Shown: one piece after another, positions 1 to 64,000 of the stretch | Layout of the letters: the number at the start of each line of letters is the position of its first letter | Numbering within the stretch: position 1 is the stretch's first letter | Assembly (NCBI GenBank): GCA_019310535.1 | Contig: JAFDED010000017.1 | Coordinates: forward strand, 1 to 64,000 | Reading direction: 5' to 3' | From: Deltaproteobacteria bacterium | Lineage (GTDB): Bacteria > Desulfobacterota > JAFDED01 | Length of the DNA: 64,000 bases | Position numbers and translations under genes: made by a program | Notes under the pieces: generated by a model | Database searches by the model: none | Told to the model about the DNA's origin: nothing | What the model saw: only the letters and a program-made list of their open reading frames with translations

Positions 1-327
1 GCATGAGGAAAAAGAAGAAAAGATATTGAGCTTTCTCCCAGGAAGCAAAGGATTATGACTTCGCAATCCCTTCATGATCTTTTTGATAACCTATTTTTCA
101 GTGTGAACTAAATAGCTCAAAATGATCGCGGATTCGTGATCAGGAATGCACGTTACATATTTTCATACAGGTGTGATAGCAGAATGCACCCTTTTGGGGC
201 TTCGGCCGGCCACGCCCTTCTATCTTTTCGGATTCGGTTCAGCGAAATACAATAATTTCTGCAACTTCCACGCCAATATCATCAAAGCATTCACAACGAT
301 AGCCCAGTAAACAACACTGGGGAATTC

Positions 328-356
328 TTGACATGAATCCATCGGAATGCTATGGT
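328..356 (+). promoter_or_regulatory. Sigma-70-like promoter of the envelope operon
   Basis: TTGACA and TATGGT are separated by exactly 17 bases, about 200 bases upstream of the first gene of the operon. A short inverted repeat (CCCAGT/ACTGGG) lies just upstream of the -35. The rest of bases 1-554 holds no convincing gene. An open frame at bases 2-58 ending in TGA could be the last codons of a gene outside the window, but it is too short to identify. Confidence 0.5.
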
Positions 357-554
357 AAAAATGTTGAACAATTTATTGACTGAGGGGTGCGGGAACCTTT
401 CAGCCAGTGGAGAAACACCAATTAATCCTGCACGCCACTATCGGTCGATTTTCACGGTTGGAGGGATAAAGACGCTGTTATCAGTTCGCCTGGAAAAAGT
501 CTTCTGCCTTCCCCGCTTACGAAATTCAGTCGAATGTATAAGCATAACCGGACC

Positions 555-1349
555 ATGGGGCCGATTTATCAATTCCGAATCCTTGGCAAATTATTATTTG
601 CTGCAGCCTTGATGCCCATCCTGTTGGCAGCCCCTCATGCAAGTCCCGCCCCAAAAGGAGGAGAGGATGCCTATACCATTGTCAAGAATTCCTATGATTA
701 CTGGCGCGGGGACAAAAGCTATGCGGAGATGGATATGGTTATCCACCGCCCCGAATGGGAGCGGAAGATGTCCATGCGGGCGTGGACCCAGGGCGAGGAT
801 AAGACCTTGGTCCTCATTACTTCCCCGCCCAAGGACAGGGGCAGCGGAACCTTGAGGTTAGGACGGCAGATGTGGAACTACATCCCCGCCATCAGGCGCA
901 CTATCAAGCTTCCGCCATCCATGATGGCTCAGGCCTGGATGGGCTCAGACTTCTCCAATAACGACCTGGCGAAGGCGGACAGCATTCTGGTGGATTATAC
1001 TCACCGGATCGTGCGAACCGACCTTCGTGACGGACACACGGTTTTCACCATCGAATCCACGCCAAAGCCCAATGCGCCGGTGGTCTGGGGGAAAGAGATC
1101 CTTGAGATCAGGGACGATTATATATTTCTGAGCGAGTCATTTTATGACGAGGAGTACAAGCTGGTGAAGGTCATGAGGACCGAGAAGATCCAGCCCATGG
1201 GCGGGCGCCTGTTCCCCGCAGTTTGGCGGATGAAAAAGGCCGACCGTCCCGACGAGTATACCCTGATCGTGTATCGATCACTTGATTTCTCTCCCCGCCT
1301 GCCGCCCGGGCTTTTTACCCTCCAGCGACTCAAAAATCCCAGGATGTGA
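555..1349 (+). CDS. LolA-like outer membrane lipoprotein-sorting protein
   Basis: Periplasmic protein of the LolA-like fold (outer membrane lipoprotein-sorting family). These proteins bind lipid or lipoprotein acyl chains in a half-barrel. The N-terminus is a signal peptide (hydrophobic LLFAAALMPILLAA followed by small residues). The mature part has the family-like stretch GSGTLRLGRQMWNYIPAIRR and a region rich in beta strand. I chose the ATG at 555 over the upstream ATG at 534 because it places the signal peptide closer to the N-terminus. It is the first gene of a tight operon with two FtsX permeases and an ATPase, so it probably works with that transporter in moving a lipid or lipoprotein to the outer membrane. 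The exact cargo is unknown. Confidence 0.75.
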   Translation: MGPIYQFRILGKLLFAAALMPILLAAPHASPAPKGGEDAYTIVKNSYDYWRGDKSYAEMDMVIHRPEWERKMSMRAWTQGEDKTLVLITSPPKDRGSGTLRLGRQMWNYIPAIRRTIKLPPSMMAQAWMGSDFSNNDLAKADSILVDYTHRIVRTDLRDGHTVFTIESTPKPNAPVVWGKEILEIRDDYIFLSESFYDEEYKLVKVMRTEKIQPMGGRLFPAVWRMKKADRPDEYTLIVYRSLDFSPRLPPGLFTLQRLKNPRM

Positions 1350-1352
1350 TGC

Positions 1353-2591
1353 ATGGGCATGACCATTACCATCGCCTGGCGCAACGTCTGGCGCAACACC
1401 CGCCGGTCTGTGCTCACGCTCTGTGCCATCGCCTTCGCAACGATCCTGATGATATTCATGGTCTCGATGCAGTTAGGCGGCTATGAAACCATGATATACA
1501 ACACCGTCAGCATCCATACAGGCCACCTGCAGCTCCAGCGCAAAGGGTACCAGGAGCAACACAAGATTCACCAGGCTATTGATGACCCGCAGGCTTACAT
1601 GAAGACCATCCAGAGCGTGGCAGGCGTGGACGCCATCACCCCCAGGGTAAAGGCCTTCGCCCTGGCATCCACCCAAAAGGCCACATATGGTTGTTTGATC
1701 ATCGGCATTGATCCGGAGAGCGAGGCCCGTGTTTCCACCCTTGCCAGAGTGATCCAGGAGGGACGATATCTCACTCCCGGCGACAGCGACGGCGCTCTGC
1801 TCGGTCGGATCCTTGCGCAAAACCTCGGGGCACGGGTGGGGGACGAACTGGTGATCCTGGGCCAGGGCATGGACGGCTCCACCGCCGCCGCCATTTTGAG
1901 GGTCCAAGGCATCTACCGGTCCGGGATGGACGAGTTCGATCGCTCAGTGGTCAACATCCCCATCGAAACCGCCGAGGACGTGTTTTCCACCAGGGGGAAG
2001 GTTCACGAGATCGTCATTACCACCAAAGATTTCTCTGGACTTACCCGTCTTGCGCGCGCCATTCGCAAACGGCTGTCCTCACTGCCGGGGGCTGACAAGC
2101 TGGTGGTCTTGACGTGGGACCAGATCCTGCCCGGCCTCAAACAGGGCATCCAACTGGACATGATAAGCGGATGGATTTTCTACATGATCCTGATCCTGGT
2201 TGTTGCCTTCGGAACTCTCAACACGTTTCTCATGGCGATCCTTGAAAGGACGAGGGAATTCGGCGTAATGATGGCCATGGGGTGTGCAAAAAAGAGGATC
2301 GTGGTGATGATCCTGGCGGAAACCGTTGTTTTGACAGGCCTGGGGCTTATCATCGGTATAGTCCTGGGATGCGGGGTTACCTATTATTACCAGGTGCACG
2401 GCATAGTGTTCGAAGAAATAGCCGATGTAATGGGACAGTGGGGCCTGCCGCCGGAAATCCGCCCACGGCTCTCACTGATCAGTATCGTGCTGGGACCGCT
2501 GATAATATCCGGCATCTCTTTTCTGGTGGGCCTCTATCCCGCGTGGAGGGTTCGTTCTCTGCACGCAGCCAGCGCCCTTAAGACATGGTAA
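1353..2591 (+). CDS. FtsX/LolE-type ABC transporter permease (1)
   Basis: Inner-membrane permease of the MacB/FtsX/LolCE class. It has the expected plan: one N-terminal transmembrane helix right after AWRNVWRNTRRS, a periplasmic domain of about 230 residues (MacB-PCD-like), then three C-terminal helices (around residues 275-300, 320-345 and 375-400). These mechanotransmission transporters pull substrates from the periplasmic side of the membrane rather than pumping across it. The start lies three bases after the previous stop, so the genes are co-transcribed. With the second permease and the ATPase it likely forms a heterodimeric LolCDE-like machine. Confidence 0.85.
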   Translation: MGMTITIAWRNVWRNTRRSVLTLCAIAFATILMIFMVSMQLGGYETMIYNTVSIHTGHLQLQRKGYQEQHKIHQAIDDPQAYMKTIQSVAGVDAITPRVKAFALASTQKATYGCLIIGIDPESEARVSTLARVIQEGRYLTPGDSDGALLGRILAQNLGARVGDELVILGQGMDGSTAAAILRVQGIYRSGMDEFDRSVVNIPIETAEDVFSTRGKVHEIVITTKDFSGLTRLARAIRKRLSSLPGADKLVVLTWDQILPGLKQGIQLDMISGWIFYMILILVVAFGTLNTFLMAILERTREFGVMMAMGCAKKRIVVMILAETVVLTGLGLIIGIVLGCGVTYYYQVHGIVFEEIADVMGQWGLPPEIRPRLSLISIVLGPLIISGISFLVGLYPAWRVRSLHAASALKTW

Positions 2592-2646
2592 AGAACATTC
2601 ACCGACAGGCAAGAAAGCCGGTTGAAGGACATTTCGAAAAACTCTA

Positions 2647-3867
2647 ATGAACGCTGTTTTCAGAATGGCATGGCGCAATATCTGGCGCAACCCGCGGCGC
2701 ACATTGATCATCCTCATCGCGACCGTAGTCGGTGTGTGGGGATTGCTCATGGCCGCGGCCTTCAGCTACGGGATCAAGGAGCAGATGATTCGTGATTCCC
2801 TCATGGACCTTACCGGCCACATCCAGATACACGCTCATGGGTATCATCAGGACCCGGTGATACAGAACAGCATGGACAACCCCGCGCCGGCTCTTAAAGC
2901 ATTGCGTTCAGTCCCAGGTATCCGCGCTTTCGCCATGCGGGTGCGGGTCCCCGGCATGGTCATGGACGCTCGCAACTCGACGGGTATCACCATCGTGGGT
3001 ATCGATCCGGCCGCCGAAGCCATTGTGTCCTTCATCGGCCGCGCCGTGAGGCAAGGTACATATTTAAAACCCGGCGACATTCATAAAATCATCATCGGCA
3101 GGAAGCTGGCGGAGAAGTTCGCCACCGGCCTCGGCAAGAAGCTTGTTCTGATATCACAGGACGCCCAGGGGGAAATGAGCTCTTACGCCTTTCGGATACA
3201 GGGGATATATCAGGCCCCCTACGCAAGTCAGGAAGAAAAATACGCCTTTATAACCCTCGAGGCCGCGCGGGATATGCTGGGCCTTGGTAATAAATTGTCC
3301 GAACTGGCCATCATCGCCCATGACCGGGCGGACGTACCTGGAATCCGTGCCGCCCTCCGGGCATCCCTTTCCGAGGACTTTGAGGTCCTGGACTACAAAG
3401 AGATGCTTCCCTTCGTCATGGCTGTGCTCGAAATGTACGACACATTTTTAATCCTCTGGTTTGCCACCATTTTTGTAGCCCTTGCTTTTGGTATCGTCAA
3501 TACACTTTTAATGGCGGTATTCGAACGCTTCAGGGAGTTCGGGATTATGAAGGCCATGGGGATGAAACCGGTGTGGATCGTGATGCTCGTGTTGCTGGAG
3601 TCGCTCTGGCTCAGCATAATAGGCATCGCAGCGGGAAACCTGGTAGGCTGGTTGACTCTCATGCCGCTCTCTGACGGGCTTGACCTGTCGCGATTTGCAC
3701 AGGGGGCGGATTACTTTGGGATGGCCCATGTTATCTATCCCTCCATAACTCCCGGCGTCCTTTTGTGGAGCGACATGACGGTTTTGGCGCTGGGAGTGGC
3801 GGCTGGGCTGTACCCTGCCCTCCGTGCCGGGCGATTCAGGCCTGTGGAGGCACTGGCACGTGTGTGA
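2647..3867 (+). CDS. FtsX/LolC-type ABC transporter permease (2)
   Basis: Second permease with the same architecture as its upstream neighbour: AWRNIWRNPRRT, a first helix, a large periplasmic domain, and three C-terminal helices. The shared N-terminal motif indicates that the two genes arose by duplication and probably pair as a heterodimer. The coupling region near FERFREFGIMKAMGM is typical of FtsX-type proteins. It is the third gene of the operon, and the ATPase begins about 110 bases downstream. The substrate cannot be told from sequence; a lipid or lipoprotein is likely because a LolA-like carrier precedes it. Confidence 0.85.
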   Translation: MNAVFRMAWRNIWRNPRRTLIILIATVVGVWGLLMAAAFSYGIKEQMIRDSLMDLTGHIQIHAHGYHQDPVIQNSMDNPAPALKALRSVPGIRAFAMRVRVPGMVMDARNSTGITIVGIDPAAEAIVSFIGRAVRQGTYLKPGDIHKIIIGRKLAEKFATGLGKKLVLISQDAQGEMSSYAFRIQGIYQAPYASQEEKYAFITLEAARDMLGLGNKLSELAIIAHDRADVPGIRAALRASLSEDFEVLDYKEMLPFVMAVLEMYDTFLILWFATIFVALAFGIVNTLLMAVFERFREFGIMKAMGMKPVWIVMLVLLESLWLSIIGIAAGNLVGWLTLMPLSDGLDLSRFAQGADYFGMAHVIYPSITPGVLLWSDMTVLALGVAAGLYPALRAGRFRPVEALARV

Positions 3868-3978
3868 CGGATACCAGGAATACCCGAGAAATGTTTACAC
3901 GTAACAGGATAATGAATGCTGCCCATTCTGTTATTCTATCGGATATTCTATCGGAAAACTTTTTCTCTGGGTCAATAG

Positions 3979-4665
3979 ATGGAAATTGTTAGTTGCCTTA
4001 AGGTGGAAAAAATCTACCGACAGGATCACCTGCAGGTTCCGGCCTTGCGGGGGATCGACATGGCTGTGGACCGGGGAGAGTTTTTGGCCCTGGCGGGGCC
4101 GTCGGGCTCAGGCAAGACCACGCTGCTGAATCTCATCGGCGGCCTGGATCGGCCCACAGCCGGGGAGGTCCTGATCGAGGGTGTCCCGCTTGAAGGACTG
4201 AGCGAAAGCGCTCTGGCCCGGCTGCGGCTCGAGAAAATCGGCTTCGTATTCCAGGCCTACAACCTCATCCCGGTGCTCAGCGCTCTGGAAAACGTTGAGT
4301 TTATCATGCTCCTCCAGGGAATCCCCTCTGACGAGCGAAAGGAAAGGGCTCATAGAATCCTGCAGGAAGTCGGGCTGGAAGAGATGATCCATAGAAGACC
4401 GTCCCAGTTGTCGGGCGGTCAGCAGCAGCGGGTGGCCGTTGCCCGTTCCATTGTGGCCAATCCGCACCTCGTCCTGGCTGATGAACCCACCGCCAACCTC
4501 GACTCCAAAAACGGGCACGACCTCCTGGATATGATGCAACGTCTCAATGAGGAAAAGAACATCACATTCATCTTCTCCACACACGATCATCAAGTCATGG
4601 AGCGGGCGCGCCGACTCATCCAACTCAGGGACGGGAAAGTGGTTGATGATCAGCACCGTCGGTAA
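3979..4665 (+). CDS. LolD/MacB-type ABC transporter ATP-binding protein
   Basis: Cytoplasmic ATPase that powers the two FtsX-type permeases. Walker A is GPSGSGKTT (residues about 40-48), the ABC signature is LSGGQQQR, and Walker B is LVLADEPTANLD with the D-loop. The switch histidine is in FIFSTHDHQV. The length of 228 residues is normal for LolD. The following outer-membrane protein gene starts inside its last codons, so the two are translationally linked. Confidence 0.9.
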   Translation: MEIVSCLKVEKIYRQDHLQVPALRGIDMAVDRGEFLALAGPSGSGKTTLLNLIGGLDRPTAGEVLIEGVPLEGLSESALARLRLEKIGFVFQAYNLIPVLSALENVEFIMLLQGIPSDERKERAHRILQEVGLEEMIHRRPSQLSGGQQQRVAVARSIVANPHLVLADEPTANLDSKNGHDLLDMMQRLNEEKNITFIFSTHDHQVMERARRLIQLRDGKVVDDQHRR

Positions 4666-6004
4666 ACAGATGACCGTCGCTATTCTGGTGGTGCTGATGG
4701 CGCCGGGGTTTTCACAGGGAATTGATGTTTCCCTCGGCCCGGATTTGTCCCTTCATCTCGGTGGGTTTCTCAAGGATACTATTTCCATTTCCCACCCGAT
4801 GGATGCATGGTCGGAACTGGGCATCGATCACAGCGATACGTTCCGGGACAATCAAAGCCTGGTGCGGCTTGAGGCCGAGCTTTTCCGGGGCCGGGCTGCC
4901 TCTCTGAAGTTTCATTATGAGCTGTTCTGGGCAGTGGGGGATACCCAGCGTTCAAGCAGGGCTTTACGAGACGCCCTCGATTCGAAACTGCAGCCGTTCT
5001 TTGGCGCTGACTCAATTAGCCTCCTCGCTCAGCCCGGCATTATCCCTGATGACCCGCCTGATCGTTTGCTGGACCTCACCAGCGTGATTCACGAAGACGA
5101 TAACCAGGTGCTGGTCCATCGCCTGGATCGCCTGGTGCTGACTCTGTTTCCTTCGTGGGGCACGGTCTCCGTGGGACGACAGGCCGTCACATGGGGCAAC
5201 GGGTTCCTGTTCAACCCCATGGACCTGCTCAACCCGTTTCCGCCCACAACTATCGACCGTGATGTCAAGCCGGGAACCGACCTCATTTCTGTGGAGGCTC
5301 TTCTGGGGGGACTGGGAAGCATCCAGACGGTGGTTGTGCCACGGCAGGATCTGGAGCGTGAAAGCCTTGACGCTGATCGCTCATCCTTTGCGGCCAGGTT
5401 TCACACACACAAGGGGGAAACCGAGTTCGACCTCATGGGTGCGCATCACTTCCAGGACAACGTTGTGGGCGTGGGCGTCATCGGCTACCTGAGCGGAGCG
5501 GCATGGCGGGTCAATGCCACCTGGACCCATCTCAACACAAAGGTTTCCGGAGAGAAAGATTATCCATCACTGGTGGCCAACATTGACTATGCATTCACAT
5601 GGAGGGTCAACTTCTATACGTTCGTTGAGTACTTCCACAACGGTATCGGCACTCGTCGCAAGGAAGAGTACGCGCGGCTGCTTACACTCCCTTCGGTCCG
5701 GGACAGGCTCGCTCGCGGAGAGATTTTCAATGTGGGCAAGAATTACGGTTCCTGGTTTATCCGCGCGGAGCTTCATCCCCTGCTGAATCTTGATCTGACA
5801 ACCCTGATCAACCTGGACGACGGGAGTGGCATTGCACAGCCGCGGCTGGTCTGGAACGCTGTATCGAATCTGTTTGTCACCGCAGGAGTGAACTGGGCCT
5901 GGGGAAGCCGCGGAACAGAGTTCGGCGGAATCGAAATTCCCGGCACTGACAGCACCCCGGCAACGCCCGACCAGGTTTTCGTCTTCGCCAAATATTACTT
6001 CTGA
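4646..6004 (+). CDS. Outer-membrane beta-barrel protein of the envelope operon
   Basis: Predicted secreted barrel protein of about 450 residues. It has a signal peptide (VAILVVLMAPGFSQG), many alternating strands such as VSLGPDLSLHLGGFL, and a C-terminal aromatic residue in FAKYYF, as expected for a BAM-recognised beta signal. VGRQAVTWGNGFLFNP resembles motifs in DUF1302-like porins, but I cannot assign the family with certainty. The ATG at 4646 overlaps the ATPase gene; a second ATG at 4670 would also keep the signal peptide. Its place in the operon suggests an outer-membrane partner or client of the Lol-like transporter. Confidence 0.7.
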   Translation: MISTVGKQMTVAILVVLMAPGFSQGIDVSLGPDLSLHLGGFLKDTISISHPMDAWSELGIDHSDTFRDNQSLVRLEAELFRGRAASLKFHYELFWAVGDTQRSSRALRDALDSKLQPFFGADSISLLAQPGIIPDDPPDRLLDLTSVIHEDDNQVLVHRLDRLVLTLFPSWGTVSVGRQAVTWGNGFLFNPMDLLNPFPPTTIDRDVKPGTDLISVEALLGGLGSIQTVVVPRQDLERESLDADRSSFAARFHTHKGETEFDLMGAHHFQDNVVGVGVIGYLSGAAWRVNATWTHLNTKVSGEKDYPSLVANIDYAFTWRVNFYTFVEYFHNGIGTRRKEEYARLLTLPSVRDRLARGEIFNVGKNYGSWFIRAELHPLLNLDLTTLINLDDGSGIAQPRLVWNAVSNLFVTAGVNWAWGSRGTEFGGIEIPGTDSTPATPDQVFVFAKYYF

Positions 6005-6230
6005 GCCCCTTGAGATCCCTCACCGTTCCCAACCGTTATCGATACCTGGCTCGAAGTAACAAATATTCTATGCTGGTACGCTCAATTAATGGAAATCTTT
6101 TCCCCGCCCTTGCATGATAACAGATATATCTCTTGACAATAACCACGTATGGCATATAAAACTTTCTCTTGACGGGCGATGCCGTTTTATCGCCCGGCCG
6201 ATCTCATATCAGCGGGAGGAAAAACCGTTC

Positions 6231-7244
6231 ATGGAGGAGGGATTGCACAACCTTGAATCCGAAGCCCTGACGTCCCTTGGCGACATCCGGGAGAGAAAGG
6301 CCCTTGAAGCATGGTACCGGAGTTACCTGGGCAAAAAAGGCGCGATCACGGAAATGCTGCGGGGACTGGGCCGTCTGCCGGCCGAGGAAAGACCGCGAGC
6401 GGGACAAACGATTCACCGCGTCAAAGAACGTCTTGAAAGCGCATACAGAGGCCGGCAAAAGGAAATTGAAGACATCGGCCAGCTCTCGGAGTCCGTTGAC
6501 ATAACGCTCCCCGGTCGCCCCATAGGGCCGGGCTGCCTTCATCTGAGCACCAAAGTGCTGCGGGAGATATATGCCGTCTTCGCGCAGATGGGTTTCCAGA
6601 TCTACGAGGCGCCGGACGTGGAAACCGACGAGCTCAACTTCGAGCTGCTCAACATGCCGCCGTACCACCCGGCCCGGGACATGTGGGACACCTTCTGGGT
6701 GAGCGACAAGGTGCTCCTGCGGACCCACACCTCGCCGGGCCAGATTCGCGCCATGAGGGAGTTTTACCCGGAACCCATCAGGGTGATCCTGCCCGGGAAG
6801 TGCTATCGCTACGAACAGATTACGGCCCGCTCCGAGCACCAGTTTTTCCAGGTCGAGGGTCTGGCCATCGGGCATAACATCACCCTTACGGACCTGAAAG
6901 GGACCATGATATTCGCTGCCCGGCAGTTGTTCGGCGCCGAGCGAAAGGTGCGGTTCAGGGGCAGTTACTTCCCCTTCACCGAGCCAAGCGTCGAGGTGGA
7001 CATGGACTGCATCCTGTGCGAAGGACAGGGGTGCCGGGTCTGCAAGCACTCGGGCTGGCTGGAGATCGCCGGTGCGGGCATGGTCCACCCGGTGGTCCTG
7101 GAAAACGGCGGCTACGACCCATCTCAATGGACCGGCTTCGCCTTTGGGCTGGGCGTGGAGCGGCCGGCCATGCTCAAGCACAACATCGACGACATCCGGC
7201 ATTTTTATCGAAACGACCTGCGGTTTTTGAGGCAGTTTGGGTAG
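6231..7244 (+). CDS. pheS: Phenylalanine--tRNA ligase alpha subunit
   Basis: Catalytic subunit of the (alpha-beta)2 phenylalanyl-tRNA synthetase. It shows the N-terminal coiled coil, then class II motifs: LLRTHTSPGQIRAM, CYRYEQITARSEHQFFQVEG, and the C-terminal FAFGLGVERPAML. The CxxC...CxxC stretch (DCILCEGQGCRVCKHSGW) is the variant also known from Firmicutes-type PheS. The track ORF starts 39 codons too early; the ATG at 6231 follows GGGAGGA at good spacing and gives 337 residues, the usual length. pheT follows after a small inserted gene. Confidence 0.97.
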   Translation: MEEGLHNLESEALTSLGDIRERKALEAWYRSYLGKKGAITEMLRGLGRLPAEERPRAGQTIHRVKERLESAYRGRQKEIEDIGQLSESVDITLPGRPIGPGCLHLSTKVLREIYAVFAQMGFQIYEAPDVETDELNFELLNMPPYHPARDMWDTFWVSDKVLLRTHTSPGQIRAMREFYPEPIRVILPGKCYRYEQITARSEHQFFQVEGLAIGHNITLTDLKGTMIFAARQLFGAERKVRFRGSYFPFTEPSVEVDMDCILCEGQGCRVCKHSGWLEIAGAGMVHPVVLENGGYDPSQWTGFAFGLGVERPAMLKHNIDDIRHFYRNDLRFLRQFG

Positions 7245-7272
7245 AACAGAGAAACTTGAAAAGCCCCAAGAA

Positions 7273-7497
7273 ATGATCGAATTACAATACCCCCTGATAA
7301 TTGAGGCAACGGAAGAAGAGGACTTCTTTGGATTTTATTCTCCGGAGTTAGAGAGTTTTACAGGGATAGGGCATTATATAGAGGATTGTCTGTATAAAAC
7401 AAAGTGGGGGATGATAGAACATATTAATCTGTTAAAAGGAAAAGGACCGCCTGTTCCTGAATCTAATGCTTTTGCGAAGTATATGGCGGTTCAATAG
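7273..7497 (+). CDS. HicB-like small protein between pheS and pheT
   Basis: Seventy-four residue protein that looks like the partial RNase-H fold of HicB antitoxins (UPF0150): YPLIIEATEEEDFFGFYSPELESF, then a helix, then KGKGPPVPES, the usual end of that fold. No DNA-binding tail and no HicA toxin is present. The codon use is clearly more A/T rich than pheS and pheT on either side, which suggests a late insertion into the operon. I chose the ATG at 7273 because it places the HicB-like IELQYP strand at the N-terminus. It could be a solitary antitoxin or a domesticated protein. Confidence 0.65.
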   Translation: MIELQYPLIIEATEEEDFFGFYSPELESFTGIGHYIEDCLYKTKWGMIEHINLLKGKGPPVPESNAFAKYMAVQ

Positions 7498-7554
7498 CGG
7501 CTGAGGCCTTTTCCTGGCTGTGAAACAATTTCGGGGTATCAGGAGACATTACGC

Positions 7555-10074
7555 ATGAAATTTTCTCTGCGCTGGCTTGGTGAATATGTGGATATTGAAG
7601 ATGTGCCCGTGGAGCACCTGGCATCGCGCCTGACCAATGCCGGGCTGGAGGTGGAATCCATCGAGACCATCGGGGAGTTCTGGGATCGGGATAAGGTCCT
7701 CATCGGCGAAATGGTGGAGGTGCGGCCCCATCCCAACGCCGACCGCCTCTGCCTGGCCACGGTCAATTACGGCAGGGAGGAACCCATCACGGTGGTCTGC
7801 GGCGCGCCTAACGCCCTGGTCTATAGAGACCGTGTCATGGATCGCCTGCCCAGGGTCGCGCTTGCGCTGGAAGGGGCCCGGCTGATCGATGCATACAATG
7901 AGGAGCGGCCTCTCACGGTGTTGAAACCGGCCACCATCCGCGGCGTCCGGTCCCACGGCATGGTCTGCTCCGAGCGCGAGCTGGGCCTCGGTGACGCCCA
8001 CGAGGGCATCATCTACCTGCCTGACGACGCACCCGTGGGAGCACCGTTGCAGGATTACCTGGGGGACGCGCTGATCGAGTTCGACATCAAAGGGGGATTC
8101 GGACATCTCCAGTGCGCTTACGGCATCGCCAGGGAACTGGCCGCCCTGCTGGACCGCCCCCTGAAGCGCGACATTTTTGGCGTGCTGAAGCGGAATCCGC
8201 CCCGGGAGATCGCCATAAACACCCAGTTTCTCGAGCTGGCCATTGATGACCCCGACCTGTGCGCGCGATACACGGGATTTCTCATCGAGGGGGTCAAAAT
8301 AGGGCCTGCTCCGTTCTGGATGCAGCGGCGCCTGACCATGTACGGCATGCGCCCCATCAACGTCATAGTGGACATCACCAACTACGTGATGCTGGAGATG
8401 GGGCAGCCTCTCCACGCATTCGATTATTGGAAGCTCCGCGCCCGGCCTGGCGGGGATAAACCGGCCATCATCGTTCGCCGCGCCCGGCCGGGTGAAACCA
8501 TCCAGACCCTGGACGGGGTGGAGCGTCTCCTGGACAAAGAAATGCTCCTTATCACCGATGGGGGAGGCCCGGTGGCCGTGGCAGGTGTCATGGGAGGGCT
8601 GGAAAGTGAGGTGAACGAAAAGACCACCGATATCCTGCTTGAGTCGGCCAATTTCAACTTTCTCAACATCCGGCGGACCACCCAGATGTTGAAGCTGCCC
8701 AGCGAGGCCTCGGCGCGATTCGGCAAGGGTATCGACCCGGACCTGGCCATCCACGCCGGAGCGCGTGCGGCATATCTCATGGCCCAACTGGCCGGGGGCA
8801 AAGTCCACCCGTCGGTGGGAGATATCTATCCGGGCCGGAGGGAACACACTGTCCTGGAGCTGTCATCCCGGGAAGTATCCCGGATACTGGGCGTGGATAT
8901 CCCTGTCCAGGAGTCGATCCGCATCCTCCGATCGCTGGAGTTCGCAGTCGAGCAGGAGAGGGAAGGAACCCTTCGGGTCTCGGTCCCGGGGCATAGACTG
9001 GACGTAACGCGGCCCGTGGACCTGGTGGAAGAAATCGGCCGTATCTGGGGATATGACCGCATGCCCTCCACCCTCATGCAGGACGAACTGCCGCCCCAGA
9101 GGCGGAATCTCCGGCTGGAGGGCCGGGAGGCGCTGCGCGACCTCCTGGCGGGATGCGGCCTGGACGAGGTCATCACGTATTCCCTCATCAACATCCAGGA
9201 CGAGTGCCGTCTCATCCCCGGCAACCCGGCTCCCGACCCTCGGCAGTATGTAGCCGTCCGCAATCCCCTTTCCGCCGAGAGGGTTCATCTGCGTCGCACG
9301 CTTCTGCCGGGCCTCATCCACACCGCGCGGGAAAACCTCCGTTTCACGGAACGGGTGGCGATCTTCGAGATCGGCAGCGTCTACTGGCCCCGACACGGGG
9401 AGCGGCTTCCTGATGAACCCTTCCACCTCGGCCTCTTGATGGTGGGACCCCGGGATGTTCGGACATGGCTGCCCTCGCAGCACGGGCACACGATGGATTT
9501 TTTCGACATGAAAGGTCTGGTGGAGACGATAGTGGACCGAATAGGCATGGCGGGGGCCGTCTGGGAAAAGAGCACACATCCTGCACTTCATCCAGGCCGC
9601 GCCGCACAGGTAAGCAATGATCAGGGTGTGGGGGGGCACCTGGGAGAGCTCTCTCCCGCTGTCAGCAATGCCTTCGACCTTCCCGATAGGACGGTGGTCG
9701 TCGCGGAGTTCAACCTGGAGCTGCTCCTGCGCCACTGGGGCCATGCCAAACCCATGGCTCGCTTCTCCAACCAGCCCCCCATATTCGAGGACCTCGCAGT
9801 GGTTGTTGACGCCGCCGTCCCTGCGGCCCGAGTGGTACAGGGGATACGCGAAGCCGGCGGCGAGCTGCTTCAGAAAATAGAACTTTTTGATATGTACCGG
9901 GGACCCCAACTGGAGAAAGGCCGAAAAAGCCTCGCCTTTGCCCTGACATACCAATCCATGGACCGGACACTGAAAGATGAGGAAGCAGCACAGATCCGTC
10001 AGCGCATTCTCCGTCATCTCGAAAAAGAACTGGGAGCCGTCCTGCGGGGGCCTGGGGTGGCACCTCCACGATGA
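7555..10074 (+). CDS. pheT: Phenylalanine--tRNA ligase beta subunit
   Basis: Beta subunit of phenylalanyl-tRNA synthetase, 839 residues, slightly longer than the common ~800. Domains in order: N-terminal KFSLRWLGEYVDI, tRNA-binding OB fold (about 40-155), B3/4 editing domain (about 210-390, with QPLHAFDYWKL), B5 domain (about 405-480), catalytic-like core, and a C-terminal FDX-ACB anticodon-binding domain (from about 745, FSNQPPIFEDLAVVVD). It begins 57 bases after the HicB-like gene. No ihfA or merR gene follows, unlike in many proteobacteria. Confidence 0.97.
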   Translation: MKFSLRWLGEYVDIEDVPVEHLASRLTNAGLEVESIETIGEFWDRDKVLIGEMVEVRPHPNADRLCLATVNYGREEPITVVCGAPNALVYRDRVMDRLPRVALALEGARLIDAYNEERPLTVLKPATIRGVRSHGMVCSERELGLGDAHEGIIYLPDDAPVGAPLQDYLGDALIEFDIKGGFGHLQCAYGIARELAALLDRPLKRDIFGVLKRNPPREIAINTQFLELAIDDPDLCARYTGFLIEGVKIGPAPFWMQRRLTMYGMRPINVIVDITNYVMLEMGQPLHAFDYWKLRARPGGDKPAIIVRRARPGETIQTLDGVERLLDKEMLLITDGGGPVAVAGVMGGLESEVNEKTTDILLESANFNFLNIRRTTQMLKLPSEASARFGKGIDPDLAIHAGARAAYLMAQLAGGKVHPSVGDIYPGRREHTVLELSSREVSRILGVDIPVQESIRILRSLEFAVEQEREGTLRVSVPGHRLDVTRPVDLVEEIGRIWGYDRMPSTLMQDELPPQRRNLRLEGREALRDLLAGCGLDEVITYSLINIQDECRLIPGNPAPDPRQYVAVRNPLSAERVHLRRTLLPGLIHTARENLRFTERVAIFEIGSVYWPRHGERLPDEPFHLGLLMVGPRDVRTWLPSQHGHTMDFFDMKGLVETIVDRIGMAGAVWEKSTHPALHPGRAAQVSNDQGVGGHLGELSPAVSNAFDLPDRTVVVAEFNLELLLRHWGHAKPMARFSNQPPIFEDLAVVVDAAVPAARVVQGIREAGGELLQKIELFDMYRGPQLEKGRKSLAFALTYQSMDRTLKDEEAAQIRQRILRHLEKELGAVLRGPGVAPPR

Positions 10075-10219
10075 CCATCCCCCCCGGTGGCATATTGTTA
10101 AGTAGAGTCAAGGAGCAGGAGACAACGATCAGGGTTTGGCCCACCGCTGTTCCAGGATTTCCCCGTTGTGGCTCATTATCCGCATGCCGTTCATTTCATC
10201 ATCCCCCCTGGGGTAGCAC

Positions 10220-10249
10220 TTGACAAAACCAGTGATTTCCTAATAATGA
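10220..10249 (+). promoter_or_regulatory. Sigma-70-like promoter upstream of aminotransferase
   Basis: TTGACA followed 18 bases later by TAATGA, ending about 40 bases before the aminotransferase ATG, which has a strong AGAAGGAGG ribosome site. This separates the gene from the pheT operon. Confidence 0.5.
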
Positions 10250-10289
10250 TATTAAAACCAATCATGCCAAGAGAAGGAGGACAACCGAA

Positions 10290-11666
10290 ATGACCGAAAA
10301 CGCCGGTCAACTCACAGGGCTTTACAAAGAGGACGTGGAGCATTTGCTTCACCCGGTTACCCAGCTTAAGAATCATTTCCAGCAGGGACCGAGGATCCTG
10401 GAGAAGGGCGAAGGAATTTACGTTTTCGACCTGGATGGCAAACGATACATCGATGGGTTGTCCGGGCTGTGGAACGTCTGCATCGGGCATCACCGTCCCG
10501 AGATGGCCAAAGCCATTCAAGAGCAAGTAGAGAAGCTGGCCTTTAGTCCCACCTTTTTCGGATTCTCCAATATTCCGGCCATCAAACTGGCCGATAAACT
10601 GGCCGGCATAGTACCCGATGGTCTGACAAAAGTGCATTTTACCTCCGGAGGTGCCGAAACCAACGAGACCAACCTTAAGCTCGCCCGCTATTATCACAAG
10701 CTGATCGGCAAGCCAAATAAAACCAAGATCATATCGCGGCGTAAGGCTTACCATGGAATCTCCATGGGCGCCATGAGCGCGACGGGGATCGAGACCTACT
10801 GGAAGATGTTTGAGCCGATGGCCCCTGATTTCTTGCACATAGCCCCGCCTTATTGTTACCGCTGCGAGCTTCACCTGACCTATCCATCGTGCAACCTTGC
10901 ATGCGCCCGTCAGCTTCAGGAGGTCATCGACCGCGAGGGAAGGGACACGGTGGCAGCCTTCATCGGAGAGCTGATTCTCGGGGCCGGCGGCGTTATCGTG
11001 CCGCCTGATGATTACTGGCCGCTTATCCAGGATATATGTCTCCGTGAAGAAGTGCTTTTGATCATTGACGAGGTCATCACGGGCTTCGGGCGGACGGGGA
11101 AGTGGTTCTGCTGCGAGCATTACGGCCTTGAACCCCAAATGCTCTCCCTGGCCAAGGCCATCACCAGCGGGTACCTGCCTCTGGGCGCCGCCATGATCAA
11201 AGATGAAATTTACTCCGCCATGCTTGAACGCACCCCCACAGGAATGCCTTTTATGCACGGATTCACGTATAGCGGCCATCCCGTCGTGTGTGCGGCATCA
11301 CTTTGTAATCTTGGCATCATGGAACGAGAGGACCTCGTTGGCAACGCCGCGCGCACCGGGGCATACTTCCAGGAGCGGTTGAAAGAACTGGCACATCTCC
11401 CCATTGTTGGCGAGGTCCGGGGCAAGGGCCTCATCGCGGCGGTCGAGTTGGTGAGCGACAAGTCGAACCGCGATCCTTTCACTCCGCCCGGCTCAGGAGG
11501 GGCGGCGGTGGCACAACGGGCCTACGAGATGGGAATGATTTGCCGCGCCGCCGGCGACATCCTGGCCTTATCTCCGCCCCTGATCATCACCAAACAGCAG
11601 GTGGACGACATGGTGGAAATCCTGCGTCAGGCAATTGAGGATACGGTAAGGGAGTTGAAAAAATAA
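10290..11666 (+). CDS. Class III PLP-dependent aminotransferase (omega-amino acid type)
   Basis: Cytosolic aminotransferase that moves an amino group from an omega-amino acid or amine (taurine, beta-alanine, putrescine or similar) to a 2-oxo acid. Visible marks: SGGAETNETNLKLAR (cofactor phosphate region), YHG near the middle, IIDEVITGFGRTGKWF (aspartate contacting the pyridine nitrogen), and SLAKAITSGYLPLGA carrying the PLP lysine. The length of 458 residues is typical. The enzyme is upstream of a TctCBA importer, which may supply its substrate. The actual amine donor is not readable from the sequence. Confidence 0.88.
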   Translation: MTENAGQLTGLYKEDVEHLLHPVTQLKNHFQQGPRILEKGEGIYVFDLDGKRYIDGLSGLWNVCIGHHRPEMAKAIQEQVEKLAFSPTFFGFSNIPAIKLADKLAGIVPDGLTKVHFTSGGAETNETNLKLARYYHKLIGKPNKTKIISRRKAYHGISMGAMSATGIETYWKMFEPMAPDFLHIAPPYCYRCELHLTYPSCNLACARQLQEVIDREGRDTVAAFIGELILGAGGVIVPPDDYWPLIQDICLREEVLLIIDEVITGFGRTGKWFCCEHYGLEPQMLSLAKAITSGYLPLGAAMIKDEIYSAMLERTPTGMPFMHGFTYSGHPVVCAASLCNLGIMEREDLVGNAARTGAYFQERLKELAHLPIVGEVRGKGLIAAVELVSDKSNRDPFTPPGSGGAAVAQRAYEMGMICRAAGDILALSPPLIITKQQVDDMVEILRQAIEDTVRELKK

Positions 11667-11690
11667 TAGGATTATCCCATCAGGTCAGCA
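11664..11690 (+). repeat. Solo end sequence of the MITE-like repeat
   Basis: The bases just after the aminotransferase stop match the left terminus of the two ~370-bp elements (ATAGGAyTATCCyATCAGsTCAGCA). The similarity stops after about 25 bases. A small hairpin (CGCC-TAAA-GGCG followed by GGGTTTTT) lies downstream at about 11704-11721 and could terminate the aminotransferase transcript. The rest of 11667-12030 has no supported gene. Confidence 0.5.
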
Positions 11691-12030
11691 CGTAAACTAC
11701 TATCGCCTAAAGGCGAGGGTTTTTCTCCCATTCCCCGAGTGGGACAATAAGCTGTTGTTACTGCGTACGGACATGTCTACCAATCTTTCCTCGTAATTTT
11801 TGGGGGGGACTCCCCTTATTTTATCCTTGACATCCTAGATGAATGCGGTTTATAAAAAATCAACTTATCTTGTAGGGAATCAAGAAATAGGGAAGGAGAA
11901 ACAGAGGATTCATAGAGCGATCAATCCTGAGTTTGATGAGTTTTTTCCATCACAGGGGCCGAATCTTGACCCCACAGGAGGTATCAGTGGACAAACGGGA
12001 AAGAACTATTTTTCAGAAAGGAGGAGAGAC

Positions 12031-13011
12031 ATGAAAAGGATAGTTTCGGTACTGCTGGTGGGCCTGATGGCCGCCGCGCTTCTGGTTTCCACCGGAGCCG
12101 GTGTCATGGCCGCAGAGAAAAAGTACCCCAGCAAACAGATCAATTGGTTGATTTTCTCATCAGCCGGGGGTGGAACCGATATCTTCTCCAGGATGGCCGC
12201 GATCCGTCTGCGCCGCATCCTCAAGGTTCCCATTGTCATCAGCACCATGAGCGGCGGCTCGGGCTCAAGGATGATGAATTACATGCTTACCAAGCCGAGA
12301 GACGGTTACACCATCGGGTCCATTACCAATTCCGGTCTCGGTGCCATTGCCCGGGGAATGACCAAGGCAAAACTGAGCGATCTGACAGGCATTGTCCGGG
12401 GCTGTTACGATCCTCAATCTTTTGTTGTATCCAGCAAGGGGCGCTTCAAGACCATTCAGGAAGCTGTGGAATTCGGGAAGGCAAACCCCAAGAAGGTGAA
12501 ATTTGGAATCGCTCACATGGCCGGCGTTGATCATATAACCGTTTACGAGTTTGCCAAGGCCGCTGGCTTTAAACCGGAATACGTGCCCTTCAAAAGTGGA
12601 GGGGAGATTATCGTGGCCCTGCTGTCAGGGACAATTGACCTCGGTGTCCTGAATCCAAGCGAGTTCCTGGGACAGTACGATGCCGGAACAGTAAAACCCG
12701 TGGTCTTTCTGGTTCCAAAGCGCTTGAAGGACTTCCCCGATGTCCCCACCACCAAGGAACTTGGATGGGACGTGGAGCAGGCCACCTGGCGCGGCGTTTT
12801 CCTCATGTCAGGAACTCCCGAGCCTGTTGTGGAGGTCCTGGAGAAGGCCTTTTTGAAGTCCATGAAGCACAAGGTCTATCAAGATTATCTTAAAAACAAC
12901 TACATGGGGCCTGAGAGTGTAATGAACAGAAAGGATTGGGAGGCCTTCCTTCAAAAGGAATACCCCATCTGGGAAAACGCCATGAAGACGTTGGGATACA
13001 AGAAAAAATAA
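12031..13011 (+). CDS. tctC: Tripartite tricarboxylate transporter substrate-binding protein
   Basis: Periplasmic solute receptor of the TTT family (Bug/TctC). The signal peptide is visible (MKRIVSVLLVGLMAAALLVS...GVMAAE). After it come YPSKQINWLIFSSAGGGTDIFSR, the usual phosphate- or carboxylate-pinching loop, and the C-terminal KEYPIWENAMKTLGYKKK. The track ORF is extended upstream; ATG 12031 has an ideal AGGAGAGA ribosome site. It is followed by a strong hairpin and then tctB and tctA. The ligand is probably a carboxylate, but it cannot be specified. Confidence 0.9.
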   Translation: MKRIVSVLLVGLMAAALLVSTGAGVMAAEKKYPSKQINWLIFSSAGGGTDIFSRMAAIRLRRILKVPIVISTMSGGSGSRMMNYMLTKPRDGYTIGSITNSGLGAIARGMTKAKLSDLTGIVRGCYDPQSFVVSSKGRFKTIQEAVEFGKANPKKVKFGIAHMAGVDHITVYEFAKAAGFKPEYVPFKSGGEIIVALLSGTIDLGVLNPSEFLGQYDAGTVKPVVFLVPKRLKDFPDVPTTKELGWDVEQATWRGVFLMSGTPEPVVEVLEKAFLKSMKHKVYQDYLKNNYMGPESVMNRKDWEAFLQKEYPIWENAMKTLGYKKK

Positions 13012-13021
13012 AGGAAGAGGC

Positions 13022-13047
13022 GGGAACCCGGCCTCGCCCGGGTTCCC
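13022..13047 (+). terminator. Intercistronic hairpin after tctC
   Basis: A ten-base-pair stem (GGGAACCCGG/CCGGGTTCCC) with a six-base loop is followed by a T-rich stretch. It sits between tctC and tctB. It probably acts as a partial terminator or RNA stabiliser, so that the receptor is made in excess over the membrane parts. Confidence 0.65.
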
Positions 13048-13075
13048 CATTTTCATGTTTTGTGAGTCGTTGCCG

Positions 13076-13531
13076 ATGAATAAAGATCTTCGTATCGGTT
13101 TAGTATTACTGGTTATTTTCCTCATCCTTTTCGGCATCAGCTTTACGCTGCCGGTATCCGCCATGGCTGAAACACATACCAGTCCGGCCTTTTTCCCGCG
13201 CATTGTTCTTATCATCGCTCTGGGATTGACTTGTATTCTGATCATGAAAAATCTTTTTGTTAAAGAGGTCTCTTCAGGTAATAAAGGACTTACCAGAGAA
13301 CAGAGGGTGAGAACCCTGGGATCGATGGGCCTGGCCGTTCTTTACGGATTTGGCACTATTTTTATCGGAACCTTCGTCTCCATGTTTTTCTTGATCATAG
13401 CCATAATGTTCATGTGGGGGGTGCGCAATAAATTAGTCATACTGCTCAATGCTCTTTTAACCCCGGTTTTTGTTTATTATGTCTTTACTAAAATATTGCT
13501 GGTCCAGTTTCCATCGGGATTCTTGTTTTAA
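13076..13531 (+). CDS. tctB: TctB-family small membrane subunit
   Basis: Small integral membrane component of the TTT importer, 151 residues with four hydrophobic helices (for example IGLVLLVIFLILFGISFTL and MFFLIIAIMFMWGV). TctB proteins are poorly conserved, and the call rests on the helix pattern, size and place between tctC and tctA. I preferred the ATG at 13076 (MNKDLRIG) to the upstream ATG at 13055 because it starts nearer the first helix. Confidence 0.85.
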   Translation: MNKDLRIGLVLLVIFLILFGISFTLPVSAMAETHTSPAFFPRIVLIIALGLTCILIMKNLFVKEVSSGNKGLTREQRVRTLGSMGLAVLYGFGTIFIGTFVSMFFLIIAIMFMWGVRNKLVILLNALLTPVFVYYVFTKILLVQFPSGFLF

Positions 13532-13543
13532 AAAGAGGTTCCC

Positions 13544-15061
13544 ATGTTAGACCAATTGCTCCTCGGGATAAATACCATATTGCAGCCCTGGAACTTTCTT
13601 GCCATCCTGACAGGGGTTGTATCCGGGATTATCATCGGAGCTTTGCCTGGGTTGACGTCCACCATGGGAGTGGCCCTGCTCATCCCTTTCACCTATACCA
13701 TGGAACCGATCCCGGCCATCTGCATGCTGACTGCTCTTTACTGCGGGGGCACCTATGGCGGATCCATTTCAGCCATTCTGGTTCGCGCGCCGGGAACGCC
13801 CGCTGCCGCAGCCACCACGTTCGACGGCTATCCCCTGGCACAAAAGGGAATGGCGGGGAAAGCTCTGGGCATGGCTTGCATCAGTTCCAGCCTCGGTGGA
13901 TTGTTCAGCGTCATTGTGCTGATCTTGCTGGCGCCCTTTCTGGCCAATATCGCCATTAAATTCGGCCCACCCGAATATTTCGCCCTTGCGGTCTTTGGCC
14001 TCAGTATGATCAGCAGTCTCGGAGCCAAATCGGTCCTGAAAAACCTGATCGGTGGAACCATCGGCGTCTTTCTTGCCTGCGTCGGAATGGATGAATTCTC
14101 CGGATTCACTCGATACGATTTCGGCATCACTCACCTGATGGATGGAATCAGCTTTATCCCTGTTATGATCGGCCTGTTTGCAGCGGCAGAAGTTTTCAGG
14201 CAGGCAGAAATAGGGATGCACAAGATCGTGGTAGATAAAAAAATTACCGGCCTGTTACCTTCCTGGGAGGATATCAAGGAGGTCAAGGCCACCCTCGTGC
14301 GGTCATCCCTGATCGGCACCTTCATCGGAATATTGCCGGCGGAAGGCGGGACGGTGGCCTCATTTATCGGGTATAATGAAGCTAAACGTTTTTCCAAGCA
14401 TCCCGAAAAGTTCGGTACAGGGATTCTGGACGGAATAGCCGGGCCCGAAACCGCCAACAATGCCGCGACCGGGGGGGCTATGGTGCCGACCCTGGCTCTG
14501 GGGATCCCCGGAAGCGGCACCACGGCCGTTATACTTGGCGCCCTGCTGGTCCAGGGCCTGCGACCGGGACCCCTGCTCTTTATTCAAAACTCTAAGATAG
14601 TATACGCGATTTTTGCCGGGATGTTCGCCGCCAACCTTATCTTTCTCGTGCTCGGCCTTGTAGGCGCAAAACTATTTTCCCAGATCATAAGAATACCAAA
14701 TTATGTGCTGAATCCAATAATTCTCATCCTGTGCATTGTCGGCTCCTATGCCTTGAATAATAATATGGCCGATGTCTGGATTATGCTAGCTAGCGGCATT
14801 ATCGGATATAAAATGCGCGAGCATGGTTTCGCGGCTGCTCCCATTGTGCTGGGCCTGGTCCTGGGAGAGTTGATCGAGATTTCGCTCCGGCGTTCCCTGA
14901 TTGTTTTCGGAAACAATCCCTTTATCTTCTTCACACGGCCCTATTCGGCCCTGTTTATTGTTCTGACGGTTCTTGGCCTTCTTTCTCCCTGGATTCGCAA
15001 CCTTATTGAAAACAGAGGATTTAAAATACGAACTGCTGTCAACAAATCGGACACTAAATAA
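13544..15061 (+). CDS. tctA: TctA-family large membrane subunit
   Basis: Main transmembrane channel of the tripartite tricarboxylate transporter, about 500 residues with roughly ten to twelve helices. It has the family motifs GALPGLTSTMGVALLIPFTY and GGTYGGSISAILVRAPGTPA, repeated in weaker form in the second half (ILPAEGGTVASFIGYNEAKR, GIPGSGTTAVILGALLVQG), which shows the internal duplication known for this family. It begins twelve bases after tctB. The importer is driven by an ion gradient rather than ATP. Confidence 0.95.
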   Translation: MLDQLLLGINTILQPWNFLAILTGVVSGIIIGALPGLTSTMGVALLIPFTYTMEPIPAICMLTALYCGGTYGGSISAILVRAPGTPAAAATTFDGYPLAQKGMAGKALGMACISSSLGGLFSVIVLILLAPFLANIAIKFGPPEYFALAVFGLSMISSLGAKSVLKNLIGGTIGVFLACVGMDEFSGFTRYDFGITHLMDGISFIPVMIGLFAAAEVFRQAEIGMHKIVVDKKITGLLPSWEDIKEVKATLVRSSLIGTFIGILPAEGGTVASFIGYNEAKRFSKHPEKFGTGILDGIAGPETANNAATGGAMVPTLALGIPGSGTTAVILGALLVQGLRPGPLLFIQNSKIVYAIFAGMFAANLIFLVLGLVGAKLFSQIIRIPNYVLNPIILILCIVGSYALNNNMADVWIMLASGIIGYKMREHGFAAAPIVLGLVLGELIEISLRRSLIVFGNNPFIFFTRPYSALFIVLTVLGLLSPWIRNLIENRGFKIRTAVNKSDTK

Positions 15062-15379
15062 CAACTTTTAACATCACTGACTCAAGCCAGGTGTATCAGT
15101 TATAGTAAACCGCACGCAGAATAACTCAAGAATAGGCAAAAGTATTGTTTAGCCAAGTGCACTACGGCATACTGACAACTCTCCCGTAGAGGAATCCGCG
15201 TGTATGATTGCCGCCAATAATTTCTTCTGACATATATAGTAAATCAACTAAGGCATCGTTTTTTCCCCCTGAATTGTCTTCGATACCCCTGTAAAGAAAA
15301 AAATACAATGCAGGGCGCGGAATCAGAGGAATGAGCGGGTCTGTTTGTACAATGTCAAAAATACCAAGACAGGAATCGA
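15062..15379 (+). other. Gene-free stretch before the redox module
   Basis: About 320 A/T-rich bases with no supported gene, repeat or clear promoter. It likely contains the transcription start of the redox module. Confidence 0.6.
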
Positions 15380-15928
15380 GTGATTGTTATGAAAGTAATA
15401 GGAGTTCATCTGGATCGTTGCACAGGCTGCAAGACCTGTGAACTGTACTGTGCCGTCGAGAGGGGAAGCGTTGGAAAGACGCTTTTTAAAGCCGTTCAGG
15501 AATCACCAGCGCCACAGCCGCGTGTTCGCGTGGAAGGGAGTAATGACGCACCGCTTCCCTTCCAGTGTCGCCACTGCCTCCAGGCACCGTGCCTGAACGC
15601 GTGCCTCACCGGCGCCCTGGTCCGCGACCCGGAGACAAATATGGTGGTCGTTCATGAGGACCGCTGTATTGCATGCTGGACCTGCACCATGTACTGTCCC
15701 TACGGTGTTATTTTCCCGTGGCCGCAGAGGGAAATGGCACTCAAGTGCGACCGGTGTGCCTATATGGAAAGCCCTGTTTGTGTCGATGTTTGCCCCGCGA
15801 ATGCTTTGGAGTTGGTGGAAGTGAATGACTTCGACGAAATGTTTCGTGAAAGAAGGCAGGAAATTAGCAACAATCTGACTTCCGGGGATGAAAAAAAGGG
15901 ATTGCTCTTGCTGGATCTCGTTCGGTAA
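15380..15928 (+). CDS. CooF-like four-cluster polyferredoxin
   Basis: Iron-sulfur electron carrier with sixteen cysteines in four motifs: CTGCKTCELYC, CRHCLQAPCLNAC, CIACWTCTMYC and CDRCAYMESPVCVDVC. This is the arrangement of CooF, HycB and related subunits that carry four [4Fe-4S] clusters. No signal peptide or Tat motif is present, so it is cytoplasmic. The GTG at 15380 has AGGA five bases upstream; an ATG at 15389 is the alternative. It opens a same-strand module with a CooS-like protein and a flavin oxidoreductase, the classic company of CooF, so it likely shuttles electrons between them. Confidence 0.85.
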   Translation: MIVMKVIGVHLDRCTGCKTCELYCAVERGSVGKTLFKAVQESPAPQPRVRVEGSNDAPLPFQCRHCLQAPCLNACLTGALVRDPETNMVVVHEDRCIACWTCTMYCPYGVIFPWPQREMALKCDRCAYMESPVCVDVCPANALELVEVNDFDEMFRERRQEISNNLTSGDEKKGLLLLDLVR

Positions 15929-15982
15929 ACTCTTAACTCACATTTCTTCACTTTAAGCAACAATGTAGGAGTAGATAAGTCC

Positions 15983-17464
15983 ATGGAAACAATTTATGTA
16001 AAAACAATAGACCCCATCAGCCAAGATCTCCTGCGCTCAGCGGCTCAGCAGGGACTCAAACTTAACTGGGAGCGCTACGAGAGCCTGCAACCTCAGGATG
16101 GTTTTCTGCGAGTGGGTCTGAGTTGCCCTTATGGCTGTTTACAGGGGCCTTGCAGAATCGATCCCTTTGGCCGGGGTCCCGACCGCGGGCTTTGCGGTCT
16201 GGAACGGGACGGTATGGTGGCCGCCTTTTTGCTGCGCCTCTCCCTCCACGGGGCCCTGGAGGCCATGAACGGTCTCTCGGGGCCTGATAAGGGCTGCGAG
16301 GTATCATGGCCCGAACCTCTGAATACAATGGTCGACCGTGCTCTTAAAAACCTTGGAGGGAATACCCTTTCCCTGGAAGAGGTCTATAACAGTGCTTTCC
16401 TTTTGCAAAGACCCATGGAACCCCCTGAGCGATTGATCCTCCAGGCCTTGCGCCTGGGAGTCATGACCTTGGGGTTGCTGGAACAGGGGCACGCACTGGG
16501 AGATGCCTTGGGGAATCCGCAGTGCAAGGCGGGATATGGGCTTCTCGCTGGTGATGACATTGTTATTGGGATAAGCGGACACCCCTCCCGTCGGTTCCTA
16601 AAAGACGTACAAGAGGAGGCTTCCCGCAAATCTTCAATCAGCGTGCGACTGGTCTCTCTTGGAGACTTGATCCCCCTTAATGAGAGCTTAGTGCCTTGCG
16701 CCTGCACCTCAGGAGAAGCTGAACTGGTGGTGAGCTCAGGCAGAATTGCTCTTCTTCTCGCCGGGCCTGGAGCTGATCCATCCCTGCCTGAGTTGTGCAG
16801 ACGCCTCGATGTGCCCCTGGTTAAGTCCCAAGACGTCAAAAAAGCGGAAGAACTCTTGAGTCTCGCCAGGGAATCTTCCAGCAGCCGCCCCCGGGGAACC
16901 TTCAATCCGGACCCAGCCCTGGTGCAGGAAGCCCGAATCAACCGGGCCGCTGGCGGGCTGGAAGACTTGTTGAAAAAGAATCCCGCAAAAAAACTGGCTC
17001 TTCTGGGTGGAGCGGATACTCCTCAGCAGTCCTTCGGCTGGATACCGGTGGAGGTGGCTTCCGCCCTTCTGGGAGAAGGGGTGCTCGTGGCCGGTTGGGG
17101 AGATGCCGCCCTGTGGATGCTCAAAGGAGGGCTCGCTGCAGAAGAACGAGAGTACCCCGCCCGGCTTCTTGACGATCAACAGGGCCCTCTGATCGCCCTG
17201 AAGGCCATGGCCGTGCAGGGGAAACTGCAGAACCTCCAGGGAATCTGCTTTACGGGACTTAAGGCATGCCGGGATCTGGCGGTTGCGCTGGGCCTGGCCA
17301 GCCTGGGATGTAAGGTGTGCATCGCGGTTCCGCTCCCCCTCTGGGGGAGCGAAAACGTCCGTACCCTGCTGGCTGACAGGATCGCAGCCGGAGGCGGAAT
17401 CCTTGCCCATTTCGACCACCCACCAAACGCACAGGAACTATTGGAATGGTTCTTGAAACGCTGA
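15983..17464 (+). CDS. Shortened, degenerate CooS-like (CO dehydrogenase-family) protein
   Basis: Related to the Ni-Fe carbon monoxide dehydrogenase catalytic subunit but only 493 residues instead of about 630. The N-terminal segment GCLQGPCRIDPFGRGPDRGLCG (Cys48, 52, 57, 71) matches the CooS cluster-binding region, but the spacing is Cx3C and the D-cluster cysteine is Asp39. GHP at residue 200 and CACTSGE at 239-245 align by eye with the CooS C-cluster histidine and cysteine, and KAC at 429 may match the last cysteine. The other expected ligands (around ALLLAGPG and AGWGDAAL) are missing. CO oxidation by a standard C-cluster is therefore unlikely. It lies between CooF-like and FAD oxidoreductase genes, so it may hold a different cluster or act as a redox scaffold. 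Confidence 0.75.
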   Translation: METIYVKTIDPISQDLLRSAAQQGLKLNWERYESLQPQDGFLRVGLSCPYGCLQGPCRIDPFGRGPDRGLCGLERDGMVAAFLLRLSLHGALEAMNGLSGPDKGCEVSWPEPLNTMVDRALKNLGGNTLSLEEVYNSAFLLQRPMEPPERLILQALRLGVMTLGLLEQGHALGDALGNPQCKAGYGLLAGDDIVIGISGHPSRRFLKDVQEEASRKSSISVRLVSLGDLIPLNESLVPCACTSGEAELVVSSGRIALLLAGPGADPSLPELCRRLDVPLVKSQDVKKAEELLSLARESSSSRPRGTFNPDPALVQEARINRAAGGLEDLLKKNPAKKLALLGGADTPQQSFGWIPVEVASALLGEGVLVAGWGDAALWMLKGGLAAEEREYPARLLDDQQGPLIALKAMAVQGKLQNLQGICFTGLKACRDLAVALGLASLGCKVCIAVPLPLWGSENVRTLLADRIAAGGGILAHFDHPPNAQELLEWFLKR

Positions 17465-17513
17465 TTTGCGAAATTTCGAATTTCCAAATGTTCAACAGGG
17501 CGGGAGCATATCA

Positions 17514-18791
17514 ATGGAATGCCTTATAGTTGGCGGAGGGGCCGCAGGTCTGCATGCAGCTCTGATGTGCAGGCAATGCTGGCCGGAAAAATCCGTCACC
17601 CTCATCGAAGCTGAAGCAGAGACCGGGTACTACCGCACCCTCCTGCCCCAGTTCATGGTGGGGCAGATGGAAGAGGAAAAGCTGTTTTTTTGGAAACCCG
17701 GGGAGGATTCGCGCTTGAAGGTTCGAGCAGGGCTGAAAGTTGAGTCCCTGGACAGGATCAATCAGTGCCTGCGCCTGGAAAATAATGAGAAGCTCCGGTA
17801 TGAGCGCCTGGTTCTGGCACCCGGTGGCCGCCCGCTCATGCCCGGCATATGCGCCGATGCTTCATGCCGGGGGATATTCCCCGTGCGCGATCTCACAACG
17901 GCCAGAAAGGTTCGGGAATGGCTCGACGGACACCGGGAAATCGTGGTACTCGGGGGCGGATTGGTGGGACTGAAGACTGCGGTCTCTCTCAGGATTTCAG
18001 GTTTCAAGGTTTCCCTGGTGGAAAAAGAAGACCACCTGTTGCCCCGGGTATTGAGTTCCGGTGCAGCCCGGCCGGTGGAGGATCATCTCAGGCATATGGG
18101 GATGAGCCTTTTCCTGGGTTGCTCTCTGGAGGATATCCGGATAGAGAGAGGGTCGTTAAAGTCGGTGCGTGCGGGTAGTCAATGGCTGCCGTGTGCAACC
18201 CTGATGGTGGCCATCGGCTCATCCCCCGATGTGGGGTTCCTTAAGGGTTCAGGTCTGCTGGAGAATGAAGAACTTGTGGTGTCTCCCACCTTGCAAACCC
18301 GGGATGAAATAATTTACGCCGCGGGAGATGCGGTTTCCATCTGCAATTATGAAGGGGAGAAATTCTCTCCCTGGACATGGCCTCAGGCGGTCTCCCAGGG
18401 CAAGCTGGCCAGTGGTAACCTATACAGACCCATACCGCTGCCCCTTAACGTCCTGACTCGCCCCAACTCCATGAATCTCCACGGACTGTCGATAGTGATC
18501 CTGGGGCCACCGGTGGAGGGGGCTGAGGTGATCCATTATACCGAGTCGGCCGACAGTATTTACCGGGAGCTTTTCATCAGGGATGGACGCATTGTAGGGG
18601 GGGCATTGGTTGGAGACATATCAGGGGCCGGCACCTTACACGCGGCAATGACCACCGGAAAAAATGCCGAAATGCAAGATTCGCAATTCGAATTTTCTCT
18701 ATTACAGCCCCGCAGCAGGGTGCTTTCAAGGTTTGTGGGGAACTATTTTGGGCAGAGACGGCGGGCACGTTTACTGCTGCATCAGGAGTAA
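17514..18791 (+). CDS. FAD/NAD(P)-dependent oxidoreductase of the CooS-like module
   Basis: Pyridine-nucleotide-disulfide-type flavoprotein. The N-terminal FAD site is LIVGGGAAGLHAAL, the NAD(P) site is VVLGGGLVGLKTA near residue 145, and the second FAD motif is IIYAAGDAV. The CxxxxC redox disulfide of the lipoamide dehydrogenase group is absent, so it resembles NADH:rubredoxin/ferredoxin reductases or the FNOR protein often found next to cooS and cooF. ATG 17514 follows a GCGGGAG-like site; the track start (TTG 17466) only adds a poor leader. It probably links NAD(P)H to the polyferredoxins. Confidence 0.85.
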   Translation: MECLIVGGGAAGLHAALMCRQCWPEKSVTLIEAEAETGYYRTLLPQFMVGQMEEEKLFFWKPGEDSRLKVRAGLKVESLDRINQCLRLENNEKLRYERLVLAPGGRPLMPGICADASCRGIFPVRDLTTARKVREWLDGHREIVVLGGGLVGLKTAVSLRISGFKVSLVEKEDHLLPRVLSSGAARPVEDHLRHMGMSLFLGCSLEDIRIERGSLKSVRAGSQWLPCATLMVAIGSSPDVGFLKGSGLLENEELVVSPTLQTRDEIIYAAGDAVSICNYEGEKFSPWTWPQAVSQGKLASGNLYRPIPLPLNVLTRPNSMNLHGLSIVILGPPVEGAEVIHYTESADSIYRELFIRDGRIVGGALVGDISGAGTLHAAMTTGKNAEMQDSQFEFSLLQPRSRVLSRFVGNYFGQRRRARLLLHQE

Positions 18792-18796
18792 AGGAC

Positions 18797-19516
18797 ATGA
18801 TGATCCACAAGGAAATTTGTGTTGGTTGCGGGCGGTGTCATCCATACTGCCCCACAAGTGCCATTCACTTTGATGACTTGAAAAGCGTGGTGGATCAGGA
18901 TGTTTGTTACGAATGCGGGTCCTGCCTGCGGGCGGATGTCTGTCCCGTGGATGCCATTGAGGAGAGTCCGCATGTCTATGAATATCCCCGTGCGCTTCGA
19001 AAATATTTCAGCGACCCCGAAGCCACCCACGCTTTGACGGGTATGTCAGGCCGCGGCACCGAGGAGTCTAAAACCAACGACGTTACGAACAGGTGCGGCC
19101 CTGGTGAGGTAGGAATCGCCATCGAGGTGGGCCGGCCCACCATCGGGATGGACCTGAAGGACATCCAGAAAATCACCAGGGCTCTGGCCAGGGCCGGTAT
19201 CCACGAGATCGAGCCCAACAACCCCATCCATTCAATGATTCAAGACCCATCAACCGGAGACCTGAAACCGGAGCTGATGGGGGAACGGGTCCTCAGTGCA
19301 ATCATCGAAATAGCGGTGAAGCGCGATCGACTGCGCCATGTCCTTCGCACCCTGAAAAATGTCGCCGGGGAGCTGGACAGCATTTTTTGTCTGGATGTTA
19401 TCACTCAACTGGAACCCGGGCTGAGGGTGCCACAGGAAGTGTTGGACGTCATAGAATCAGAGGGGCTGTCGTGGAGGCCCAACGCCAAGATCAACATGGG
19501 CCTTGGAAGGGCCTGA
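18797..19516 (+). CDS. Two-cluster ferredoxin fused to an unrecognised domain
   Basis: Residues 1-60 form a bacterial-type 2[4Fe-4S] ferredoxin (CVGCGRCHPYCP and CYECGSCLRADVCP). The remaining ~175 residues are a domain I do not recognise. It starts with TGMSGRGTEESKTNDVT, continues with GEVGIAIEVGRPTIG, and ends in SWRPNAKINMGLGRA. The glycine-rich, charged start looks like a conserved binding loop. It begins six bases after the flavoprotein stop and ends sixteen bases before the next gene, so it is part of the same operon. It probably receives electrons from the flavoprotein or the polyferredoxin. Confidence 0.65.
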   Translation: MMIHKEICVGCGRCHPYCPTSAIHFDDLKSVVDQDVCYECGSCLRADVCPVDAIEESPHVYEYPRALRKYFSDPEATHALTGMSGRGTEESKTNDVTNRCGPGEVGIAIEVGRPTIGMDLKDIQKITRALARAGIHEIEPNNPIHSMIQDPSTGDLKPELMGERVLSAIIEIAVKRDRLRHVLRTLKNVAGELDSIFCLDVITQLEPGLRVPQEVLDVIESEGLSWRPNAKINMGLGRA

Positions 19517-19531
19517 GAACAGGAACGTATC

Positions 19532-20179
19532 ATGACACACAGTCTTCATCGAGAAGGAAAGCTGGATTCATTGGAGCGGGACTACGCCCTTTTCATCATG
19601 CCGGCGCGCGGCTTCAATCATGTGGGCAGCGGCCCTAAGGTACGCCGCCTGATGGAACTGCTGTATCTGGAAGGACCCTCCAACATGATCTGCAGCTCGC
19701 TGCGTCGCAACCTTTACAGTGGCGTCAGTTCGGAGAAAGTACTGGAGAGCATCAAAGACGGTGATAGAGTTTTTTGCGTATTCAACAGCAGAGAAAAATT
19801 AAAAGAAACCCTCATCCGCATCAAGGAAGCAGATGAAGGCCTTTCCATTGTGGTAAGCGGCCTCATCGACAAGGTGAGGGAAATAACCGATGAGATGGGG
19901 TTGAATCCACACACCATCAATCTCTCCCTTGGTATTCATGGCCGTACTGATCGGATTCCACCTCCCGACATCCGGCAGTTCACCACCATGTGCGGACACG
20001 GCATGGTGTCTCCCGGCCTGGTCCGCGACGTTATCCGCAGGGTTAAGACGGGAAAGCTCAATTCCTGGGAGGGGAGTCTGGTTTTGGCGGCCCCTTGCTC
20101 ATGCGGGATTTACAATCCCCATCGCTCCGAGGAACTGCTCCAGGAGCTGATCCCGCTGTATACGGTACATCGATGGTGA
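19532..20179 (+). CDS. Unrecognised cysteine-motif protein, last gene of redox module
   Basis: Soluble 215-residue protein without a signal peptide or membrane helix. Two striking motifs sit in the C-terminal half: FTTMCGHGMVSP and APCSCGIYNPHR. These look like metal or cluster ligands or a catalytic pocket. The N-terminal half (MPARGFNHVGSGPKVRRLME) is basic and could bind a phosphate or nucleotide. I do not know the family. The operon position suggests it is the functional partner of the ferredoxin fusion and the CooS-like protein. Confidence 0.6.
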   Translation: MTHSLHREGKLDSLERDYALFIMPARGFNHVGSGPKVRRLMELLYLEGPSNMICSSLRRNLYSGVSSEKVLESIKDGDRVFCVFNSREKLKETLIRIKEADEGLSIVVSGLIDKVREITDEMGLNPHTINLSLGIHGRTDRIPPPDIRQFTTMCGHGMVSPGLVRDVIRRVKTGKLNSWEGSLVLAAPCSCGIYNPHRSEELLQELIPLYTVHRW

Positions 20180-20928
20180 TTCCTCACCGCCGAAGTTATC
20201 ACTGGAGTCTTAAATGACGCCGCGGTCTCTGATCGTCTCACCTGCTTGAGGAGATTGCGGCGTTTCGTGCCGCCATTAAAAATAGCCTCTTTTCCCCCAG
20301 CTCACGGGCCGCTTTATCAAAAGTACCGAGGAAAATTGTCAAATTTTTGATATTGTTAACGTCAAATTTCTATCACTTTCATCCTTCACTTCATGTTGTC
20401 TGAGCGTTTCATTTTCTCCTTGAGATTTGAAAACCATTGACTTTCATATCACTCAAACGCTGGATCGCCGCATGATTCTGTGTGATTGAATTTCAAAAGC
20501 AATGTAAAAATTGTTTGGATGGCATATTATTTGCGTTTTTTCAAAATCAGATACTATCTTTTCTCAAGGAGTTATCTCATTCAGTCATATTTATCGCGAA
20601 TCCACTGAACATAAATCATATGTTCAGACCATTGTCCAACCCGGGTATTGGCGAACTTTCTCAGAGGCTGCACTTCGGAGGTATGGCCATTTTGGCATCA
20701 CTGGCTCAGATTCATAAAGATTTCATAATCAGTGGTGCAGTCTCATACCCCTGCGGGCTTCTCCCGGTTCCGCAGAGAGGTCAGGCTGAAAAAAAGGAGC
20801 CGGTCCGCCTGAGGGTGAGCATTCCTATCGCGTTTTTCCCCTAATGGTCAAGAGAACAAGCAATCGTTTTTTGTGCTCACCTTTTTCTGGAATTGTCGGT
20901 GTTTTGAAAAATTAGGAGGCGGTTTGTC
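20180..20928 (+). other. Long leader region before the sigma-54 activator
   Basis: About 750 A/T-rich bases with no convincing gene; the track ORFs here lack ribosome sites and family features. It contains a sigma-54-like promoter at 20520, an inverted repeat AGCGTTT...AAACGCT (about 20404-20461) and repeated GTCAAATTT words near 20337-20370. These may be regulatory. Confidence 0.5.
20520..20535 (+). promoter_or_regulatory. Sigma-54-like promoter upstream of the NtrC-type regulator
   Basis: TGGCAtattaTTTGC has the correct GG and GC spacing for the -24/-12 elements. It lies about 395 bases upstream of the regulator gene, so a long leader would be made. The match is weaker than the one before cheW. 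Confidence 0.4.
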
Positions 20929-22320
20929 ATGCACAAAATCATGATTATTGATGACGATGAACTACTGGGTGTGTCGCTGAAAAAGCTTTTTGACGGAACA
21001 GGATACAATGCTTTGGTCTGCGAGAGCGGCAGTCAGGGTATCGAGCTCTTCGAGCGCTTTGCACCGGACATCGTCTTGCTGGATATCAGGTTGGGAGATA
21101 TGGATGGATTGGATGTGCTCAGAGAATTGAAGCGGATGAGGGAAGATATTCCTGTGATTATCATGACCGCCTACGGCACCATTGAACATACGGTGAAAGC
21201 TATGCAGGAAGGTGCATTCGATTATATCCAGAAACCCTTTAAAAAAAATACGATTCAAGAGGCGGTTGAAAAAGGCTTGAAAGACCTGCAGGCCATTACA
21301 AGCATAACCCACCATCGTCTCCAATATAGGGAAAAGCACGGGATTAACGAGATTATAGGCGAAAGCACCGAGATGAAAAAGGTCTATGAGCTTGTCGGGC
21401 GGTTTGCCAAAAGCGACGATACGACTATCTTGATTGAAGGGGAGAGCGGAACCGGCAAAGAGTTGATTGCCCAGTACATTCATTTTCTCAGCCCCCGTTT
21501 TGACAAACCTCTTGTTAAGTTAAACTGCGGTTGTCTTTCGGATACCCTGGCCGAGAGCGAGCTCTTCGGGTACGAAAGGGGCGCCTTTACCGGTGGTTTA
21601 AAGGAAGGAAAGCCGGGGAAATTTTCAATGGCGGAAGGGGGGACGCTCTTTCTGGATGAGGTCGCAGAACTGTCCTCAAACGTTCAGACAAAACTCCTGC
21701 GGGTTCTGGAGGAAAGGACCTATTTCCGGGTGGGAGGCACCAGGGAAATAACGTGCAATGTCCGGGTTGTAGCGGCAACCAACAAAAACCTCTTGTCGGA
21801 AGTCCGAAAAGGACATTTCCGTGAAGACCTGTATTATCGATTGAACGCCCTCAGCATAAGTATTCCTCCGCTGAGGGAAAGAAAAGAAGACATTATTCCC
21901 CTGGCCAGTTATTTTTTAAGCCAATATTGTAAAAAATATTGCAAACGTCATATTGACATTTCCCCTGAAGCCGAAGAAGTCTTAAGGCGATACCGCTGGG
22001 AGGGAAACGTAAGAGAACTGAGAAATGTCATGGAACGGGTCATTTTGATGGAGAATCCCAAGGTAGTGTACCCCGAGCACATCGAATCCCTGATTCAAAA
22101 AGGCGACCGGAATGAAACAATTCCTCACGCCATAACCGGAGAAATCTTTACCAGTGGCATAACGTACGACGAAATGGTGAAAAAGCTCCTCACATCAGCC
22201 CTGTGCACGACACAGGGTAACCAGTTGAAAGCGTCAAGGCTCCTGGGAATATCCAGGGCCAAGCTACGATACAATATCAGCAAGTACCGCCTGAACCTTG
22301 TGGCTGATATCAGCCAATAG
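20929..22320 (+). CDS. Sigma-54-dependent response regulator (NtrC family)
   Basis: Transcription activator with three domains: receiver (residues 1-120; acidic pocket IDDDE and phospho-acceptor aspartate in IVLLDIRLG), AAA+ ATPase (about 145-385; Walker A GESGTGKE, Walker B GGTLFLDEVAEL), and a C-terminal Fis-type helix-turn-helix (LKASRLLGISRAKLRYNISK). The sigma-54 contact loop reads GAFTGG rather than the usual GAFTGA. No sensor kinase gene is next to it. Two copies of a perfect palindrome lie at its 3' end and just downstream, and a strong sigma-54 promoter precedes cheW, so it very likely drives the chemotaxis genes that follow. Confidence 0.93.
   Translation: MHKIMIIDDDELLGVSLKKLFDGTGYNALVCESGSQGIELFERFAPDIVLLDIRLGDMDGLDVLRELKRMREDIPVIIMTAYGTIEHTVKAMQEGAFDYIQKPFKKNTIQEAVEKGLKDLQAITSITHHRLQYREKHGINEIIGESTEMKKVYELVGRFAKSDDTTILIEGESGTGKELIAQYIHFLSPRFDKPLVKLNCGCLSDTLAESELFGYERGAFTGGLKEGKPGKFSMAEGGTLFLDEVAELSSNVQTKLLRVLEERTYFRVGGTREITCNVRVVAATNKNLLSEVRKGHFREDLYYRLNALSISIPPLRERKEDIIPLASYFLSQYCKKYCKRHIDISPEAEEVLRRYRWEGNVRELRNVMERVILMENPKVVYPEHIESLIQKGDRNETIPHAITGEIFTSGITYDEMVKKLLTSALCTTQGNQLKASRLLGISRAKLRYNISKYRLNLVADISQ
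22301..22316. promoter_or_regulatory. Palindromic activator site, copy 1
   Basis: TGGCTGATATCAGCCA is a perfect 16-bp palindrome that overlaps the final codons of the regulator gene. The same core recurs 146 bp downstream. It is a good candidate for an upstream activating site bound by the dimeric Fis-type HTH of the regulator. Confidence 0.55.
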
Positions 22321-22442
22321 GATGGCTCATATGATCCACACCCAAACTTGCCCTCCTCTCCTGCTGCACTCTTGAATCCCGCAAAACCAGCAGAAAAACT
22401 GCCATAATCCCCCAAGGAATTCCCCCCTATCCGGTTGCAAAT

Positions 22443-22466
22443 GGATTGGCTGATATCAGCCAATCC
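22443..22466. promoter_or_regulatory. Palindromic activator site, copy 2
   Basis: A perfect 24-bp palindrome with core TTGGCTGATATCAGCCAA, about 190 bp upstream of the sigma-54 promoter of cheW. That is a normal distance for an enhancer-binding protein. The rest of 22321-22677 holds no gene. Confidence 0.6.
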
Positions 22467-22634
22467 AATCCCGCTGGACGGGATAATGGAGCCGTTTTTA
22501 TTGATTTCTGTAGAAACCCCGCCAGCGTTTTTAAGAACGGTTATGACATCCAACTCATCTTAATTATAAAGCATTTCATGCAAATAAAGCCTTTTGATAT
22601 CTGGTTTCACCAATCCAATTCACCGGAAAAAATC

Positions 22635-22650
22635 TGGCACTCTTATTGCT
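22635..22650 (+). promoter_or_regulatory. Sigma-54 promoter of cheW
   Basis: TGGCACtcttaTTGCT matches the sigma-54 -24/-12 consensus at every key position. The transcription start would fall near 22661, right before the AGGAGGTG ribosome site of cheW, so the leader is very short. Confidence 0.8.
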
Positions 22651-22677
22651 CAGTCGGAGAGCAGGAGGTGAAACATC

Positions 22678-23172
22678 ATGGCTGAAGCGCTGCAGGCAAT
22701 CGTTCAGACAGGAAAGGGCAAATATTTAACGTTCAGGCTGGGCAAGGAGGAATACGGCCTTGAGATACTGAAGGTCAAAGAGATTATGGGGTTGATGGAC
22801 ATCACCACCGTGCCCCAGACCCCAGGGTACGTCAAAGGTGTCATAAATTTGCGCGGCAAGGTGATCCCGGTCATCGACCTGAGGCTCAAGTTCGGAATGG
22901 AGGAAAAAAACTACGACGAGCGCACTTGCATCGTGGTCGCGGAAGTTTCCGGCAAAAGCGGCTCGCTCCAGGTGGGCATTGTGGTTGATTCAGTCTCGGA
23001 GGTACTGAACATCAAAGCAGACGACATCGAGGACGCACCGACATTCGGGACCAGGCTGGATACGGACTACATCTTCGGCATGGCAAAAACAGAAGGAGGG
23101 GTGAAGATCCTGCTGGATATCGACAGAGTGATAAGCGGAGAGGAGTTTACCGCTTTAGAGAATGCGGCATAA
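22678..23172 (+). CDS. cheW: Chemotaxis coupling protein CheW
   Basis: Adaptor joining chemoreceptors to the CheA kinase, 164 residues, cytoplasmic. The family SH3-like double barrel is seen in YLTFRLGKEEYGLEILKVKEIMG, PGYVKGVINLRGKVIPVIDLRLKF and the C-terminal VKILLDIDRVIS. It sits alone behind a strong sigma-54 promoter, followed by a degenerate second copy, a carbonic anhydrase and an MCP. No cheA is in the window. The likely partner is the downstream receptor. Confidence 0.95.
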   Translation: MAEALQAIVQTGKGKYLTFRLGKEEYGLEILKVKEIMGLMDITTVPQTPGYVKGVINLRGKVIPVIDLRLKFGMEEKNYDERTCIVVAEVSGKSGSLQVGIVVDSVSEVLNIKADDIEDAPTFGTRLDTDYIFGMAKTEGGVKILLDIDRVISGEEFTALENAA

Positions 23173-23293
23173 ATCGGGGGGCAGAGCTCCGCCACATCAA
23201 CAGAAAAAAGAAAAGAAAATATTTTATCACAACCTTACAGATTAATTATTGGAGGATTGATAGTCATACCTCTTTATTAAACGGGTTTTTTGG

Positions 23294-23426
23294 GGTGTGC
23301 AGCAGGGCAACCGCTGCGGGTGAATATCGGGATGGGTAAGTCATGACCCTCCAGCACACCGCTGGTGATGAGATCACCCTGGATAGCTTCACCAACTATC
23401 CCTCTTCTTCTCCGGTCCCGAGGGTA
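23294..23426 (+). ncRNA. Candidate structured RNA with four hairpins
   Basis: Several perfect helices follow each other. GGTGTGC pairs with GCACACC (23294-23300/23354-23360) and encloses CAGC/GCTG and GGGT/ACCC. Next come GGTGAT/ATCACC (23364-23378), GGATAG/CTATCC (23381-23401) and CCCTC/GAGGG. This density of nested stems is unusual for ordinary spacer and suggests a folded RNA or a remnant of one (for instance from a group II intron). I do not recognise a known class. Confidence 0.35.
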
Positions 23427-23546
23427 AGCCGGCCACCCCTTTTATTACAAATTCAAGGAGTTGCGAATTTGCCAATTCTTATGCGTTATGCGATTGACCG
23501 ATACCTATGGTGAGTCAGTGAAATTGAGTAAAAGCGTTTAAACATC

Positions 23547-23775
23547 TCCGGCACAAGCGGCTCACCTTCAGGTGGGCATTGTGGTCGATTCGGTCCCGGA
23601 GGTATTGAATAGAAAACCTGCTTAAATCGGGGACTCATCAAAATTCAGAGCCACTCTTAACACTGACTGCATCATTGAGAATACTGAAACATAAGGAGGT
23701 GTAAAAATTGTGCTGGATATTGATCGGTTGCGAAGCGGAGAAGACATATCCTTACTTGAGAATGCAAAATTAATT
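23547..23775 (+). pseudogene. Decayed second cheW (C-terminal part)
   Basis: Nucleotide similarity to the 3' half of the intact cheW is clear: ggtgggcattgtggtcgatt, gtgctggatattgatcg and the end gagaatgca all align with it in order. Frameshifts, an in-frame stop and a lost middle part prevent translation. It is either a tandem duplication that decayed or a replaced original copy. Confidence 0.75.
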
Positions 23776-23890
23776 GCTAAACCGAGTAAGCACCGACAAT
23801 CTCAACATGAACAACTTTAAGAGGAGTTACTCATTGACCTTTGGGCCGCAACGAATGATGAAAATTAAAATTTTCGAGGGAGTCATACCA

Positions 23891-24667
23891 ATGAGAATTA
23901 CTACAGACACCACTGAATCAAGAAGAAGCTTTTTCTGCAAGCTGATGGGCTTGGCTGGTATTGGCTGGGCCATCAGCAAGCTGGGCATCAATGAAGCCCA
24001 TGCCAAAGTAGACAGCAAATATACCAATATCATGCCAAACGTTAAAGCCAGTTTCAACCATCACTTGGCGTATCCCGATATCAACCTTACCGCCTATGTG
24101 CATCCATTGGCCTCGGTGATCGGCAACATTTATCTGGGCAAACGGGTGATGGTTTCTCCTTGCGCATCGGTCAGGGGAGATGAGGGTACACCTATTTATG
24201 TTGGAGATTATTCCAATATCCAGGATTGTTGTGTGATTCATGCGTTGGAAACAGCAGAAGACGGCCACGAGGTGAGCAAAAACCTGTATGAAGTAAATGG
24301 GAAAAAATACGCCGTTTATATTGGTAAAAACGTGTCTTTAGCCCACCAGTCACAAGTCCACGGACCGGCGGTAGTAGGCAACAATACGTTCGTGGGAATG
24401 CAGGCTCTGGTCTTTAAAGCGGTCATCGGAAACAACTGCGTCATTGAGCCTGGCGCCAAAGTACTAGGCGTAAAGGTTGCAGATGGCCGGTATGTTCCTA
24501 TGGGCACTGTGCTCAATAAGCAGGCAGATGCGGACAACTTGCCCAGGATCACCGACGCTTACCCGTTTAAACAGCTTAACTCGGGCGTGGTCCACGTCAA
24601 TGTGCAACTAGCTGACGGCTATAATCAAAAAATACCCAAAGAATATGCAGGCGGCAAACATCACTAA
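23891..24667 (+). CDS. Tat-exported Cam-type gamma carbonic anhydrase
   Basis: Left-handed beta-helix enzyme that interconverts CO2 and bicarbonate. The three metal-ligand histidines are His117 (VIHALE) and His152/His157 (SLAHQSQVHGPA), with the same spacing as in Methanosarcina Cam. Arg95 in SVRGDEG and Glu120, the counterpart of the Cam proton-shuttle Glu84, are also present. The acidic loop typical of Cam but missing in CamH is retained. The N-terminus has a twin-arginine signal (ESRRSFFCKLMGLAG ... EAHA), so it is exported folded. ATG 23891 follows GAGGGAG; the track start is further upstream. It sits directly before an MCP, fifteen bases apart, and the A/T-rich composition differs from the surrounding core genes. 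Confidence 0.92.
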   Translation: MRITTDTTESRRSFFCKLMGLAGIGWAISKLGINEAHAKVDSKYTNIMPNVKASFNHHLAYPDINLTAYVHPLASVIGNIYLGKRVMVSPCASVRGDEGTPIYVGDYSNIQDCCVIHALETAEDGHEVSKNLYEVNGKKYAVYIGKNVSLAHQSQVHGPAVVGNNTFVGMQALVFKAVIGNNCVIEPGAKVLGVKVADGRYVPMGTVLNKQADADNLPRITDAYPFKQLNSGVVHVNVQLADGYNQKIPKEYAGGKHH

Positions 24668-24682
24668 TAAAGGAGGTCCATT

Positions 24683-26899
24683 ATGAAGAAAAAATCGGTC
24701 ATGATTGTCGGTTTGATCTTGACGGGCTGTCTGCTGCTCCCCTTTTCTTTCCTTCATGCTAGCACCGTTGATACTCAACACGAAGACGTGGAATATACTG
24801 GTGAGGACACGCCTGATACTATACAAGTAAAGGAAGCAACAGCAGGCACGGCTTCGAGCTACGCCGAGCCTGCTCATGGTGCAAAAGCAGGAGGACACGT
24901 TGAGAAGCCCATTATGTCCCATGCGGCCGACACCGAGCTTTCTTCCAAACATGGAAGCACTGAGCATGCGACTGAGGCCCATAGAAAGAGCAGTATCAAG
25001 GCTGAACATCGAAGTGAAAAATTACACAAAGAATCAACCCGGCAATCCCATATAGAAGCGAGCACCGGTCACGGCCAAGTTCGGGACCGCGAAACCGGCT
25101 TTTCAACCGGCGCGTGGATGGCCCTGATAGCTGGCATACTGGCCTTGAGCGCTTTGTTGCTGTATGCAATTAAAGGAGTAAACGCTATGAAAAATATAAA
25201 ATTAGGAACTAAAATTATCGGAATGGTTGCCATTCTCTTGATTTTGATGGCCATCAGCTCCGTATTCGGTATTCTGAAAATGGGCGTCATAGGAGATGAA
25301 ATAAAGGATATCGCCGAACAGGATTTACCTCTAACCAAGACTATCACTGAGATTACAACTAACCAATTGGAGCAAGCCATCTGGTTCGAACGAGCGTTGC
25401 GGTATGGTGAAACGATACAAAAAAATCAAAGTGCAAAGGCAGCTTTTAAAACCGCGGAAGAAGAATTCCACAGGCTGAATAAATTGGTTAATGAAGAGCT
25501 TAAGGAAGGCGAGAAAATCGCTGAACATGCCAGAGACAACGCTAAGACAGCCCATGAGCGGAAAGAATTTGAAGAAATCGATGAACACCTCAAATTCATA
25601 GAAAAGAAACACGCGGGCTATGGGGATTATGTATTGGAAGTCTTCGCTTTGCTACACAAGGGGAAATTGCACGAAGCAGAAGAAGTTGCAGAAGAAGTTG
25701 AAAAGAAAGAAGAAGAGCTTGATCATGAATTGGAACAATTTTTAAAGAAAGTTGAGAAATTTACTGAAGATGCGGCACTCAGAGCGGAGCATGACGAGAA
25801 GTCAGCGTTAATGTTAATGTCGATTATTTCCGTGTTCGCTGCAGTCTTTGGTCTTGTTATGGCTATTTTCACCACCCGCTCTATCACCAAGCCCCTCAAC
25901 CGGGCCATCAATGAATTGAGCGATGGATCGGAGCAGGTGGCCTCCGCATCGGGCCAGGTCTCATCCTCCAGCCAGCAGCTCGCTGAGGGCGCCTCTGAGC
26001 AGGCGGCCTCGCTGGAAGAGACATCATCGTCCCTGGAGGAGATGGCCTCCATGACCAAGCAGAACGCGGACAACGCCCAGCAGGCCGACATGCTCATGAA
26101 CGAGACAAAGCAGACCGTGGGAAAGGCCAACGAGTCCATGAAAGCCATGGGCCAGTCCATGGGCGAGATCTCCAGGTCAGGCGAGGAGATCGGCAAAATC
26201 ATCAAGTCCATCGACGAGATCGCCTTCCAGACCAACCTGCTGGCCCTCAACGCGGCCGTGGAGGCGGCCCGGGCCGGCGAACACGGGCTGGGCTTCGCTG
26301 TGGTGGCCGACGAGGTGCGAAACCTGGCCCAGCGCTCCGCCGACGCGGCCAAGAACACAGCGGACCTCATCGAGGAAATGGTCAAAAAGATCAAGGAAGG
26401 CTCAACCCTGGTCACTACCACCGACGAGGCGTTCCAGGAGGTAGTGAACAGCTCCAGTAAGGTGGCCGAGCTGGTGGGCGAGATCTCGGCGGCCAGCCAG
26501 GAGCAGACCTCAGGCATCGACCAGATCAACAAAGCCGTTGCCGAGATGGACAAGGTGGTCCAGGTCAACGCGGCCAACGCCGAGGAGAGCGCCTCGGCCT
26601 CCGAGGAGCTCAACGCCCAGGCCGAAAACATGAAGACAGTGGTCAGTTCCCTTGTCGCCTTGGTGGGAGAATCATCCAACGGCGCCGGAAACGGAGCGGG
26701 CAAGGCCGCTGCGAAACACCCCCCTGTCCATGCCCACGCGCCAGCCCATGAACAGCATACGCTCCATCATGCTCCAAAGAAGGAAAAGGAGTCAAACAAC
26801 AAGAAAAAGACACACATACCAAAGGTACAGAACGCAGGAGACGGGAAAAAGGCAAAAGAGGCCATCCCCATGGGTGATGAGGATTTCAAGGATTTCTAA
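24683..26899 (+). CDS. Methyl-accepting chemotaxis protein with a secreted-type N-terminal extension
   Basis: Chemoreceptor of 738 residues. Residues 1-27 are a signal-like segment (with LTGC, a possible lipobox), 28-145 are polar and rich in His, Glu and Lys, and 147-166 form a transmembrane helix. At Met169 (base 25187) a normal receptor begins: TM, a four-helix sensory region, TM, a short HAMP-like part and the signalling hairpin with [24 protein letters not shown]. The C-terminus EDFKDF is the usual tether of deltaproteobacterial MCPs. Met169 has its own AAAGGAG at ideal spacing, so two products or a fusion are possible. GC content rises abruptly near base 25900, a sign of domain exchange. 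The gene directly follows the carbonic anhydrase. Confidence 0.9.
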
Positions 26900-26940
26900 A
26901 AACTATTCCCGTAAGACTCTTTCAAAAAAAAGCCTTATGG

Positions 26941-27009
26941 ACTGGCAAGGGCAAAGGGATGCGAAGTTTTCCCTACCCCTCTTTTTCTCCGCATCCCCCC
27001 TGCCAGTAC
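26941..27009 (+). terminator. Large hairpin after the MCP gene
   Basis: ACTGGCA pairs with TGCCAGT and GGGATGCG with CGCATCCC, making a long interrupted stem with a T-rich loop, followed by ACTTTTC. It is a likely transcription end for the chemotaxis island. Confidence 0.55.
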
Positions 27010-27087
27010 TTTTCATAGAAACCATCATGCCCTCTCAGGCACCACGCAACATGAAAAGGGCAAGATAATCATTGCAAATTGATCAAT

Positions 27088-27455
27088 AGGACTATCCTAT
27101 CAGCTCAGCAAATAAAACTTTAATTGCTTGATTTTTATTAAATTCTTATTGCTTACCCATTGGACCGAAAGCTGTGATTCAATACCGGCCAAACCTTAAC
27201 GGCATTCAGGTTCCATGACGGACGGCCCGGACAATTTATTGTCTGGGCCGCGCAGCAGCAAGAGGCAGTACATGGCTCGTTTAATGGTTCCCGGGCGCGG
27301 GGTGCACCGGGCAAAACCTCTTGTCGCTTCGCTACCTACCCGAACGACAAGTCGTCCGGGTCACCCCAACAACATCCTTCATTTATTATTGGCGGCAATT
27401 TGACTGTAATATCGTTGATCAATATGTTGCTGATCAAAGTGGATAATTCTATTTT
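27088..27455 (+). repeat. MITE-like element, copy A
   Basis: About 370 bases that recur, inverted, at 60085-60461 with high identity. The ends are imperfect inverted repeats (AGGAyTATCC... against AGAATTATCC...). Inside are two perfect-type palindromes (CCGGACAATTTATTGTCTGG-like and a GACAAGTCGTCCGGG block). No transposase is encoded; the 62-codon track ORF is not convincing. TTGACT-17 bp-TATGTT near the right end points outwards to the hydantoinase genes and may act as a promoter. The rest of 26900-27618 is gene-free. Confidence 0.75.
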
Positions 27456-27618
27456 ACAATGAATTTTTATAGAAAATTATGGCAGCCGGATATCACGGGA
27501 AGCACTGATGAAAAAATCTTGCAATACAAAAGTCCATATGATAGCTATTAAAAGCGCAGGATAACATTTCAATTCACCCATCCCTGTATCTCAACCTGAT
27601 ACAGAGCAGGATTGCCCA

Positions 27619-29748
27619 ATGGCCGATGATTTCCGCGTGGGGATCGATATCGGCGGCACGTTCACCGATATCGTCTTCATGAACAAGCAGGGAATAATCT
27701 TCACCCGCAAGGTTCCCTCTACTCCCGATGATTACACGCGGGCTATTTCCAGTGGCGTTAATGAGATTTTTTCCGCCACCCGGCTCAGCGGCGCGCATGT
27801 GGCCGAGGTTGTGCACGGCACCACAGTGGCCACGAACGCTGTTCTAGAGCATACCGGATCGCCCACGGGGCTGATCACCACCAGCGGTTTCAGGGACGTG
27901 CTGGAGATACGACGCTTCCGCATGCCGGAGCTTTACAACCTGGCGTGGGAGAAACCCGCGCCGCTGGCACCTCGCCGCTTCCGCCTGGAGGTAAGGGAGA
28001 GGATCGACTACCACGGCGAAGTCCAGGTTCCGCTGGACGAGGAGGGCGTGGCTGAGGCCGTGGATCGACTGTCGGCTATGGGCGTCGAATCCGTTGCCGT
28101 TTGCCTGCTTAATTCTTATGCCAACCCCCGGCATGAACGGCGCGTCTGCGAGATCATCCATCAACGCCATCCGCATTTACTTGCAACCATCTCATCTGAT
28201 CTCATCCCGGTTATTAAAGAGTACGAGCGCACCTCCGAGACAGTGGTGAACGCGTATGTGCGGCCTATCGTCATCCACTACATGAAATCGCTGGAGGAGA
28301 CCATCCGCGGGCTGGGCATACAATCTCCCCTGCTGGTGATGCAGTCCAGCGGCGGCATGATGTCGGCGGAGACGGCAATGGAGAGGCCCATCTATATCAT
28401 TGAGTGCGGTCCGGCGGCGGGGGTGGTGGGGGGTTGCTTCATAGCCAAAAAACTCGGCATTCCGAACGTTTTAACTCTCGATATGGGAGGCACTACCGCC
28501 AAAGCCTCCATCATCGAGGATTTCCGGATCAGCCGGGCCCCCTTTTATGAAGTGGGGGCGGGCATCTCCATGGCCAGCCGCCTGTGCACGGGCGGGGGCT
28601 ACGTGATCCGGGTTCCATCCATCGACATCGCTGAGATCGGCGCCGGGGGAGGGAGCATGCTGTGGCTCGACGCGGGCGGCCACTTGCGGTGCGGGCCCCG
28701 CTCGGCCGGTGCTTCACCGGGGCCTGTCTGCTACGACCTCGGCGGCACCGTACCTACCACCACAGACGCCAACCTGGTGCTGGGTTATATCAATCCCCAT
28801 TATCTCACCGACGGCTCCCTCCGCCTCAATGCGGCCAGGGCGCTGCGTGCGCTGGAAGAACAAATCGCCGACCCCATGGGAATGGGCGTGCATGAGGCGG
28901 CCTTCGGAGCCTACATGATCTCCAACTCCAACATGATACGGGCCATCCGTGCTGTTTCCACCGAGCGAGGTCGCGACCCGCGCGACTTCGTTTTGTTCGC
29001 CTTCGGCGGCGCAGGTCCCATCCACGCCGCCTCACTGGCCCGCGAGATGGAGATCCAGAAGGTGGTGGTCATGCCCAACCCTGGCCTGTTCAGCGCTTTG
29101 GGCCTGCTGTTCTCCGACATCGAGCACCACCTGCACGAGACCTTTTTTCGTCGCCTCGATGAGGGAGCAGTGGATGCGGCCAATCAGACATGGGACACTA
29201 TGAAGGCCAGGGCCATGAGGGACATTGAAGCGGGCGGCCACGACAACGTGGAAATCCATGTGGAGAGGCTGATGGACATGCGCTATGCGGGACAATCCTC
29301 TGAACTCACCATCCATGTGCCCTGGGAGAGTTTTACCGCTGATCACGTACCGCTTCTGGCCGAACGCTTCAACGAAGAGCACCTCAAGACATACGCCCAC
29401 AAGCGTGCTGACGAACCCATCGATATTATCAACCTCAGGTTGGTTACCAGAATACGGTCGCTCGACGAAAGCTTTCCGAATGTTCTCCGGAGGGCGTGTT
29501 GCGGAGAATATCCAGGCGCGGGTTTTAAACCCGCCCTTACTCCCCCGACCCAGGGGTTGCGGCCGGCATATTTCGGCAAAAAGTACGGATGGGTTGACAC
29601 GCGTGTGCTGCGAATGGAGGATTTGAGCCGCGAACCCCTGGCAGGACCCGCCATTGTGGAGCTTTACGACTCTACCTGCGTGGTGCCGCCCGGTTGCGAA
29701 ATGAGTGCCGGTGACTGGGGCACTATTGTCATTGATATCAAGGAGTAG
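27619..29748 (+). CDS. Hydantoinase/oxoprolinase subunit A
   Basis: ATP-dependent cyclic amide hydrolase subunit (HyuA; N-methylhydantoinase, 5-oxoprolinase or acetone carboxylase group). The ASKHA nucleotide-binding motifs are visible: GIDIGGTFTDIVF, HGTTVATNAVLEH, GPAAGVVGG and LTLDMGGTTAKA. The length of 709 residues is typical. Near residue 640 there is an extra segment (CGEYPGAGFKPALTPPTQG) that corresponds to a palindromic DNA repeat inserted in frame. Subunit B follows. The substrate may be a hydantoin, 5-oxoproline or similar lactam. Confidence 0.92.
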   Translation: MADDFRVGIDIGGTFTDIVFMNKQGIIFTRKVPSTPDDYTRAISSGVNEIFSATRLSGAHVAEVVHGTTVATNAVLEHTGSPTGLITTSGFRDVLEIRRFRMPELYNLAWEKPAPLAPRRFRLEVRERIDYHGEVQVPLDEEGVAEAVDRLSAMGVESVAVCLLNSYANPRHERRVCEIIHQRHPHLLATISSDLIPVIKEYERTSETVVNAYVRPIVIHYMKSLEETIRGLGIQSPLLVMQSSGGMMSAETAMERPIYIIECGPAAGVVGGCFIAKKLGIPNVLTLDMGGTTAKASIIEDFRISRAPFYEVGAGISMASRLCTGGGYVIRVPSIDIAEIGAGGGSMLWLDAGGHLRCGPRSAGASPGPVCYDLGGTVPTTTDANLVLGYINPHYLTDGSLRLNAARALRALEEQIADPMGMGVHEAAFGAYMISNSNMIRAIRAVSTERGRDPRDFVLFAFGGAGPIHAASLAREMEIQKVVVMPNPGLFSALGLLFSDIEHHLHETFFRRLDEGAVDAANQTWDTMKARAMRDIEAGGHDNVEIHVERLMDMRYAGQSSELTIHVPWESFTADHVPLLAERFNEEHLKTYAHKRADEPIDIINLRLVTRIRSLDESFPNVLRRACCGEYPGAGFKPALTPPTQGLRPAYFGKKYGWVDTRVLRMEDLSREPLAGPAIVELYDSTCVVPPGCEMSAGDWGTIVIDIKE
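29518..29534. repeat. Palindromic repeat inside hyuA
   Basis: GCGGGTTTTAAACCCGC is a perfect palindrome inside the coding region. It adds the peptide GAGFKPAL without breaking the frame. The same peptide type arises when intergenic GGGTTT-AAACCC repeats invade genes. Confidence 0.55.
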
Positions 29749-29920
29749 TTTTCAGACTGGTTTACAGGATAGGCAGGATATATATCAAGTGGAGAGTTTT
29801 AAAAATAAAATAGAATGTCAAGTTTGGCGAAACGGGTAACGTTATTTTGGAATCATTCTACTAATTGAAAAAATCCAATTTATCCCGGTATCCTGTCGAA
29901 ATTCCAAAAGGAGCGCAGGT

Positions 29921-31663
29921 GTGTTAAAAGAAGGCCTCGACCCCATCACGTTCGAGCTGATTAAGAACTCCATAAATTCCATCATCGACGAGATGGCGCT
30001 GACCATGAACCGCACCGGCTATTCGCCGCTGCTGCGTGATCTGTTTGATTTCGCCACAGGTCTGTGCGGCGCCAACGGCGACACCATGGGGGAAGGGCTG
30101 GTGAACCCTATCCACTCGGGCGTTTTCCCACTGTTCGTGCACACCTTGCGGAAGACCTGGGGCGACGACATCAACCCCGGCGACGTCTTTATGGGCAACG
30201 ATCCTTACGAGGGGGCTTCCCACCTCCCTGATGTCTATACCGTCAGGCCCGTGTTCATCGATGGTGAACTGGTGGCCTTTGCGGGTGCTATCGCCCACCA
30301 GCTTGACTTCGGCGGTCGCACGGCGGGCAGCAACGCCTGTGATAACATCGAAATTTTTCAGGAAGGACTGCGCATGCCGCCGCTCAAGTATTATGACAAA
30401 GGTGTGCGCAACTACACGCTTTGCCGCATTATCGAAAAAAATGTGCGCATCTCTCACATGGTCATCGGCGATCTGGAAGCGCAGGTGGCGGCTACGGGCA
30501 TCGGTGAGCGCAAGTTCGTGCAGCTTGCACAGAAATATGGCGGCTGGAAAGTCATGAGAGAGTACCTTAAAGAGCTTCTGGATTACAGCGAGCGGTTGAC
30601 GCGCGCCGCCATTCGCGATCTGCCTGACGGCGAGTACGAGGATGAAGACTTCATGGACGACGACGGCTTTTCGCCCGAACCCATTCGCTTCCACGTGCGT
30701 ATTATCGTCAAAGGAGACCGGATCACCTTCGATCTCAGCGGATCGTCTCCAAAGGTAAAGGGATCTATCAATCTGCCGCTCTCCTCCACGGTGGCCACGG
30801 TGAACACCGCCATGAGGGTCCTCCTCAGCGCCGAGGTGCCGCCTAACGCAGGAGTTCAACGGGCCACGACCATCATTGCGCCGGAGGGAACGGTGGTGAA
30901 TGCAGGTTTTCCGGCGGGAGTGGCGGGGCGGGGCGCAACCATAGGGCGCCTGTTCGACGCGCTTATGAAGGCCATGGCCAAGCTGGCCCCGGACAGGGTG
31001 CCAGCGTGCATGTCCAACCTCGACTTCGGCGTGTGCCTGGGGGGGAGCAACCGCGACGGCCAGCCTTTTGTCTTCACGGACTTTATTGCGGGCTCATGGG
31101 GTGGAAGGCCCTGGGCCGACGGCATCGACGCCCAGTCGCCCCTGTGGCTGAATTACTCCAATATCCCTGCGGAGGTCATTGAGCGGGAATATCCCGTGCA
31201 GATCGAGCAGTACCAGTTTGTGCATGACTCCGGCGGTCCCGGCAAGCACCGCGGCGGATTGGCAATGATCCGTGATTACCGCATCCTGGAAAACGACGTC
31301 GTATGCCAGTGGCGTCAAGACCGAGCGACCTTTTCTACCTGGGGATTGTTCGGAGGCAAGGGAGGTACAAAAGCGCATGGTCTGCATATCCAGGACGGCG
31401 TGGAGCGTCCTCTCAAGAAGGAAATCTTCTTTTGCCGGAGAGGCGATCTGTTGCGAGCGGTTCTGCCCGGAGCCGGGGGCTGGGGCGACCCCCTGGAGCG
31501 CGACCCTATGCGGGTGCTTGAGGACGTACTCGACGAGAAAGTAAGCATCGAAGGGGCACGGCGAGATTACGGTGTGGTCATCGACAACGAAAGCATGAGC
31601 ATAGACGAAGAGGCAACAAGGCATTTGAGAAAAACCATGAAAAAAAGCGTTAATTATCCATAG
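29921..31663 (+). CDS. Hydantoinase/oxoprolinase subunit B
   Basis: Partner of the A subunit in ATP-dependent hydrolysis of cyclic amides. The opening DPITFELIKNSINSIIDEMALTM and GDVFMGNDPYEGASHLPDVYTV are family hallmarks, as is the C-terminal GAGGWGDPLERDP. The length of 580 residues is normal. The start is GTG 29921 with AAGGAG seven bases upstream. A 170-base gap with A/T-rich sequence separates it from subunit A, so it may have its own expression control. The two subunits and the next two genes form a catabolic group. Confidence 0.93.
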   Translation: MLKEGLDPITFELIKNSINSIIDEMALTMNRTGYSPLLRDLFDFATGLCGANGDTMGEGLVNPIHSGVFPLFVHTLRKTWGDDINPGDVFMGNDPYEGASHLPDVYTVRPVFIDGELVAFAGAIAHQLDFGGRTAGSNACDNIEIFQEGLRMPPLKYYDKGVRNYTLCRIIEKNVRISHMVIGDLEAQVAATGIGERKFVQLAQKYGGWKVMREYLKELLDYSERLTRAAIRDLPDGEYEDEDFMDDDGFSPEPIRFHVRIIVKGDRITFDLSGSSPKVKGSINLPLSSTVATVNTAMRVLLSAEVPPNAGVQRATTIIAPEGTVVNAGFPAGVAGRGATIGRLFDALMKAMAKLAPDRVPACMSNLDFGVCLGGSNRDGQPFVFTDFIAGSWGGRPWADGIDAQSPLWLNYSNIPAEVIEREYPVQIEQYQFVHDSGGPGKHRGGLAMIRDYRILENDVVCQWRQDRATFSTWGLFGGKGGTKAHGLHIQDGVERPLKKEIFFCRRGDLLRAVLPGAGGWGDPLERDPMRVLEDVLDEKVSIEGARRDYGVVIDNESMSIDEEATRHLRKTMKKSVNYP

Positions 31664-31852
31664 CAATCATCAGTTAGAAAATGTCTCAGCGTTTGAGATG
31701 ACAAACGTGATACGGGCGGGGACAAACCCCGACACTACGACATAATACATACATAACCATTTTCATGCTCCGAGGGTGCAGTTCCTGAATGATAATTACT
31801 TTCAGTTGATGATATCAATCCGGAATGAATTGGCATTTACAAGGAGGCGGAC

Positions 31853-32620
31853 ATGCTTGGCTGGCGAGCGCGTATCGGGCTTTTGATTCCCTCCCCCAAC
31901 AGCGTGATGGAGAGTGAGTTCTTTCGGATGTGTCCCGAGGGGATTTCCGTCCACACGGCGAGAATGCGCTTTCAGGAACTCACTCCCGAGGGCTTTAATG
32001 CGATGGACAAGGGTGTCGAGGAAGGCGCCCGGCAAGTGGCCGACGTGGGGGCGAGGGTAATCGTTTACGGATGCACTGCGGGCAGTTTCATCAAGGGACT
32101 GGGCTGGGATCAGGCCCTTGCCGGGAAAATGGAGGCGGCCACGGGGCGCAAGGCCATCACCACCTCCACCGCGGTGGTGGAGGCGCTGAAAGCGCTGGGG
32201 GTTAAACGTATGAACCTGGCCACCCCGTACCCTGACGATATCAATCAGGAAGAGCGCCGGTTTTTCGAGTCCAACGGCTTTGAGGTGGTCTCCGTGCGAG
32301 GCTTAGGGATCCGTCAACCCGAAGTGCACTACCCGCTCAACCCGTTCCCCATCCTGGGGATCGGGACACTCGAGCCCTATGTGGCTTTCAATATCGGCAG
32401 AGACGCCCATACGCCCGACAGTGACGCGGTTTTTATCAGTTGCACCGACTTCCGGACTCTGGAGATCATCGACCCGCTGGAGGCTGACCTCGGCAAACCG
32501 GTGATATCCAGCAATCTGGCCTCCATGTACGGCGCGATGAGGATTCTCAGAATACCTCCGGGACCCGGCTGCCCGGGAACTCTGATGCGGTCCTTCTCGG
32601 AAGAACTGAAAATCAAGTAA
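31853..32620 (+). CDS. Maleate isomerase / arylmalonate decarboxylase-family protein
   Basis: Member of the Asp/Glu racemase superfamily. Two catalytic cysteine motifs are visible, YGCTAGSF near residue 75 and ISCTDFRT near residue 200, in the places expected for maleate cis-trans isomerase and arylmalonate decarboxylase relatives. The length (255 residues) fits. It follows the hydantoinase genes at about 190 bases on the same strand and has an AGGAGG ribosome site. It might racemise or isomerise the product of the hydantoinase, as hydantoin racemases of this superfamily do, but the precise reaction is open. Confidence 0.8.
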   Translation: MLGWRARIGLLIPSPNSVMESEFFRMCPEGISVHTARMRFQELTPEGFNAMDKGVEEGARQVADVGARVIVYGCTAGSFIKGLGWDQALAGKMEAATGRKAITTSTAVVEALKALGVKRMNLATPYPDDINQEERRFFESNGFEVVSVRGLGIRQPEVHYPLNPFPILGIGTLEPYVAFNIGRDAHTPDSDAVFISCTDFRTLEIIDPLEADLGKPVISSNLASMYGAMRILRIPPGPGCPGTLMRSFSEELKIK

Positions 32621-32666
32621 TACCCCCATATTGATGACGGGTTCGCAAATACGGAACAGATTCGTT

Positions 32667-32690
32667 GCCCGCAGTGCAGCGGGCTTTTCC
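32667..32690 (+). terminator. Rho-independent terminator between convergent genes
   Basis: GCCCGC-AGTGCA-GCGGGC followed by TTTT, placed between the stop of the isomerase-like gene and the convergent gamma-glutamyltransferase gene. Confidence 0.75.
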
Positions 32691-32710
32691 CGTCCTGCAG
32701 TGCTTACATT

Positions 32711-34336
32711 TTAATACCCGGCGGCGCACCCGTCCTTTCGGCGGTCGGAGCCCCCCAGCAGCACGTCCTGGGACTCATCCCATATAATCCCCTGGCCGCC
32801 TCCGAACTGATTGGTGTCCTCAGGCGGAAGGTCCGTTTCGTGCCCTCGCTCTGCCAGCGAGCGTCGGACATCTTCAGGAATCCCATCCTCCAGTGCGGCC
32901 TTGCTATCTTCCTGGTACCGGACGCGGGGGGCGTCTATGGCCTCCTGGATGTTGAAGCCGAAATCAACGATGTTCATGAAAACCTGAGCGTGGCCCTGCG
33001 GCTGCATGTCTCCTCCCATGACCCCGAAGGTCATCCAGAATTTCCCGTCGCGGAAGACCATGGCCGGAATGATGGTATGCATGGGCCGTTTGCCAGGTTC
33101 CAGGGCGTTGAAATGCCCCGGATCAAGCGAGAAGGATGATCCCCGGTTCTGGAGAATAATCCCGGTGCCTGAAACCACCATGCCGGAGCCGAATTTGTAG
33201 AAAAGGCTGTTGATGAACGAGACCGCCGTTCGCTCCCTGTCCACCACGGTCAGGTAAATGGTGTCGGAGACCGGCGCAGGGGGTGCCGGCTTGACAAAAT
33301 ACGCTGCACGTCGCGGATCAATGCTTTTCCTCCTGGACTCCGCATAGGGTTTTGAGGCCAGCCATTCCACCGGAATGCGGCGAAACTCAGGATCTGTGAT
33401 ATACGTGTTCCTGTCGGCGAAAGCAACCTTGATGGCTTCCAGCAAGAGATGGAAGTATTCAGGGCTGTTGTGGCCCATGGCGGCCACGTCGTAGCCTTCC
33501 ATAATGTTCAGTATCTCGATGGCTGCCAGCCCCTGCCCGTTGGGGGGGAGTTCCACCAGTGTATATCCCCGGTAATCCGTGGAAATGGGCTTCACCCACG
33601 TGGAACGATGAGCGTCCAGATCCTCAAGGGAGAGATATCCCCCGTTCCGGCGCGAAAATTCTACGATGGATCGGCCGATTTCACCCCGGTAAAACACATC
33701 TTTGCCCTCGCCGGCAATCAGACGGAACGCTCGGGCCAGATCAGGGTTGACGAACCGCTGCCCCGGCCGTGGTGCCCGACCATCCCTCAGATACACGGAG
33801 GCCGAAGAAGGATGGGACTTCAGCAGGGGAATACAGCACTCCCACGCGCCGCTGATCACTTCTGAGACAGGGAAACCCTCCTCCGCGTATACGATGGCAT
33901 TTTCCAGCACGCGAGACAGGGGCCATGAACCGAACCTCTCCAGCGCCTCAGACCATCCATCCAGCGCCCCGGGCACGGTAACCGGGAGCATCCCGGTGAT
34001 GGGCATCCGCTGGTATCCCTGGCGTAGCAGTGCCTCAATGGAGACCCCGCGCGGAGCCCGGCCGCTTGCGTTCAACCCGTGCAGCTCACCGGTGGGGCCG
34101 TGGTGAATCAGCATGAACACGTCTCCGCCTATCCCTGTTGAAAAGGGCTCGACCACGCACAACACCGCCGCCGCGGCCACGGCCGCATCAACGGCGTTGC
34201 CCCCTTCCCTAAGCACTCGCAGGCCAGCCTGGGTGGCCAGGGGCTGACTGGTGGCCACCATGCCGCGGGCGGCCATGACCACGGAACGCTGGGCTGCTGC
34301 CGACCGTTCCCTTTTCCGGTTGTAATGGAACGTCAT
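32711..34336 (-). CDS. Gamma-glutamyltransferase family protein
   Basis: N-terminal nucleophile hydrolase of the gamma-glutamyltranspeptidase group. These are made as precursors and cut themselves in front of a threonine; the likely site is in SDTIYLTVVD. Other marks: GGNAVDAAVAAAAVLCVVEP, GIGGDVFMLIHH and the C-terminal GGGQGIIWDE. I see no obvious signal peptide with ATG 34336 (which has GGAGG at good distance), so it may be cytoplasmic, unlike the periplasmic enzyme of E. coli. The track ORF adds 31 unlikely codons. Opposite in direction to the hydantoinase genes, it may still serve glutamyl or oxoproline metabolism. Confidence 0.88.
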   Translation of the reverse strand: MTFHYNRKRERSAAAQRSVVMAARGMVATSQPLATQAGLRVLREGGNAVDAAVAAAAVLCVVEPFSTGIGGDVFMLIHHGPTGELHGLNASGRAPRGVSIEALLRQGYQRMPITGMLPVTVPGALDGWSEALERFGSWPLSRVLENAIVYAEEGFPVSEVISGAWECCIPLLKSHPSSASVYLRDGRAPRPGQRFVNPDLARAFRLIAGEGKDVFYRGEIGRSIVEFSRRNGGYLSLEDLDAHRSTWVKPISTDYRGYTLVELPPNGQGLAAIEILNIMEGYDVAAMGHNSPEYFHLLLEAIKVAFADRNTYITDPEFRRIPVEWLASKPYAESRRKSIDPRRAAYFVKPAPPAPVSDTIYLTVVDRERTAVSFINSLFYKFGSGMVVSGTGIILQNRGSSFSLDPGHFNALEPGKRPMHTIIPAMVFRDGKFWMTFGVMGGDMQPQGHAQVFMNIVDFGFNIQEAIDAPRVRYQEDSKAALEDGIPEDVRRSLAERGHETDLPPEDTNQFGGGQGIIWDESQDVLLGGSDRRKDGCAAGY

Positions 34337-34499
34337 TTTGTTTCCTCCGCGAAGTAATTGCTGCCGGTGCACGTATTGATGAGCGATGCATGTTTTCAGA
34401 CAATGATATTGTAGACCGTGAAACCCCACCAGTCAAGCCAATTTGGCAGGGTTGGCGGCCCGGATTCAAGTGGGTGAAAAAAATGGGTGGATGTGAAAC

Positions 34500-34528
34500 T
34501 TGACTTGATAATTTGAGCTTAGTATACA
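34500..34528 (+). promoter_or_regulatory. Sigma-70-like promoter of the small zinc-ribbon gene
   Basis: TTGACT and TATACA with a 17-base spacer, about 135 bases before the small gene at 34663. The 326 bases between the gamma-glutamyltransferase start and that gene contain nothing else that I recognise. Confidence 0.6.
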
Positions 34529-34662
34529 ATAATTATTTGGGTGGTGGCCTGCCGTGATATGATAATGGTACAAGATGCGTAAGCGGGCCTGAAGCTTAAC
34601 CCATTTTTTATAGGAAAAATATTACAGAGGCTTTCTCCGCTTTCAAATAGGAGATGCTTATC

Positions 34663-34833
34663 ATGTCGAAAGAACAAACCCGTAAATGCCCGGCGTGCGG
34701 CATGGATGTGATGCCGAAAATCAAGTATGCAGATGCTGAAAAACCCGATAATTCAGGGGTACTAAAGGAAGAAAAGACCGTGCGCATAGAGAGCCACTTC
34801 GTCTGTCCGCTTTGCGGCGCCCGTCTTTCCTGA
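34663..34833 (+). CDS. Small zinc-ribbon protein
   Basis: Fifty-six residues, too short for the ORF track. It has CPACG near the N-terminus and CPLCG near the C-terminus, 40 residues apart, which is a complete four-cysteine zinc-ribbon set. The middle is charged and polar. TAGGAG lies ten bases before the ATG, and a good sigma-70 promoter is upstream, so expression is likely. The function is unknown; such proteins often bind nucleic acids or larger enzymes. Confidence 0.7.
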   Translation: MSKEQTRKCPACGMDVMPKIKYADAEKPDNSGVLKEEKTVRIESHFVCPLCGARLS

Positions 34834-35087
34834 AACGTTATGCCAGTATGTAAGGTGGCGGCTTGCGTGCGCCCGGGAATACCCGCGGGTTATTCAGTCC
34901 ATACCTGAATCAGCGGTTTTAAACCATTCAATTTGCGAGTCAATTGACAATATTTATCCGGAGAAGAACGTAGGAAACCAGGGAAGAATTTGTGATCAAT
35001 CTTTTTGGCTACTCCGTGAGAAGAGAGAATTTTTATCTGCCGATCTCATCCAACGGGCTAATCGTCGCCTTAGCGCTTCTGTACGGG

Positions 35088-35312
35088 TTATGAAGAGATA
35101 ACTTCGAGTTCCGTGTCATCCAGATGATACAATGAGTCGTTTTCCATCCGCACGGTTACTTTGATTTGACCTGTGGCCAGCCTGTGGACATTATATACTA
35201 TGCCCTTCTTGCCAATAATGGAAGCATCTCCAACATTGCTCTGAACAACTATGACCTTGTCCCCCTTTTTCATGGGCGTCCCCGTTGCCGCTAGGAAATA
35301 CTGCCTGTCCAT
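35088..35312 (-). CDS. Small SH3/KOW-like protein
   Basis: Seventy-four residues with the pattern KKGDKVIVVQSNVGDASIIGKKGIVYNV, typical of a small beta-barrel such as KOW or nitrile-hydratase-beta-like folds, followed by RMENDSLYHLDDTELEVI. Either the first ATG or the ATG at residue 14 (base 35273) could be the start; neither has a strong ribosome site. The function is unknown. Confidence 0.5.
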   Translation of the reverse strand: MDRQYFLAATGTPMKKGDKVIVVQSNVGDASIIGKKGIVYNVHRLATGQIKVTVRMENDSLYHLDDTELEVISS

Positions 35313-35518
35313 CGCCAGATTTTCCCTATTATTTCAAAAAGATAATGACCCATCCTCCCGGTGGCAAAAGTTGTATATTAAACTGTTCTCATGGGAGAAT
35401 TTACAATATAATTAATCATATCATGATATTATATATGTTGGCAATATTTTTTTGATTTCATGCGCACCCAAGATTGATAAACTGCGACATCCCATTATTC
35501 TGTAACGGGAAAAGGGCA

Positions 35519-36307
35519 ATGGACTTTGCCACGTTCCTTAAGGAAACGCTGACTCCCATGGGGCTGGACTGGCGCCGTTTCCAGAGAAGAAGCATCCAGC
35601 GGAGGGTCATGGCCAGGATCCAGGAACTCCACATTGCCTCATTTCGCAAGTATGCCTCAAGGGTGTCGGAATGCCCGGAAGAAAAAGCCCGCTTTCGTGC
35701 ACTTATGTCTGTTACTATCTCGAGATTTTTTCGGGATAGCGATCTTTTCCGGACCCTGCGGGATCAAGTTTTGCCCGAATGCGCGGACCGCCACCTGCCT
35801 GATGCAAGGCTCCTCGTCTGGAGCGCCGGATGCGCCAGCGGAGAGGAACCATACAGCCTGGCAACCCTCTGGCGGGCATATTTTCACATGGTGCCCATCG
35901 AACTGAAAATTCTTGCGACGGATATCGATCCACATTGCCTCCGTCGGGCACGCCTGGCCGAATACGGTCCCAGCAGTCTGAAGGAAGTGTCCCGAGAACT
36001 GGTTCAGACCCATTTTGAGTCCCGGGGACAAAAATTTCGGATACGACCCGAAATTCGACAGATGGTGGAATTCAGAGCCCATGACTTGATTACCAGCGAC
36101 ATTCCGGGGCGTTTTGACCTGATTCTGTGCAGAAACATTGCGTTCACTTACTTCTTGCCCTCATGGCGTGCGGAAATTTCCCGAAAGCTCCACTCGGCCT
36201 TGGAGCCGGATGGTTTTTTGGTAATCGGGCAGAATGAGAGCCTTCCGGCCGGAAGCGAAAATTACTTCCAGCCCCGGGGCACCTATATCTATCGCAGAAA
36301 AGGTTAG
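35519..36307 (+). CDS. cheR: Chemoreceptor glutamate methyltransferase CheR
   Basis: SAM-dependent methyltransferase that modifies glutamates on MCPs. It has the N-terminal helical domain with VTISRFFRD, the SAM site SAGCASGEEPYSLA, the acidic ATDIDPHCLRRAR and the late motif LILCRNIAFTYF. The length of 262 residues is normal. ATG 35519 is preferred over the track TTG start. It is isolated from other chemotaxis genes by about 8.6 kb, but may serve the MCP of this window. Confidence 0.9.
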   Translation: MDFATFLKETLTPMGLDWRRFQRRSIQRRVMARIQELHIASFRKYASRVSECPEEKARFRALMSVTISRFFRDSDLFRTLRDQVLPECADRHLPDARLLVWSAGCASGEEPYSLATLWRAYFHMVPIELKILATDIDPHCLRRARLAEYGPSSLKEVSRELVQTHFESRGQKFRIRPEIRQMVEFRAHDLITSDIPGRFDLILCRNIAFTYFLPSWRAEISRKLHSALEPDGFLVIGQNESLPAGSENYFQPRGTYIYRRKG

Positions 36308-36467
36308 CATGCCCATGCCCATTGTAAGAGCGCACTAACTGACCCCTCGCGGTTTCTTGATTTGTCATCCGTAACATTTTATAGTATTGAACATTCGAGC
36401 ATCTTCTATCACGGCCCGTCCATGCATTATCGAAGCGGGGCGGTTCTCACTGCGAAAGAATAATTCC

Positions 36468-37118
36468 ATGAGCCGATCATGTGTTCGTGCTGACGAGATG
36501 CAATTGCTTGACGTATTGTGCCAGGAAGCGCGGAGTGCCGGAGCCTCGAATGCGGTTGGTATCAGTGCCCGGGACGTGGTGGTGAACCCACGGGTACGGC
36601 TTAAATGTCAGGTTCCCCTGTGCAGTCACTACGGAAAGAGCATCATGTGCCCGCCTAATGTGATGGATGTTGAGGAGTTCCTGCTTTACCTGGAGCGATA
36701 TCGTTGGGGGATCCTTCTTCAGTTGGAACTTCCCGTTCCGGCGGAGATCGTTCCCAAGGCCTCGGATCCGCCATTTGTCCAGCGGTTGTCTCTTGGGGAC
36801 TTCCGGGCGCAGCCATCCCACCGCGACTTCCGCCGCAAAGGCAAGCAATTACTCAGCTCGGTAGTAAACCGGGTGGAGGGGATGGCAATGCGTCAGGGAT
36901 ATCACTTTGCCGCGGGTTTTGTAGGAGGAAGCTGCGCTCTTTGCGACGTCTGCACAGGACCCAGCAATCCCGAAGGATGCCGCAAGCCTTTTCAAGCGCG
37001 CCCCGCAATGGAAGCCGTGGGTATCGACGTGTTCTCCACCGCTGAGCGGGCCGGCATCCCCTTAACCCATTTGCCCAAAGACGTCATCAGGTGGACGGGA
37101 TTGGTGCTCGTGGATTGA
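36468..37118 (+). CDS. DUF2284 predicted metal-binding protein
   Basis: Cysteine-rich protein of the DUF2284 family. The motifs CQVPLCSHYGKSIMCPPN and GGSCALCDVCTGPSNPEGCRKP give about eight cysteines, enough for two metal or iron-sulfur sites. No signal peptide. ATG 36468 gives about 216 residues, while the track ORF begins with TTG at 36387. The family occurs in anaerobes and has no established reaction. Confidence 0.8.
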   Translation: MSRSCVRADEMQLLDVLCQEARSAGASNAVGISARDVVVNPRVRLKCQVPLCSHYGKSIMCPPNVMDVEEFLLYLERYRWGILLQLELPVPAEIVPKASDPPFVQRLSLGDFRAQPSHRDFRRKGKQLLSSVVNRVEGMAMRQGYHFAAGFVGGSCALCDVCTGPSNPEGCRKPFQARPAMEAVGIDVFSTAERAGIPLTHLPKDVIRWTGLVLVD

Positions 37119-37173
37119 GGCGGGGCACTGCGGGTCTTGGCTGCGTCTTGATCAAGCCGCCTTTTCAGGCTCA

Positions 37174-38091
37174 TCACAGATAGCTCAGCCATCCCTCGTA
37201 TTTGGTGTTCTTGCCCTTTACAACGTCGAAAAACGCATCCTGTAATTCTTTGGTGATGGGACCCCTTTGCCCCGGGCCGATGATTCGGTCATCCACCTCG
37301 CGAACAGGGGTGATCTCCGCGGCGGTGCCGGTGAAAAAGACCTCATCAGTACAGTAAAGCTCATCACGGGTAAAGCGCTCCTCCGCGACGTCGTATCCCA
37401 GATCGCGGGCGATGCTCATAACCGCATAACGGGTGATACCGCCAAGGATGGAGGTGAGGGGCGTGGTCTTGAGAAGGCCGTCTTTGATGATGAATATATT
37501 CTCGCCGCTTCCCTCCGAGACATACCCCTCCGTGTCCATGAGGATGGCTTCGTCATAACCCATTTTTATCACTTCGCGTTTGGCCAACACGGAGTTGACG
37601 TAATTGCCACAGATTTTGGCCTTGGACATGGAGCTGTTCACATGGCCCCGGGTGAAAGAAGATATCTTGACACGAATACCTTTCTGCAGCCCTTCTTCTC
37701 CCAGATAGGCGCCCCACGGCCACACGATAATGGCTGTGCGGACGGGGTTATCGCCCGGATAAAGCCCCATGACGCCCTGTCCGATCCACGCCAGCGGCCG
37801 GATGTATCCTTCCTTCAGCCCGTTGACGCGGAGGGTCTCCTTGCATGCCTCAGCGATTTCCTCCCGACTGTAAGGAATCTCCATGAAGGCGATTTTGGCT
37901 GAATTGAACAACCGGTCAACATGTTCCCTGAGACGGAAAATAGCGGATCGACCATCGTGGCAATGATAACAGCGGATTCCCTCGAAAACGCCCAACCCAT
38001 AATGCATGGTATGGGTTAAAAGGTGAACGTTCGCCTCGTCAAAGTTGACGAATTTTCCATCCATCCATATCTTTTCAGTCTTTTCCACCAT
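37174..38091 (-). CDS. ilvE: Branched-chain amino acid aminotransferase
   Basis: Fold-type IV PLP enzyme that makes valine, leucine and isoleucine from the matching oxo acids with glutamate. The PLP lysine is in [12 protein letters not shown], and the cofactor-binding [13 protein letters not shown] and [11 protein letters not shown] are present, as well as [13 protein letters not shown]. The length of 305 residues is typical. The start is close to AGAGGAGG, and a sigma-70 promoter lies just upstream. It is a single gene, not linked to other ilv genes here. Confidence 0.96.
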
Positions 38092-38123
38092 AAATAGATT
38101 CCTCCTCTAATATGAATATGTCA

Positions 38124-38152
38124 TAATTAAACAATAATTTAAAGGTTGTCAA
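38124..38152 (-). promoter_or_regulatory. Sigma-70-like promoter of ilvE
   Basis: On the minus strand TTGACA and TAATTA are spaced by 17 bases, about 30 bases upstream of the ilvE start codon. Confidence 0.6.
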
Positions 38153-38303
38153 TGGATTTTCCACTCCTATATCTTTCATTCAATGGATATTTAGATATAC
38201 TGGGACGTAATGAGATAAGACCATTGAAATTTCACTCACTGTGCGCTACATTCATCACACTGGATGTCGGTCTTTCCTCACATTGAAGGGGAGCACAGTC
38301 AAT

Positions 38304-40100
38304 ATGTTTTCGGCCAGCAGAGGGAGAAAGGCACGGTTCGGCTGGAAAAACCCGGGTGGAATCCCGATTTACGCGGGGGTCTGCATCGCTGCGCTCTTAT
38401 TTTTTTCCCTGGGTTTGGGCGCCGCTAGCCGATCCAAGGGAGCAGAACGCTATTTCTTGCTATCCGGCTTCACCATGGCAGAGACCGGGGACTGGCTCAC
38501 GCCTGTGTACGAGGAAAAGCCCAGGTTCCAGAAACCTCCGCTGGCCTATTGGCTGATCGCCGCGTCATACAAGCTCTTTGGTGTCCATTTATGGTCGGCA
38601 CGGCTGCCGTCCGCTGTTGCAGGCGCTCTGGGGGTAATGCTCACCGGGCTGCTGGGAGAATGGCTCTTCCGTTCAAGGAGGGCAGGGCTCCTGGCCGCCT
38701 TATTTCTTGCCACCTGCACGGGATACCTGATCCAATCCCGTATGGCGGTTACCGACATATATCTCCTGCTGTTCTTACTGGTGGCCATATCGTTATACAG
38801 CATGGAACTTTTCAGCACGAAAGGTTCTGAGCTGCGGCGTGTGGGGATGTGGGCCTCCATGGCCATGGCTTTTCTGTCAAAAGGGCACCTCGGAATCATC
38901 ATACCATTTATGATTGCAGCGGCAATCGGCCCCCAGCGGGGATTCTCTTTGAGAAAAGCCCTCAGGCCATGGGCTTCGCCTTTGGGCTGGCTCATCTTCC
39001 TGCTCATCGCTGCGCCGTGGTTTGTGGCCATGAGGTGGGCACACGGAAGCCTATTTTTCGAGCACCTTCTCTTCAGCGAGACCAAGAGGAGGGTGGGGCT
39101 GTCCCTTCTCAACATCTGGAGTAATGCAGCTCTGTACTCGAAGAAATGGTTCCTTTATTTCTTCCCTGCTTCATGGTTCCTGATGGTGGTTCTGCTGGAC
39201 CGGAAGGCAAATTCCGGCGGGAGGGAGGAAAGGGAGCAGAGAATAACGCGCTTCCTGTGGACCTGGATCGCCTCAGTGTTTTTTCTTTTTGTGTTCCTGG
39301 TTTATGACTTTCAATCCAGCTACTACCTCGTGCCCCTCACTCCCGCAATGGCCTTGCTGGTTGCATCCCATGCGGCGGTGAGAAACGGGGGCACAGATCG
39401 CTCCGGGAAATTATGGCACGGATTTTTCAATGCTATGCTTGTTTTGATCGGCACGATGTTCATGGCCGCAGCTATCGCGATCATGGTAATGGGATGGTGG
39501 AGCGTGCGGGCATTTCTGGTGAACGCCGCCTTGATGGCTGTAACCGCCACCGGCGGGCTGAAGCTCCATCGATATCTGAAATATTCAGAATCGGAGATAT
39601 GGAAGCCATTGTCGGTAGTGACGGCCACCATTGGAGCTTTCCTGATAATCGTCATCGGCCTCTGGGAGCCCATCATCAAAGAGCCGGCGATTGCGCGGAT
39701 GCTGGAATCCGCATCCCAACGCCCCGGCCCTGACGACCTGGTGTACGCTGTGGGGATCAGCAAACGCGACAGGAGCTGGCTGGTGGTTTTCGGCCGGCAC
39801 AGGATCGATCGCATCTTTTACGGCCCTTCAGCGCTGAAGGAAGCGAACCTCGTCCTGCAGGAAGAAAAAACCAGGGGCAACAACCGGGTATTCCTGGCCG
39901 TCTATTCCGAGAATCTTCCGGAGCTTAACCGGGCTATCCGGCAGAGGTTCGTTAAGGTGGGGAAAAACTGTCAGATGGACTGGGAAAAGATACGCCGGCG
40001 ATTGAGGCTGAAGGATATCCTGGCGGGGAAGCTTCACCCCGGCAACACGGAAATTCAAGAATGTGCGGAACTCCTGGTCAGCATTTCCGGTTCTCCTTGA
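38304..40100 (+). CDS. ArnT-like family 39 membrane glycosyltransferase
   Basis: Integral membrane GT-C glycosyltransferase of the ArnT/PMT class. These use undecaprenyl- or dolichyl-phosphate sugars to modify lipids or proteins on the outer face of the membrane. The N-terminal part has the acidic motif and loop AERYFLLSGFTMAETGDWLTPVYEEKPRFQKPPLAYWL (quoted in part, ETGDWLTP and KPPLAYWL being diagnostic), followed by ARLPSAVAGALG and about ten helices. A soluble tail of about 130 residues closes the protein. ATG 38304 is chosen over the upstream track start. The acceptor, perhaps lipid A, is an inference. Confidence 0.85.
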   Translation: MFSASRGRKARFGWKNPGGIPIYAGVCIAALLFFSLGLGAASRSKGAERYFLLSGFTMAETGDWLTPVYEEKPRFQKPPLAYWLIAASYKLFGVHLWSARLPSAVAGALGVMLTGLLGEWLFRSRRAGLLAALFLATCTGYLIQSRMAVTDIYLLLFLLVAISLYSMELFSTKGSELRRVGMWASMAMAFLSKGHLGIIIPFMIAAAIGPQRGFSLRKALRPWASPLGWLIFLLIAAPWFVAMRWAHGSLFFEHLLFSETKRRVGLSLLNIWSNAALYSKKWFLYFFPASWFLMVVLLDRKANSGGREEREQRITRFLWTWIASVFFLFVFLVYDFQSSYYLVPLTPAMALLVASHAAVRNGGTDRSGKLWHGFFNAMLVLIGTMFMAAAIAIMVMGWWSVRAFLVNAALMAVTATGGLKLHRYLKYSESEIWKPLSVVTATIGAFLIIVIGLWEPIIKEPAIARMLESASQRPGPDDLVYAVGISKRDRSWLVVFGRHRIDRIFYGPSALKEANLVLQEEKTRGNNRVFLAVYSENLPELNRAIRQRFVKVGKNCQMDWEKIRRRLRLKDILAGKLHPGNTEIQECAELLVSISGSP

Positions 40101-40106
40101 GGGGGT

Positions 40107-40823
40107 TTAAGGCCCCAGATTGAGCCTCCGGAAAACTTCCGCATACTTCATCCCCTTGGGCTTGCCAAGCTGGGAGAACCTCTCGCGGATCCAGGAAACA
40201 AAGGATTTGTCGGACCCGAGCTGGCTTTTATGGCACAGAAGGGCGGCTATCTTCTCTTCCATGACTGATGAAATATCGACCCATACGTCCGGCCTGTGCG
40301 TGCCGAAAAAGTAAATTTCCGAGACTTTGTGCGGCTCGTAACCCTCGAGGAGAAGCTCCGGATAGAAATTTCGGTTGCCGGCGGCGGGATAGATGGTGTC
40401 GAACACGGCCTCGCCCACGGCACGATGGTCGGAATGGCAGAGGTACTGGTTGTCAAACTGGCGATTGGCCGGGTCGTGGGTTAGCACGATATGGGGCCTG
40501 TATTTTCGAATCAAGCGGACAAGTTCCCGGCGCAGATGCTGGTTGTTTTCAACCTCGCCGTCCCGTAGCCTGAGAAAAATCACCTCTTTCGCTCCCACAT
40601 TGGCTGCGGAACAGCGCTGTTCTTCTTCCCGCATCTCCATTAAATTTTCCGGGGTGATGCCCGGGTCGGCCGTTCCTTTGTCTCCGCTGGTACAGAGGAC
40701 GTAGATGATTTCCCTCCCTTCCCTCGCCCACAGGGTCATGGTTCCGCTGCACCCGAAGTCCAGGTCGTCGGGATGGGCACATATCACCATGACCCGGGGT
40801 TTACTTTCCGATGTCTCCACCAT
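40107..40823 (-). CDS. PIG-L/LmbE family deacetylase
   Basis: Zinc-dependent N-acetylglucosaminyl-type deacetylase. The motif AHPDDLDFGCSG holds the metal-binding and catalytic residues, and HSDHRAVGEAV supplies the third ligand. The length of 238 residues is normal. It lies downstream of the cobalamin adenosyltransferase on the same strand with a 58-base gap, and converges on the glycosyltransferase. The substrate is unknown; sugar conjugates are usual for the family. Confidence 0.88.
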   Translation of the reverse strand: MVETSESKPRVMVICAHPDDLDFGCSGTMTLWAREGREIIYVLCTSGDKGTADPGITPENLMEMREEEQRCSAANVGAKEVIFLRLRDGEVENNQHLRRELVRLIRKYRPHIVLTHDPANRQFDNQYLCHSDHRAVGEAVFDTIYPAAGNRNFYPELLLEGYEPHKVSEIYFFGTHRPDVWVDISSVMEEKIAALLCHKSQLGSDKSFVSWIRERFSQLGKPKGMKYAEVFRRLNLGP

Positions 40824-40881
40824 GTTTTTTCCTTTCTTTGGTGTAACTGCAAGCGCGTCTCAATTTCAGCCGTTAGTGGGA

Positions 40882-41466
40882 TTATTGTGATGGCTCCCAG
40901 ATCACGTCCCCTTTCCGGTGGATTGCGTTGCAGTATCGGGCCAGTGTGAAAAGGTAGTCTGAGAGCCTGTTCAGGTATTCAACAATGGGGGCGAGCTGAT
41001 CTTTACCATCCGGGATATTGTTGAAGGAGCTTGTCAGTTCAACCACGCGGCGCTCGGCCCTGCGGCACACAGCTCGGCAAACATGGGCCCACGCGGCCGT
41101 GGGGTGCCCGCCGGGGAGGATGAAACCGACAAGGGGGTCCAGAACTGACTGCATGTGGTCAATGGCCTGTTCAAGTGCCAGGGTTCGATGGGCATCGATG
41201 CCGGGCACAGTGCCGGCGGCCTGTTTGTCCGGGTAACTGGCCAGCCGCGCCCCAATACAGAACAGATCGCTCTGTATATTGGCCAACTCCGCCAGAATCT
41301 TCTCGTGCCGCCGCTGGTCGAGGGCCGTTTTGAGTACGCCCAGGAACGAGTTAAGCTCGTCCACCGTTCCATACGCCTCAACCCTCGGATCGTTTTTAGG
41401 CACGCGCTCGCCGCTGAAAAGCCCTGTTTTACCCCGATCACCCGTTTTCGTGTAAATCTTGCCCAT
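40882..41466 (-). CDS. PduO-type cob(I)alamin adenosyltransferase
   Basis: Transfers the adenosyl group of ATP to cob(I)alamin to give coenzyme B12. The family signature TKTGDRGKTGLFSGERVPK with the ATP-binding loop is at the N-terminus, followed by RVEAYGTVDELNSFLG and the C-terminal RLSDYLFTLARYCN. The length of 194 residues is typical of the trimeric ATR. It may serve adenosylcobalamin enzymes elsewhere, since none is in the window. Confidence 0.94.
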   Translation of the reverse strand: MGKIYTKTGDRGKTGLFSGERVPKNDPRVEAYGTVDELNSFLGVLKTALDQRRHEKILAELANIQSDLFCIGARLASYPDKQAAGTVPGIDAHRTLALEQAIDHMQSVLDPLVGFILPGGHPTAAWAHVCRAVCRRAERRVVELTSSFNNIPDGKDQLAPIVEYLNRLSDYLFTLARYCNAIHRKGDVIWEPSQ

Positions 41467-42010
41467 TTTCCTGCTTTTTCCGCACCTCGTGTCTGATTAT
41501 TCAGATGCCGCCCCGGAGAGGCCGGACATGACCGCACCACTCTGGAACATCATACCCGCTTGCGCCCCGAGGTGTGCCAGCTTGTGCTTGCCCCACGGCT
41601 CGTTTATTTTATTGATACCATATCCGTTATCTCTTCGTCAAACGGCTCACCATACTCACGCTTTCAGGCATGTGTAATTTTTTGAGCAAGGGCTTTAACC
41701 CCTTATGAGTCTATTTTGAACTAAAATTGATGTTCGAATTTATTGGTATCTTCTATAAGTTCTATCCCGTAATAATCATTCTGACAACAGGTATTTGGGC
41801 TTTAGAGATGCGGAATAACATCATACAGCTCTTGTCTTTTGTTGTCTATGTGTTGGATCAGGGGTTCATGCGATGGTTGTCCCTTTTACCATTTCCAATT
41901 GCTTCAATATGGAGTTGACAGGCGGTGGATACATTCTTAAACTAGATAATGAGAGTAATTGAATTTTCAAAACATTGTCCCGAGAGGTTCGATTAAAAGG
42001 AGGATTGAAG
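41467..42010 (+). other. Gene-poor stretch before the kinase-like gene
   Basis: About 540 A/T-rich bases. A 63-codon hydrophobic ORF at 41727-41918 has no ribosome site and is not supported. No repeat or clear promoter was recognised. Confidence 0.5.
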
Positions 42011-42829
42011 ATGCCACTGATTACAATTACGAGGAATATTGGATGCGGAGGGACGACAATTGCCACGCGCGTTGCGAAAGAACTCCAATTGGAATTGTAC
42101 GATGATCGCAGACTTGAAGAGGAAGCCACACGAATGGGCTTTCGGCCTGTGGACATGAAAAGTTTGGACGAGAAAGCCCCGGGCCTGTTCGACAGGCTTT
42201 GGGGACAAAAGCCCGAATTGTATCTTGATCTTCTTCAGTCAGTAATCTTTGAGGTGGCCCGTCGCGGACAAGGGATTATCATGGGGCACGGCAGTCAGAT
42301 GCTACTCAGGGATTTCGGATGCGCTTTGCATGTGCGCATTTTCGCCTCCGATGAGTTTCGCATCAATCATCTGGTGAAACAACGGGGCCACAGCCGGGAG
42401 GCTGCCGAGAGCCTGATGCGCAAGAGAGACAATGAGCGCAGGGGTTTCATCCGATACGCTTTTCATATGGACTGGAACGACCCATCCCTGTATGACTTGT
42501 TCATCAACCGCGACAAATTAAGCATCGATTCAGCCGTAAAGCTCATCGTGAAGGCTGCGGGTTCCCAGGAGATCCGGGAGTGCAGCATGACAGCGTTGGA
42601 TTCCATGGAGAGGATGTCCCTGTCCCGAAAGGTCGAAGCGGCGCTCATTAAAAATGACTTCAGCCCTCACGAGTTTCACATCGAAGTGCCTCAAAAAGGG
42701 GTGGCCCGTGTTACGGGATGGACTCACTCGCCCGATGAGAAAGAGCGCGTTGTCGAGGTGGTGAAAGGTGTGCCAGGGGTTTCCGATGTGGAATCAGAGG
42801 TGGCGGTTGTTCCCATGGCTGGTTCGTGA
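42011..42829 (+). CDS. Cytidylate kinase-like protein with C-terminal BON-like domain
   Basis: The N-terminal ~190 residues form a P-loop domain of the cytidylate-kinase-like family: ITRNIGCGGTTIATRVAKEL at the nucleotide site and RDNERRGFIRYAFHMDWND near the lid. The last ~70 residues (LSRKVEAALIKNDF ... GVSDVESEVAVV) match the alpha-beta pattern of a BON domain, which usually binds membranes or other proteins. ATG 42011 has AAAAGGAGG. The combination is uncommon and suggests a regulatory rather than a housekeeping role; the true cmk is at 61752. The next gene starts seventeen bases downstream. Confidence 0.8.
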   Translation: MPLITITRNIGCGGTTIATRVAKELQLELYDDRRLEEEATRMGFRPVDMKSLDEKAPGLFDRLWGQKPELYLDLLQSVIFEVARRGQGIIMGHGSQMLLRDFGCALHVRIFASDEFRINHLVKQRGHSREAAESLMRKRDNERRGFIRYAFHMDWNDPSLYDLFINRDKLSIDSAVKLIVKAAGSQEIRECSMTALDSMERMSLSRKVEAALIKNDFSPHEFHIEVPQKGVARVTGWTHSPDEKERVVEVVKGVPGVSDVESEVAVVPMAGS

Positions 42830-42845
42830 CAAGAGCCTTTGTCTG

Positions 42846-44240
42846 ATGAATTCCCGGCTGTTTCGTCATTGCAGCCGGGCCATGATCCTGGCTTTTGTCC
42901 TCGTCAGTGTGCCTTTTGACCCATCCGCAGCACAGGATAGGGAAGCATCCCTCCGCCTGCGGGCCGAGGGTCAGTACAGGGCTTTGACAGCCGGAGATTA
43001 TGCGGAAGCCCTTGCATACTGCTCGCCCCTTCAGCGCAAAAGAGGACGGATCACAAAGGATGTCATCCGTCGGCGCGCCCTGGACATGCGCCGCTATTTC
43101 AACGACTGGAAAGTGGACGGCGTGCATGTCATGGGGCTGGTGGGCAGGGTATTTGTTTCGGCAATACCCGCGCGGCTGGATGAAAAAGTGCTCAAGCAAT
43201 TGCGTTTGCCCGGGAAGGGGCAAGTGCGGTTCAAGGGGGTGGATCTTTGGCGGTACGAAAACAAAGAATGGGTGGACGTGGAAGACCCCCTGGAGGCCCA
43301 GGAGAATTGGCTCGCCATCCAGTCGCCGGATGCTCCGCCAGAGGCCGAACAAAAAGCCCGGCAGGCCGAATTTCTTCGCCTCTATCGGGAATTCATCCAC
43401 GACCGTCTTGAATGTACCCGCCGACCTGTCCTACCGGTTTCCGACCTCGAAGGTAATGCGGCTCCCTATTATGTAAGCCTTTCGAATCTTTACCTCAAGG
43501 AGCGTCGGAACGTCAGCCTGTCTCCCGATTCCCGGGGAGTAGATCAGGTGATGAAAGGAACGCAGTATCGCCGATGCAGTCTCTTTCCTGCATACTACCG
43601 TGAATGGGAACGCAGGGGCGGGGAGATTCCTCTCCGCCGGGTTTTTCGCGATTACGGCATGGCACTGAAAAAGCGAGGGGATCGGCACCGCAAGGCTCGT
43701 GAGGTGGGCGAAGCCCAACAGAGTTACCGGGCGCTGATCCGCTTTGGCCGGCATCTGTCTGAAGATGCCAGCGTGAGCGGACTGATGGAAACAGGGCTCT
43801 TTCTCCAGATAACCGGCTTCGCTTCCATCATGCCCATAATGCCGAAAAAGGATATTCCTGCTTACAAAGTGCGACTGAAGCTACTGAGGCGTCAGTTCAA
43901 AAGTCTTGGCCGAACTCAGAAACTTCTCCGGGATCTTGAGGGGTACCTTTCTCTGGAGGCACAGGCTTTGGCCGCCTTAACTCTGCACGAACCGGACATT
44001 CGCAAGACCTCCATGCGGGCCCTGGCTACATTGAGCACCAGAGGGGCCTACCTCCACCGGGACGGCCTCCTCATTCCCGTTCTCCTGGAGAATATCCAAC
44101 AGCAGGAACGCGCACGGCAAATGCTGCATAAAGCAGCCATTTCCACGGGTGAATCCTGGTCAAAAAAATATGCCGAATTCGCCCTTCGAACATCCCTTGA
44201 GCAATGGGTCTATGGTCCTGACGGGTCGTTGAAACCTTAA
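42846..44240 (+). CDS. Uncharacterised secreted protein
   Basis: About 464 residues starting with a signal peptide (MILAFVLVSVPFDPSAAQ). The first third resembles a small NTF2-like or DUF4440-like stretch (YRALTAGDYAEALAYCSPLQ ... DGVHVMGLVGRVFVSA), then helical segments rich in Arg and Leu. I recognise no family with confidence. ATG 42846 is used instead of the earlier track start because it gives a clean signal peptide. It is probably co-transcribed with the kinase-like/BON gene. Confidence 0.6.
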   Translation: MNSRLFRHCSRAMILAFVLVSVPFDPSAAQDREASLRLRAEGQYRALTAGDYAEALAYCSPLQRKRGRITKDVIRRRALDMRRYFNDWKVDGVHVMGLVGRVFVSAIPARLDEKVLKQLRLPGKGQVRFKGVDLWRYENKEWVDVEDPLEAQENWLAIQSPDAPPEAEQKARQAEFLRLYREFIHDRLECTRRPVLPVSDLEGNAAPYYVSLSNLYLKERRNVSLSPDSRGVDQVMKGTQYRRCSLFPAYYREWERRGGEIPLRRVFRDYGMALKKRGDRHRKAREVGEAQQSYRALIRFGRHLSEDASVSGLMETGLFLQITGFASIMPIMPKKDIPAYKVRLKLLRRQFKSLGRTQKLLRDLEGYLSLEAQALAALTLHEPDIRKTSMRALATLSTRGAYLHRDGLLIPVLLENIQQQERARQMLHKAAISTGESWSKKYAEFALRTSLEQWVYGPDGSLKP

Positions 44241-44261
44241 TGTAATAGGCCGTTTTTGCTG

Positions 44262-45428
44262 CTATTTAGATCGTGAAGTGAAAAAGTAATCTATAATTCG
44301 TCGCCCGATTGGGGTGAATCGAAATGCGGTCATTTTGGCTCTAAAGGCACGCTCCGGGTTTTTCTTATGCCTGCCGATTATGAGTCCTAACTCCTCCATC
44401 CAGTTCAATACCGCAAATTCCAAAGCGTGTTGTGAAAGCAGAAAAAAATACTCGCCTGACTCGGAGGTGGGCCTGATGTCCAGTTCCGAAAAGACCTCAT
44501 CGAAGAAACTTTTGACCGACACTTCCTCCATCTCAGCAAATTCGCGAAAAATGCATTCCAGATCCGGCTGTAGCCTCTGGAATTCCTCCAGGATACTGTT
44601 GTCATAAAAAAAACTCCAGTTGATCTCGTACCAGAAAATGCAAAAGAGCCGCAAATACCGGGCGGCAGGAGAGAGGGTTAAGAAATGCCTGCCTTTAGCG
44701 GTCAGTTGCAATCGGCTCTTTCTCTTTCGCACATATCTTGCCACGCGGGCCATGGTGTCCAGATAATAAAAATACAGGTAATCCTCTTCTGTGTGTATGA
44801 GAGGGGGCTTCCTAAGGACATGGTCCATGAATGGTCTGCTGATATGGATAAAGCCCTCATCAATGCGGAGAATATCTCTTAGCCGAAAGCACCCTTTGGC
44901 GGGTGTGAGCCGGATTTCGTTCTCTTTCACGTATTCCAGGATGTGGGCAAAATTGCGTAACGTTGGCAGGCTTTCCACGTTCTCGTCCCGGATTATTTCC
45001 CCTGCCATCTCGTCGTTCATCCGAAGCCCCCATTCATAGTTTTGTTCATACCACCGGGACTCGGACAACTCCATAGAAGGATAGCTCTCAACTCGCTTAC
45101 GGTACTTGCTCTGATCCTCAAGGACGGATCGGAAGGGGAGACTGTTTTTTACCACCCCGCTGTACTCCAGAAACTGGAGAAAAAAAGAAAGAGGCGTGAG
45201 CGGGTCCACCTGCGGATTGCACTTGCGAATGTAAAAATCATACAGAAACAATTTGATGTCTACAGGAGTAACCTCATTCAGCCTGTGATCTGTGTAAATG
45301 GAAATGAAATCGTTAAAAGCCTCAATGGGTTGATCATTCATCAAGGCAATCTTGTGGGTCTGAAGCCAGTGGTGAAACTGTCTGATCAGAATCCCTCCCT
45401 CTTCCAATCTTTTTTCCCAATCCCCCAT
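44262..45428 (-). CDS. Uncharacterised protein with winged-helix-like end
   Basis: Soluble protein of about 388 residues, mostly helical, with no signal peptide. The C-terminal part (LNWMEELGLIIGRHKKNPERAFRAKMTAFRFTPIGRRIIDYF) has the look of a winged-helix domain, and a similar LQLTAKGRHFLTLSP occurs in the middle. I do not know the family. The ATG at 45428 is preferred to the TTG at 45479. It converges on the previous gene with 21 bases between the stops. Confidence 0.6.
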   Translation of the reverse strand: MGDWEKRLEEGGILIRQFHHWLQTHKIALMNDQPIEAFNDFISIYTDHRLNEVTPVDIKLFLYDFYIRKCNPQVDPLTPLSFFLQFLEYSGVVKNSLPFRSVLEDQSKYRKRVESYPSMELSESRWYEQNYEWGLRMNDEMAGEIIRDENVESLPTLRNFAHILEYVKENEIRLTPAKGCFRLRDILRIDEGFIHISRPFMDHVLRKPPLIHTEEDYLYFYYLDTMARVARYVRKRKSRLQLTAKGRHFLTLSPAARYLRLFCIFWYEINWSFFYDNSILEEFQRLQPDLECIFREFAEMEEVSVKSFFDEVFSELDIRPTSESGEYFFLLSQHALEFAVLNWMEELGLIIGRHKKNPERAFRAKMTAFRFTPIGRRIIDYFFTSRSK

Positions 45429-45835
45429 CGCCGGGTCACCAAATAATCCTGTTTTGCTCGCTTGAGTTTTTAAACCCAATCCAATACCCGGCCAGGCATC
45501 GAAACCGGCCGAGAGGCACTCTCATTCGCCCTCGATCGCATCATGCTCGGTAGATTTCACGGATAATTCGTTTGCACGCACAATCCCACTGGAGAGTACT
45601 TATTACTATTTGCAAAGCGAAGTAAATTGATGAATGACTGACCGAGATGCTCTTCTTATTTTTCCTTGATTTCCGGGTTTTAAATGACAAAAGAGTCGCA
45701 AAATATGTGCTTAAATAATAGTTAAAATTATTATACGGGATGGTCTTCAGAAGATCAACCCCAACTCCCGCGAGGTATGCCCTTGAACCCCAACGGCGAA
45801 ATGGTTATAGTTATAGTATGAAGGAGGTGGGTTGA

Positions 45836-46018
45836 ATGAACATTCAGTATCGTTTCGAGACGTTCAGTACGGATGCTTCCGAATTTGACAGGAAATTTGG
45901 CGATTTCCTGAATGAAATGAGTCAGCAAGGGTGGCATCACAAGGAGTGTTTTTTCTGTCACGGAGCTGAGCCGAGAAGCGCAAATTATGCCTCTTGCACT
46001 TTCACCAAAATGGTTTGA
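45836..46018 (+). CDS. Small DUF4177-like protein
   Basis: Sixty residues, preceded by an excellent AAGGAGGTGGG site and followed by a terminator, so it is probably expressed. The order of strand, helix and strand (YRFETFSTD, DFLNEMSQQGWHHKECFF, ASCTFTK) resembles the small DUF4177 fold, where the Gly-Trp turn is conserved. The function is unknown. The 356 or so bases upstream hold no gene. Confidence 0.6.
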   Translation: MNIQYRFETFSTDASEFDRKFGDFLNEMSQQGWHHKECFFCHGAEPRSANYASCTFTKMV

Positions 46019-46045
46019 AAGAATGCAAGGGCTTTTTATAGGGAA

Positions 46046-46074
46046 GGACCGGGTATCTTGCACCGGTTCTTTTC
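46046..46074 (+). terminator. Terminator after the small DUF4177-like gene
   Basis: GGACCGG and CCGGTTC form a seven-base-pair stem, followed by TTTTC. Confidence 0.6.
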
Positions 46075-46149
46075 ATTTGAGGAGAAGAAAAAAATAATTT
46101 AAGCTCTTGACATTTGTCCATTAACTTTGATCCCTTATCCTTACAAAGC

Positions 46150-47118
46150 ATGAGACCCTTGCTGGAGATTCGAGATCTTACAGTTCATTTTTTCATGGAA
46201 TATGGCTTGGTACGGGCTGTTGAGGGAGTCGATCTGGACATCGGGAACCAAGAGACCCTTGCTCTGGTGGGAGAGTCCGGATGCGGCAAAAGCGTGACAG
46301 CCCATTCGATTCTTGGGTTGATCCCCAGGCCCTTTGGAAAGGTGGTAGCCGGAAAGGTCCTCTTCAGGGGACGGGATTTGCTGCGCTTGTCTGAAGAGGC
46401 TATGAGCAAAATCAGGGGCAAAGAAATAGCTATCATCTTTCAGGAGCCCATGACCTCGCTTAATCCTGTCTTTACTATCGGATATCAAATCATGGAGGCC
46501 CTTATCAAGCATGAGGGTATGACCAAAAACCGGGCCCGAGAGAGAACCATAGATCTACTCAAATCTGTGGAAATCCCCTGGGCCGAGGAACGCAAAGATC
46601 ATTATCCCCATCAATTGAGCGGGTGAATGCGTCAGCGGGTCATGATCGCCATGGCCATTGCTTGCAATCCTGCACTTCTCATCGCCGACGAGCCGACTAC
46701 CGCCTTGGACGTTACGACACAAGCGCAGATTCTGGCATTGATAAAGGATCTGATCAGCCGCCATGGGATGTCCATGCTTTTTATTACCCATGATCTGGGC
46801 ATTACCATGCAAGTTGCCCAGCGTATAGCAATAATGTATGCAGGGCGAATCTTCGAGACCGGGAGCTTACAACAGATTTTCAAAAACTCCGGGAACCCAT
46901 ATACGAGAGGACTCTTGAGATCCATCCCGAAAATTTACCAGGAACAGAACCGGCTTGTTTCCATTCCCGGCCAAGTTCCGTCCGCCACCGACCTGCCGCG
47001 GGGATGCAAGTTTTACCCACGCTGCTACCTCGCCATAGAACGCTGCCAGGAAGGTGAGCCTATTTTTGAGGTGGAGCCCGGTCATTGGTCCCGGTGCATT
47101 CGCTGGATGGACGTATGA
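46150..47118 (+). pseudogene. DppD/OppD-type ABC ATPase broken by TGA in the signature motif
   Basis: Both halves together make a complete oligopeptide-transporter ATPase: Walker [11 protein letters not shown]-loop FQEPMTSLNP, signature, Walker B LLIADEPTTALDV and the C-terminal cysteine-rich region (CKFYPRCYLAIERC) found in DppD. A single TGA at 46624-46626 replaces the expected second glycine codon of LSGGMRQ (GGA to TGA). The two track ORFs are contiguous and in frame. An inactivating mutation or a sequencing error are the main options. Its stop overlaps the start of the next ATPase gene. Confidence 0.85.
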
Positions 47119-48104
47119 TTGAGGAGAGAAATGCTGTGGCAGCCACAACCAACAACCACGAGCTTCTGCAGGTCGATAGTCTCAAAAAGCATTTTTTTCT
47201 CACAGAAGGGCCTTTCTCAACAAAAAAACGGGTAATCAAGGCTGTGGATGGCGTGAGCTTCACCATTGCCTCCGGCGAAACGCTGGGCCTGGTGGGAGAA
47301 AGCGGGTGCGGAAAATCCACACTCGGCAAGGTGGTCATGGGCCTGATCGAGCCCACGGAAGGGGATGTCTATTTTGATGGAGATCGTATTTTTCGAATGC
47401 CCAGAAGGAAAAGGCGCCAACTCCGACGAAGAATGCAGATCATCTTTCAGGACCCTTATAGCTCGCTGAATCCACGAATGACCGCAGGGTATATTATTGG
47501 CGAGGGACTTCGGATCCATGGACTGGCCTCTGGTGATGCACTGAAACAACGGGTGGAAGAGATGCTCAGCGTTGTCGGGCTGCGCCCTCGGGACGCCGAA
47601 CGATATCCCCATGAATTCAGCGGAGGTCAGCGGCAGCGCATCGGAATTGCACGGGCCTTGGCGTTGAACCCCTCGCTGATCGTGGCCGATGAGCCGGTTT
47701 CCTCTCTAGATGTCTCTATACAAGCCCAAATTCTGAATCTCATCAAGGACTTGAGAGATCAATTCGGGTTGACCTTTTTGTTCATTTCACATGACCTATC
47801 CGTGATATGGCATATGTGCGACCGGGTGGCGGTGATGATGAACGGCAAGTTCGTGGAGATGGCTCCTCGCCAAGAAATTTTCAAGAATCCAGTCCATCCT
47901 TATACCAGATTACTGCGTGATACTGTACCCGTTCCCGACCCCGATGTCTTGAGGGGCAATGTTTCACCACGCGTGGAGCCCAACTGCAATGTGCATGAGC
48001 ATTGCCTTCAGGTACCTGTTCCCTGCCCACGCGAGGACTTTGAGTTGGTAGAATTTTCTGACCATCATTACGTTGCCTGCCATGCAGAACTTTTTAGGGA
48101 TTGA
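47115..48104 (+). CDS. DppF/OppF-type ABC transporter ATP-binding protein
   Basis: Second ATPase of a dipeptide/oligopeptide/nickel importer. Walker A is [11 protein letters not shown], the Q-loop [11 protein letters not shown], the signature FSGGQRQR and Walker [14 protein letters not shown]. The ATG overlaps the stop of the preceding ATPase (ATGA), the normal coupling for dppD-dppF. No permease or binding protein gene is nearby, so this pair is orphaned. The C-terminal ~40 residues carry several cysteines ([14 protein letters not shown]), as is common for this group. Confidence 0.9.
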
Positions 48105-48299
48105 GCCGAACATGCGGTATTAAAGTATATCCGTTTATCTCTTGTTTTCATATAAAGTTAACCTGTTCGATGAATTCATTGGATTCCGCAAGCTGCAAAA
48201 TTGTGTTCCATATAACAAGAATATCTGCTATAAAACATACACGCATGTGATGAAATTGCACTGCAACGCTTCATTGCCATGTCTCATGGAGGGTTATAA

Positions 48300-49706
48300 A
48301 TGATCGAACTGACAGCGGGTCTGGTGATATATTGTGTCCTGCTGGCGGTGATAGGATGGCTGGGCGGCCGAAAGACGCAAGGATTTACCGGATTCACGCT
48401 GGCTGACCGGAAGCTCGGCCTTATTGCCACCACATCGACACTGGCGGCCACATCCATCGGCGCGACCGCCACCATCGTTACCGCCATTTACGTTTACAAA
48501 AAGGGACTGGCCGGTGCGTGGATCGACTGGTCCGGGGCCATCGGTTTCCTGCTTCTGGCCGTTTTTCTGGCGCACCGCGTGCGGAAAATGGGGGTCATCA
48601 CCCTGCCCGAGATCGCGGGTGTATTTTATGGCCCCGTTGTACGTAGGATCGCCTCTTTCCTGGTAATACTGGCGGAACTCGCCTGGCTGGCGCTCCTGAT
48701 TCAAGCATCCCAATTGATCATTTCCTCCTTCGCCGGAGTGCCCCCCGTATATGTGACCATCGGCATCGCGCTCCTGTTCACCGCTTACACGTGCTGGGGA
48801 GGACAGCGAGCCGTGGCATGGAGCGATGTTCTCCAGCTTGGGGTGATGTTCCTGGGAATCGTGGTGGTGGGTGCCCCCATGGCGCTGAAACAGGCGGGAG
48901 GGCTGGCGGGTTTTCCGGACGGCTTCCTCTCCTTCCCCACCAGTCCCTCGGTCTCGGCCCTGAACATTTTCGAGATGTTCATCCTGCTGGGGTTAAGCCA
49001 CCTGGTAGGCTCGGACCTGTATGGGAAATTGCTCAGCGCGCGTGACGAGCGCACCGCCCGCATTGCGTCTGCCTGCGCCGGGGCTGTCAAATTCGTCTTC
49101 GGGGGAGCCGTCATTCTCATCGCCCTGGCGGCGGTGAAAATCATGCCGGGGCTGCCGAACCCTAACGCCATATTCCCCCAGATGATACTGATGATTCTTC
49201 CTTCGCCCCTGGACGGGGTGCTCCTGCTGGGGATGCTGGCAGCCATGATGTCCTCCGCTGACACCGTTCTCCTGACAGCGGCAACGACGTTCTGCAATGA
49301 TCTTGCGCCCGGAAAAAGCTCCGGAGGACAGCCCGGCCTTCGGGAGGTGCGGGTGGTGACCCTGCTGTTCGGCCTGACGGGGCTGCTGATCGCCCTGATC
49401 CTCCAGGACGTCATCGCCATCATGAAGCTCGGCTACACTATATTTGCCGCCGGCCTGATCATCCCGATCCTTGCGGGGTTTTATCGGCACCGCCTCCCCG
49501 TGACCCCTCTGGCAGGAGGATTGGCAATGGTGTTGGGGGGAGGCTGTGCGCTTGTATGGAGATGGGCGGGACAACCCTGGGTGAACCCGGTGGTCATGGG
49601 GACCGGGGCATCCTGCGCGGGCCTGCTCCTGGGGCTGCTGCTATCCAGGAATAAACTGGCGCGGGAAAAAATACATCCCGCCGATGGGACGGCTCAAACA
49701 GAATAA
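48300..49706 (+). CDS. Sodium:solute symporter family protein
   Basis: Membrane transporter of the SSS family with about thirteen helices, 468 residues. The N-terminal helices and the FTLADRKLGLIATTSTLAATSIGA region (quoted in part as LAATSIGATAT) fit the Na+ site and broken TM1, and GLSHLVGSDLYGKLLSARDE is the classic family signature around TM5/6. A GGAGG site lies upstream of ATG 48300. It imports a small organic solute with Na+; the solute is unknown. Confidence 0.9.
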   Translation: MIELTAGLVIYCVLLAVIGWLGGRKTQGFTGFTLADRKLGLIATTSTLAATSIGATATIVTAIYVYKKGLAGAWIDWSGAIGFLLLAVFLAHRVRKMGVITLPEIAGVFYGPVVRRIASFLVILAELAWLALLIQASQLIISSFAGVPPVYVTIGIALLFTAYTCWGGQRAVAWSDVLQLGVMFLGIVVVGAPMALKQAGGLAGFPDGFLSFPTSPSVSALNIFEMFILLGLSHLVGSDLYGKLLSARDERTARIASACAGAVKFVFGGAVILIALAAVKIMPGLPNPNAIFPQMILMILPSPLDGVLLLGMLAAMMSSADTVLLTAATTFCNDLAPGKSSGGQPGLREVRVVTLLFGLTGLLIALILQDVIAIMKLGYTIFAAGLIIPILAGFYRHRLPVTPLAGGLAMVLGGGCALVWRWAGQPWVNPVVMGTGASCAGLLLGLLLSRNKLAREKIHPADGTAQTE

Positions 49707-49787
49707 TCTATGGACTCTCCCAGAGGCCCATCTTTTTACACGATTTTGTGCATCGTTCCTTCATCAAATTGTTATGCCGGCTCCATT

Positions 49788-50351
49788 TCAGAGAGAACAC
49801 TGGTAGTCCATCTGACGGCAAATCCTTTCTCTTGCCTCGCGACCCGCCATCTTCTCGCAAAGATAAAGGCCTAGATCAATAGAGGAGGCGACTTCTCTGG
49901 CAGTAATAATCTCATCTGCATCAACTATTTTCCGGTCCACAACAGAAGGACAAAACCTCCGGAGGTCATTAAAAGCGTTACGATGGGTGGTCGCTGTTTT
50001 CCCTGCCAGAAATTTCGCCGCACCCAGCAGGAGAGAACCGGTGCACACCGAGAGCTTAAACTTGCAAGGCTCAGCACTCCTGAGCCACTGGAGGAACCCG
50101 GCGTCCTCCACCAGCTTCCTTGTGCCGAAGCCGCCCGGAACGATGACCATGTCGTAGTCATGCAGGGGTTCGCCCACTCTGGTGGGTGTGAAGTGAAGCC
50201 CGGTGCTGTCCTTCACCTCTGCCGAATAAGCACAGACTTCCCACTCCAAATCAGGCTTAAAATCCATCGTCCTGAGCCTGGTTACGGGATCGTAGATACC
50301 GATAAAGTCCAGCGCGGTCATCCCCTCGAAAATGACGAATGCAATCTTCAT
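49788..50351 (-). CDS. DJ-1/PfpI family protein
   Basis: Soluble class I glutamine-amidotransferase-like fold, 187 residues. The nucleophile elbow is KLSVCTGSLLLGAA with the active cysteine, preceded by MVIVPGGFGTRK and followed by ATTHRNAFNDL. This pattern is closest to the isocyanide-hydratase and AraC-linked branch of the family. It is a single gene. Confidence 0.9.
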   Translation of the reverse strand: MKIAFVIFEGMTALDFIGIYDPVTRLRTMDFKPDLEWEVCAYSAEVKDSTGLHFTPTRVGEPLHDYDMVIVPGGFGTRKLVEDAGFLQWLRSAEPCKFKLSVCTGSLLLGAAKFLAGKTATTHRNAFNDLRRFCPSVVDRKIVDADEIITAREVASSIDLGLYLCEKMAGREARERICRQMDYQCSL

Positions 50352-50840
50352 GGTCGCTTCCTAAAGATTGACTTGTTTGTGGTTCGTCCTTTCGTCCTTG
50401 TTAGCTTGAAAGGCATTACCGTTTGTCGTACCATATTCTTATACCCCCTTTTGGATTTTACGGTGCTGCCCGCTGGGCGATGATTATATCCCATCTAACC
50501 CATTAATCCAAGAGGGGTTTTTCGTTTTTCAAAGGTCCAATGTCTATTTTAGAGTATCAGGACTTTCTCCGATAATTTCACACGGATCCCCTGGAAATTT
50601 TGGAGTAACTCCTATTTTTTATTTCTTGACATTGACATTATATCATGAGCAAATAAATCATAAACTCATAAACTTCATTAAAAAATATTTTTATTCCTGT
50701 GGTGTTTGCCTTTTCTTATCACAAGGAAGGTGTTTTTATTCCTCACGCCATTATATGGCAAATGCTAAAGAGGTTCATGGTGTCTGAGGCGAGGGTTTAC
50801 AATTACCAGCAGGATCATCTCAAGCCTATGCCAACTATGT
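50352..50840 (+). other. Gene-free stretch
   Basis: About 490 A/T-rich bases between divergent genes. It probably carries promoters for both sides, but I cannot mark one with confidence (TTGACATTGACA near 50633 is only suggestive). Confidence 0.5.
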
Positions 50841-53027
50841 TTGATGGAGAAATGGGAAATGTATCGTGAGCATTGCGTGTCAAGGAATATGGGGCTTCTC
50901 ACACTCATAATCCTTCAATTCGGGTTAATCATCCTTTTTCCCGGAGCCGCCGGAGCTGAGCGGCAATGGCAGCGGATACGAGGTGGATTCCCTACTCAAA
51001 ATGCTGTATGGGGCGGCGGTCCGAACAACGTGTTTTCCATCGGGCGCGATGGAGCCACTCTGAAATACGACGGCCGATCATGGAGCATGGTTCATACCAG
51101 GACTGCCTACTGGCTTTATGGAATATGGGGCAGCTCGCCTACGGACGTGTTCGCAGTGGGTCAAGAGGGTGGAATCTTTCACTATGACGGCCAATCATGG
51201 AGCCGAATGAATAGCGGAACAATTTTTAATCTTTGGGGCATCTGGGGAACTTCACCCACTAATGTTTTCGCCGTAGGTGACTACGGTATGATCCTGCACT
51301 ATAACGGACAGGAGTGGAGCTGGATGACCAGTGGGACAGTCAGTGGGCTTGTCGGCATCTGGGGCAGCTCTTCAACCGATGTGTTTGCAGTGGGCACAGA
51401 GGGTGCTATTTTGCACTATGACGGCCAGTCGTGGAGCCAAATGGCCAGCGGGACGTCAAATACCCTTTATGGCGTCTGGGGCAGTTCTTCATCCGATGTG
51501 TTTGCAGTGGGCGACAACGGTACAATCCTCCACTATAACGGTCAATCATGGCGTTTTATGAGCAGCTGGACAGATAAAATTCTTCGAAGCATCTGGGGCG
51601 GTTCTTCATTCGATGTGTTTGTGGTGGGTGCTGAGGGCACTATCCTGCACTATAACGGACAGTCGTGGAGCCCGAATTACAGCGGGACGGAAAATTGGCT
51701 TTATGGCATCTGGGGAAGCTCCCGCAACGATGTTTTCGCAGTGGGCGATTCCGGCACCATACTCTATTATAACGGTAGATCGTGGAGCCGGATGAACAGC
51801 GATACGGCATATTTACTCTGGGAAATCACGGGCCTTTCTTTCACCGACGTAATCGCTGTGGGCGGGTACGGCACAATCCTGTATTACAACGGCCGAACAT
51901 GGAACCGGATAGACAGCGGAACGGAAAATTGGCTCTATGACGTCTGGGGAAGCCTGTCATCAGGTGTGCACGTGTTCATAGTTGGTGAATACGGTACCAT
52001 CCTTCACAATGAAGGTGTATCGTTGGTCCGGATGAATAGCGGGACGTCGAATCATTTATTGGGCGTCTGGGGCAGTTCGCCCGGTGATGTGTTTGCCGTT
52101 GGGAATGGCGGCACCATCCTGCACTACGACGGTCTCTCTTGGAGCATGATGAATAGTGGGACGGAAAGTAATTTACTGGCCGTCTGGGGCAGTTCCGCTT
52201 CGGATGTGTTCGCGGTCGGCAATGGCGGAGCCATCCTTCATTATGACGGCCGGGTATGGAGCCGGATGAACAGCGGGACAGCAAACGATATTTTGAGCGT
52301 CTGGGGCAGCTCTTCCTCCGATGTGTTCGCGGTCGGCACCTATGGCACCATCCTGCACTATAACGGCCTGTCCTGGTCCCAGATGTACAGCGGGACGAAT
52401 AGCTGGCTGGGAGATATCTGCGGCAGCTCGGCCGCTGACGTTTACGCGGTCGGCGGGTACGGGCAAATATGGCATTATAACGGATCATACTGGTCAAGCA
52501 GCATAGACCCGTCAGTTGCACAATATAATTCTCTGTATGGCATCTGGACAGCGCCGGGGGGAGATATTTATGTTGTTGGAGACGCTGAGACCGCACTCCG
52601 GTATGGTGAGAGGGATGAAGACCCTGTAGATCCATCTCAACATGCAGGATCGGAAGGAGTGCGGCCAGCGCTGAGCCTCGACTTCCCCAATGGATCTACA
52701 CCTTCCGCCGGGCAGTTCTTTAACGTCAACGCCTGGATCTATGGTGCCAGGAACCAGGTATTGGATCTCTTTTTCTGCTTTCGGTTGCCCGATGGGAACC
52801 TCTATTACTTCGCCGACGCCGGTGCCCGCCTCGGCGGGCCCAACGAGCGTATACCCTTTTATGCCAACCAACGGATCACCAGCGACCAGAGCGTCTACAT
52901 GCTTATCTGGCCGGTCATGGTGCCGGAGGGCGCTACCGGGGAGTACCCGCTCTACTTCAGCGTGGCCCGGCCCGGCAGTGCGGAAGACCTCTCCCGGACG
53001 CAGGATGTACTCAGGATACAGCCGTGA
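50841..53027 (+). CDS. Secreted repeat protein, probable beta-propeller
   Basis: A signal peptide (LLTLIILQFGLIILFPGAAGA) is followed by about fourteen tandem repeats of ~39 residues with the pattern GIWGSSPTDVFAVG..GTILHYNGQSWS. Repeats 8 and 9 are the most divergent, and the last is partial. A C-terminal domain of about 120 residues (from ALSLDFPNGSTPSAGQFFNV to YPLYFSVARPG) has a beta-sandwich look. Such repeats likely build one or two propellers for binding at the cell surface. The true start may be the TTG, the ATG at 50844 or a later ATG; all leave the signal peptide. Confidence 0.75.
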   Translation: MMEKWEMYREHCVSRNMGLLTLIILQFGLIILFPGAAGAERQWQRIRGGFPTQNAVWGGGPNNVFSIGRDGATLKYDGRSWSMVHTRTAYWLYGIWGSSPTDVFAVGQEGGIFHYDGQSWSRMNSGTIFNLWGIWGTSPTNVFAVGDYGMILHYNGQEWSWMTSGTVSGLVGIWGSSSTDVFAVGTEGAILHYDGQSWSQMASGTSNTLYGVWGSSSSDVFAVGDNGTILHYNGQSWRFMSSWTDKILRSIWGGSSFDVFVVGAEGTILHYNGQSWSPNYSGTENWLYGIWGSSRNDVFAVGDSGTILYYNGRSWSRMNSDTAYLLWEITGLSFTDVIAVGGYGTILYYNGRTWNRIDSGTENWLYDVWGSLSSGVHVFIVGEYGTILHNEGVSLVRMNSGTSNHLLGVWGSSPGDVFAVGNGGTILHYDGLSWSMMNSGTESNLLAVWGSSASDVFAVGNGGAILHYDGRVWSRMNSGTANDILSVWGSSSSDVFAVGTYGTILHYNGLSWSQMYSGTNSWLGDICGSSAADVYAVGGYGQIWHYNGSYWSSSIDPSVAQYNSLYGIWTAPGGDIYVVGDAETALRYGERDEDPVDPSQHAGSEGVRPALSLDFPNGSTPSAGQFFNVNAWIYGARNQVLDLFFCFRLPDGNLYYFADAGARLGGPNERIPFYANQRITSDQSVYMLIWPVMVPEGATGEYPLYFSVARPGSAEDLSRTQDVLRIQP

Positions 53028-53190
53028 AAGGCAAGCGCCCTGGTCTATGTTTGTAAGCGCTTGCAAGGACATTGCAATTAACCGCGTTATTTGCTATTAT
53101 CAGACTGCCCGTTGATTTGCTTGATTTCAGGTAATTCCGCAACGCAATAAAAGAATAAAACAAACCACATGTCTTGGAAGGAGGAAGTCC

Positions 53191-54138
53191 ATGGATAGAA
53201 AGAATATTGTAATCATCGCCAGTATAATGATGGCGGTGATTTTTTCTGTTTGCTCCGCCACTGCTGAGGAACCGGTGGCGACCACATTCTCCTATGGCGC
53301 GCAGTGGGGCCTCACTGGAAAGCCCGCTCTTGTGAAGCGGCTGGAGGCAAATTATCGTGTCATGGGAAATCAGGTCTCAAGTATATTTTTTGAGGATTAT
53401 GGCATGAGCAGGGATTGGAATACTACCTCCATGACTCCCGTGGATGTGACCAATGTGTTTACCTCCGGGGCCCGCAAGATTTACTGCTGGAACTCGGTGA
53501 GCCAGGTCGCCCCCGGAACCACTGTTACCTTTAATTGGTTCAGTCCCCGTGGGACATTGGTGGAGTCCACCAGCGAAACGCTTCCATGGTCAGGCTATGG
53601 ATGGGTAACAAGCGTGCTGGACCTGGAGAGCGCAAGCAGAATCCTGGGTGATCACCCCGGACAACTCGGCGACATCGAGGGCGAGGAGAGAACCGTCTCG
53701 GCACTCTCCGGCATCTGGCATGTGGATGTGGAAGTTGACAATGAAGTCATCCATCAGCAGACCTTTGCTATAGATTCTATACTCCCCATTTTAGAACGAC
53801 CAAGGATAAGCCGCGGCGGTTTTACGGTGCGCGATTCAGGCGTGGTCACAATAGGCTCCTCCACGATGTCGGCGGACCTTGTGAGTTCCATATTCTCCCG
53901 CGCCCAGGTCAGGGTAGAGGACGCCAATGGTGCTACCATCTGGATTCCCATCGGGAACCTGGCCCAGTCCGGGGAAAGAATAACAGAAAACAACGAAAGA
54001 GAAGTCTCCCACGAGATTAACATCCCGGTGGGCATTGTTCCCCAGGGACGGTTTTCCGCTGACCTGATCAAAATTATCAGCAGGGACAGGAGCCAAGGCG
54101 GAAACATAAGTGTCTGGCCGAATTTCGAAGTGCAGTGA
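53191..54138 (+). CDS. Uncharacterised secreted protein
   Basis: 315 residues with a signal peptide (IVIIASIMMAVIFSVCSATAEE) and strand-rich mature sequence (SGARKIYCWNSVSQVAPGTTVTFNW). The middle part, with GIWHVDVEVDNEVIHQQTFAI, resembles a small beta-sandwich of the CARDB type, but I do not assign it. A strong AAGGAGGAAG ribosome site precedes the ATG. It follows the repeat protein and may be exported with it. Confidence 0.65.
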   Translation: MDRKNIVIIASIMMAVIFSVCSATAEEPVATTFSYGAQWGLTGKPALVKRLEANYRVMGNQVSSIFFEDYGMSRDWNTTSMTPVDVTNVFTSGARKIYCWNSVSQVAPGTTVTFNWFSPRGTLVESTSETLPWSGYGWVTSVLDLESASRILGDHPGQLGDIEGEERTVSALSGIWHVDVEVDNEVIHQQTFAIDSILPILERPRISRGGFTVRDSGVVTIGSSTMSADLVSSIFSRAQVRVEDANGATIWIPIGNLAQSGERITENNEREVSHEINIPVGIVPQGRFSADLIKIISRDRSQGGNISVWPNFEVQ

Positions 54139-54410
54139 GGTGCAGGAAGCTATCAGTTGTGTGTTTGCTGATACATGTAACCACCATGATTACCTTGGGC
54201 GGGACCCGGGAGGGAATTACACGACACTGATCCTTGACGATGATCCGGCGGGGAGTGCAACATCGATCTCGCAGCTCATCGAGTACTTGATTGCGGCAGG
54301 AAAACAGTATAATAAAGGTTTAAGGAAAGGGCGGGGGCCAAAGCAACGGAAAACTGTTCTCAGATGATGGTTCGAAATGGTTATTCTTCTTCTCCCGGAG
54401 AACAGGCTCC

Positions 54411-54560
54411 CTACTTCAAAAGCGCCCTTTCCACGGCCCTGATATTCTCCTGTTTGACGTAATAGGGCAGGAAGTTCGCGCTGGCCCGGATGCAGCGTCC
54501 TCCTCGCATATAACGTGGATCTGCCTTTTCAGCTCCTCCGCGGATTCCGCCGCGGGTTCC
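54411..54560 (-). pseudogene. Remnant of a uroporphyrinogen decarboxylase-family gene (C-terminal end)
   Basis: The minus strand codes for a piece that resembles the end of URO-D/methyltransferase-family proteins: SAEELKRQIHVICE, then after a frameshift GGRCIRASANFLPYYVKQEN and IRAVERALLK before a stop. The upstream part of the gene is missing. It lies downstream of the TRAP dctM gene in the same direction. The rest of 54139-54692 has no gene; the track ORF at 54110 overlaps the preceding stop and is not supported. Confidence 0.45.
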
Positions 54561-54692
54561 GTGCGTAATCGTCTATTGCAGTCATTAGAGAGGAAATTTT
54601 CGACTCGAGTAACTCAATATGGAATCTCCCCTTCAAGCACGTCAAGAACTCGCTCTCGCGACGTCATACCTATGGTTCAACTCCTGAGCAGG

Positions 54693-55970
54693 TTATCTGC
54701 CGAAAACCAGATTTCCCGGCGCGGTCACCACCCACGGGAAAAAGATTGTCACAAAAACGACAGCAATCAAAACCAGATAGAAAGGCAAAAGCTCCCGAAG
54801 CAATCTGGTTGCAGGCAAGCCTGAGATTGTGGACACCAGGTAGAGATTGATTCCCACAGGTGGCGTAAGCGTCCCTAAGAGCAGGGCCAGGGTCACCATA
54901 ACAAAAAAGTGAACCAGGTTATAACCCGCTTCTTGAACCAGAGGTAAGAGCACAGGCACAACAAGCATCAAAGCAGGGGTTGTGCTGAGAAAACATCCAA
55001 GCACAAACAAGCCCAGCGCGATGATCATCATGATCACCAACGGATTCTGGCTGAGCCCCATGAGAAAACCGATCACCTTCTGGGGAATTTGCTCCCTGGT
55101 CAGGATGAAATTGTAAAAACGGGCCAGCGCGATGATGAACATGATGACCCCGGTATGAAGCGTGACATCAAGACATATTTTAGGCAACTTTTTGAAATCA
55201 ATCGAACGATAAACCAGCCAACCCACCATAAACCCGTAAACCACGGCAATACCCGCCGCCTCGATGGGGGTAAAAATCCCGGAGAAGATCCCCCCCAGGA
55301 TGATGACAATGGTCATCAAACCGAGAATGGCGTCTTTGAAAGCGTTCCATCGCTCCATCCATGATGCCTTCGGTTGAGTCGGGTACCTCCTTCTGAAAGC
55401 TATAGCGTAACTGAGGGCCATGAGGAGAAGGCCGAAGAGGATGCCGGGAATCATGCCGCCCAAAAACATGCGGCCGACGCTTGTTGAGGACAGGGCCGCA
55501 CAGATGATCATCGGGACAGAAGGGGGGATAATAGGGCCTATTACAGCAGAACTCACTGTTACCGCAGCCGAGAACTCTTTGTCGTATCCTTCTTTTACCA
55601 TGGCCGGAATCAGAACGGAGCCCAGACCCGCCGTGTCGGCCACGGCTTCTCCAGACATTCCCGCGAAAATCATGGAGGCAAGCACATTCACCAGCGCGAG
55701 CCCTCCTCGTAAATGTCCAACAAAGGCGTTGCAGAGTCGAATGATGCGGTGGCTCATCCCTGCCTCGTTCATGAGATGGGCGGCGAACATGAATAAAGGA
55801 ATTGCGATGAGAACGTATATCATGGCGCCTTCGGTCATGAACTGTGCTACGATCATGAAAGGAATTCCCTGCTGGATTATGTAAATCCCACCGATAATAA
55901 GCATGGCGATGGCGATGGGCAGTCCCAGGAACATTGTCAAAAGAAGGCCAACAATTAAAAAGGCGACCAT
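54693..55970 (-). CDS. dctM: TRAP transporter large permease
   Basis: Ion-driven importer channel of the DctM class, about 425 residues with roughly twelve helices. Characteristic stretches are GMSGEAVADTAGLGSVLIPAM (quoted in part), FGLLLMALSYAIAFRRRYP and LLGTLTPPVGINLYLVSTISG. ATG 55970 has AGGAAGG close upstream; a longer form starting at 56012 would overlap dctQ. It is the third gene of a dctPQM operon. Confidence 0.93.
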   Translation of the reverse strand: MVAFLIVGLLLTMFLGLPIAIAMLIIGGIYIIQQGIPFMIVAQFMTEGAMIYVLIAIPLFMFAAHLMNEAGMSHRIIRLCNAFVGHLRGGLALVNVLASMIFAGMSGEAVADTAGLGSVLIPAMVKEGYDKEFSAAVTVSSAVIGPIIPPSVPMIICAALSSTSVGRMFLGGMIPGILFGLLLMALSYAIAFRRRYPTQPKASWMERWNAFKDAILGLMTIVIILGGIFSGIFTPIEAAGIAVVYGFMVGWLVYRSIDFKKLPKICLDVTLHTGVIMFIIALARFYNFILTREQIPQKVIGFLMGLSQNPLVIMMIIALGLFVLGCFLSTTPALMLVVPVLLPLVQEAGYNLVHFFVMVTLALLLGTLTPPVGINLYLVSTISGLPATRLLRELLPFYLVLIAVVFVTIFFPWVVTAPGNLVFGR

Positions 55971-55995
55971 GGGCATTCCTTCCTGAAGGATGAGA

Positions 55996-56475
55996 TTATT
56001 TCTTCCACTCATCCAATATTTTTTTTCCGGTCATGATGATCATGAACAATAGTGCTATGGGAAGAACAATATAAATCCAGAAGTAGCTGAGGAGAAGGAT
56101 GTCGGTCTGCTGATCCCTGCTATATATGCTGAGTTTTATACCAAAAATCATGACAATGACCAGTACCACCATGATGATGATGTCACTAAAGCTCCGCCAT
56201 ATCTTCAATATCCGCCGGTGTTTTGCGCCAAGAATGGTCTCAAGAAGCTCAACGTTGATGTGGCCTCCTCTGTGGGCCGCCAGCGCCGCCCCAAAATAAG
56301 TAAGACAAAGCATCAAAAACATGATCACTTCATCGGACCAAACAATGGGATTGTTGAGAACATAACGGAAGAATACCTTGAAAAACACCACCAAGGTGAG
56401 ACCAATGACCAGGCCCAGACACAACCATTGGAGAAATGTCACTAATGCCTGAAATATATATTCTGTTTTTCTCAT
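55996..56475 (-). CDS. dctQ: TRAP transporter small permease
   Basis: Small four-helix membrane subunit of the TRAP importer, 159 residues. FFRYVLNNPIVWSDEVIMFLMLCLTYFGAALA carries the usual W(S/T)DE and AxxA pattern of DctQ, and RGGHINVELLE follows. It sits between dctP and dctM and is separated from dctP by a hairpin. Confidence 0.92.
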   Translation of the reverse strand: MRKTEYIFQALVTFLQWLCLGLVIGLTLVVFFKVFFRYVLNNPIVWSDEVIMFLMLCLTYFGAALAAHRGGHINVELLETILGAKHRRILKIWRSFSDIIIMVVLVIVMIFGIKLSIYSRDQQTDILLLSYFWIYIVLPIALLFMIIMTGKKILDEWKK

Positions 56476-56492
56476 CAGCGCGCCTTAAACGG

Positions 56493-56521
56493 TTCCCCGG
56501 GGGCGCCATGCCCCCGGGGAA
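56493..56521 (-). terminator. Intercistronic hairpin between dctP and dctQ
   Basis: A perfect twelve-base-pair stem (TTCCCCGGGGGC paired with its complement) with a five-base loop lies eight bases after the dctP stop. It probably lowers expression of dctQM relative to the receptor gene. Confidence 0.7.
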
Positions 56522-56528
56522 GAGAGAG

Positions 56529-57518
56529 CTATTTCACTTTCTGTATACGATAGAAGAGTTCCTCGGTGCCGGGCCAATTTTTAGCGATCTCAGGGATTTT
56601 CTTGAACAGGGCTTTCTGAAAGGCTGCGGTGTCCGTTTTGACGAATTCCATCCCGCCATTCTTAAGCTTATTCAAATAATCTTCCTCCAATTCCGCAACC
56701 AGTTTGTTGTTATATGCGCCCGCTTCGTTGGCTGCTTCCTGCAGGGCTTTCTGATGTACTGGTTTCAAAGATTTCCACAACCTGAGGTTAATGGCTATAA
56801 ATTGCGTTCCGTATGTGTGGTAGGTGAGGTTCAGATATTTAGCCACCTCGTAAATTGAATAATTAAAGAAGTAATCGATGGGCAACTCTGCCCCGTCAGC
56901 CACCCCCTGCTGGATGGCCACATACATCTCGTTGAGAGGAATCTTAACAGGGCTGGCGCCCAGGGCCTTAAATCCGGCGATTGGGGGGAGTGCGCCGGCC
57001 CTTACCTTATAACCCTTTAAGTCGTTCAGGGCCCGGATGGGTTTTGTCCCGCCGATATGGCGGACCATGCGGTCCCAGTCCTGGGCCAGCATAAGGATGC
57101 CGGTCCTTTTTGCCATGTCTTCCTTCAGCTCTCTCCCAATATCACCGGCTACAACTTTCCGAATGTGCTCTTGAGAACGAAAGACGTAAGGAACCTGCAT
57201 CATCATGTAGTTCGTATTAATGTAGCCAATTCCGCCCAGGCCCATAGTCAGGAGATCCTGAGCGCCCATTTTGAGGGATTCGGCCATCTGGCGGTTTTTC
57301 CCTAATTGATTGGCCGGGAAAACCTGGATCTCAAGATCACCATCGGTTTTCTTTGCCACCAGTTTTGCAAATAAAAGGGCCGCCCTTCCGGTGGGTTGTT
57401 CCTGTTTAGCATTGTGCCCGTATTTGAGAATGCGCTTCCCCTCGGCCTGTACCGCAAATATGAGGGAAAAGATCATCGCCAATACCAGCGCCATTAACCA
57501 ATAACCTTGTCTTTTCAT
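56529..57518 (-). CDS. dctP: TRAP transporter substrate-binding protein
   Basis: Periplasmic receptor of the DctP class, 329 residues. The signal peptide (GYWLMALVLAMIFSLIFAVQA) is followed by RILKYGHNAKQEQPTGRAALLFAKLV, a typical entry sequence, and by GLKGY-like DLKGYKVRAGALPP with the conserved arginine that grips a carboxylate. ATG 57518 has an AAGGAGGTC site, unlike the longer track start. The ligand is probably an organic acid. Confidence 0.93.
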   Translation of the reverse strand: MKRQGYWLMALVLAMIFSLIFAVQAEGKRILKYGHNAKQEQPTGRAALLFAKLVAKKTDGDLEIQVFPANQLGKNRQMAESLKMGAQDLLTMGLGGIGYINTNYMMMQVPYVFRSQEHIRKVVAGDIGRELKEDMAKRTGILMLAQDWDRMVRHIGGTKPIRALNDLKGYKVRAGALPPIAGFKALGASPVKIPLNEMYVAIQQGVADGAELPIDYFFNYSIYEVAKYLNLTYHTYGTQFIAINLRLWKSLKPVHQKALQEAANEAGAYNNKLVAELEEDYLNKLKNGGMEFVKTDTAAFQKALFKKIPEIAKNWPGTEELFYRIQKVK

Positions 57519-57748
57519 GATGACCTCCTTAAATGTTGGATTTGCCCACGTCTGAGCACAATGTCGGATCTTTCGACAAAACTTTTTCATGGATTAAACT
57601 ATACAACTATACAATAGATAGCTGTGATTTACGTAATTGTCATGCAGGCGATGCACCCGCGGAGCATGAAAATGGTGATGGCTTACGGAACTTCAACGCC
57701 TCCCTCTTCCCATTTCAGGGGGAACGGGTGGAGGTGAGAGGGGATTTT

Positions 57749-57776
57749 GTAGGGGCACATCGCGATGCGCCCCTAC
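57749..57776. repeat. Intergenic palindromic repeat
   Basis: GTAGGGGC and GCCCCTAC form the arms of a 28-base near-perfect palindrome with ATCGCGAT at its centre. It looks like a dispersed repetitive element. The surrounding 57519-58475 (about 950 bases) has no supported gene. Confidence 0.55.
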
Positions 57777-58475
57777 GTTGGAACCGTCTCACAGTGAAAC
57801 TTTCCCGCAAGAGGAGGCAAGGGGACAATAATTCAATGGTATTTTGGACACAGCCAATGTCACCGTCATGAGATATTTTCTACGTAATGAAAGGAAAGAT
57901 TCCGTTTTAATGCCGCGTTTATCACTCAATAGAGGAGGCGACCAAGAACGGAACCAGTGGATAGTGACAGTCCTCAGCACTGCCTCCTTTCCGACGCCCG
58001 TGCGGTTGATCTCAAATTATGAGGCCAGCTTCCCCTCAAGTGGCCCTCGGTCGATGGACTTTAAATTGGTGAAGCTGATAACCTGCTTTATTTTTCTTGC
58101 GAGTTCCTCATAGACTATTTGTTTGGAAGAAGATGGAATATATGCTCTCGCTTGCTTTTGTTATTTAAACTTATGCCTTTCCTACTTTTGTTTGTCAAGA
58201 AAGATTTTGAAAGGTAGGGGTGACATAATCATATTGCATTAACACACATGAAATTCAATCTTGACATGGATACAGAAAGCCGATAAGGTAAAACTAATAT
58301 GTACCTCAGAACATGGAATGAATTAAGACAGCATGAGAAACATGCCCCTTTGTGAAAGAGCAAACCAGACATGAACGCTCCTCCCGGGTCTGCCTTATGA
58401 GTGGCCGGAAGATTTCATTCATTAGTATTTCACAGACGGGAGACGGGATAAAATCGCAAAATCGCCTTTTCTATA

Positions 58476-59093
58476 ATGATGATGAAAAAAGAGAAAGTAG
58501 TCATATTTGTGGCCGTTGCCTTTATGCTGGGATTCATATCCGGCACATTGATTACCGTTATGAAGACCTCGAATGAGTCTGTGCCGGTTGGCGGTACGTC
58601 GAGCGAAACGATCGGCCAGAAGCCTTCTCCCGTAACAGGGAGCGCGATAGATCCTGAGAAAGTGCGCCTTATGGAACAGGCTTTACTGGACAAAACAAGG
58701 CTGAATCCCGACCAGGCTGAAGCCTGGACACAATTGGGAAATTTTTACTTCGATACCAACCAATACCTGAAATCCATCGAGTCATATGAGCGCTCACTTG
58801 AATTAAAGCCGGATAATCCCCATGTGATGACAGACATGGGGATCATGTATCGCAGGGTGGGAAAGCCCGAGAAAGCGGCAGAACTTTTTCGTAAAGTTAC
58901 ACAAAAGGATCCTCGTCATGCGCAGAGCCTTTTTAATCTGGGCATCGTTTTGAAAAATGATCTGAATGACATCCCTGGCGCGATTGAAGCATGGGAGCAA
59001 TATCTCCAGATCGATCCAAACAACGTGCACGCTGGAATGGTTCGGTCATGGGTGGAGGAACTGAAAAAAGCAGGTCAAGGAGCAAGTAAATAG
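58476..59093 (+). CDS. Membrane-anchored TPR protein
   Basis: 205 residues with an N-terminal membrane anchor (VVIFVAVAFMLGFISGTLITV) and then three to four tetratricopeptide repeats, for example AEAWTQLGNFYFDTNQYLKSIESYERSLELKPDN and HAQSLFNLGIVLKND (quoted in part). This resembles CcmH/NrfG-type scaffolds. It stops six bases before the prenyltransferase gene, so the two are likely co-transcribed. Confidence 0.8.
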   Translation: MMMKKEKVVIFVAVAFMLGFISGTLITVMKTSNESVPVGGTSSETIGQKPSPVTGSAIDPEKVRLMEQALLDKTRLNPDQAEAWTQLGNFYFDTNQYLKSIESYERSLELKPDNPHVMTDMGIMYRRVGKPEKAAELFRKVTQKDPRHAQSLFNLGIVLKNDLNDIPGAIEAWEQYLQIDPNNVHAGMVRSWVEELKKAGQGASK

Positions 59094-59099
59094 CCAACC

Positions 59100-60011
59100 A
59101 TGAATCCGATTAGATACTGGGTCCGGGCCACTCGGGCTCCCTTTCTCCAGGCCGCGTTGATACCCGTGCTGGTGGGAACGGCGGTGGCTTATGAGGAAGG
59201 ATTTTTCCATCTCTGGCTTTTCATCCTGGCCGCTGTGGCCAACATGGCCGTCAACGCGGGAACCAACCTGGTTAATGACTATTACGACCACCTGAGCGGC
59301 ACCGATGCGGCAAACATTCATCCGACCCCCTTTTCCGGCGGTAGCCGGATGATTCAGGAGGGAAAAATAAAACCGGATGTCGTCCTTCGCGCTGCCTGGG
59401 TTTGCTTTGGATTGGCTGTGGGTATCGGGCTTTACCTTGCCGCGTGCTCCGGCTGGCCGCTCATTGTCATCGGGGCGGTGGGGCTTAGTTGCGCCTTTGC
59501 ATATACGGCGTTCCCGTTCAAAATCGGCTATCGCGGGTACGGAGAAGTCATGGTTGGAATCTTGCTCGGTCCCCTGTCGGTCCTGGGGACTTATTTCGTC
59601 CAGGCCGGCCGATTTTCATGGAATGCTTTCTGGGCGTCTATTCCTGTCGGGATTCTGGTTGCAAGCATCCTGTATGTTAATGAGTTCCCGGATTACCAGG
59701 CAGATCGTAAGGTGGGAAAAAATCACCTCATTGTCCTCTTGGGGCCCGAACGAGCAGCCCGGGGATATCCCCTTTTGATGGCGGCTATATATCTCTCCAT
59801 AAGCCTTCCCATTCTTGCTGGAATATTGCCTTGGCTGGCGGTACTGTCCATAGGCACACTGCCGGTGGCGTGGAGGGCCGCCCGGGTGGTATTGCGGTTT
59901 TATAGTGACCCGGTGCGGATCATTCCTGCTCAGGCTGCAACAATTATGCTCCACGGCATCGTGGGATTGATCCTATCTGTCAGTTTCCTGGCACACCGCC
60001 TGGGTTTGTAA
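59100..60011 (+). CDS. MenA/UbiA-family prenyltransferase
   Basis: Integral membrane enzyme that attaches a polyprenyl chain to an aromatic acceptor. The two Asp-rich motifs are NLVNDYYDHLSGTD near residue 60 and NEFPDYQADRKVGK near residue 200, with about eight helices. The sequence is closest to the 1,4-dihydroxy-2-naphthoate prenyltransferase (MenA) group, which would serve menaquinone synthesis, but no other men gene is in the window. Confidence 0.85.
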   Translation: MNPIRYWVRATRAPFLQAALIPVLVGTAVAYEEGFFHLWLFILAAVANMAVNAGTNLVNDYYDHLSGTDAANIHPTPFSGGSRMIQEGKIKPDVVLRAAWVCFGLAVGIGLYLAACSGWPLIVIGAVGLSCAFAYTAFPFKIGYRGYGEVMVGILLGPLSVLGTYFVQAGRFSWNAFWASIPVGILVASILYVNEFPDYQADRKVGKNHLIVLLGPERAARGYPLLMAAIYLSISLPILAGILPWLAVLSIGTLPVAWRAARVVLRFYSDPVRIIPAQAATIMLHGIVGLILSVSFLAHRLGL

Positions 60012-60084
60012 TGGAAATGATGACAAGGTCATTGCGCCGGTTATATGGAGCCGGTGCGGGAAACACTGAGCGATTGGCCTTATA

Positions 60085-60461
60085 AAAAAAGAATAGAATT
60101 GTCCATTTTGATCAGCTCAGCAACATATTGATCAAGGATATTACAGTCAAATCGCCGCCAATAATAATAGATGAAGAATGTTGTTGGGGTGGCCCGGACG
60201 ACAAGTCGTCCGGGTCGCGAAGCGACAAGAGGTTTTGCCCGGTGCACCCCGCGTCCGGGAACAATTAAACGAGCCATGTACTGCCTCTTGCTGCTGCGCA
60301 GCCCAGACAATAAATTGTCTGGACCACCCCTCATGGAACCTGAATGCCATTAAGGTGTGGCCGGTATTGAATCACAGCTTTCGGTCCAATGGTTAAGCAA
60401 TAAGAATTTCATAAAAATCAAGCAATTAACATTTATTTGATGACCTAACAGGATAATCCTA
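60085..60461 (-). repeat. MITE-like element, copy B (inverted)
   Basis: This is the inverted partner of the element at 27088-27455, with about the same length, termini and internal palindromes (CAGACAATAAATTGTCTGG). Its left end (minus-strand view) lies only ten bases upstream of the aroA start codon. The promoter-like TTGACT-17-TATGTT of this copy points away from aroA. No protein is encoded; the track ORFs on both strands are shadows. Confidence 0.75.
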
Positions 60462-60471
60462 AAAAAGAAAC

Positions 60472-61755
60472 ATGACGAACGTTATTGTTACCGCCCGGAG
60501 AGGACTTAGGGGAGAAGTAAAGGTTCCCGGAGACAAATCCATCTCCCATCGTGCGATCATCCTCTCTTCCATTGCCGAAGGAATCACCGGCATTCACGGC
60601 ATCCAGAGCGGAGAAGACGTGAGAAGAACCGCGGCTGCCTTTCAGACCATGGGGGTATCCATCACTCGGGAGGGCCGCAACGATCTCCGTGTTCATGGAG
60701 TAGGGCTTAAAGGTTTGAGAGAGCCAAATGAAGTGCTTGATCTGGGGAATTCCGGCACCAGTATGCGCCTTCTGGTGGGTTTGCTCAGCGGCCAGCGTTT
60801 TTTTTCCGTCTTGACTGGAGATCGATACTTATGCAATCGTCCCATGGGTCGAGTCAGCCGACCTCTGCGCTCCATGGGGGCCACCATTATGGGCAGGGAG
60901 GATGGGAACCTTCCCCCGCTGGCCGTGCGGGGCGGAGAACTGCATTCCATCAGCCATCGGCCGGAAAAAGCCAGTGCGCAGGTCAAATCCTGTCTGCTGC
61001 TGGCCGGCTTGTACGCAGAAGGCGGCGTAACCATCGAGGAGCCGGTGCCCACCAGGGACCACACCGAGCGAATGCTCGGGCTCTTCGGCTTGCCGCTGGA
61101 GATATCCGGCACCTCCATCCATCTGGAGGGCGGCCTGCAACTGCGCGGGGGGGAGGTATGGATCCCCGGAGATATATCGGGGGCGGCTTTTGTTCTGGCA
61201 GCGGCGCTCTTGGTACCGGACTCCGAAATCACCGTTAGGGATGTGGGAGTCAATCCCACCCGCACAGGCTTTCTGGACGCGATGGCGGCGATGGGAGGCC
61301 GGCTCAAGGTGGACAACCTTCGGGAGCGATCAGGGGAGCCCATCGCTGATATCTCAGCATACTGCGGCCCCCTAAAAGGAATCGAGCTGCGCGGCTCCGT
61401 CATCCCCGGGATTATCGACGAACTGCCCATACTCTCCGTTCTGGCCTCAGTCGCTGAAGGACAAACCGTTATAGCCGACGCCGGCGAGCTGCGAGTGAAG
61501 GAAACAGATAGAATCCGGGCCATGGTTGAAGGGCTCCGTAAGATGGGGGTGGATGTGGAGGAAAAGCCCGACGGATTGATAATACAGGGGAATCCATCAA
61601 TAAACGGGGCGCGATGCAGCAGCTATGGCGATCACCGAATAGCCATGTCGTTCATCATCGCCGGCTTGAGGGCGAGGGGAGAGACCATCGTGGAGGATAC
61701 AGACTGCGTAAATACCTCTTTCCCCGGATTCATGCGTTTACTGGAGTCCCTTTGA
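60472..61755 (+). CDS. aroA: 3-phosphoshikimate 1-carboxyvinyltransferase (EPSP synthase)
   Basis: Sixth step of the shikimate pathway. The family motifs are present: PGDKSISHRAIILSS, LDLGNSGTSMRLLVGLL, VKSCLLLAGLYAEG and YGDHRIAMSFIIAGL. The length of 427 residues is typical of class II-like bacterial enzymes. It is the first gene of an aroA-cmk-rpsA arrangement. A MITE-like repeat ends just ten bases before the ATG, so its native promoter may be displaced. Confidence 0.96.
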   Translation: MTNVIVTARRGLRGEVKVPGDKSISHRAIILSSIAEGITGIHGIQSGEDVRRTAAAFQTMGVSITREGRNDLRVHGVGLKGLREPNEVLDLGNSGTSMRLLVGLLSGQRFFSVLTGDRYLCNRPMGRVSRPLRSMGATIMGREDGNLPPLAVRGGELHSISHRPEKASAQVKSCLLLAGLYAEGGVTIEEPVPTRDHTERMLGLFGLPLEISGTSIHLEGGLQLRGGEVWIPGDISGAAFVLAAALLVPDSEITVRDVGVNPTRTGFLDAMAAMGGRLKVDNLRERSGEPIADISAYCGPLKGIELRGSVIPGIIDELPILSVLASVAEGQTVIADAGELRVKETDRIRAMVEGLRKMGVDVEEKPDGLIIQGNPSINGARCSSYGDHRIAMSFIIAGLRARGETIVEDTDCVNTSFPGFMRLLESL

Positions 61756-62438
61756 GAGCCTCTCGCCTGGTTATCACCATTGACGGTCCATCCGGCGCGG
61801 GTAAAAGCACCCTTGCACGATTACTGGCCCTGCGATTGGGTATTCCGTACCTGGATACCGGGGCGCTGTATCGTACCGTGGCAGCGGAAGTGATTCGCCG
61901 TCGCATCGACATCGAGGATGACGACCAATTGGAGAGCCTGTGTCGGAACCTGGACATACGGATCCAATGGATCGAAGATCGGCTCCTTGTATTGTCTTCG
62001 GGACGAGATGTCAGCCAGGAAATTCGTTCGGAACGTGTGGGCCAGATGGCCTCTTGCATATCCGCCAAGGCCGCGGTCCGCAGAGCCCTGCTGGGACTCC
62101 AGCGTCAGATTGTCGCAAAAAATGGAGCGATCCTGGAGGGGAGGGATACCGGAACAGTGGTTGCACCGGATGCGCATGTGAAGTTTTACCTGGACGCCAG
62201 AGCAGAGGAAAGAGGTTTGCGAAGGTTCCGTGAGCTTCAGGAACAGGGGATGGATGTTCAACTGGAGTCGGTGATCCGGAGCATGTACCAGCGGGATCGG
62301 CAAGACCGGGAACGAGATCTGGCTCCTCTCCGACCCGCCCCGGACGCCGTGCTTATCGATACAACGGATAAAAGCATCGCAGACGTGATGGAGGAGATGA
62401 TCAGGCATGTCCGGAAGCGAATCCATGTGGAAGTCTGA
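61752..62438 (+). CDS. cmk: Cytidylate kinase
   Basis: Phosphorylates CMP and dCMP with ATP. The P-loop IDGPSGAGKSTLARLLA, the CMP-binding PYLDTGALYRTVA and the lid RDRQDRERDLAPLRPA are present; 228 residues, usual length. No ATG is near the correct place: the best start is TTG 61752, overlapping the aroA stop (TTGA), with GGAG five bases ahead. The track ORF start is far upstream inside aroA. Confidence 0.93.
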   Translation: MRASRLVITIDGPSGAGKSTLARLLALRLGIPYLDTGALYRTVAAEVIRRRIDIEDDDQLESLCRNLDIRIQWIEDRLLVLSSGRDVSQEIRSERVGQMASCISAKAAVRRALLGLQRQIVAKNGAILEGRDTGTVVAPDAHVKFYLDARAEERGLRRFRELQEQGMDVQLESVIRSMYQRDRQDRERDLAPLRPAPDAVLIDTTDKSIADVMEEMIRHVRKRIHVEV

Positions 62439-62568
62439 ACGCCCCCGGGCACAGCTTCCGTCAAGGCCCGCCAAGGATGGTTCCAGGCATCGTATACAGC
62501 ATTAGTGGCCTTATTACGGTTCTTGCGGGATATTTTTTCATGGAATGCGGCGAAAGATTAAAAAAAAC

Positions 62569-62599
62569 TTGATATTTAGCGCTAAATATGCGTTAATAT
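62569..62599 (+). promoter_or_regulatory. rpsA promoter with operator-like palindrome
   Basis: TTGATA is followed by TTAATA/TAATAT about 18 bases later. The spacer is largely a perfect 18-bp palindrome, ATATTTAGCGCTAAATAT (62572-62589). The position over the promoter core suggests repression by a dimeric regulator. Confidence 0.5.
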
Positions 62600-62654
62600 A
62601 AAATTCGATGGGTAAGATGTTTTACAATATTTTCAACAATTGGGGGTAAAATTA

Positions 62655-64000
62655 ATGTGGGATCAGGATCAGAGTAATGAACATCACCAACAACAAGAGC
62701 CGGGGGATGGCAACAATGGAGAGAAAAAGTCCGAAGTAATGGAAGTCGCTCAAGAGGTGAATTCAGCAGAAGCAAAAAATGAAAAACCACAGGAAATTGA
62801 ACCTGCAGCGGATAATGCCCTACCGGAGTTTTTGGTAAGCGAAGAGAGAGAGAATTTCCAGTCCCTCTATGAAACGAGCTTGCGCAATATCCAGGAAGGG
62901 GAGGTTGTCAAAGGCACCATAGTCCACGTCGGCCCGGAAAACGTCATGGTGGATGTGGGGTACAAATCCGAGGGTGAGATTCCTCTTGAGGAGTTCAAGA
63001 ATGAGGATGGAAGCATAACCATTAAAGAAGGCGATGTGATCGACGTCCTTCTGGAGGTCCGAGAGGATGACGAGGGGGTCATCATCCTTTCAAAAGACAA
63101 GGCCGATAAGATCAAGATCTGGGAGGAAATTGCCCATGCTTATGAAACCGACGGTGTGATCCAGGGAAAGATTATTGCAAGGATTAAAGGAGGTCTTTCC
63201 GTGGATGTGGGTGTGCTGGCTTTCCTGCCCGGTTCCCAGGTGGATCTGCGCCCTGTGCGCAACCTTGAAAAACTCATCGGTCAGACCGCGGAATTTTCCG
63301 TCCTGAAATTCAACCGCAAGCGCAGCAACGTGGTGCTGTCGCGTCGAAAGGTTCTTGAGCGCGAGCGAGAAATACTAAAGGCGGAGGCCCTCAAGAGAAT
63401 CCGGGAAGGCGAGGTCATGGAGGGAGTGGTTAAAAACATCACGGAATATGGCGCCTTTATTGACCTTGGTGGGTTGGACGGACTTCTGCATATTACCGAC
63501 ATGTCGTGGGGCCGCATCAACTATCCAAAAGAAGTACTGGATGTGGGTGACACTATTCAGGTGAAGGTCTTAAAGTATGACCAAGAACGTGAGCGTGTCT
63601 CGCTGGGGCTTAAGCAGATGACACCCGATCCCTGGGAAAGAGTCGATCAGATATATCCAGTGGGGTCCCGACCCCAGGGAAAAGTGGTGAATATCACCGA
63701 TTATGGCGCATTCGTGGAACTTGAGCCAGGAGTGGAAGGATTAGTGCACGTCTCTGAGATGTCGTGGGCCAAAAAGCCACGCCATCCCTCACGCATTGTA
63801 AGCGTCGGCGATATGGTGGAAGTATGTGTTCTCAACCTGGATATACCCAATCGCCGCATATCTCTGGGAATGAAACAGGTCATGGAGAATCCCTGGACAG
63901 TCGTGGCCGCTAAATACCAGGAAGGCACCAAGATCGCTGGTCGAATAAGAAATATCACAGACTTTGGCATCTTTATCGGCCTGGACGAGGGTATCGATGG
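62655..64000 (+). CDS. rpsA: 30S ribosomal protein S1 (partial, runs off the window)
   Basis: Ribosomal protein that unwinds and presents mRNA. At least five S1 motifs start in the visible ~448 codons, for example GVVKNITEYGAFIDLGGLDG, GKVVNITDYGAFVELEPG and GRIRNITDFGIFIGLDEG. The N-terminal 60 residues are a low-complexity Gln/Glu-rich extension. ATG 62655 has GGGGGT eleven bases before it. It is absent from the ORF track because no stop falls in the window. Confidence 0.95.
   Translation, partial: MWDQDQSNEHHQQQEPGDGNNGEKKSEVMEVAQEVNSAEAKNEKPQEIEPAADNALPEFLVSEERENFQSLYETSLRNIQEGEVVKGTIVHVGPENVMVDVGYKSEGEIPLEEFKNEDGSITIKEGDVIDVLLEVREDDEGVIILSKDKADKIKIWEEIAHAYETDGVIQGKIIARIKGGLSVDVGVLAFLPGSQVDLRPVRNLEKLIGQTAEFSVLKFNRKRSNVVLSRRKVLEREREILKAEALKRIREGEVMEGVVKNITEYGAFIDLGGLDGLLHITDMSWGRINYPKEVLDVGDTIQVKVLKYDQERERVSLGLKQMTPDPWERVDQIYPVGSRPQGKVVNITDYGAFVELEPGVEGLVHVSEMSWAKKPRHPSRIVSVGDMVEVCVLNLDIPNRRISLGMKQVMENPWTVVAAKYQEGTKIAGRIRNITDFGIFIGLDEGID

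Follow-up and report, generated by a model that had tools for sequence, protein, structure and literature searches.

A carbon monoxide dehydrogenase relative devoid of active-site cysteines in a recurrent five-gene locus with two undescribed Fe-S-linked protein families

Carbon monoxide dehydrogenases (CODHs) are among the oldest metalloenzymes, and to our knowledge descendants that have lost the metal site are hardly documented. Small members of the family have been described as clade G Ni-CODHs, or mini-CooS proteins, including OGP75751 and WP_007288589 of Thermosinus (clade G passages of PMC6344411 and PMC8776680). In those of PMC6344411, the clade is characterized by a type III D-cluster, a Tyr residue in place of His93, Lys563 and C-cluster Cys residues that are largely kept. 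CODH surveys discard sequences without cluster ligands (PMC8776680, PMC11338639, PMC13240472), and one survey omits clade G (PMC13056359); a group of CODHs without the site would therefore go unseen.

A recurrent five-gene locus

The window analyzed here is a 64,000-nucleotide stretch of contig JAFDED010000017.1 from a Deltaproteobacteria bacterium. An open reading frame (ORF) check of the window revealed five ORFs in one orientation on the plus strand between positions 15389 and 20179 (Table 1). The first-pass annotation had placed a one-strand redox module with a cooF-cooS-FNOR-like layout here, and both module and layout were confirmed, with two starts amended. On the basis of ribosome-binding sites and homologue lengths, the Fd1 gene was reassigned from GTG 15380 to ATG 15389 and the FNOR gene from TTG 17466 to ATG 17514.

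Table 1. Features of the five-gene locus and the adjoining transporter genes
Feature	Coordinates	Strand	Basis
TctC, TctB, TctA of tripartite tricarboxylate transporter (TTT)	11839..15061	+	Upstream, same strand; named by reading sequences
Fd1, CooF/HydN/PadI-like polyferredoxin	15389..15928	+	Pfam Fer4_11 4.9e-16; 16 Cys; start from homologues
CooS-like protein, 493 aa; CODH fold, B-cluster ligands only	15983..17464	+	Profiles, ligand table, predicted model, dN/dS
CooS-like residues 39-71: Asp39, Ser47, then B-cluster C48, C52, C57, C71	16097..16195	+	Ligand table; 16-relative alignment
FNOR, FAD/NAD(P) oxidoreductase; PadH nearest NCBIfam model	17514..18791	+	Pfam Pyr_redox_2 4.6e-42; PadH 2.1e-42, below cut-off
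FdFus, two [4Fe-4S] ferredoxin motifs and ~170-aa domain without family	18797..19516	+	GRGTEExKTND, GRP motifs
Unk, 215 aa, undescribed family, FdFus partner	19532..20179	+	MTHSLHR, TMCGH, CxCGIxN motifs; no relatives; pairing
Unk stretch C154/H156 to C189/C191; with H3 and H6 candidate metal/Fe-S site	19991..20104	+	Invariant columns; function inferred

The identical gene order was found in 12 further loci, and the protein distances of the five-gene loci were correlated, a recurrence beyond chance. The cluster thus recurs in related genomes, as the first-pass annotation had proposed to check, and is conserved among anaerobic bacteria. Most recurrences adjoin TTT genes, which were present in 12 other loci of the window type, and the TTT represents a putative uptake system associated with the module. 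The 16 Cys residues of Fd1 fit four [4Fe-4S] clusters, and the protein matched the NCBIfam models HydN, DmsB and PadI, each below its cut-off. Together, Fd1 and FNOR resemble the NAD-linking chain PadH/PadI through weak matches. FNOR is absent from two loci (L011 and L020/L027), indicating that NAD coupling is not essential everywhere.

Scans of the DNA for sigma-54 sites were uninformative, with 42 matches against 34 expected, and promoter and terminator counts did not exceed those of shuffled sequences. PADLOC returned only marginal matches to anti-phage systems, and a role in phage defence was rejected. A literature search for CooS with TTT or for CODH pseudoenzymes returned nothing relevant.

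Metal-cluster ligands of the CooS-like protein

Profile searches and structure prediction identified the 493-aa product as a CODH homologue. Homology to CODH spans its whole length (hhalign E value of 1.8e-46), and its AlphaFold model matched CODH structures with an E value of 2.7e-21 and a TMq of 0.74, in keeping with the overall CODH fold. The protein matched Pfam Prismane (7.6e-10) but scored only 50 bits against TIGR01702, whose curated cut-off is 478; the genome's own CODH scored 631 bits. A canonical CODH/ACS is encoded elsewhere in the same genome, and CO oxidation is therefore an unlikely role for the CooS-like protein.

The C-cluster ligands are, in CODH-II numbering, His261 and Cys295, 333, 446, 476 and 526. 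None of the five Cys residues is kept in the window protein, and the ligands were still missing in a full-length alignment; the earlier claim that several had been lost was right but understated, as only the His position is left. Among the sequences tabulated, that His is kept solely in the window copy and in L011, and the GHP motif to which the first-pass annotation drew attention, although present in the window copy, carries little weight, since the His is replaced in most orthologues, for example by Gln, Arg or Asn. Retention of CACTSGE is of equally little weight, its first Cys being variable and its second a Ser in L018. The Cx3C spacing of the N-terminal motif (C48-PYG-C52) proved real, as did the Asp at the D-cluster Cys position 39, and Ser47 replaces the other member of the D-cluster pair. 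The acid-base residues His93 and Lys563 are both missing. B-cluster residues C48, C52, C57 and C71, by contrast with these losses, are invariant, and the cluster is kept in all sequences. Among the remaining Cys residues, C241, C422 and C429, none is conserved in all orthologues, and a check for the Cys/His/Glu ligands that hold the Fe-S-O cluster in hybrid cluster proteins (HCPs) and CODH-V found no Cys at the equivalents of Cys446, 476 and 526 (equivalences from PMC10502027). The segments at the former C-cluster positions are conserved above random windows (p of about 0.012) and include the motifs WGDAALWM (Asp374 at Cys476), GGADT (at Cys446) and SLGD (near Cys295).

Versions of the gene set elsewhere form a graded series in which all C-cluster ligands are present, most are lost or, as in the window type, all are lost. 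Towards the complete end stand the f8 relatives L073, L082 and L083, in which the D-cluster motif is of type III, a Tyr replaces His93 and Lys563 is present; relatives of the L073 type carry all C-cluster ligands and are clade-G-like. Ligand loss thus appears stepwise within one conserved gene set while the CooS-like gene has stayed under purifying selection (dN/dS of 0.18-0.26 in four pairs). Full-length orthologues have intact reading frames, and one truncated copy occurs in L077.

The FdFus-Unk pair and models of function

Conservation within the set is highest for FdFus and Unk (dN/dS of 0.08-0.12). Their genes are always adjacent. Of 395 genomes, 28 carried the pair, which frequently had no CooS-like gene beside it; the source genome alone holds seven pairs. 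Hydroxy- and sugar-acid catabolic genes surround FdFus-Unk pairs, some of which lie in metabolic clusters without TTT; these catabolic neighbours vary and hence indicate no single substrate. Neither Unk nor, its ferredoxin motifs aside, FdFus has a family relative in Pfam, NCBIfam or PDB, and the two look like a much-reused unit of anaerobic acid catabolism. Comparison of Unk with the PDB by profile and fold gave nothing significant (best match with an E value of 0.009 and a TM of about 0.3); its predicted model comprises two alpha/beta units, with PII-like proteins among the top, nonsignificant structural matches. Unk carries invariant His/Cys motifs and was not found on plasmids. Mutual homology of Unk and FdFus was not supported (hhalign probability of 0.6%).

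The first-pass annotation had suggested that the CooS-like protein, as a CODH derivative, may be no CO oxidizer but itself a new electron-transfer or small-molecule enzyme. The missing ligands bear out the former part, and judged from its sequence the protein is very unlikely to oxidize CO. The latter part fared less well, since a protein with one ordinary B-cluster and no active-site Cys ligands is probably not the enzyme, and the new activity more likely resides in FdFus-Unk, the most conserved and most reused members, which often occur without the CooS-like gene. Our preferred reading, which we advance at slightly less than even confidence, is that the five genes encode an NAD(H)-linked oxidoreductase in which FdFus-Unk would be the catalytic core and the CooS-like protein an electron-transfer or docking subunit. 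We infer complex formation, catalysis by the pair, the direction of electron flow and the class of substrate. The five products would assemble into one soluble multisubunit enzyme, whose core would combine the two ferredoxin clusters of FdFus with a candidate metal or Fe-S site formed by the invariant His/Cys residues of Unk. The adjoining TTT would import the substrate, a small carboxylic acid that is probably of the hydroxy- or sugar-acid class. Electrons would pass between the core and NAD(H) by way of the clusters of FdFus, the CooS-like B-cluster, Fd1 and the FAD of FNOR. The ancestor of the CooS-like protein would have been of CODH type with a C-cluster, and the protein would have been kept for electron transfer or as a docking scaffold after losing its C- and D-clusters. 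A point against this reading is that, with the D-cluster ligands gone, electrons have no obvious route into or out of the B-cluster.

The conserved former C-cluster segments would also fit an alternative in which catalysis lies with the CooS-like protein, its emptied pocket rebuilt as a metal-free site or around another metal, and the partners deliver electrons. CODH-V shows that the fold can hold another cluster (PMC13240472, PMC10502027). However, no Cys/His set has taken the place of the lost ligands, the CooS-like protein is the less constrained partner and FdFus-Unk occurs without it, and we consider this alternative unlikely. Catalysis by the pair, in turn, is suggested by conservation and context, and the pair could instead be regulatory. 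In that case FdFus-Unk and the CooS-like protein would respond to a small ligand or to redox conditions and thereby control the TTT or a pathway. The PII-like matches of Unk, the transporter linkage, the up to seven paralogous pairs per genome and the discussion of clade C and D CODHs as redox sensors (PMC13056359) are consistent with such a sensor. Nevertheless, we regard it as rather improbable, given the poor PDB match of Unk, the absence of a DNA-binding or kinase domain, the 16-Cys ferredoxin and NAD(P)-flavoprotein that suit turnover better than signalling, and the pairs in metabolic clusters without TTT. A functionless, decaying remnant, to which the progressive ligand loss and the truncated copy might point, is contradicted by the dN/dS values and conserved frames, along with the B-cluster present in all sequences. 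Equally, a working CODH or HCP of divergent sequence would agree with the predicted fold, the ligand-complete L073-type relatives and the presence of CooF- and FNOR-like genes next to it, an arrangement known from cooS-cooF-FNOR clusters (PMC6344411), but is contradicted by the ligand positions, including the loss of Cys ligands common to CODH and HCP, and by the TIGR01702 score.

Returning to the oxidoreductase reading, FdFus-Unk may, more tentatively still, constitute an undescribed two-subunit metalloenzyme family, with seven copies here and members in many acid-catabolic operons, that in some lineages joined a whole CODH-type module. Loss of the CO site would have followed, with the scaffold retained as a single-cluster electron-transfer subunit, giving rise to a new class of multisubunit redox enzyme.

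Comparison with described systems

A CODH relative without the nickel-iron site that CO handling requires, yet maintained by selection beside two undescribed Fe-S-linked families, probably takes part in some other redox reaction, one as yet unstudied. With canonical Ni,Fe-CODHs (CODH-II, RrCooS) the window protein shares the overall fold, the N-terminal region and the B-cluster; it differs in lacking every C-cluster Cys, the D-cluster and the acid-base residues, and in its length of 493 against about 636 aa. The clade D protein CODH-V of C. hydrogenoformans and the HCPs likewise have the CODH/HCP fold without CO activity (PMC13240472, PMC10502027), but in them the Cys ligands are mostly retained and an Fe-S-O cluster is bound, whereas the window protein has lost those Cys residues. 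In PadEFGHI, the phenylglyoxylate dehydrogenase, a PadH-like flavoprotein and a PadI-like ferredoxin form a comparable NAD-linking chain, as judged from weak matches; however, the five window proteins include no subunits of a thiamine diphosphate (TPP)-dependent 2-oxoacid oxidoreductase. The cooS-cooF-FNOR cluster of Geobacter and Clostridium (PMC6344411) has three of the five genes and their layout in common with our locus, which is set apart by a CooS without an active site, two additional conserved proteins of undescribed families and the transporter linkage. Finally, clade G, or mini-CooS, resembles the window protein as a small CooS type related to FNOR and CooF genes. L073, L082 and L083 show the clade G features of PMC6344411 and the window protein does not. 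In the window type, no Cys is left at the C-cluster or D-cluster positions; moreover, it adjoins FdFus, Unk and TTT genes, none of which is named in the clade G passages of PMC6344411 and PMC8776680.

The CooS-like protein and its metal ligands

The five open reading frames were confirmed on one strand where the first-pass annotation had placed them, but two of the starts (FNOR and Fd1, the polyferredoxin) were shifted on the basis of ribosome-binding sites and homologue lengths. The 493-residue CooS-like protein was then aligned with 23 carbon monoxide dehydrogenases (CODHs) of the same phylum (ligands in CODH-II numbering). All four B-cluster cysteines are present, and the previously noticed Cx3C spacing reflects a one-residue insertion within the B-cluster motif. 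The reported replacement of the D-cluster Cys39 by Asp holds for all window-type sequences, that is, the window protein and its closest orthologues, and Cys47 is Ser in all of them except L014. The C-cluster loss, first described as affecting several ligands, is wider: all five cysteines are gone in every tabulated window-type sequence. The acid-base residues His93 and Lys563 are both substituted as well. Past residue 100 this mapping uses alignments at about 20-25% identity; MAFFT and hhalign placed Cys446 and Cys476 alike. The GHP motif is indeed present but is not a kept ligand, as the His is shared by the window protein and L011 and is elsewhere Gln, Arg, Asn or another residue. CTSGE, part of the reported CACTSGE, is well conserved without being a motif of the C-cluster; L018 has Ser in place of its Cys.

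The protein matches Pfam Prismane weakly (7.6e-10), and in a single-sequence search only residues 1-91 matched solved CODHs convincingly. The profile and structure comparisons nevertheless identified a whole-length CODH homologue: a profile of 16 relatives matched, from end to end, one comprising CODHs and close relatives (hhalign probability 100, E 1.8e-46), and the AlphaFold model matched whole CODHs with E values of ~1e-21 to 1e-18 and TM scores of 0.70-0.80 on query length.

Recurrence of the module and graded CooS versions

A 395-genome sample of the phylum contained orthologues in 8 more genomes, and genome contigs supplied 11 loci. Most of these 11 are from Thermodesulfobacteriota, one being from a Rhodospirillales and one from an Acetobacteraceae metagenome-assembled genome (MAG). 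The gene cluster recurs in related genomes, and the order Fd1, CooS-like, FNOR, FdFus (the ferredoxin fusion), Unk (the 215-residue protein) is shared by the window and 12 other loci (L012, L013 to L019, L022, L023, L024 and L026; in L012 a contig end interrupts Fd1). FNOR is absent from L011 and from L020/L027, a single contig starting within the CooS-like gene. Tripartite tricarboxylate transporter (TTT) genes adjoin the module in the window and in 12 further loci of the window type (L013-L018, L021-L024, L026 and L077); in L017 they lie on the opposite strand. Binning errors are possible, since the named relatives come from MAG contigs and most of the other genomes are fragmented. Within the window type, protein distances of the five members were correlated (Mantel r 0.77-0.94, permutation p <=0.001), to which shared species history contributes.

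This genome carries a second complete module on contig C80, whose 526-residue CooS-like protein has likewise lost the C-cluster ligands; no TTT genes were found in the 16 kb examined. In f8, a family of the same phylum, the order is FdFus-Unk-FNOR-Fd1-CooS-like-TctCBA (L065, L066, L073 and L079). In L073, L082 and L083 of this family the six C-cluster ligands and Lys563 are all retained, Tyr stands at His93, and the D-cluster motif is of type III (C-x2-C-x5-C); by signature this is nearly what is listed for clade G (PMC6344411, Table 2). L065, L066, L079 and L084 have lost C333, C446, C476, C526 and Lys563. Scores against TIGR01702 (cut-off 478 bits) descend from the genome's own CODH (631) through L073 (280), L065 (214) and the C80 protein (110) to the window protein (50). 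In a maximum-likelihood tree, one branch separated all module CooS proteins from the sampled CODHs (support 100/99). Window-type proteins formed one highly supported clade and ligand-poor f8 proteins another. Given the long branches, and a warning from the tree tool that such branches meet, common descent of the module CooS proteins is supported but not proven. The CODH surveys considered require cluster ligands (PMC8776680, PMC11338639, PMC13240472) or omit clade G (PMC13056359), so such proteins would be filtered out.

Selection and the FdFus-Unk pair

The dN/dS of the CooS-like gene (0.18-0.26) indicated that the protein is maintained without its C-cluster, and the lower values of FdFus (0.08-0.09) and Unk (0.10-0.12) that these two are more constrained. 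The main rival to a catalytic FdFus-Unk core is that the CooS-like protein is itself catalytic. We retain it because, in the window type, the former C-cluster segments exceed random windows in conservation (p about 0.012), chiefly at WGDAALWM (Asp374 of the window protein at Cys476) and GGADT, which could represent a rebuilt pocket.

FdFus combines two ferredoxin motifs with a domain of about 170 residues without a family. Unk had no Pfam or NCBIfam match, and its predicted model, of high confidence (pLDDT 88.8) and with two alpha/beta units, had no significant match in the PDB. Its invariant residues include H3, H6, R7, C154, H156, C189 and C191, whose His and Cys form a plausible candidate metal or Fe-S site. 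Unk-family genes occur in 28 of the 395 genomes. This genome alone carries seven, and every copy inspected has FdFus directly upstream, overlapping or <200 bp away. Many pairs lack CooS-like, Fd1 and FNOR genes; those with them cluster in the Unk tree (8 changes versus 13 in shuffles), among them 17 window-type and 5 f8-type rows. Five further pairs without CooS-like genes lie in this genome (L061 to L064; contigs C27, C17, C154 and C95). The C95 pair neighbours a class III aminotransferase, TctCBA, and agmatinase-family and DapA-family proteins.

Neighbouring genes and proposed function

Coordinates of module, pair and neighbouring features
Feature	Location	Remark
Fd1 start	window 15389	revised
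FNOR start	window 17514	revised
Class III omega-aminotransferase	window 10290-11666	upstream of TTT genes; 41% identical to that of the C95 pair; may belong to the same pathway
-24/-12-like site	window 20520-20534	one mismatch; such sites not above chance in the window
NtrC-like sigma-54 response regulator	window 20929-22320	directly downstream of module
Gamma-class carbonic anhydrase-like protein	window 23774-24667	putative N-terminal export signal; resemblance judged by eye
Second module (C80)	L030:5439-10280
Abutting shortened CooS-like and FNOR genes	L077:1194-2728	genome G221; as if by deletion or misassembly
Pairs near TPP-dependent decarboxylase or acetolactate-synthase-like genes	L069:5601-8667; L070:5428-8494; L072:3948-8798	no TTT or CooS-like gene in the stretch examined
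Canonical CODH, then ACS-like gene	L111:58-3429	contig C113; 1123-residue ORF, N-terminal part resembling the CdhD/AcsD corrinoid protein subunit; unusual fusion

Among the neighbours of pairs and modules are TTT and TRAP transporters, which were named by reading their sequences. Others are PdxA-like proteins (L017, L019, L025, L074), xylose-isomerase-like TIM barrels (L014, L015, L018, L026) and 6PGDH/DUF1932 dehydrogenases (L012, L015, L016, L018, L026), alongside IlvD, UxaA, MR_MLE, a BhcA-like aminotransferase and aldehyde ferredoxin oxidoreductase. We take this company to fit hydroxy-acid and C4 sugar-acid catabolism, which suggests that the substrate is probably a sugar acid or hydroxy acid. 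With a canonical CODH/ACS encoded on contig C113, the genome does not need this module for CO chemistry.

The reading with the best support is that the five genes encode an NAD(H)-linked oxidoreductase, in which the FdFus-Unk pair would form the core and the CooS-like protein would serve as a single-cluster subunit. The analysis shows the anatomy of the module, the loss of ligands, the predicted fold, the selection and the pairing, while complex formation, the electron path, catalysis and the substrate are what we infer here. Among NCBIfam models FNOR scores best against PadH, and Fd1 has a match to PadI, neither reaching the cut-off; at that level, the two resemble the NAD-linking chain PadH/PadI of phenylglyoxylate dehydrogenase.
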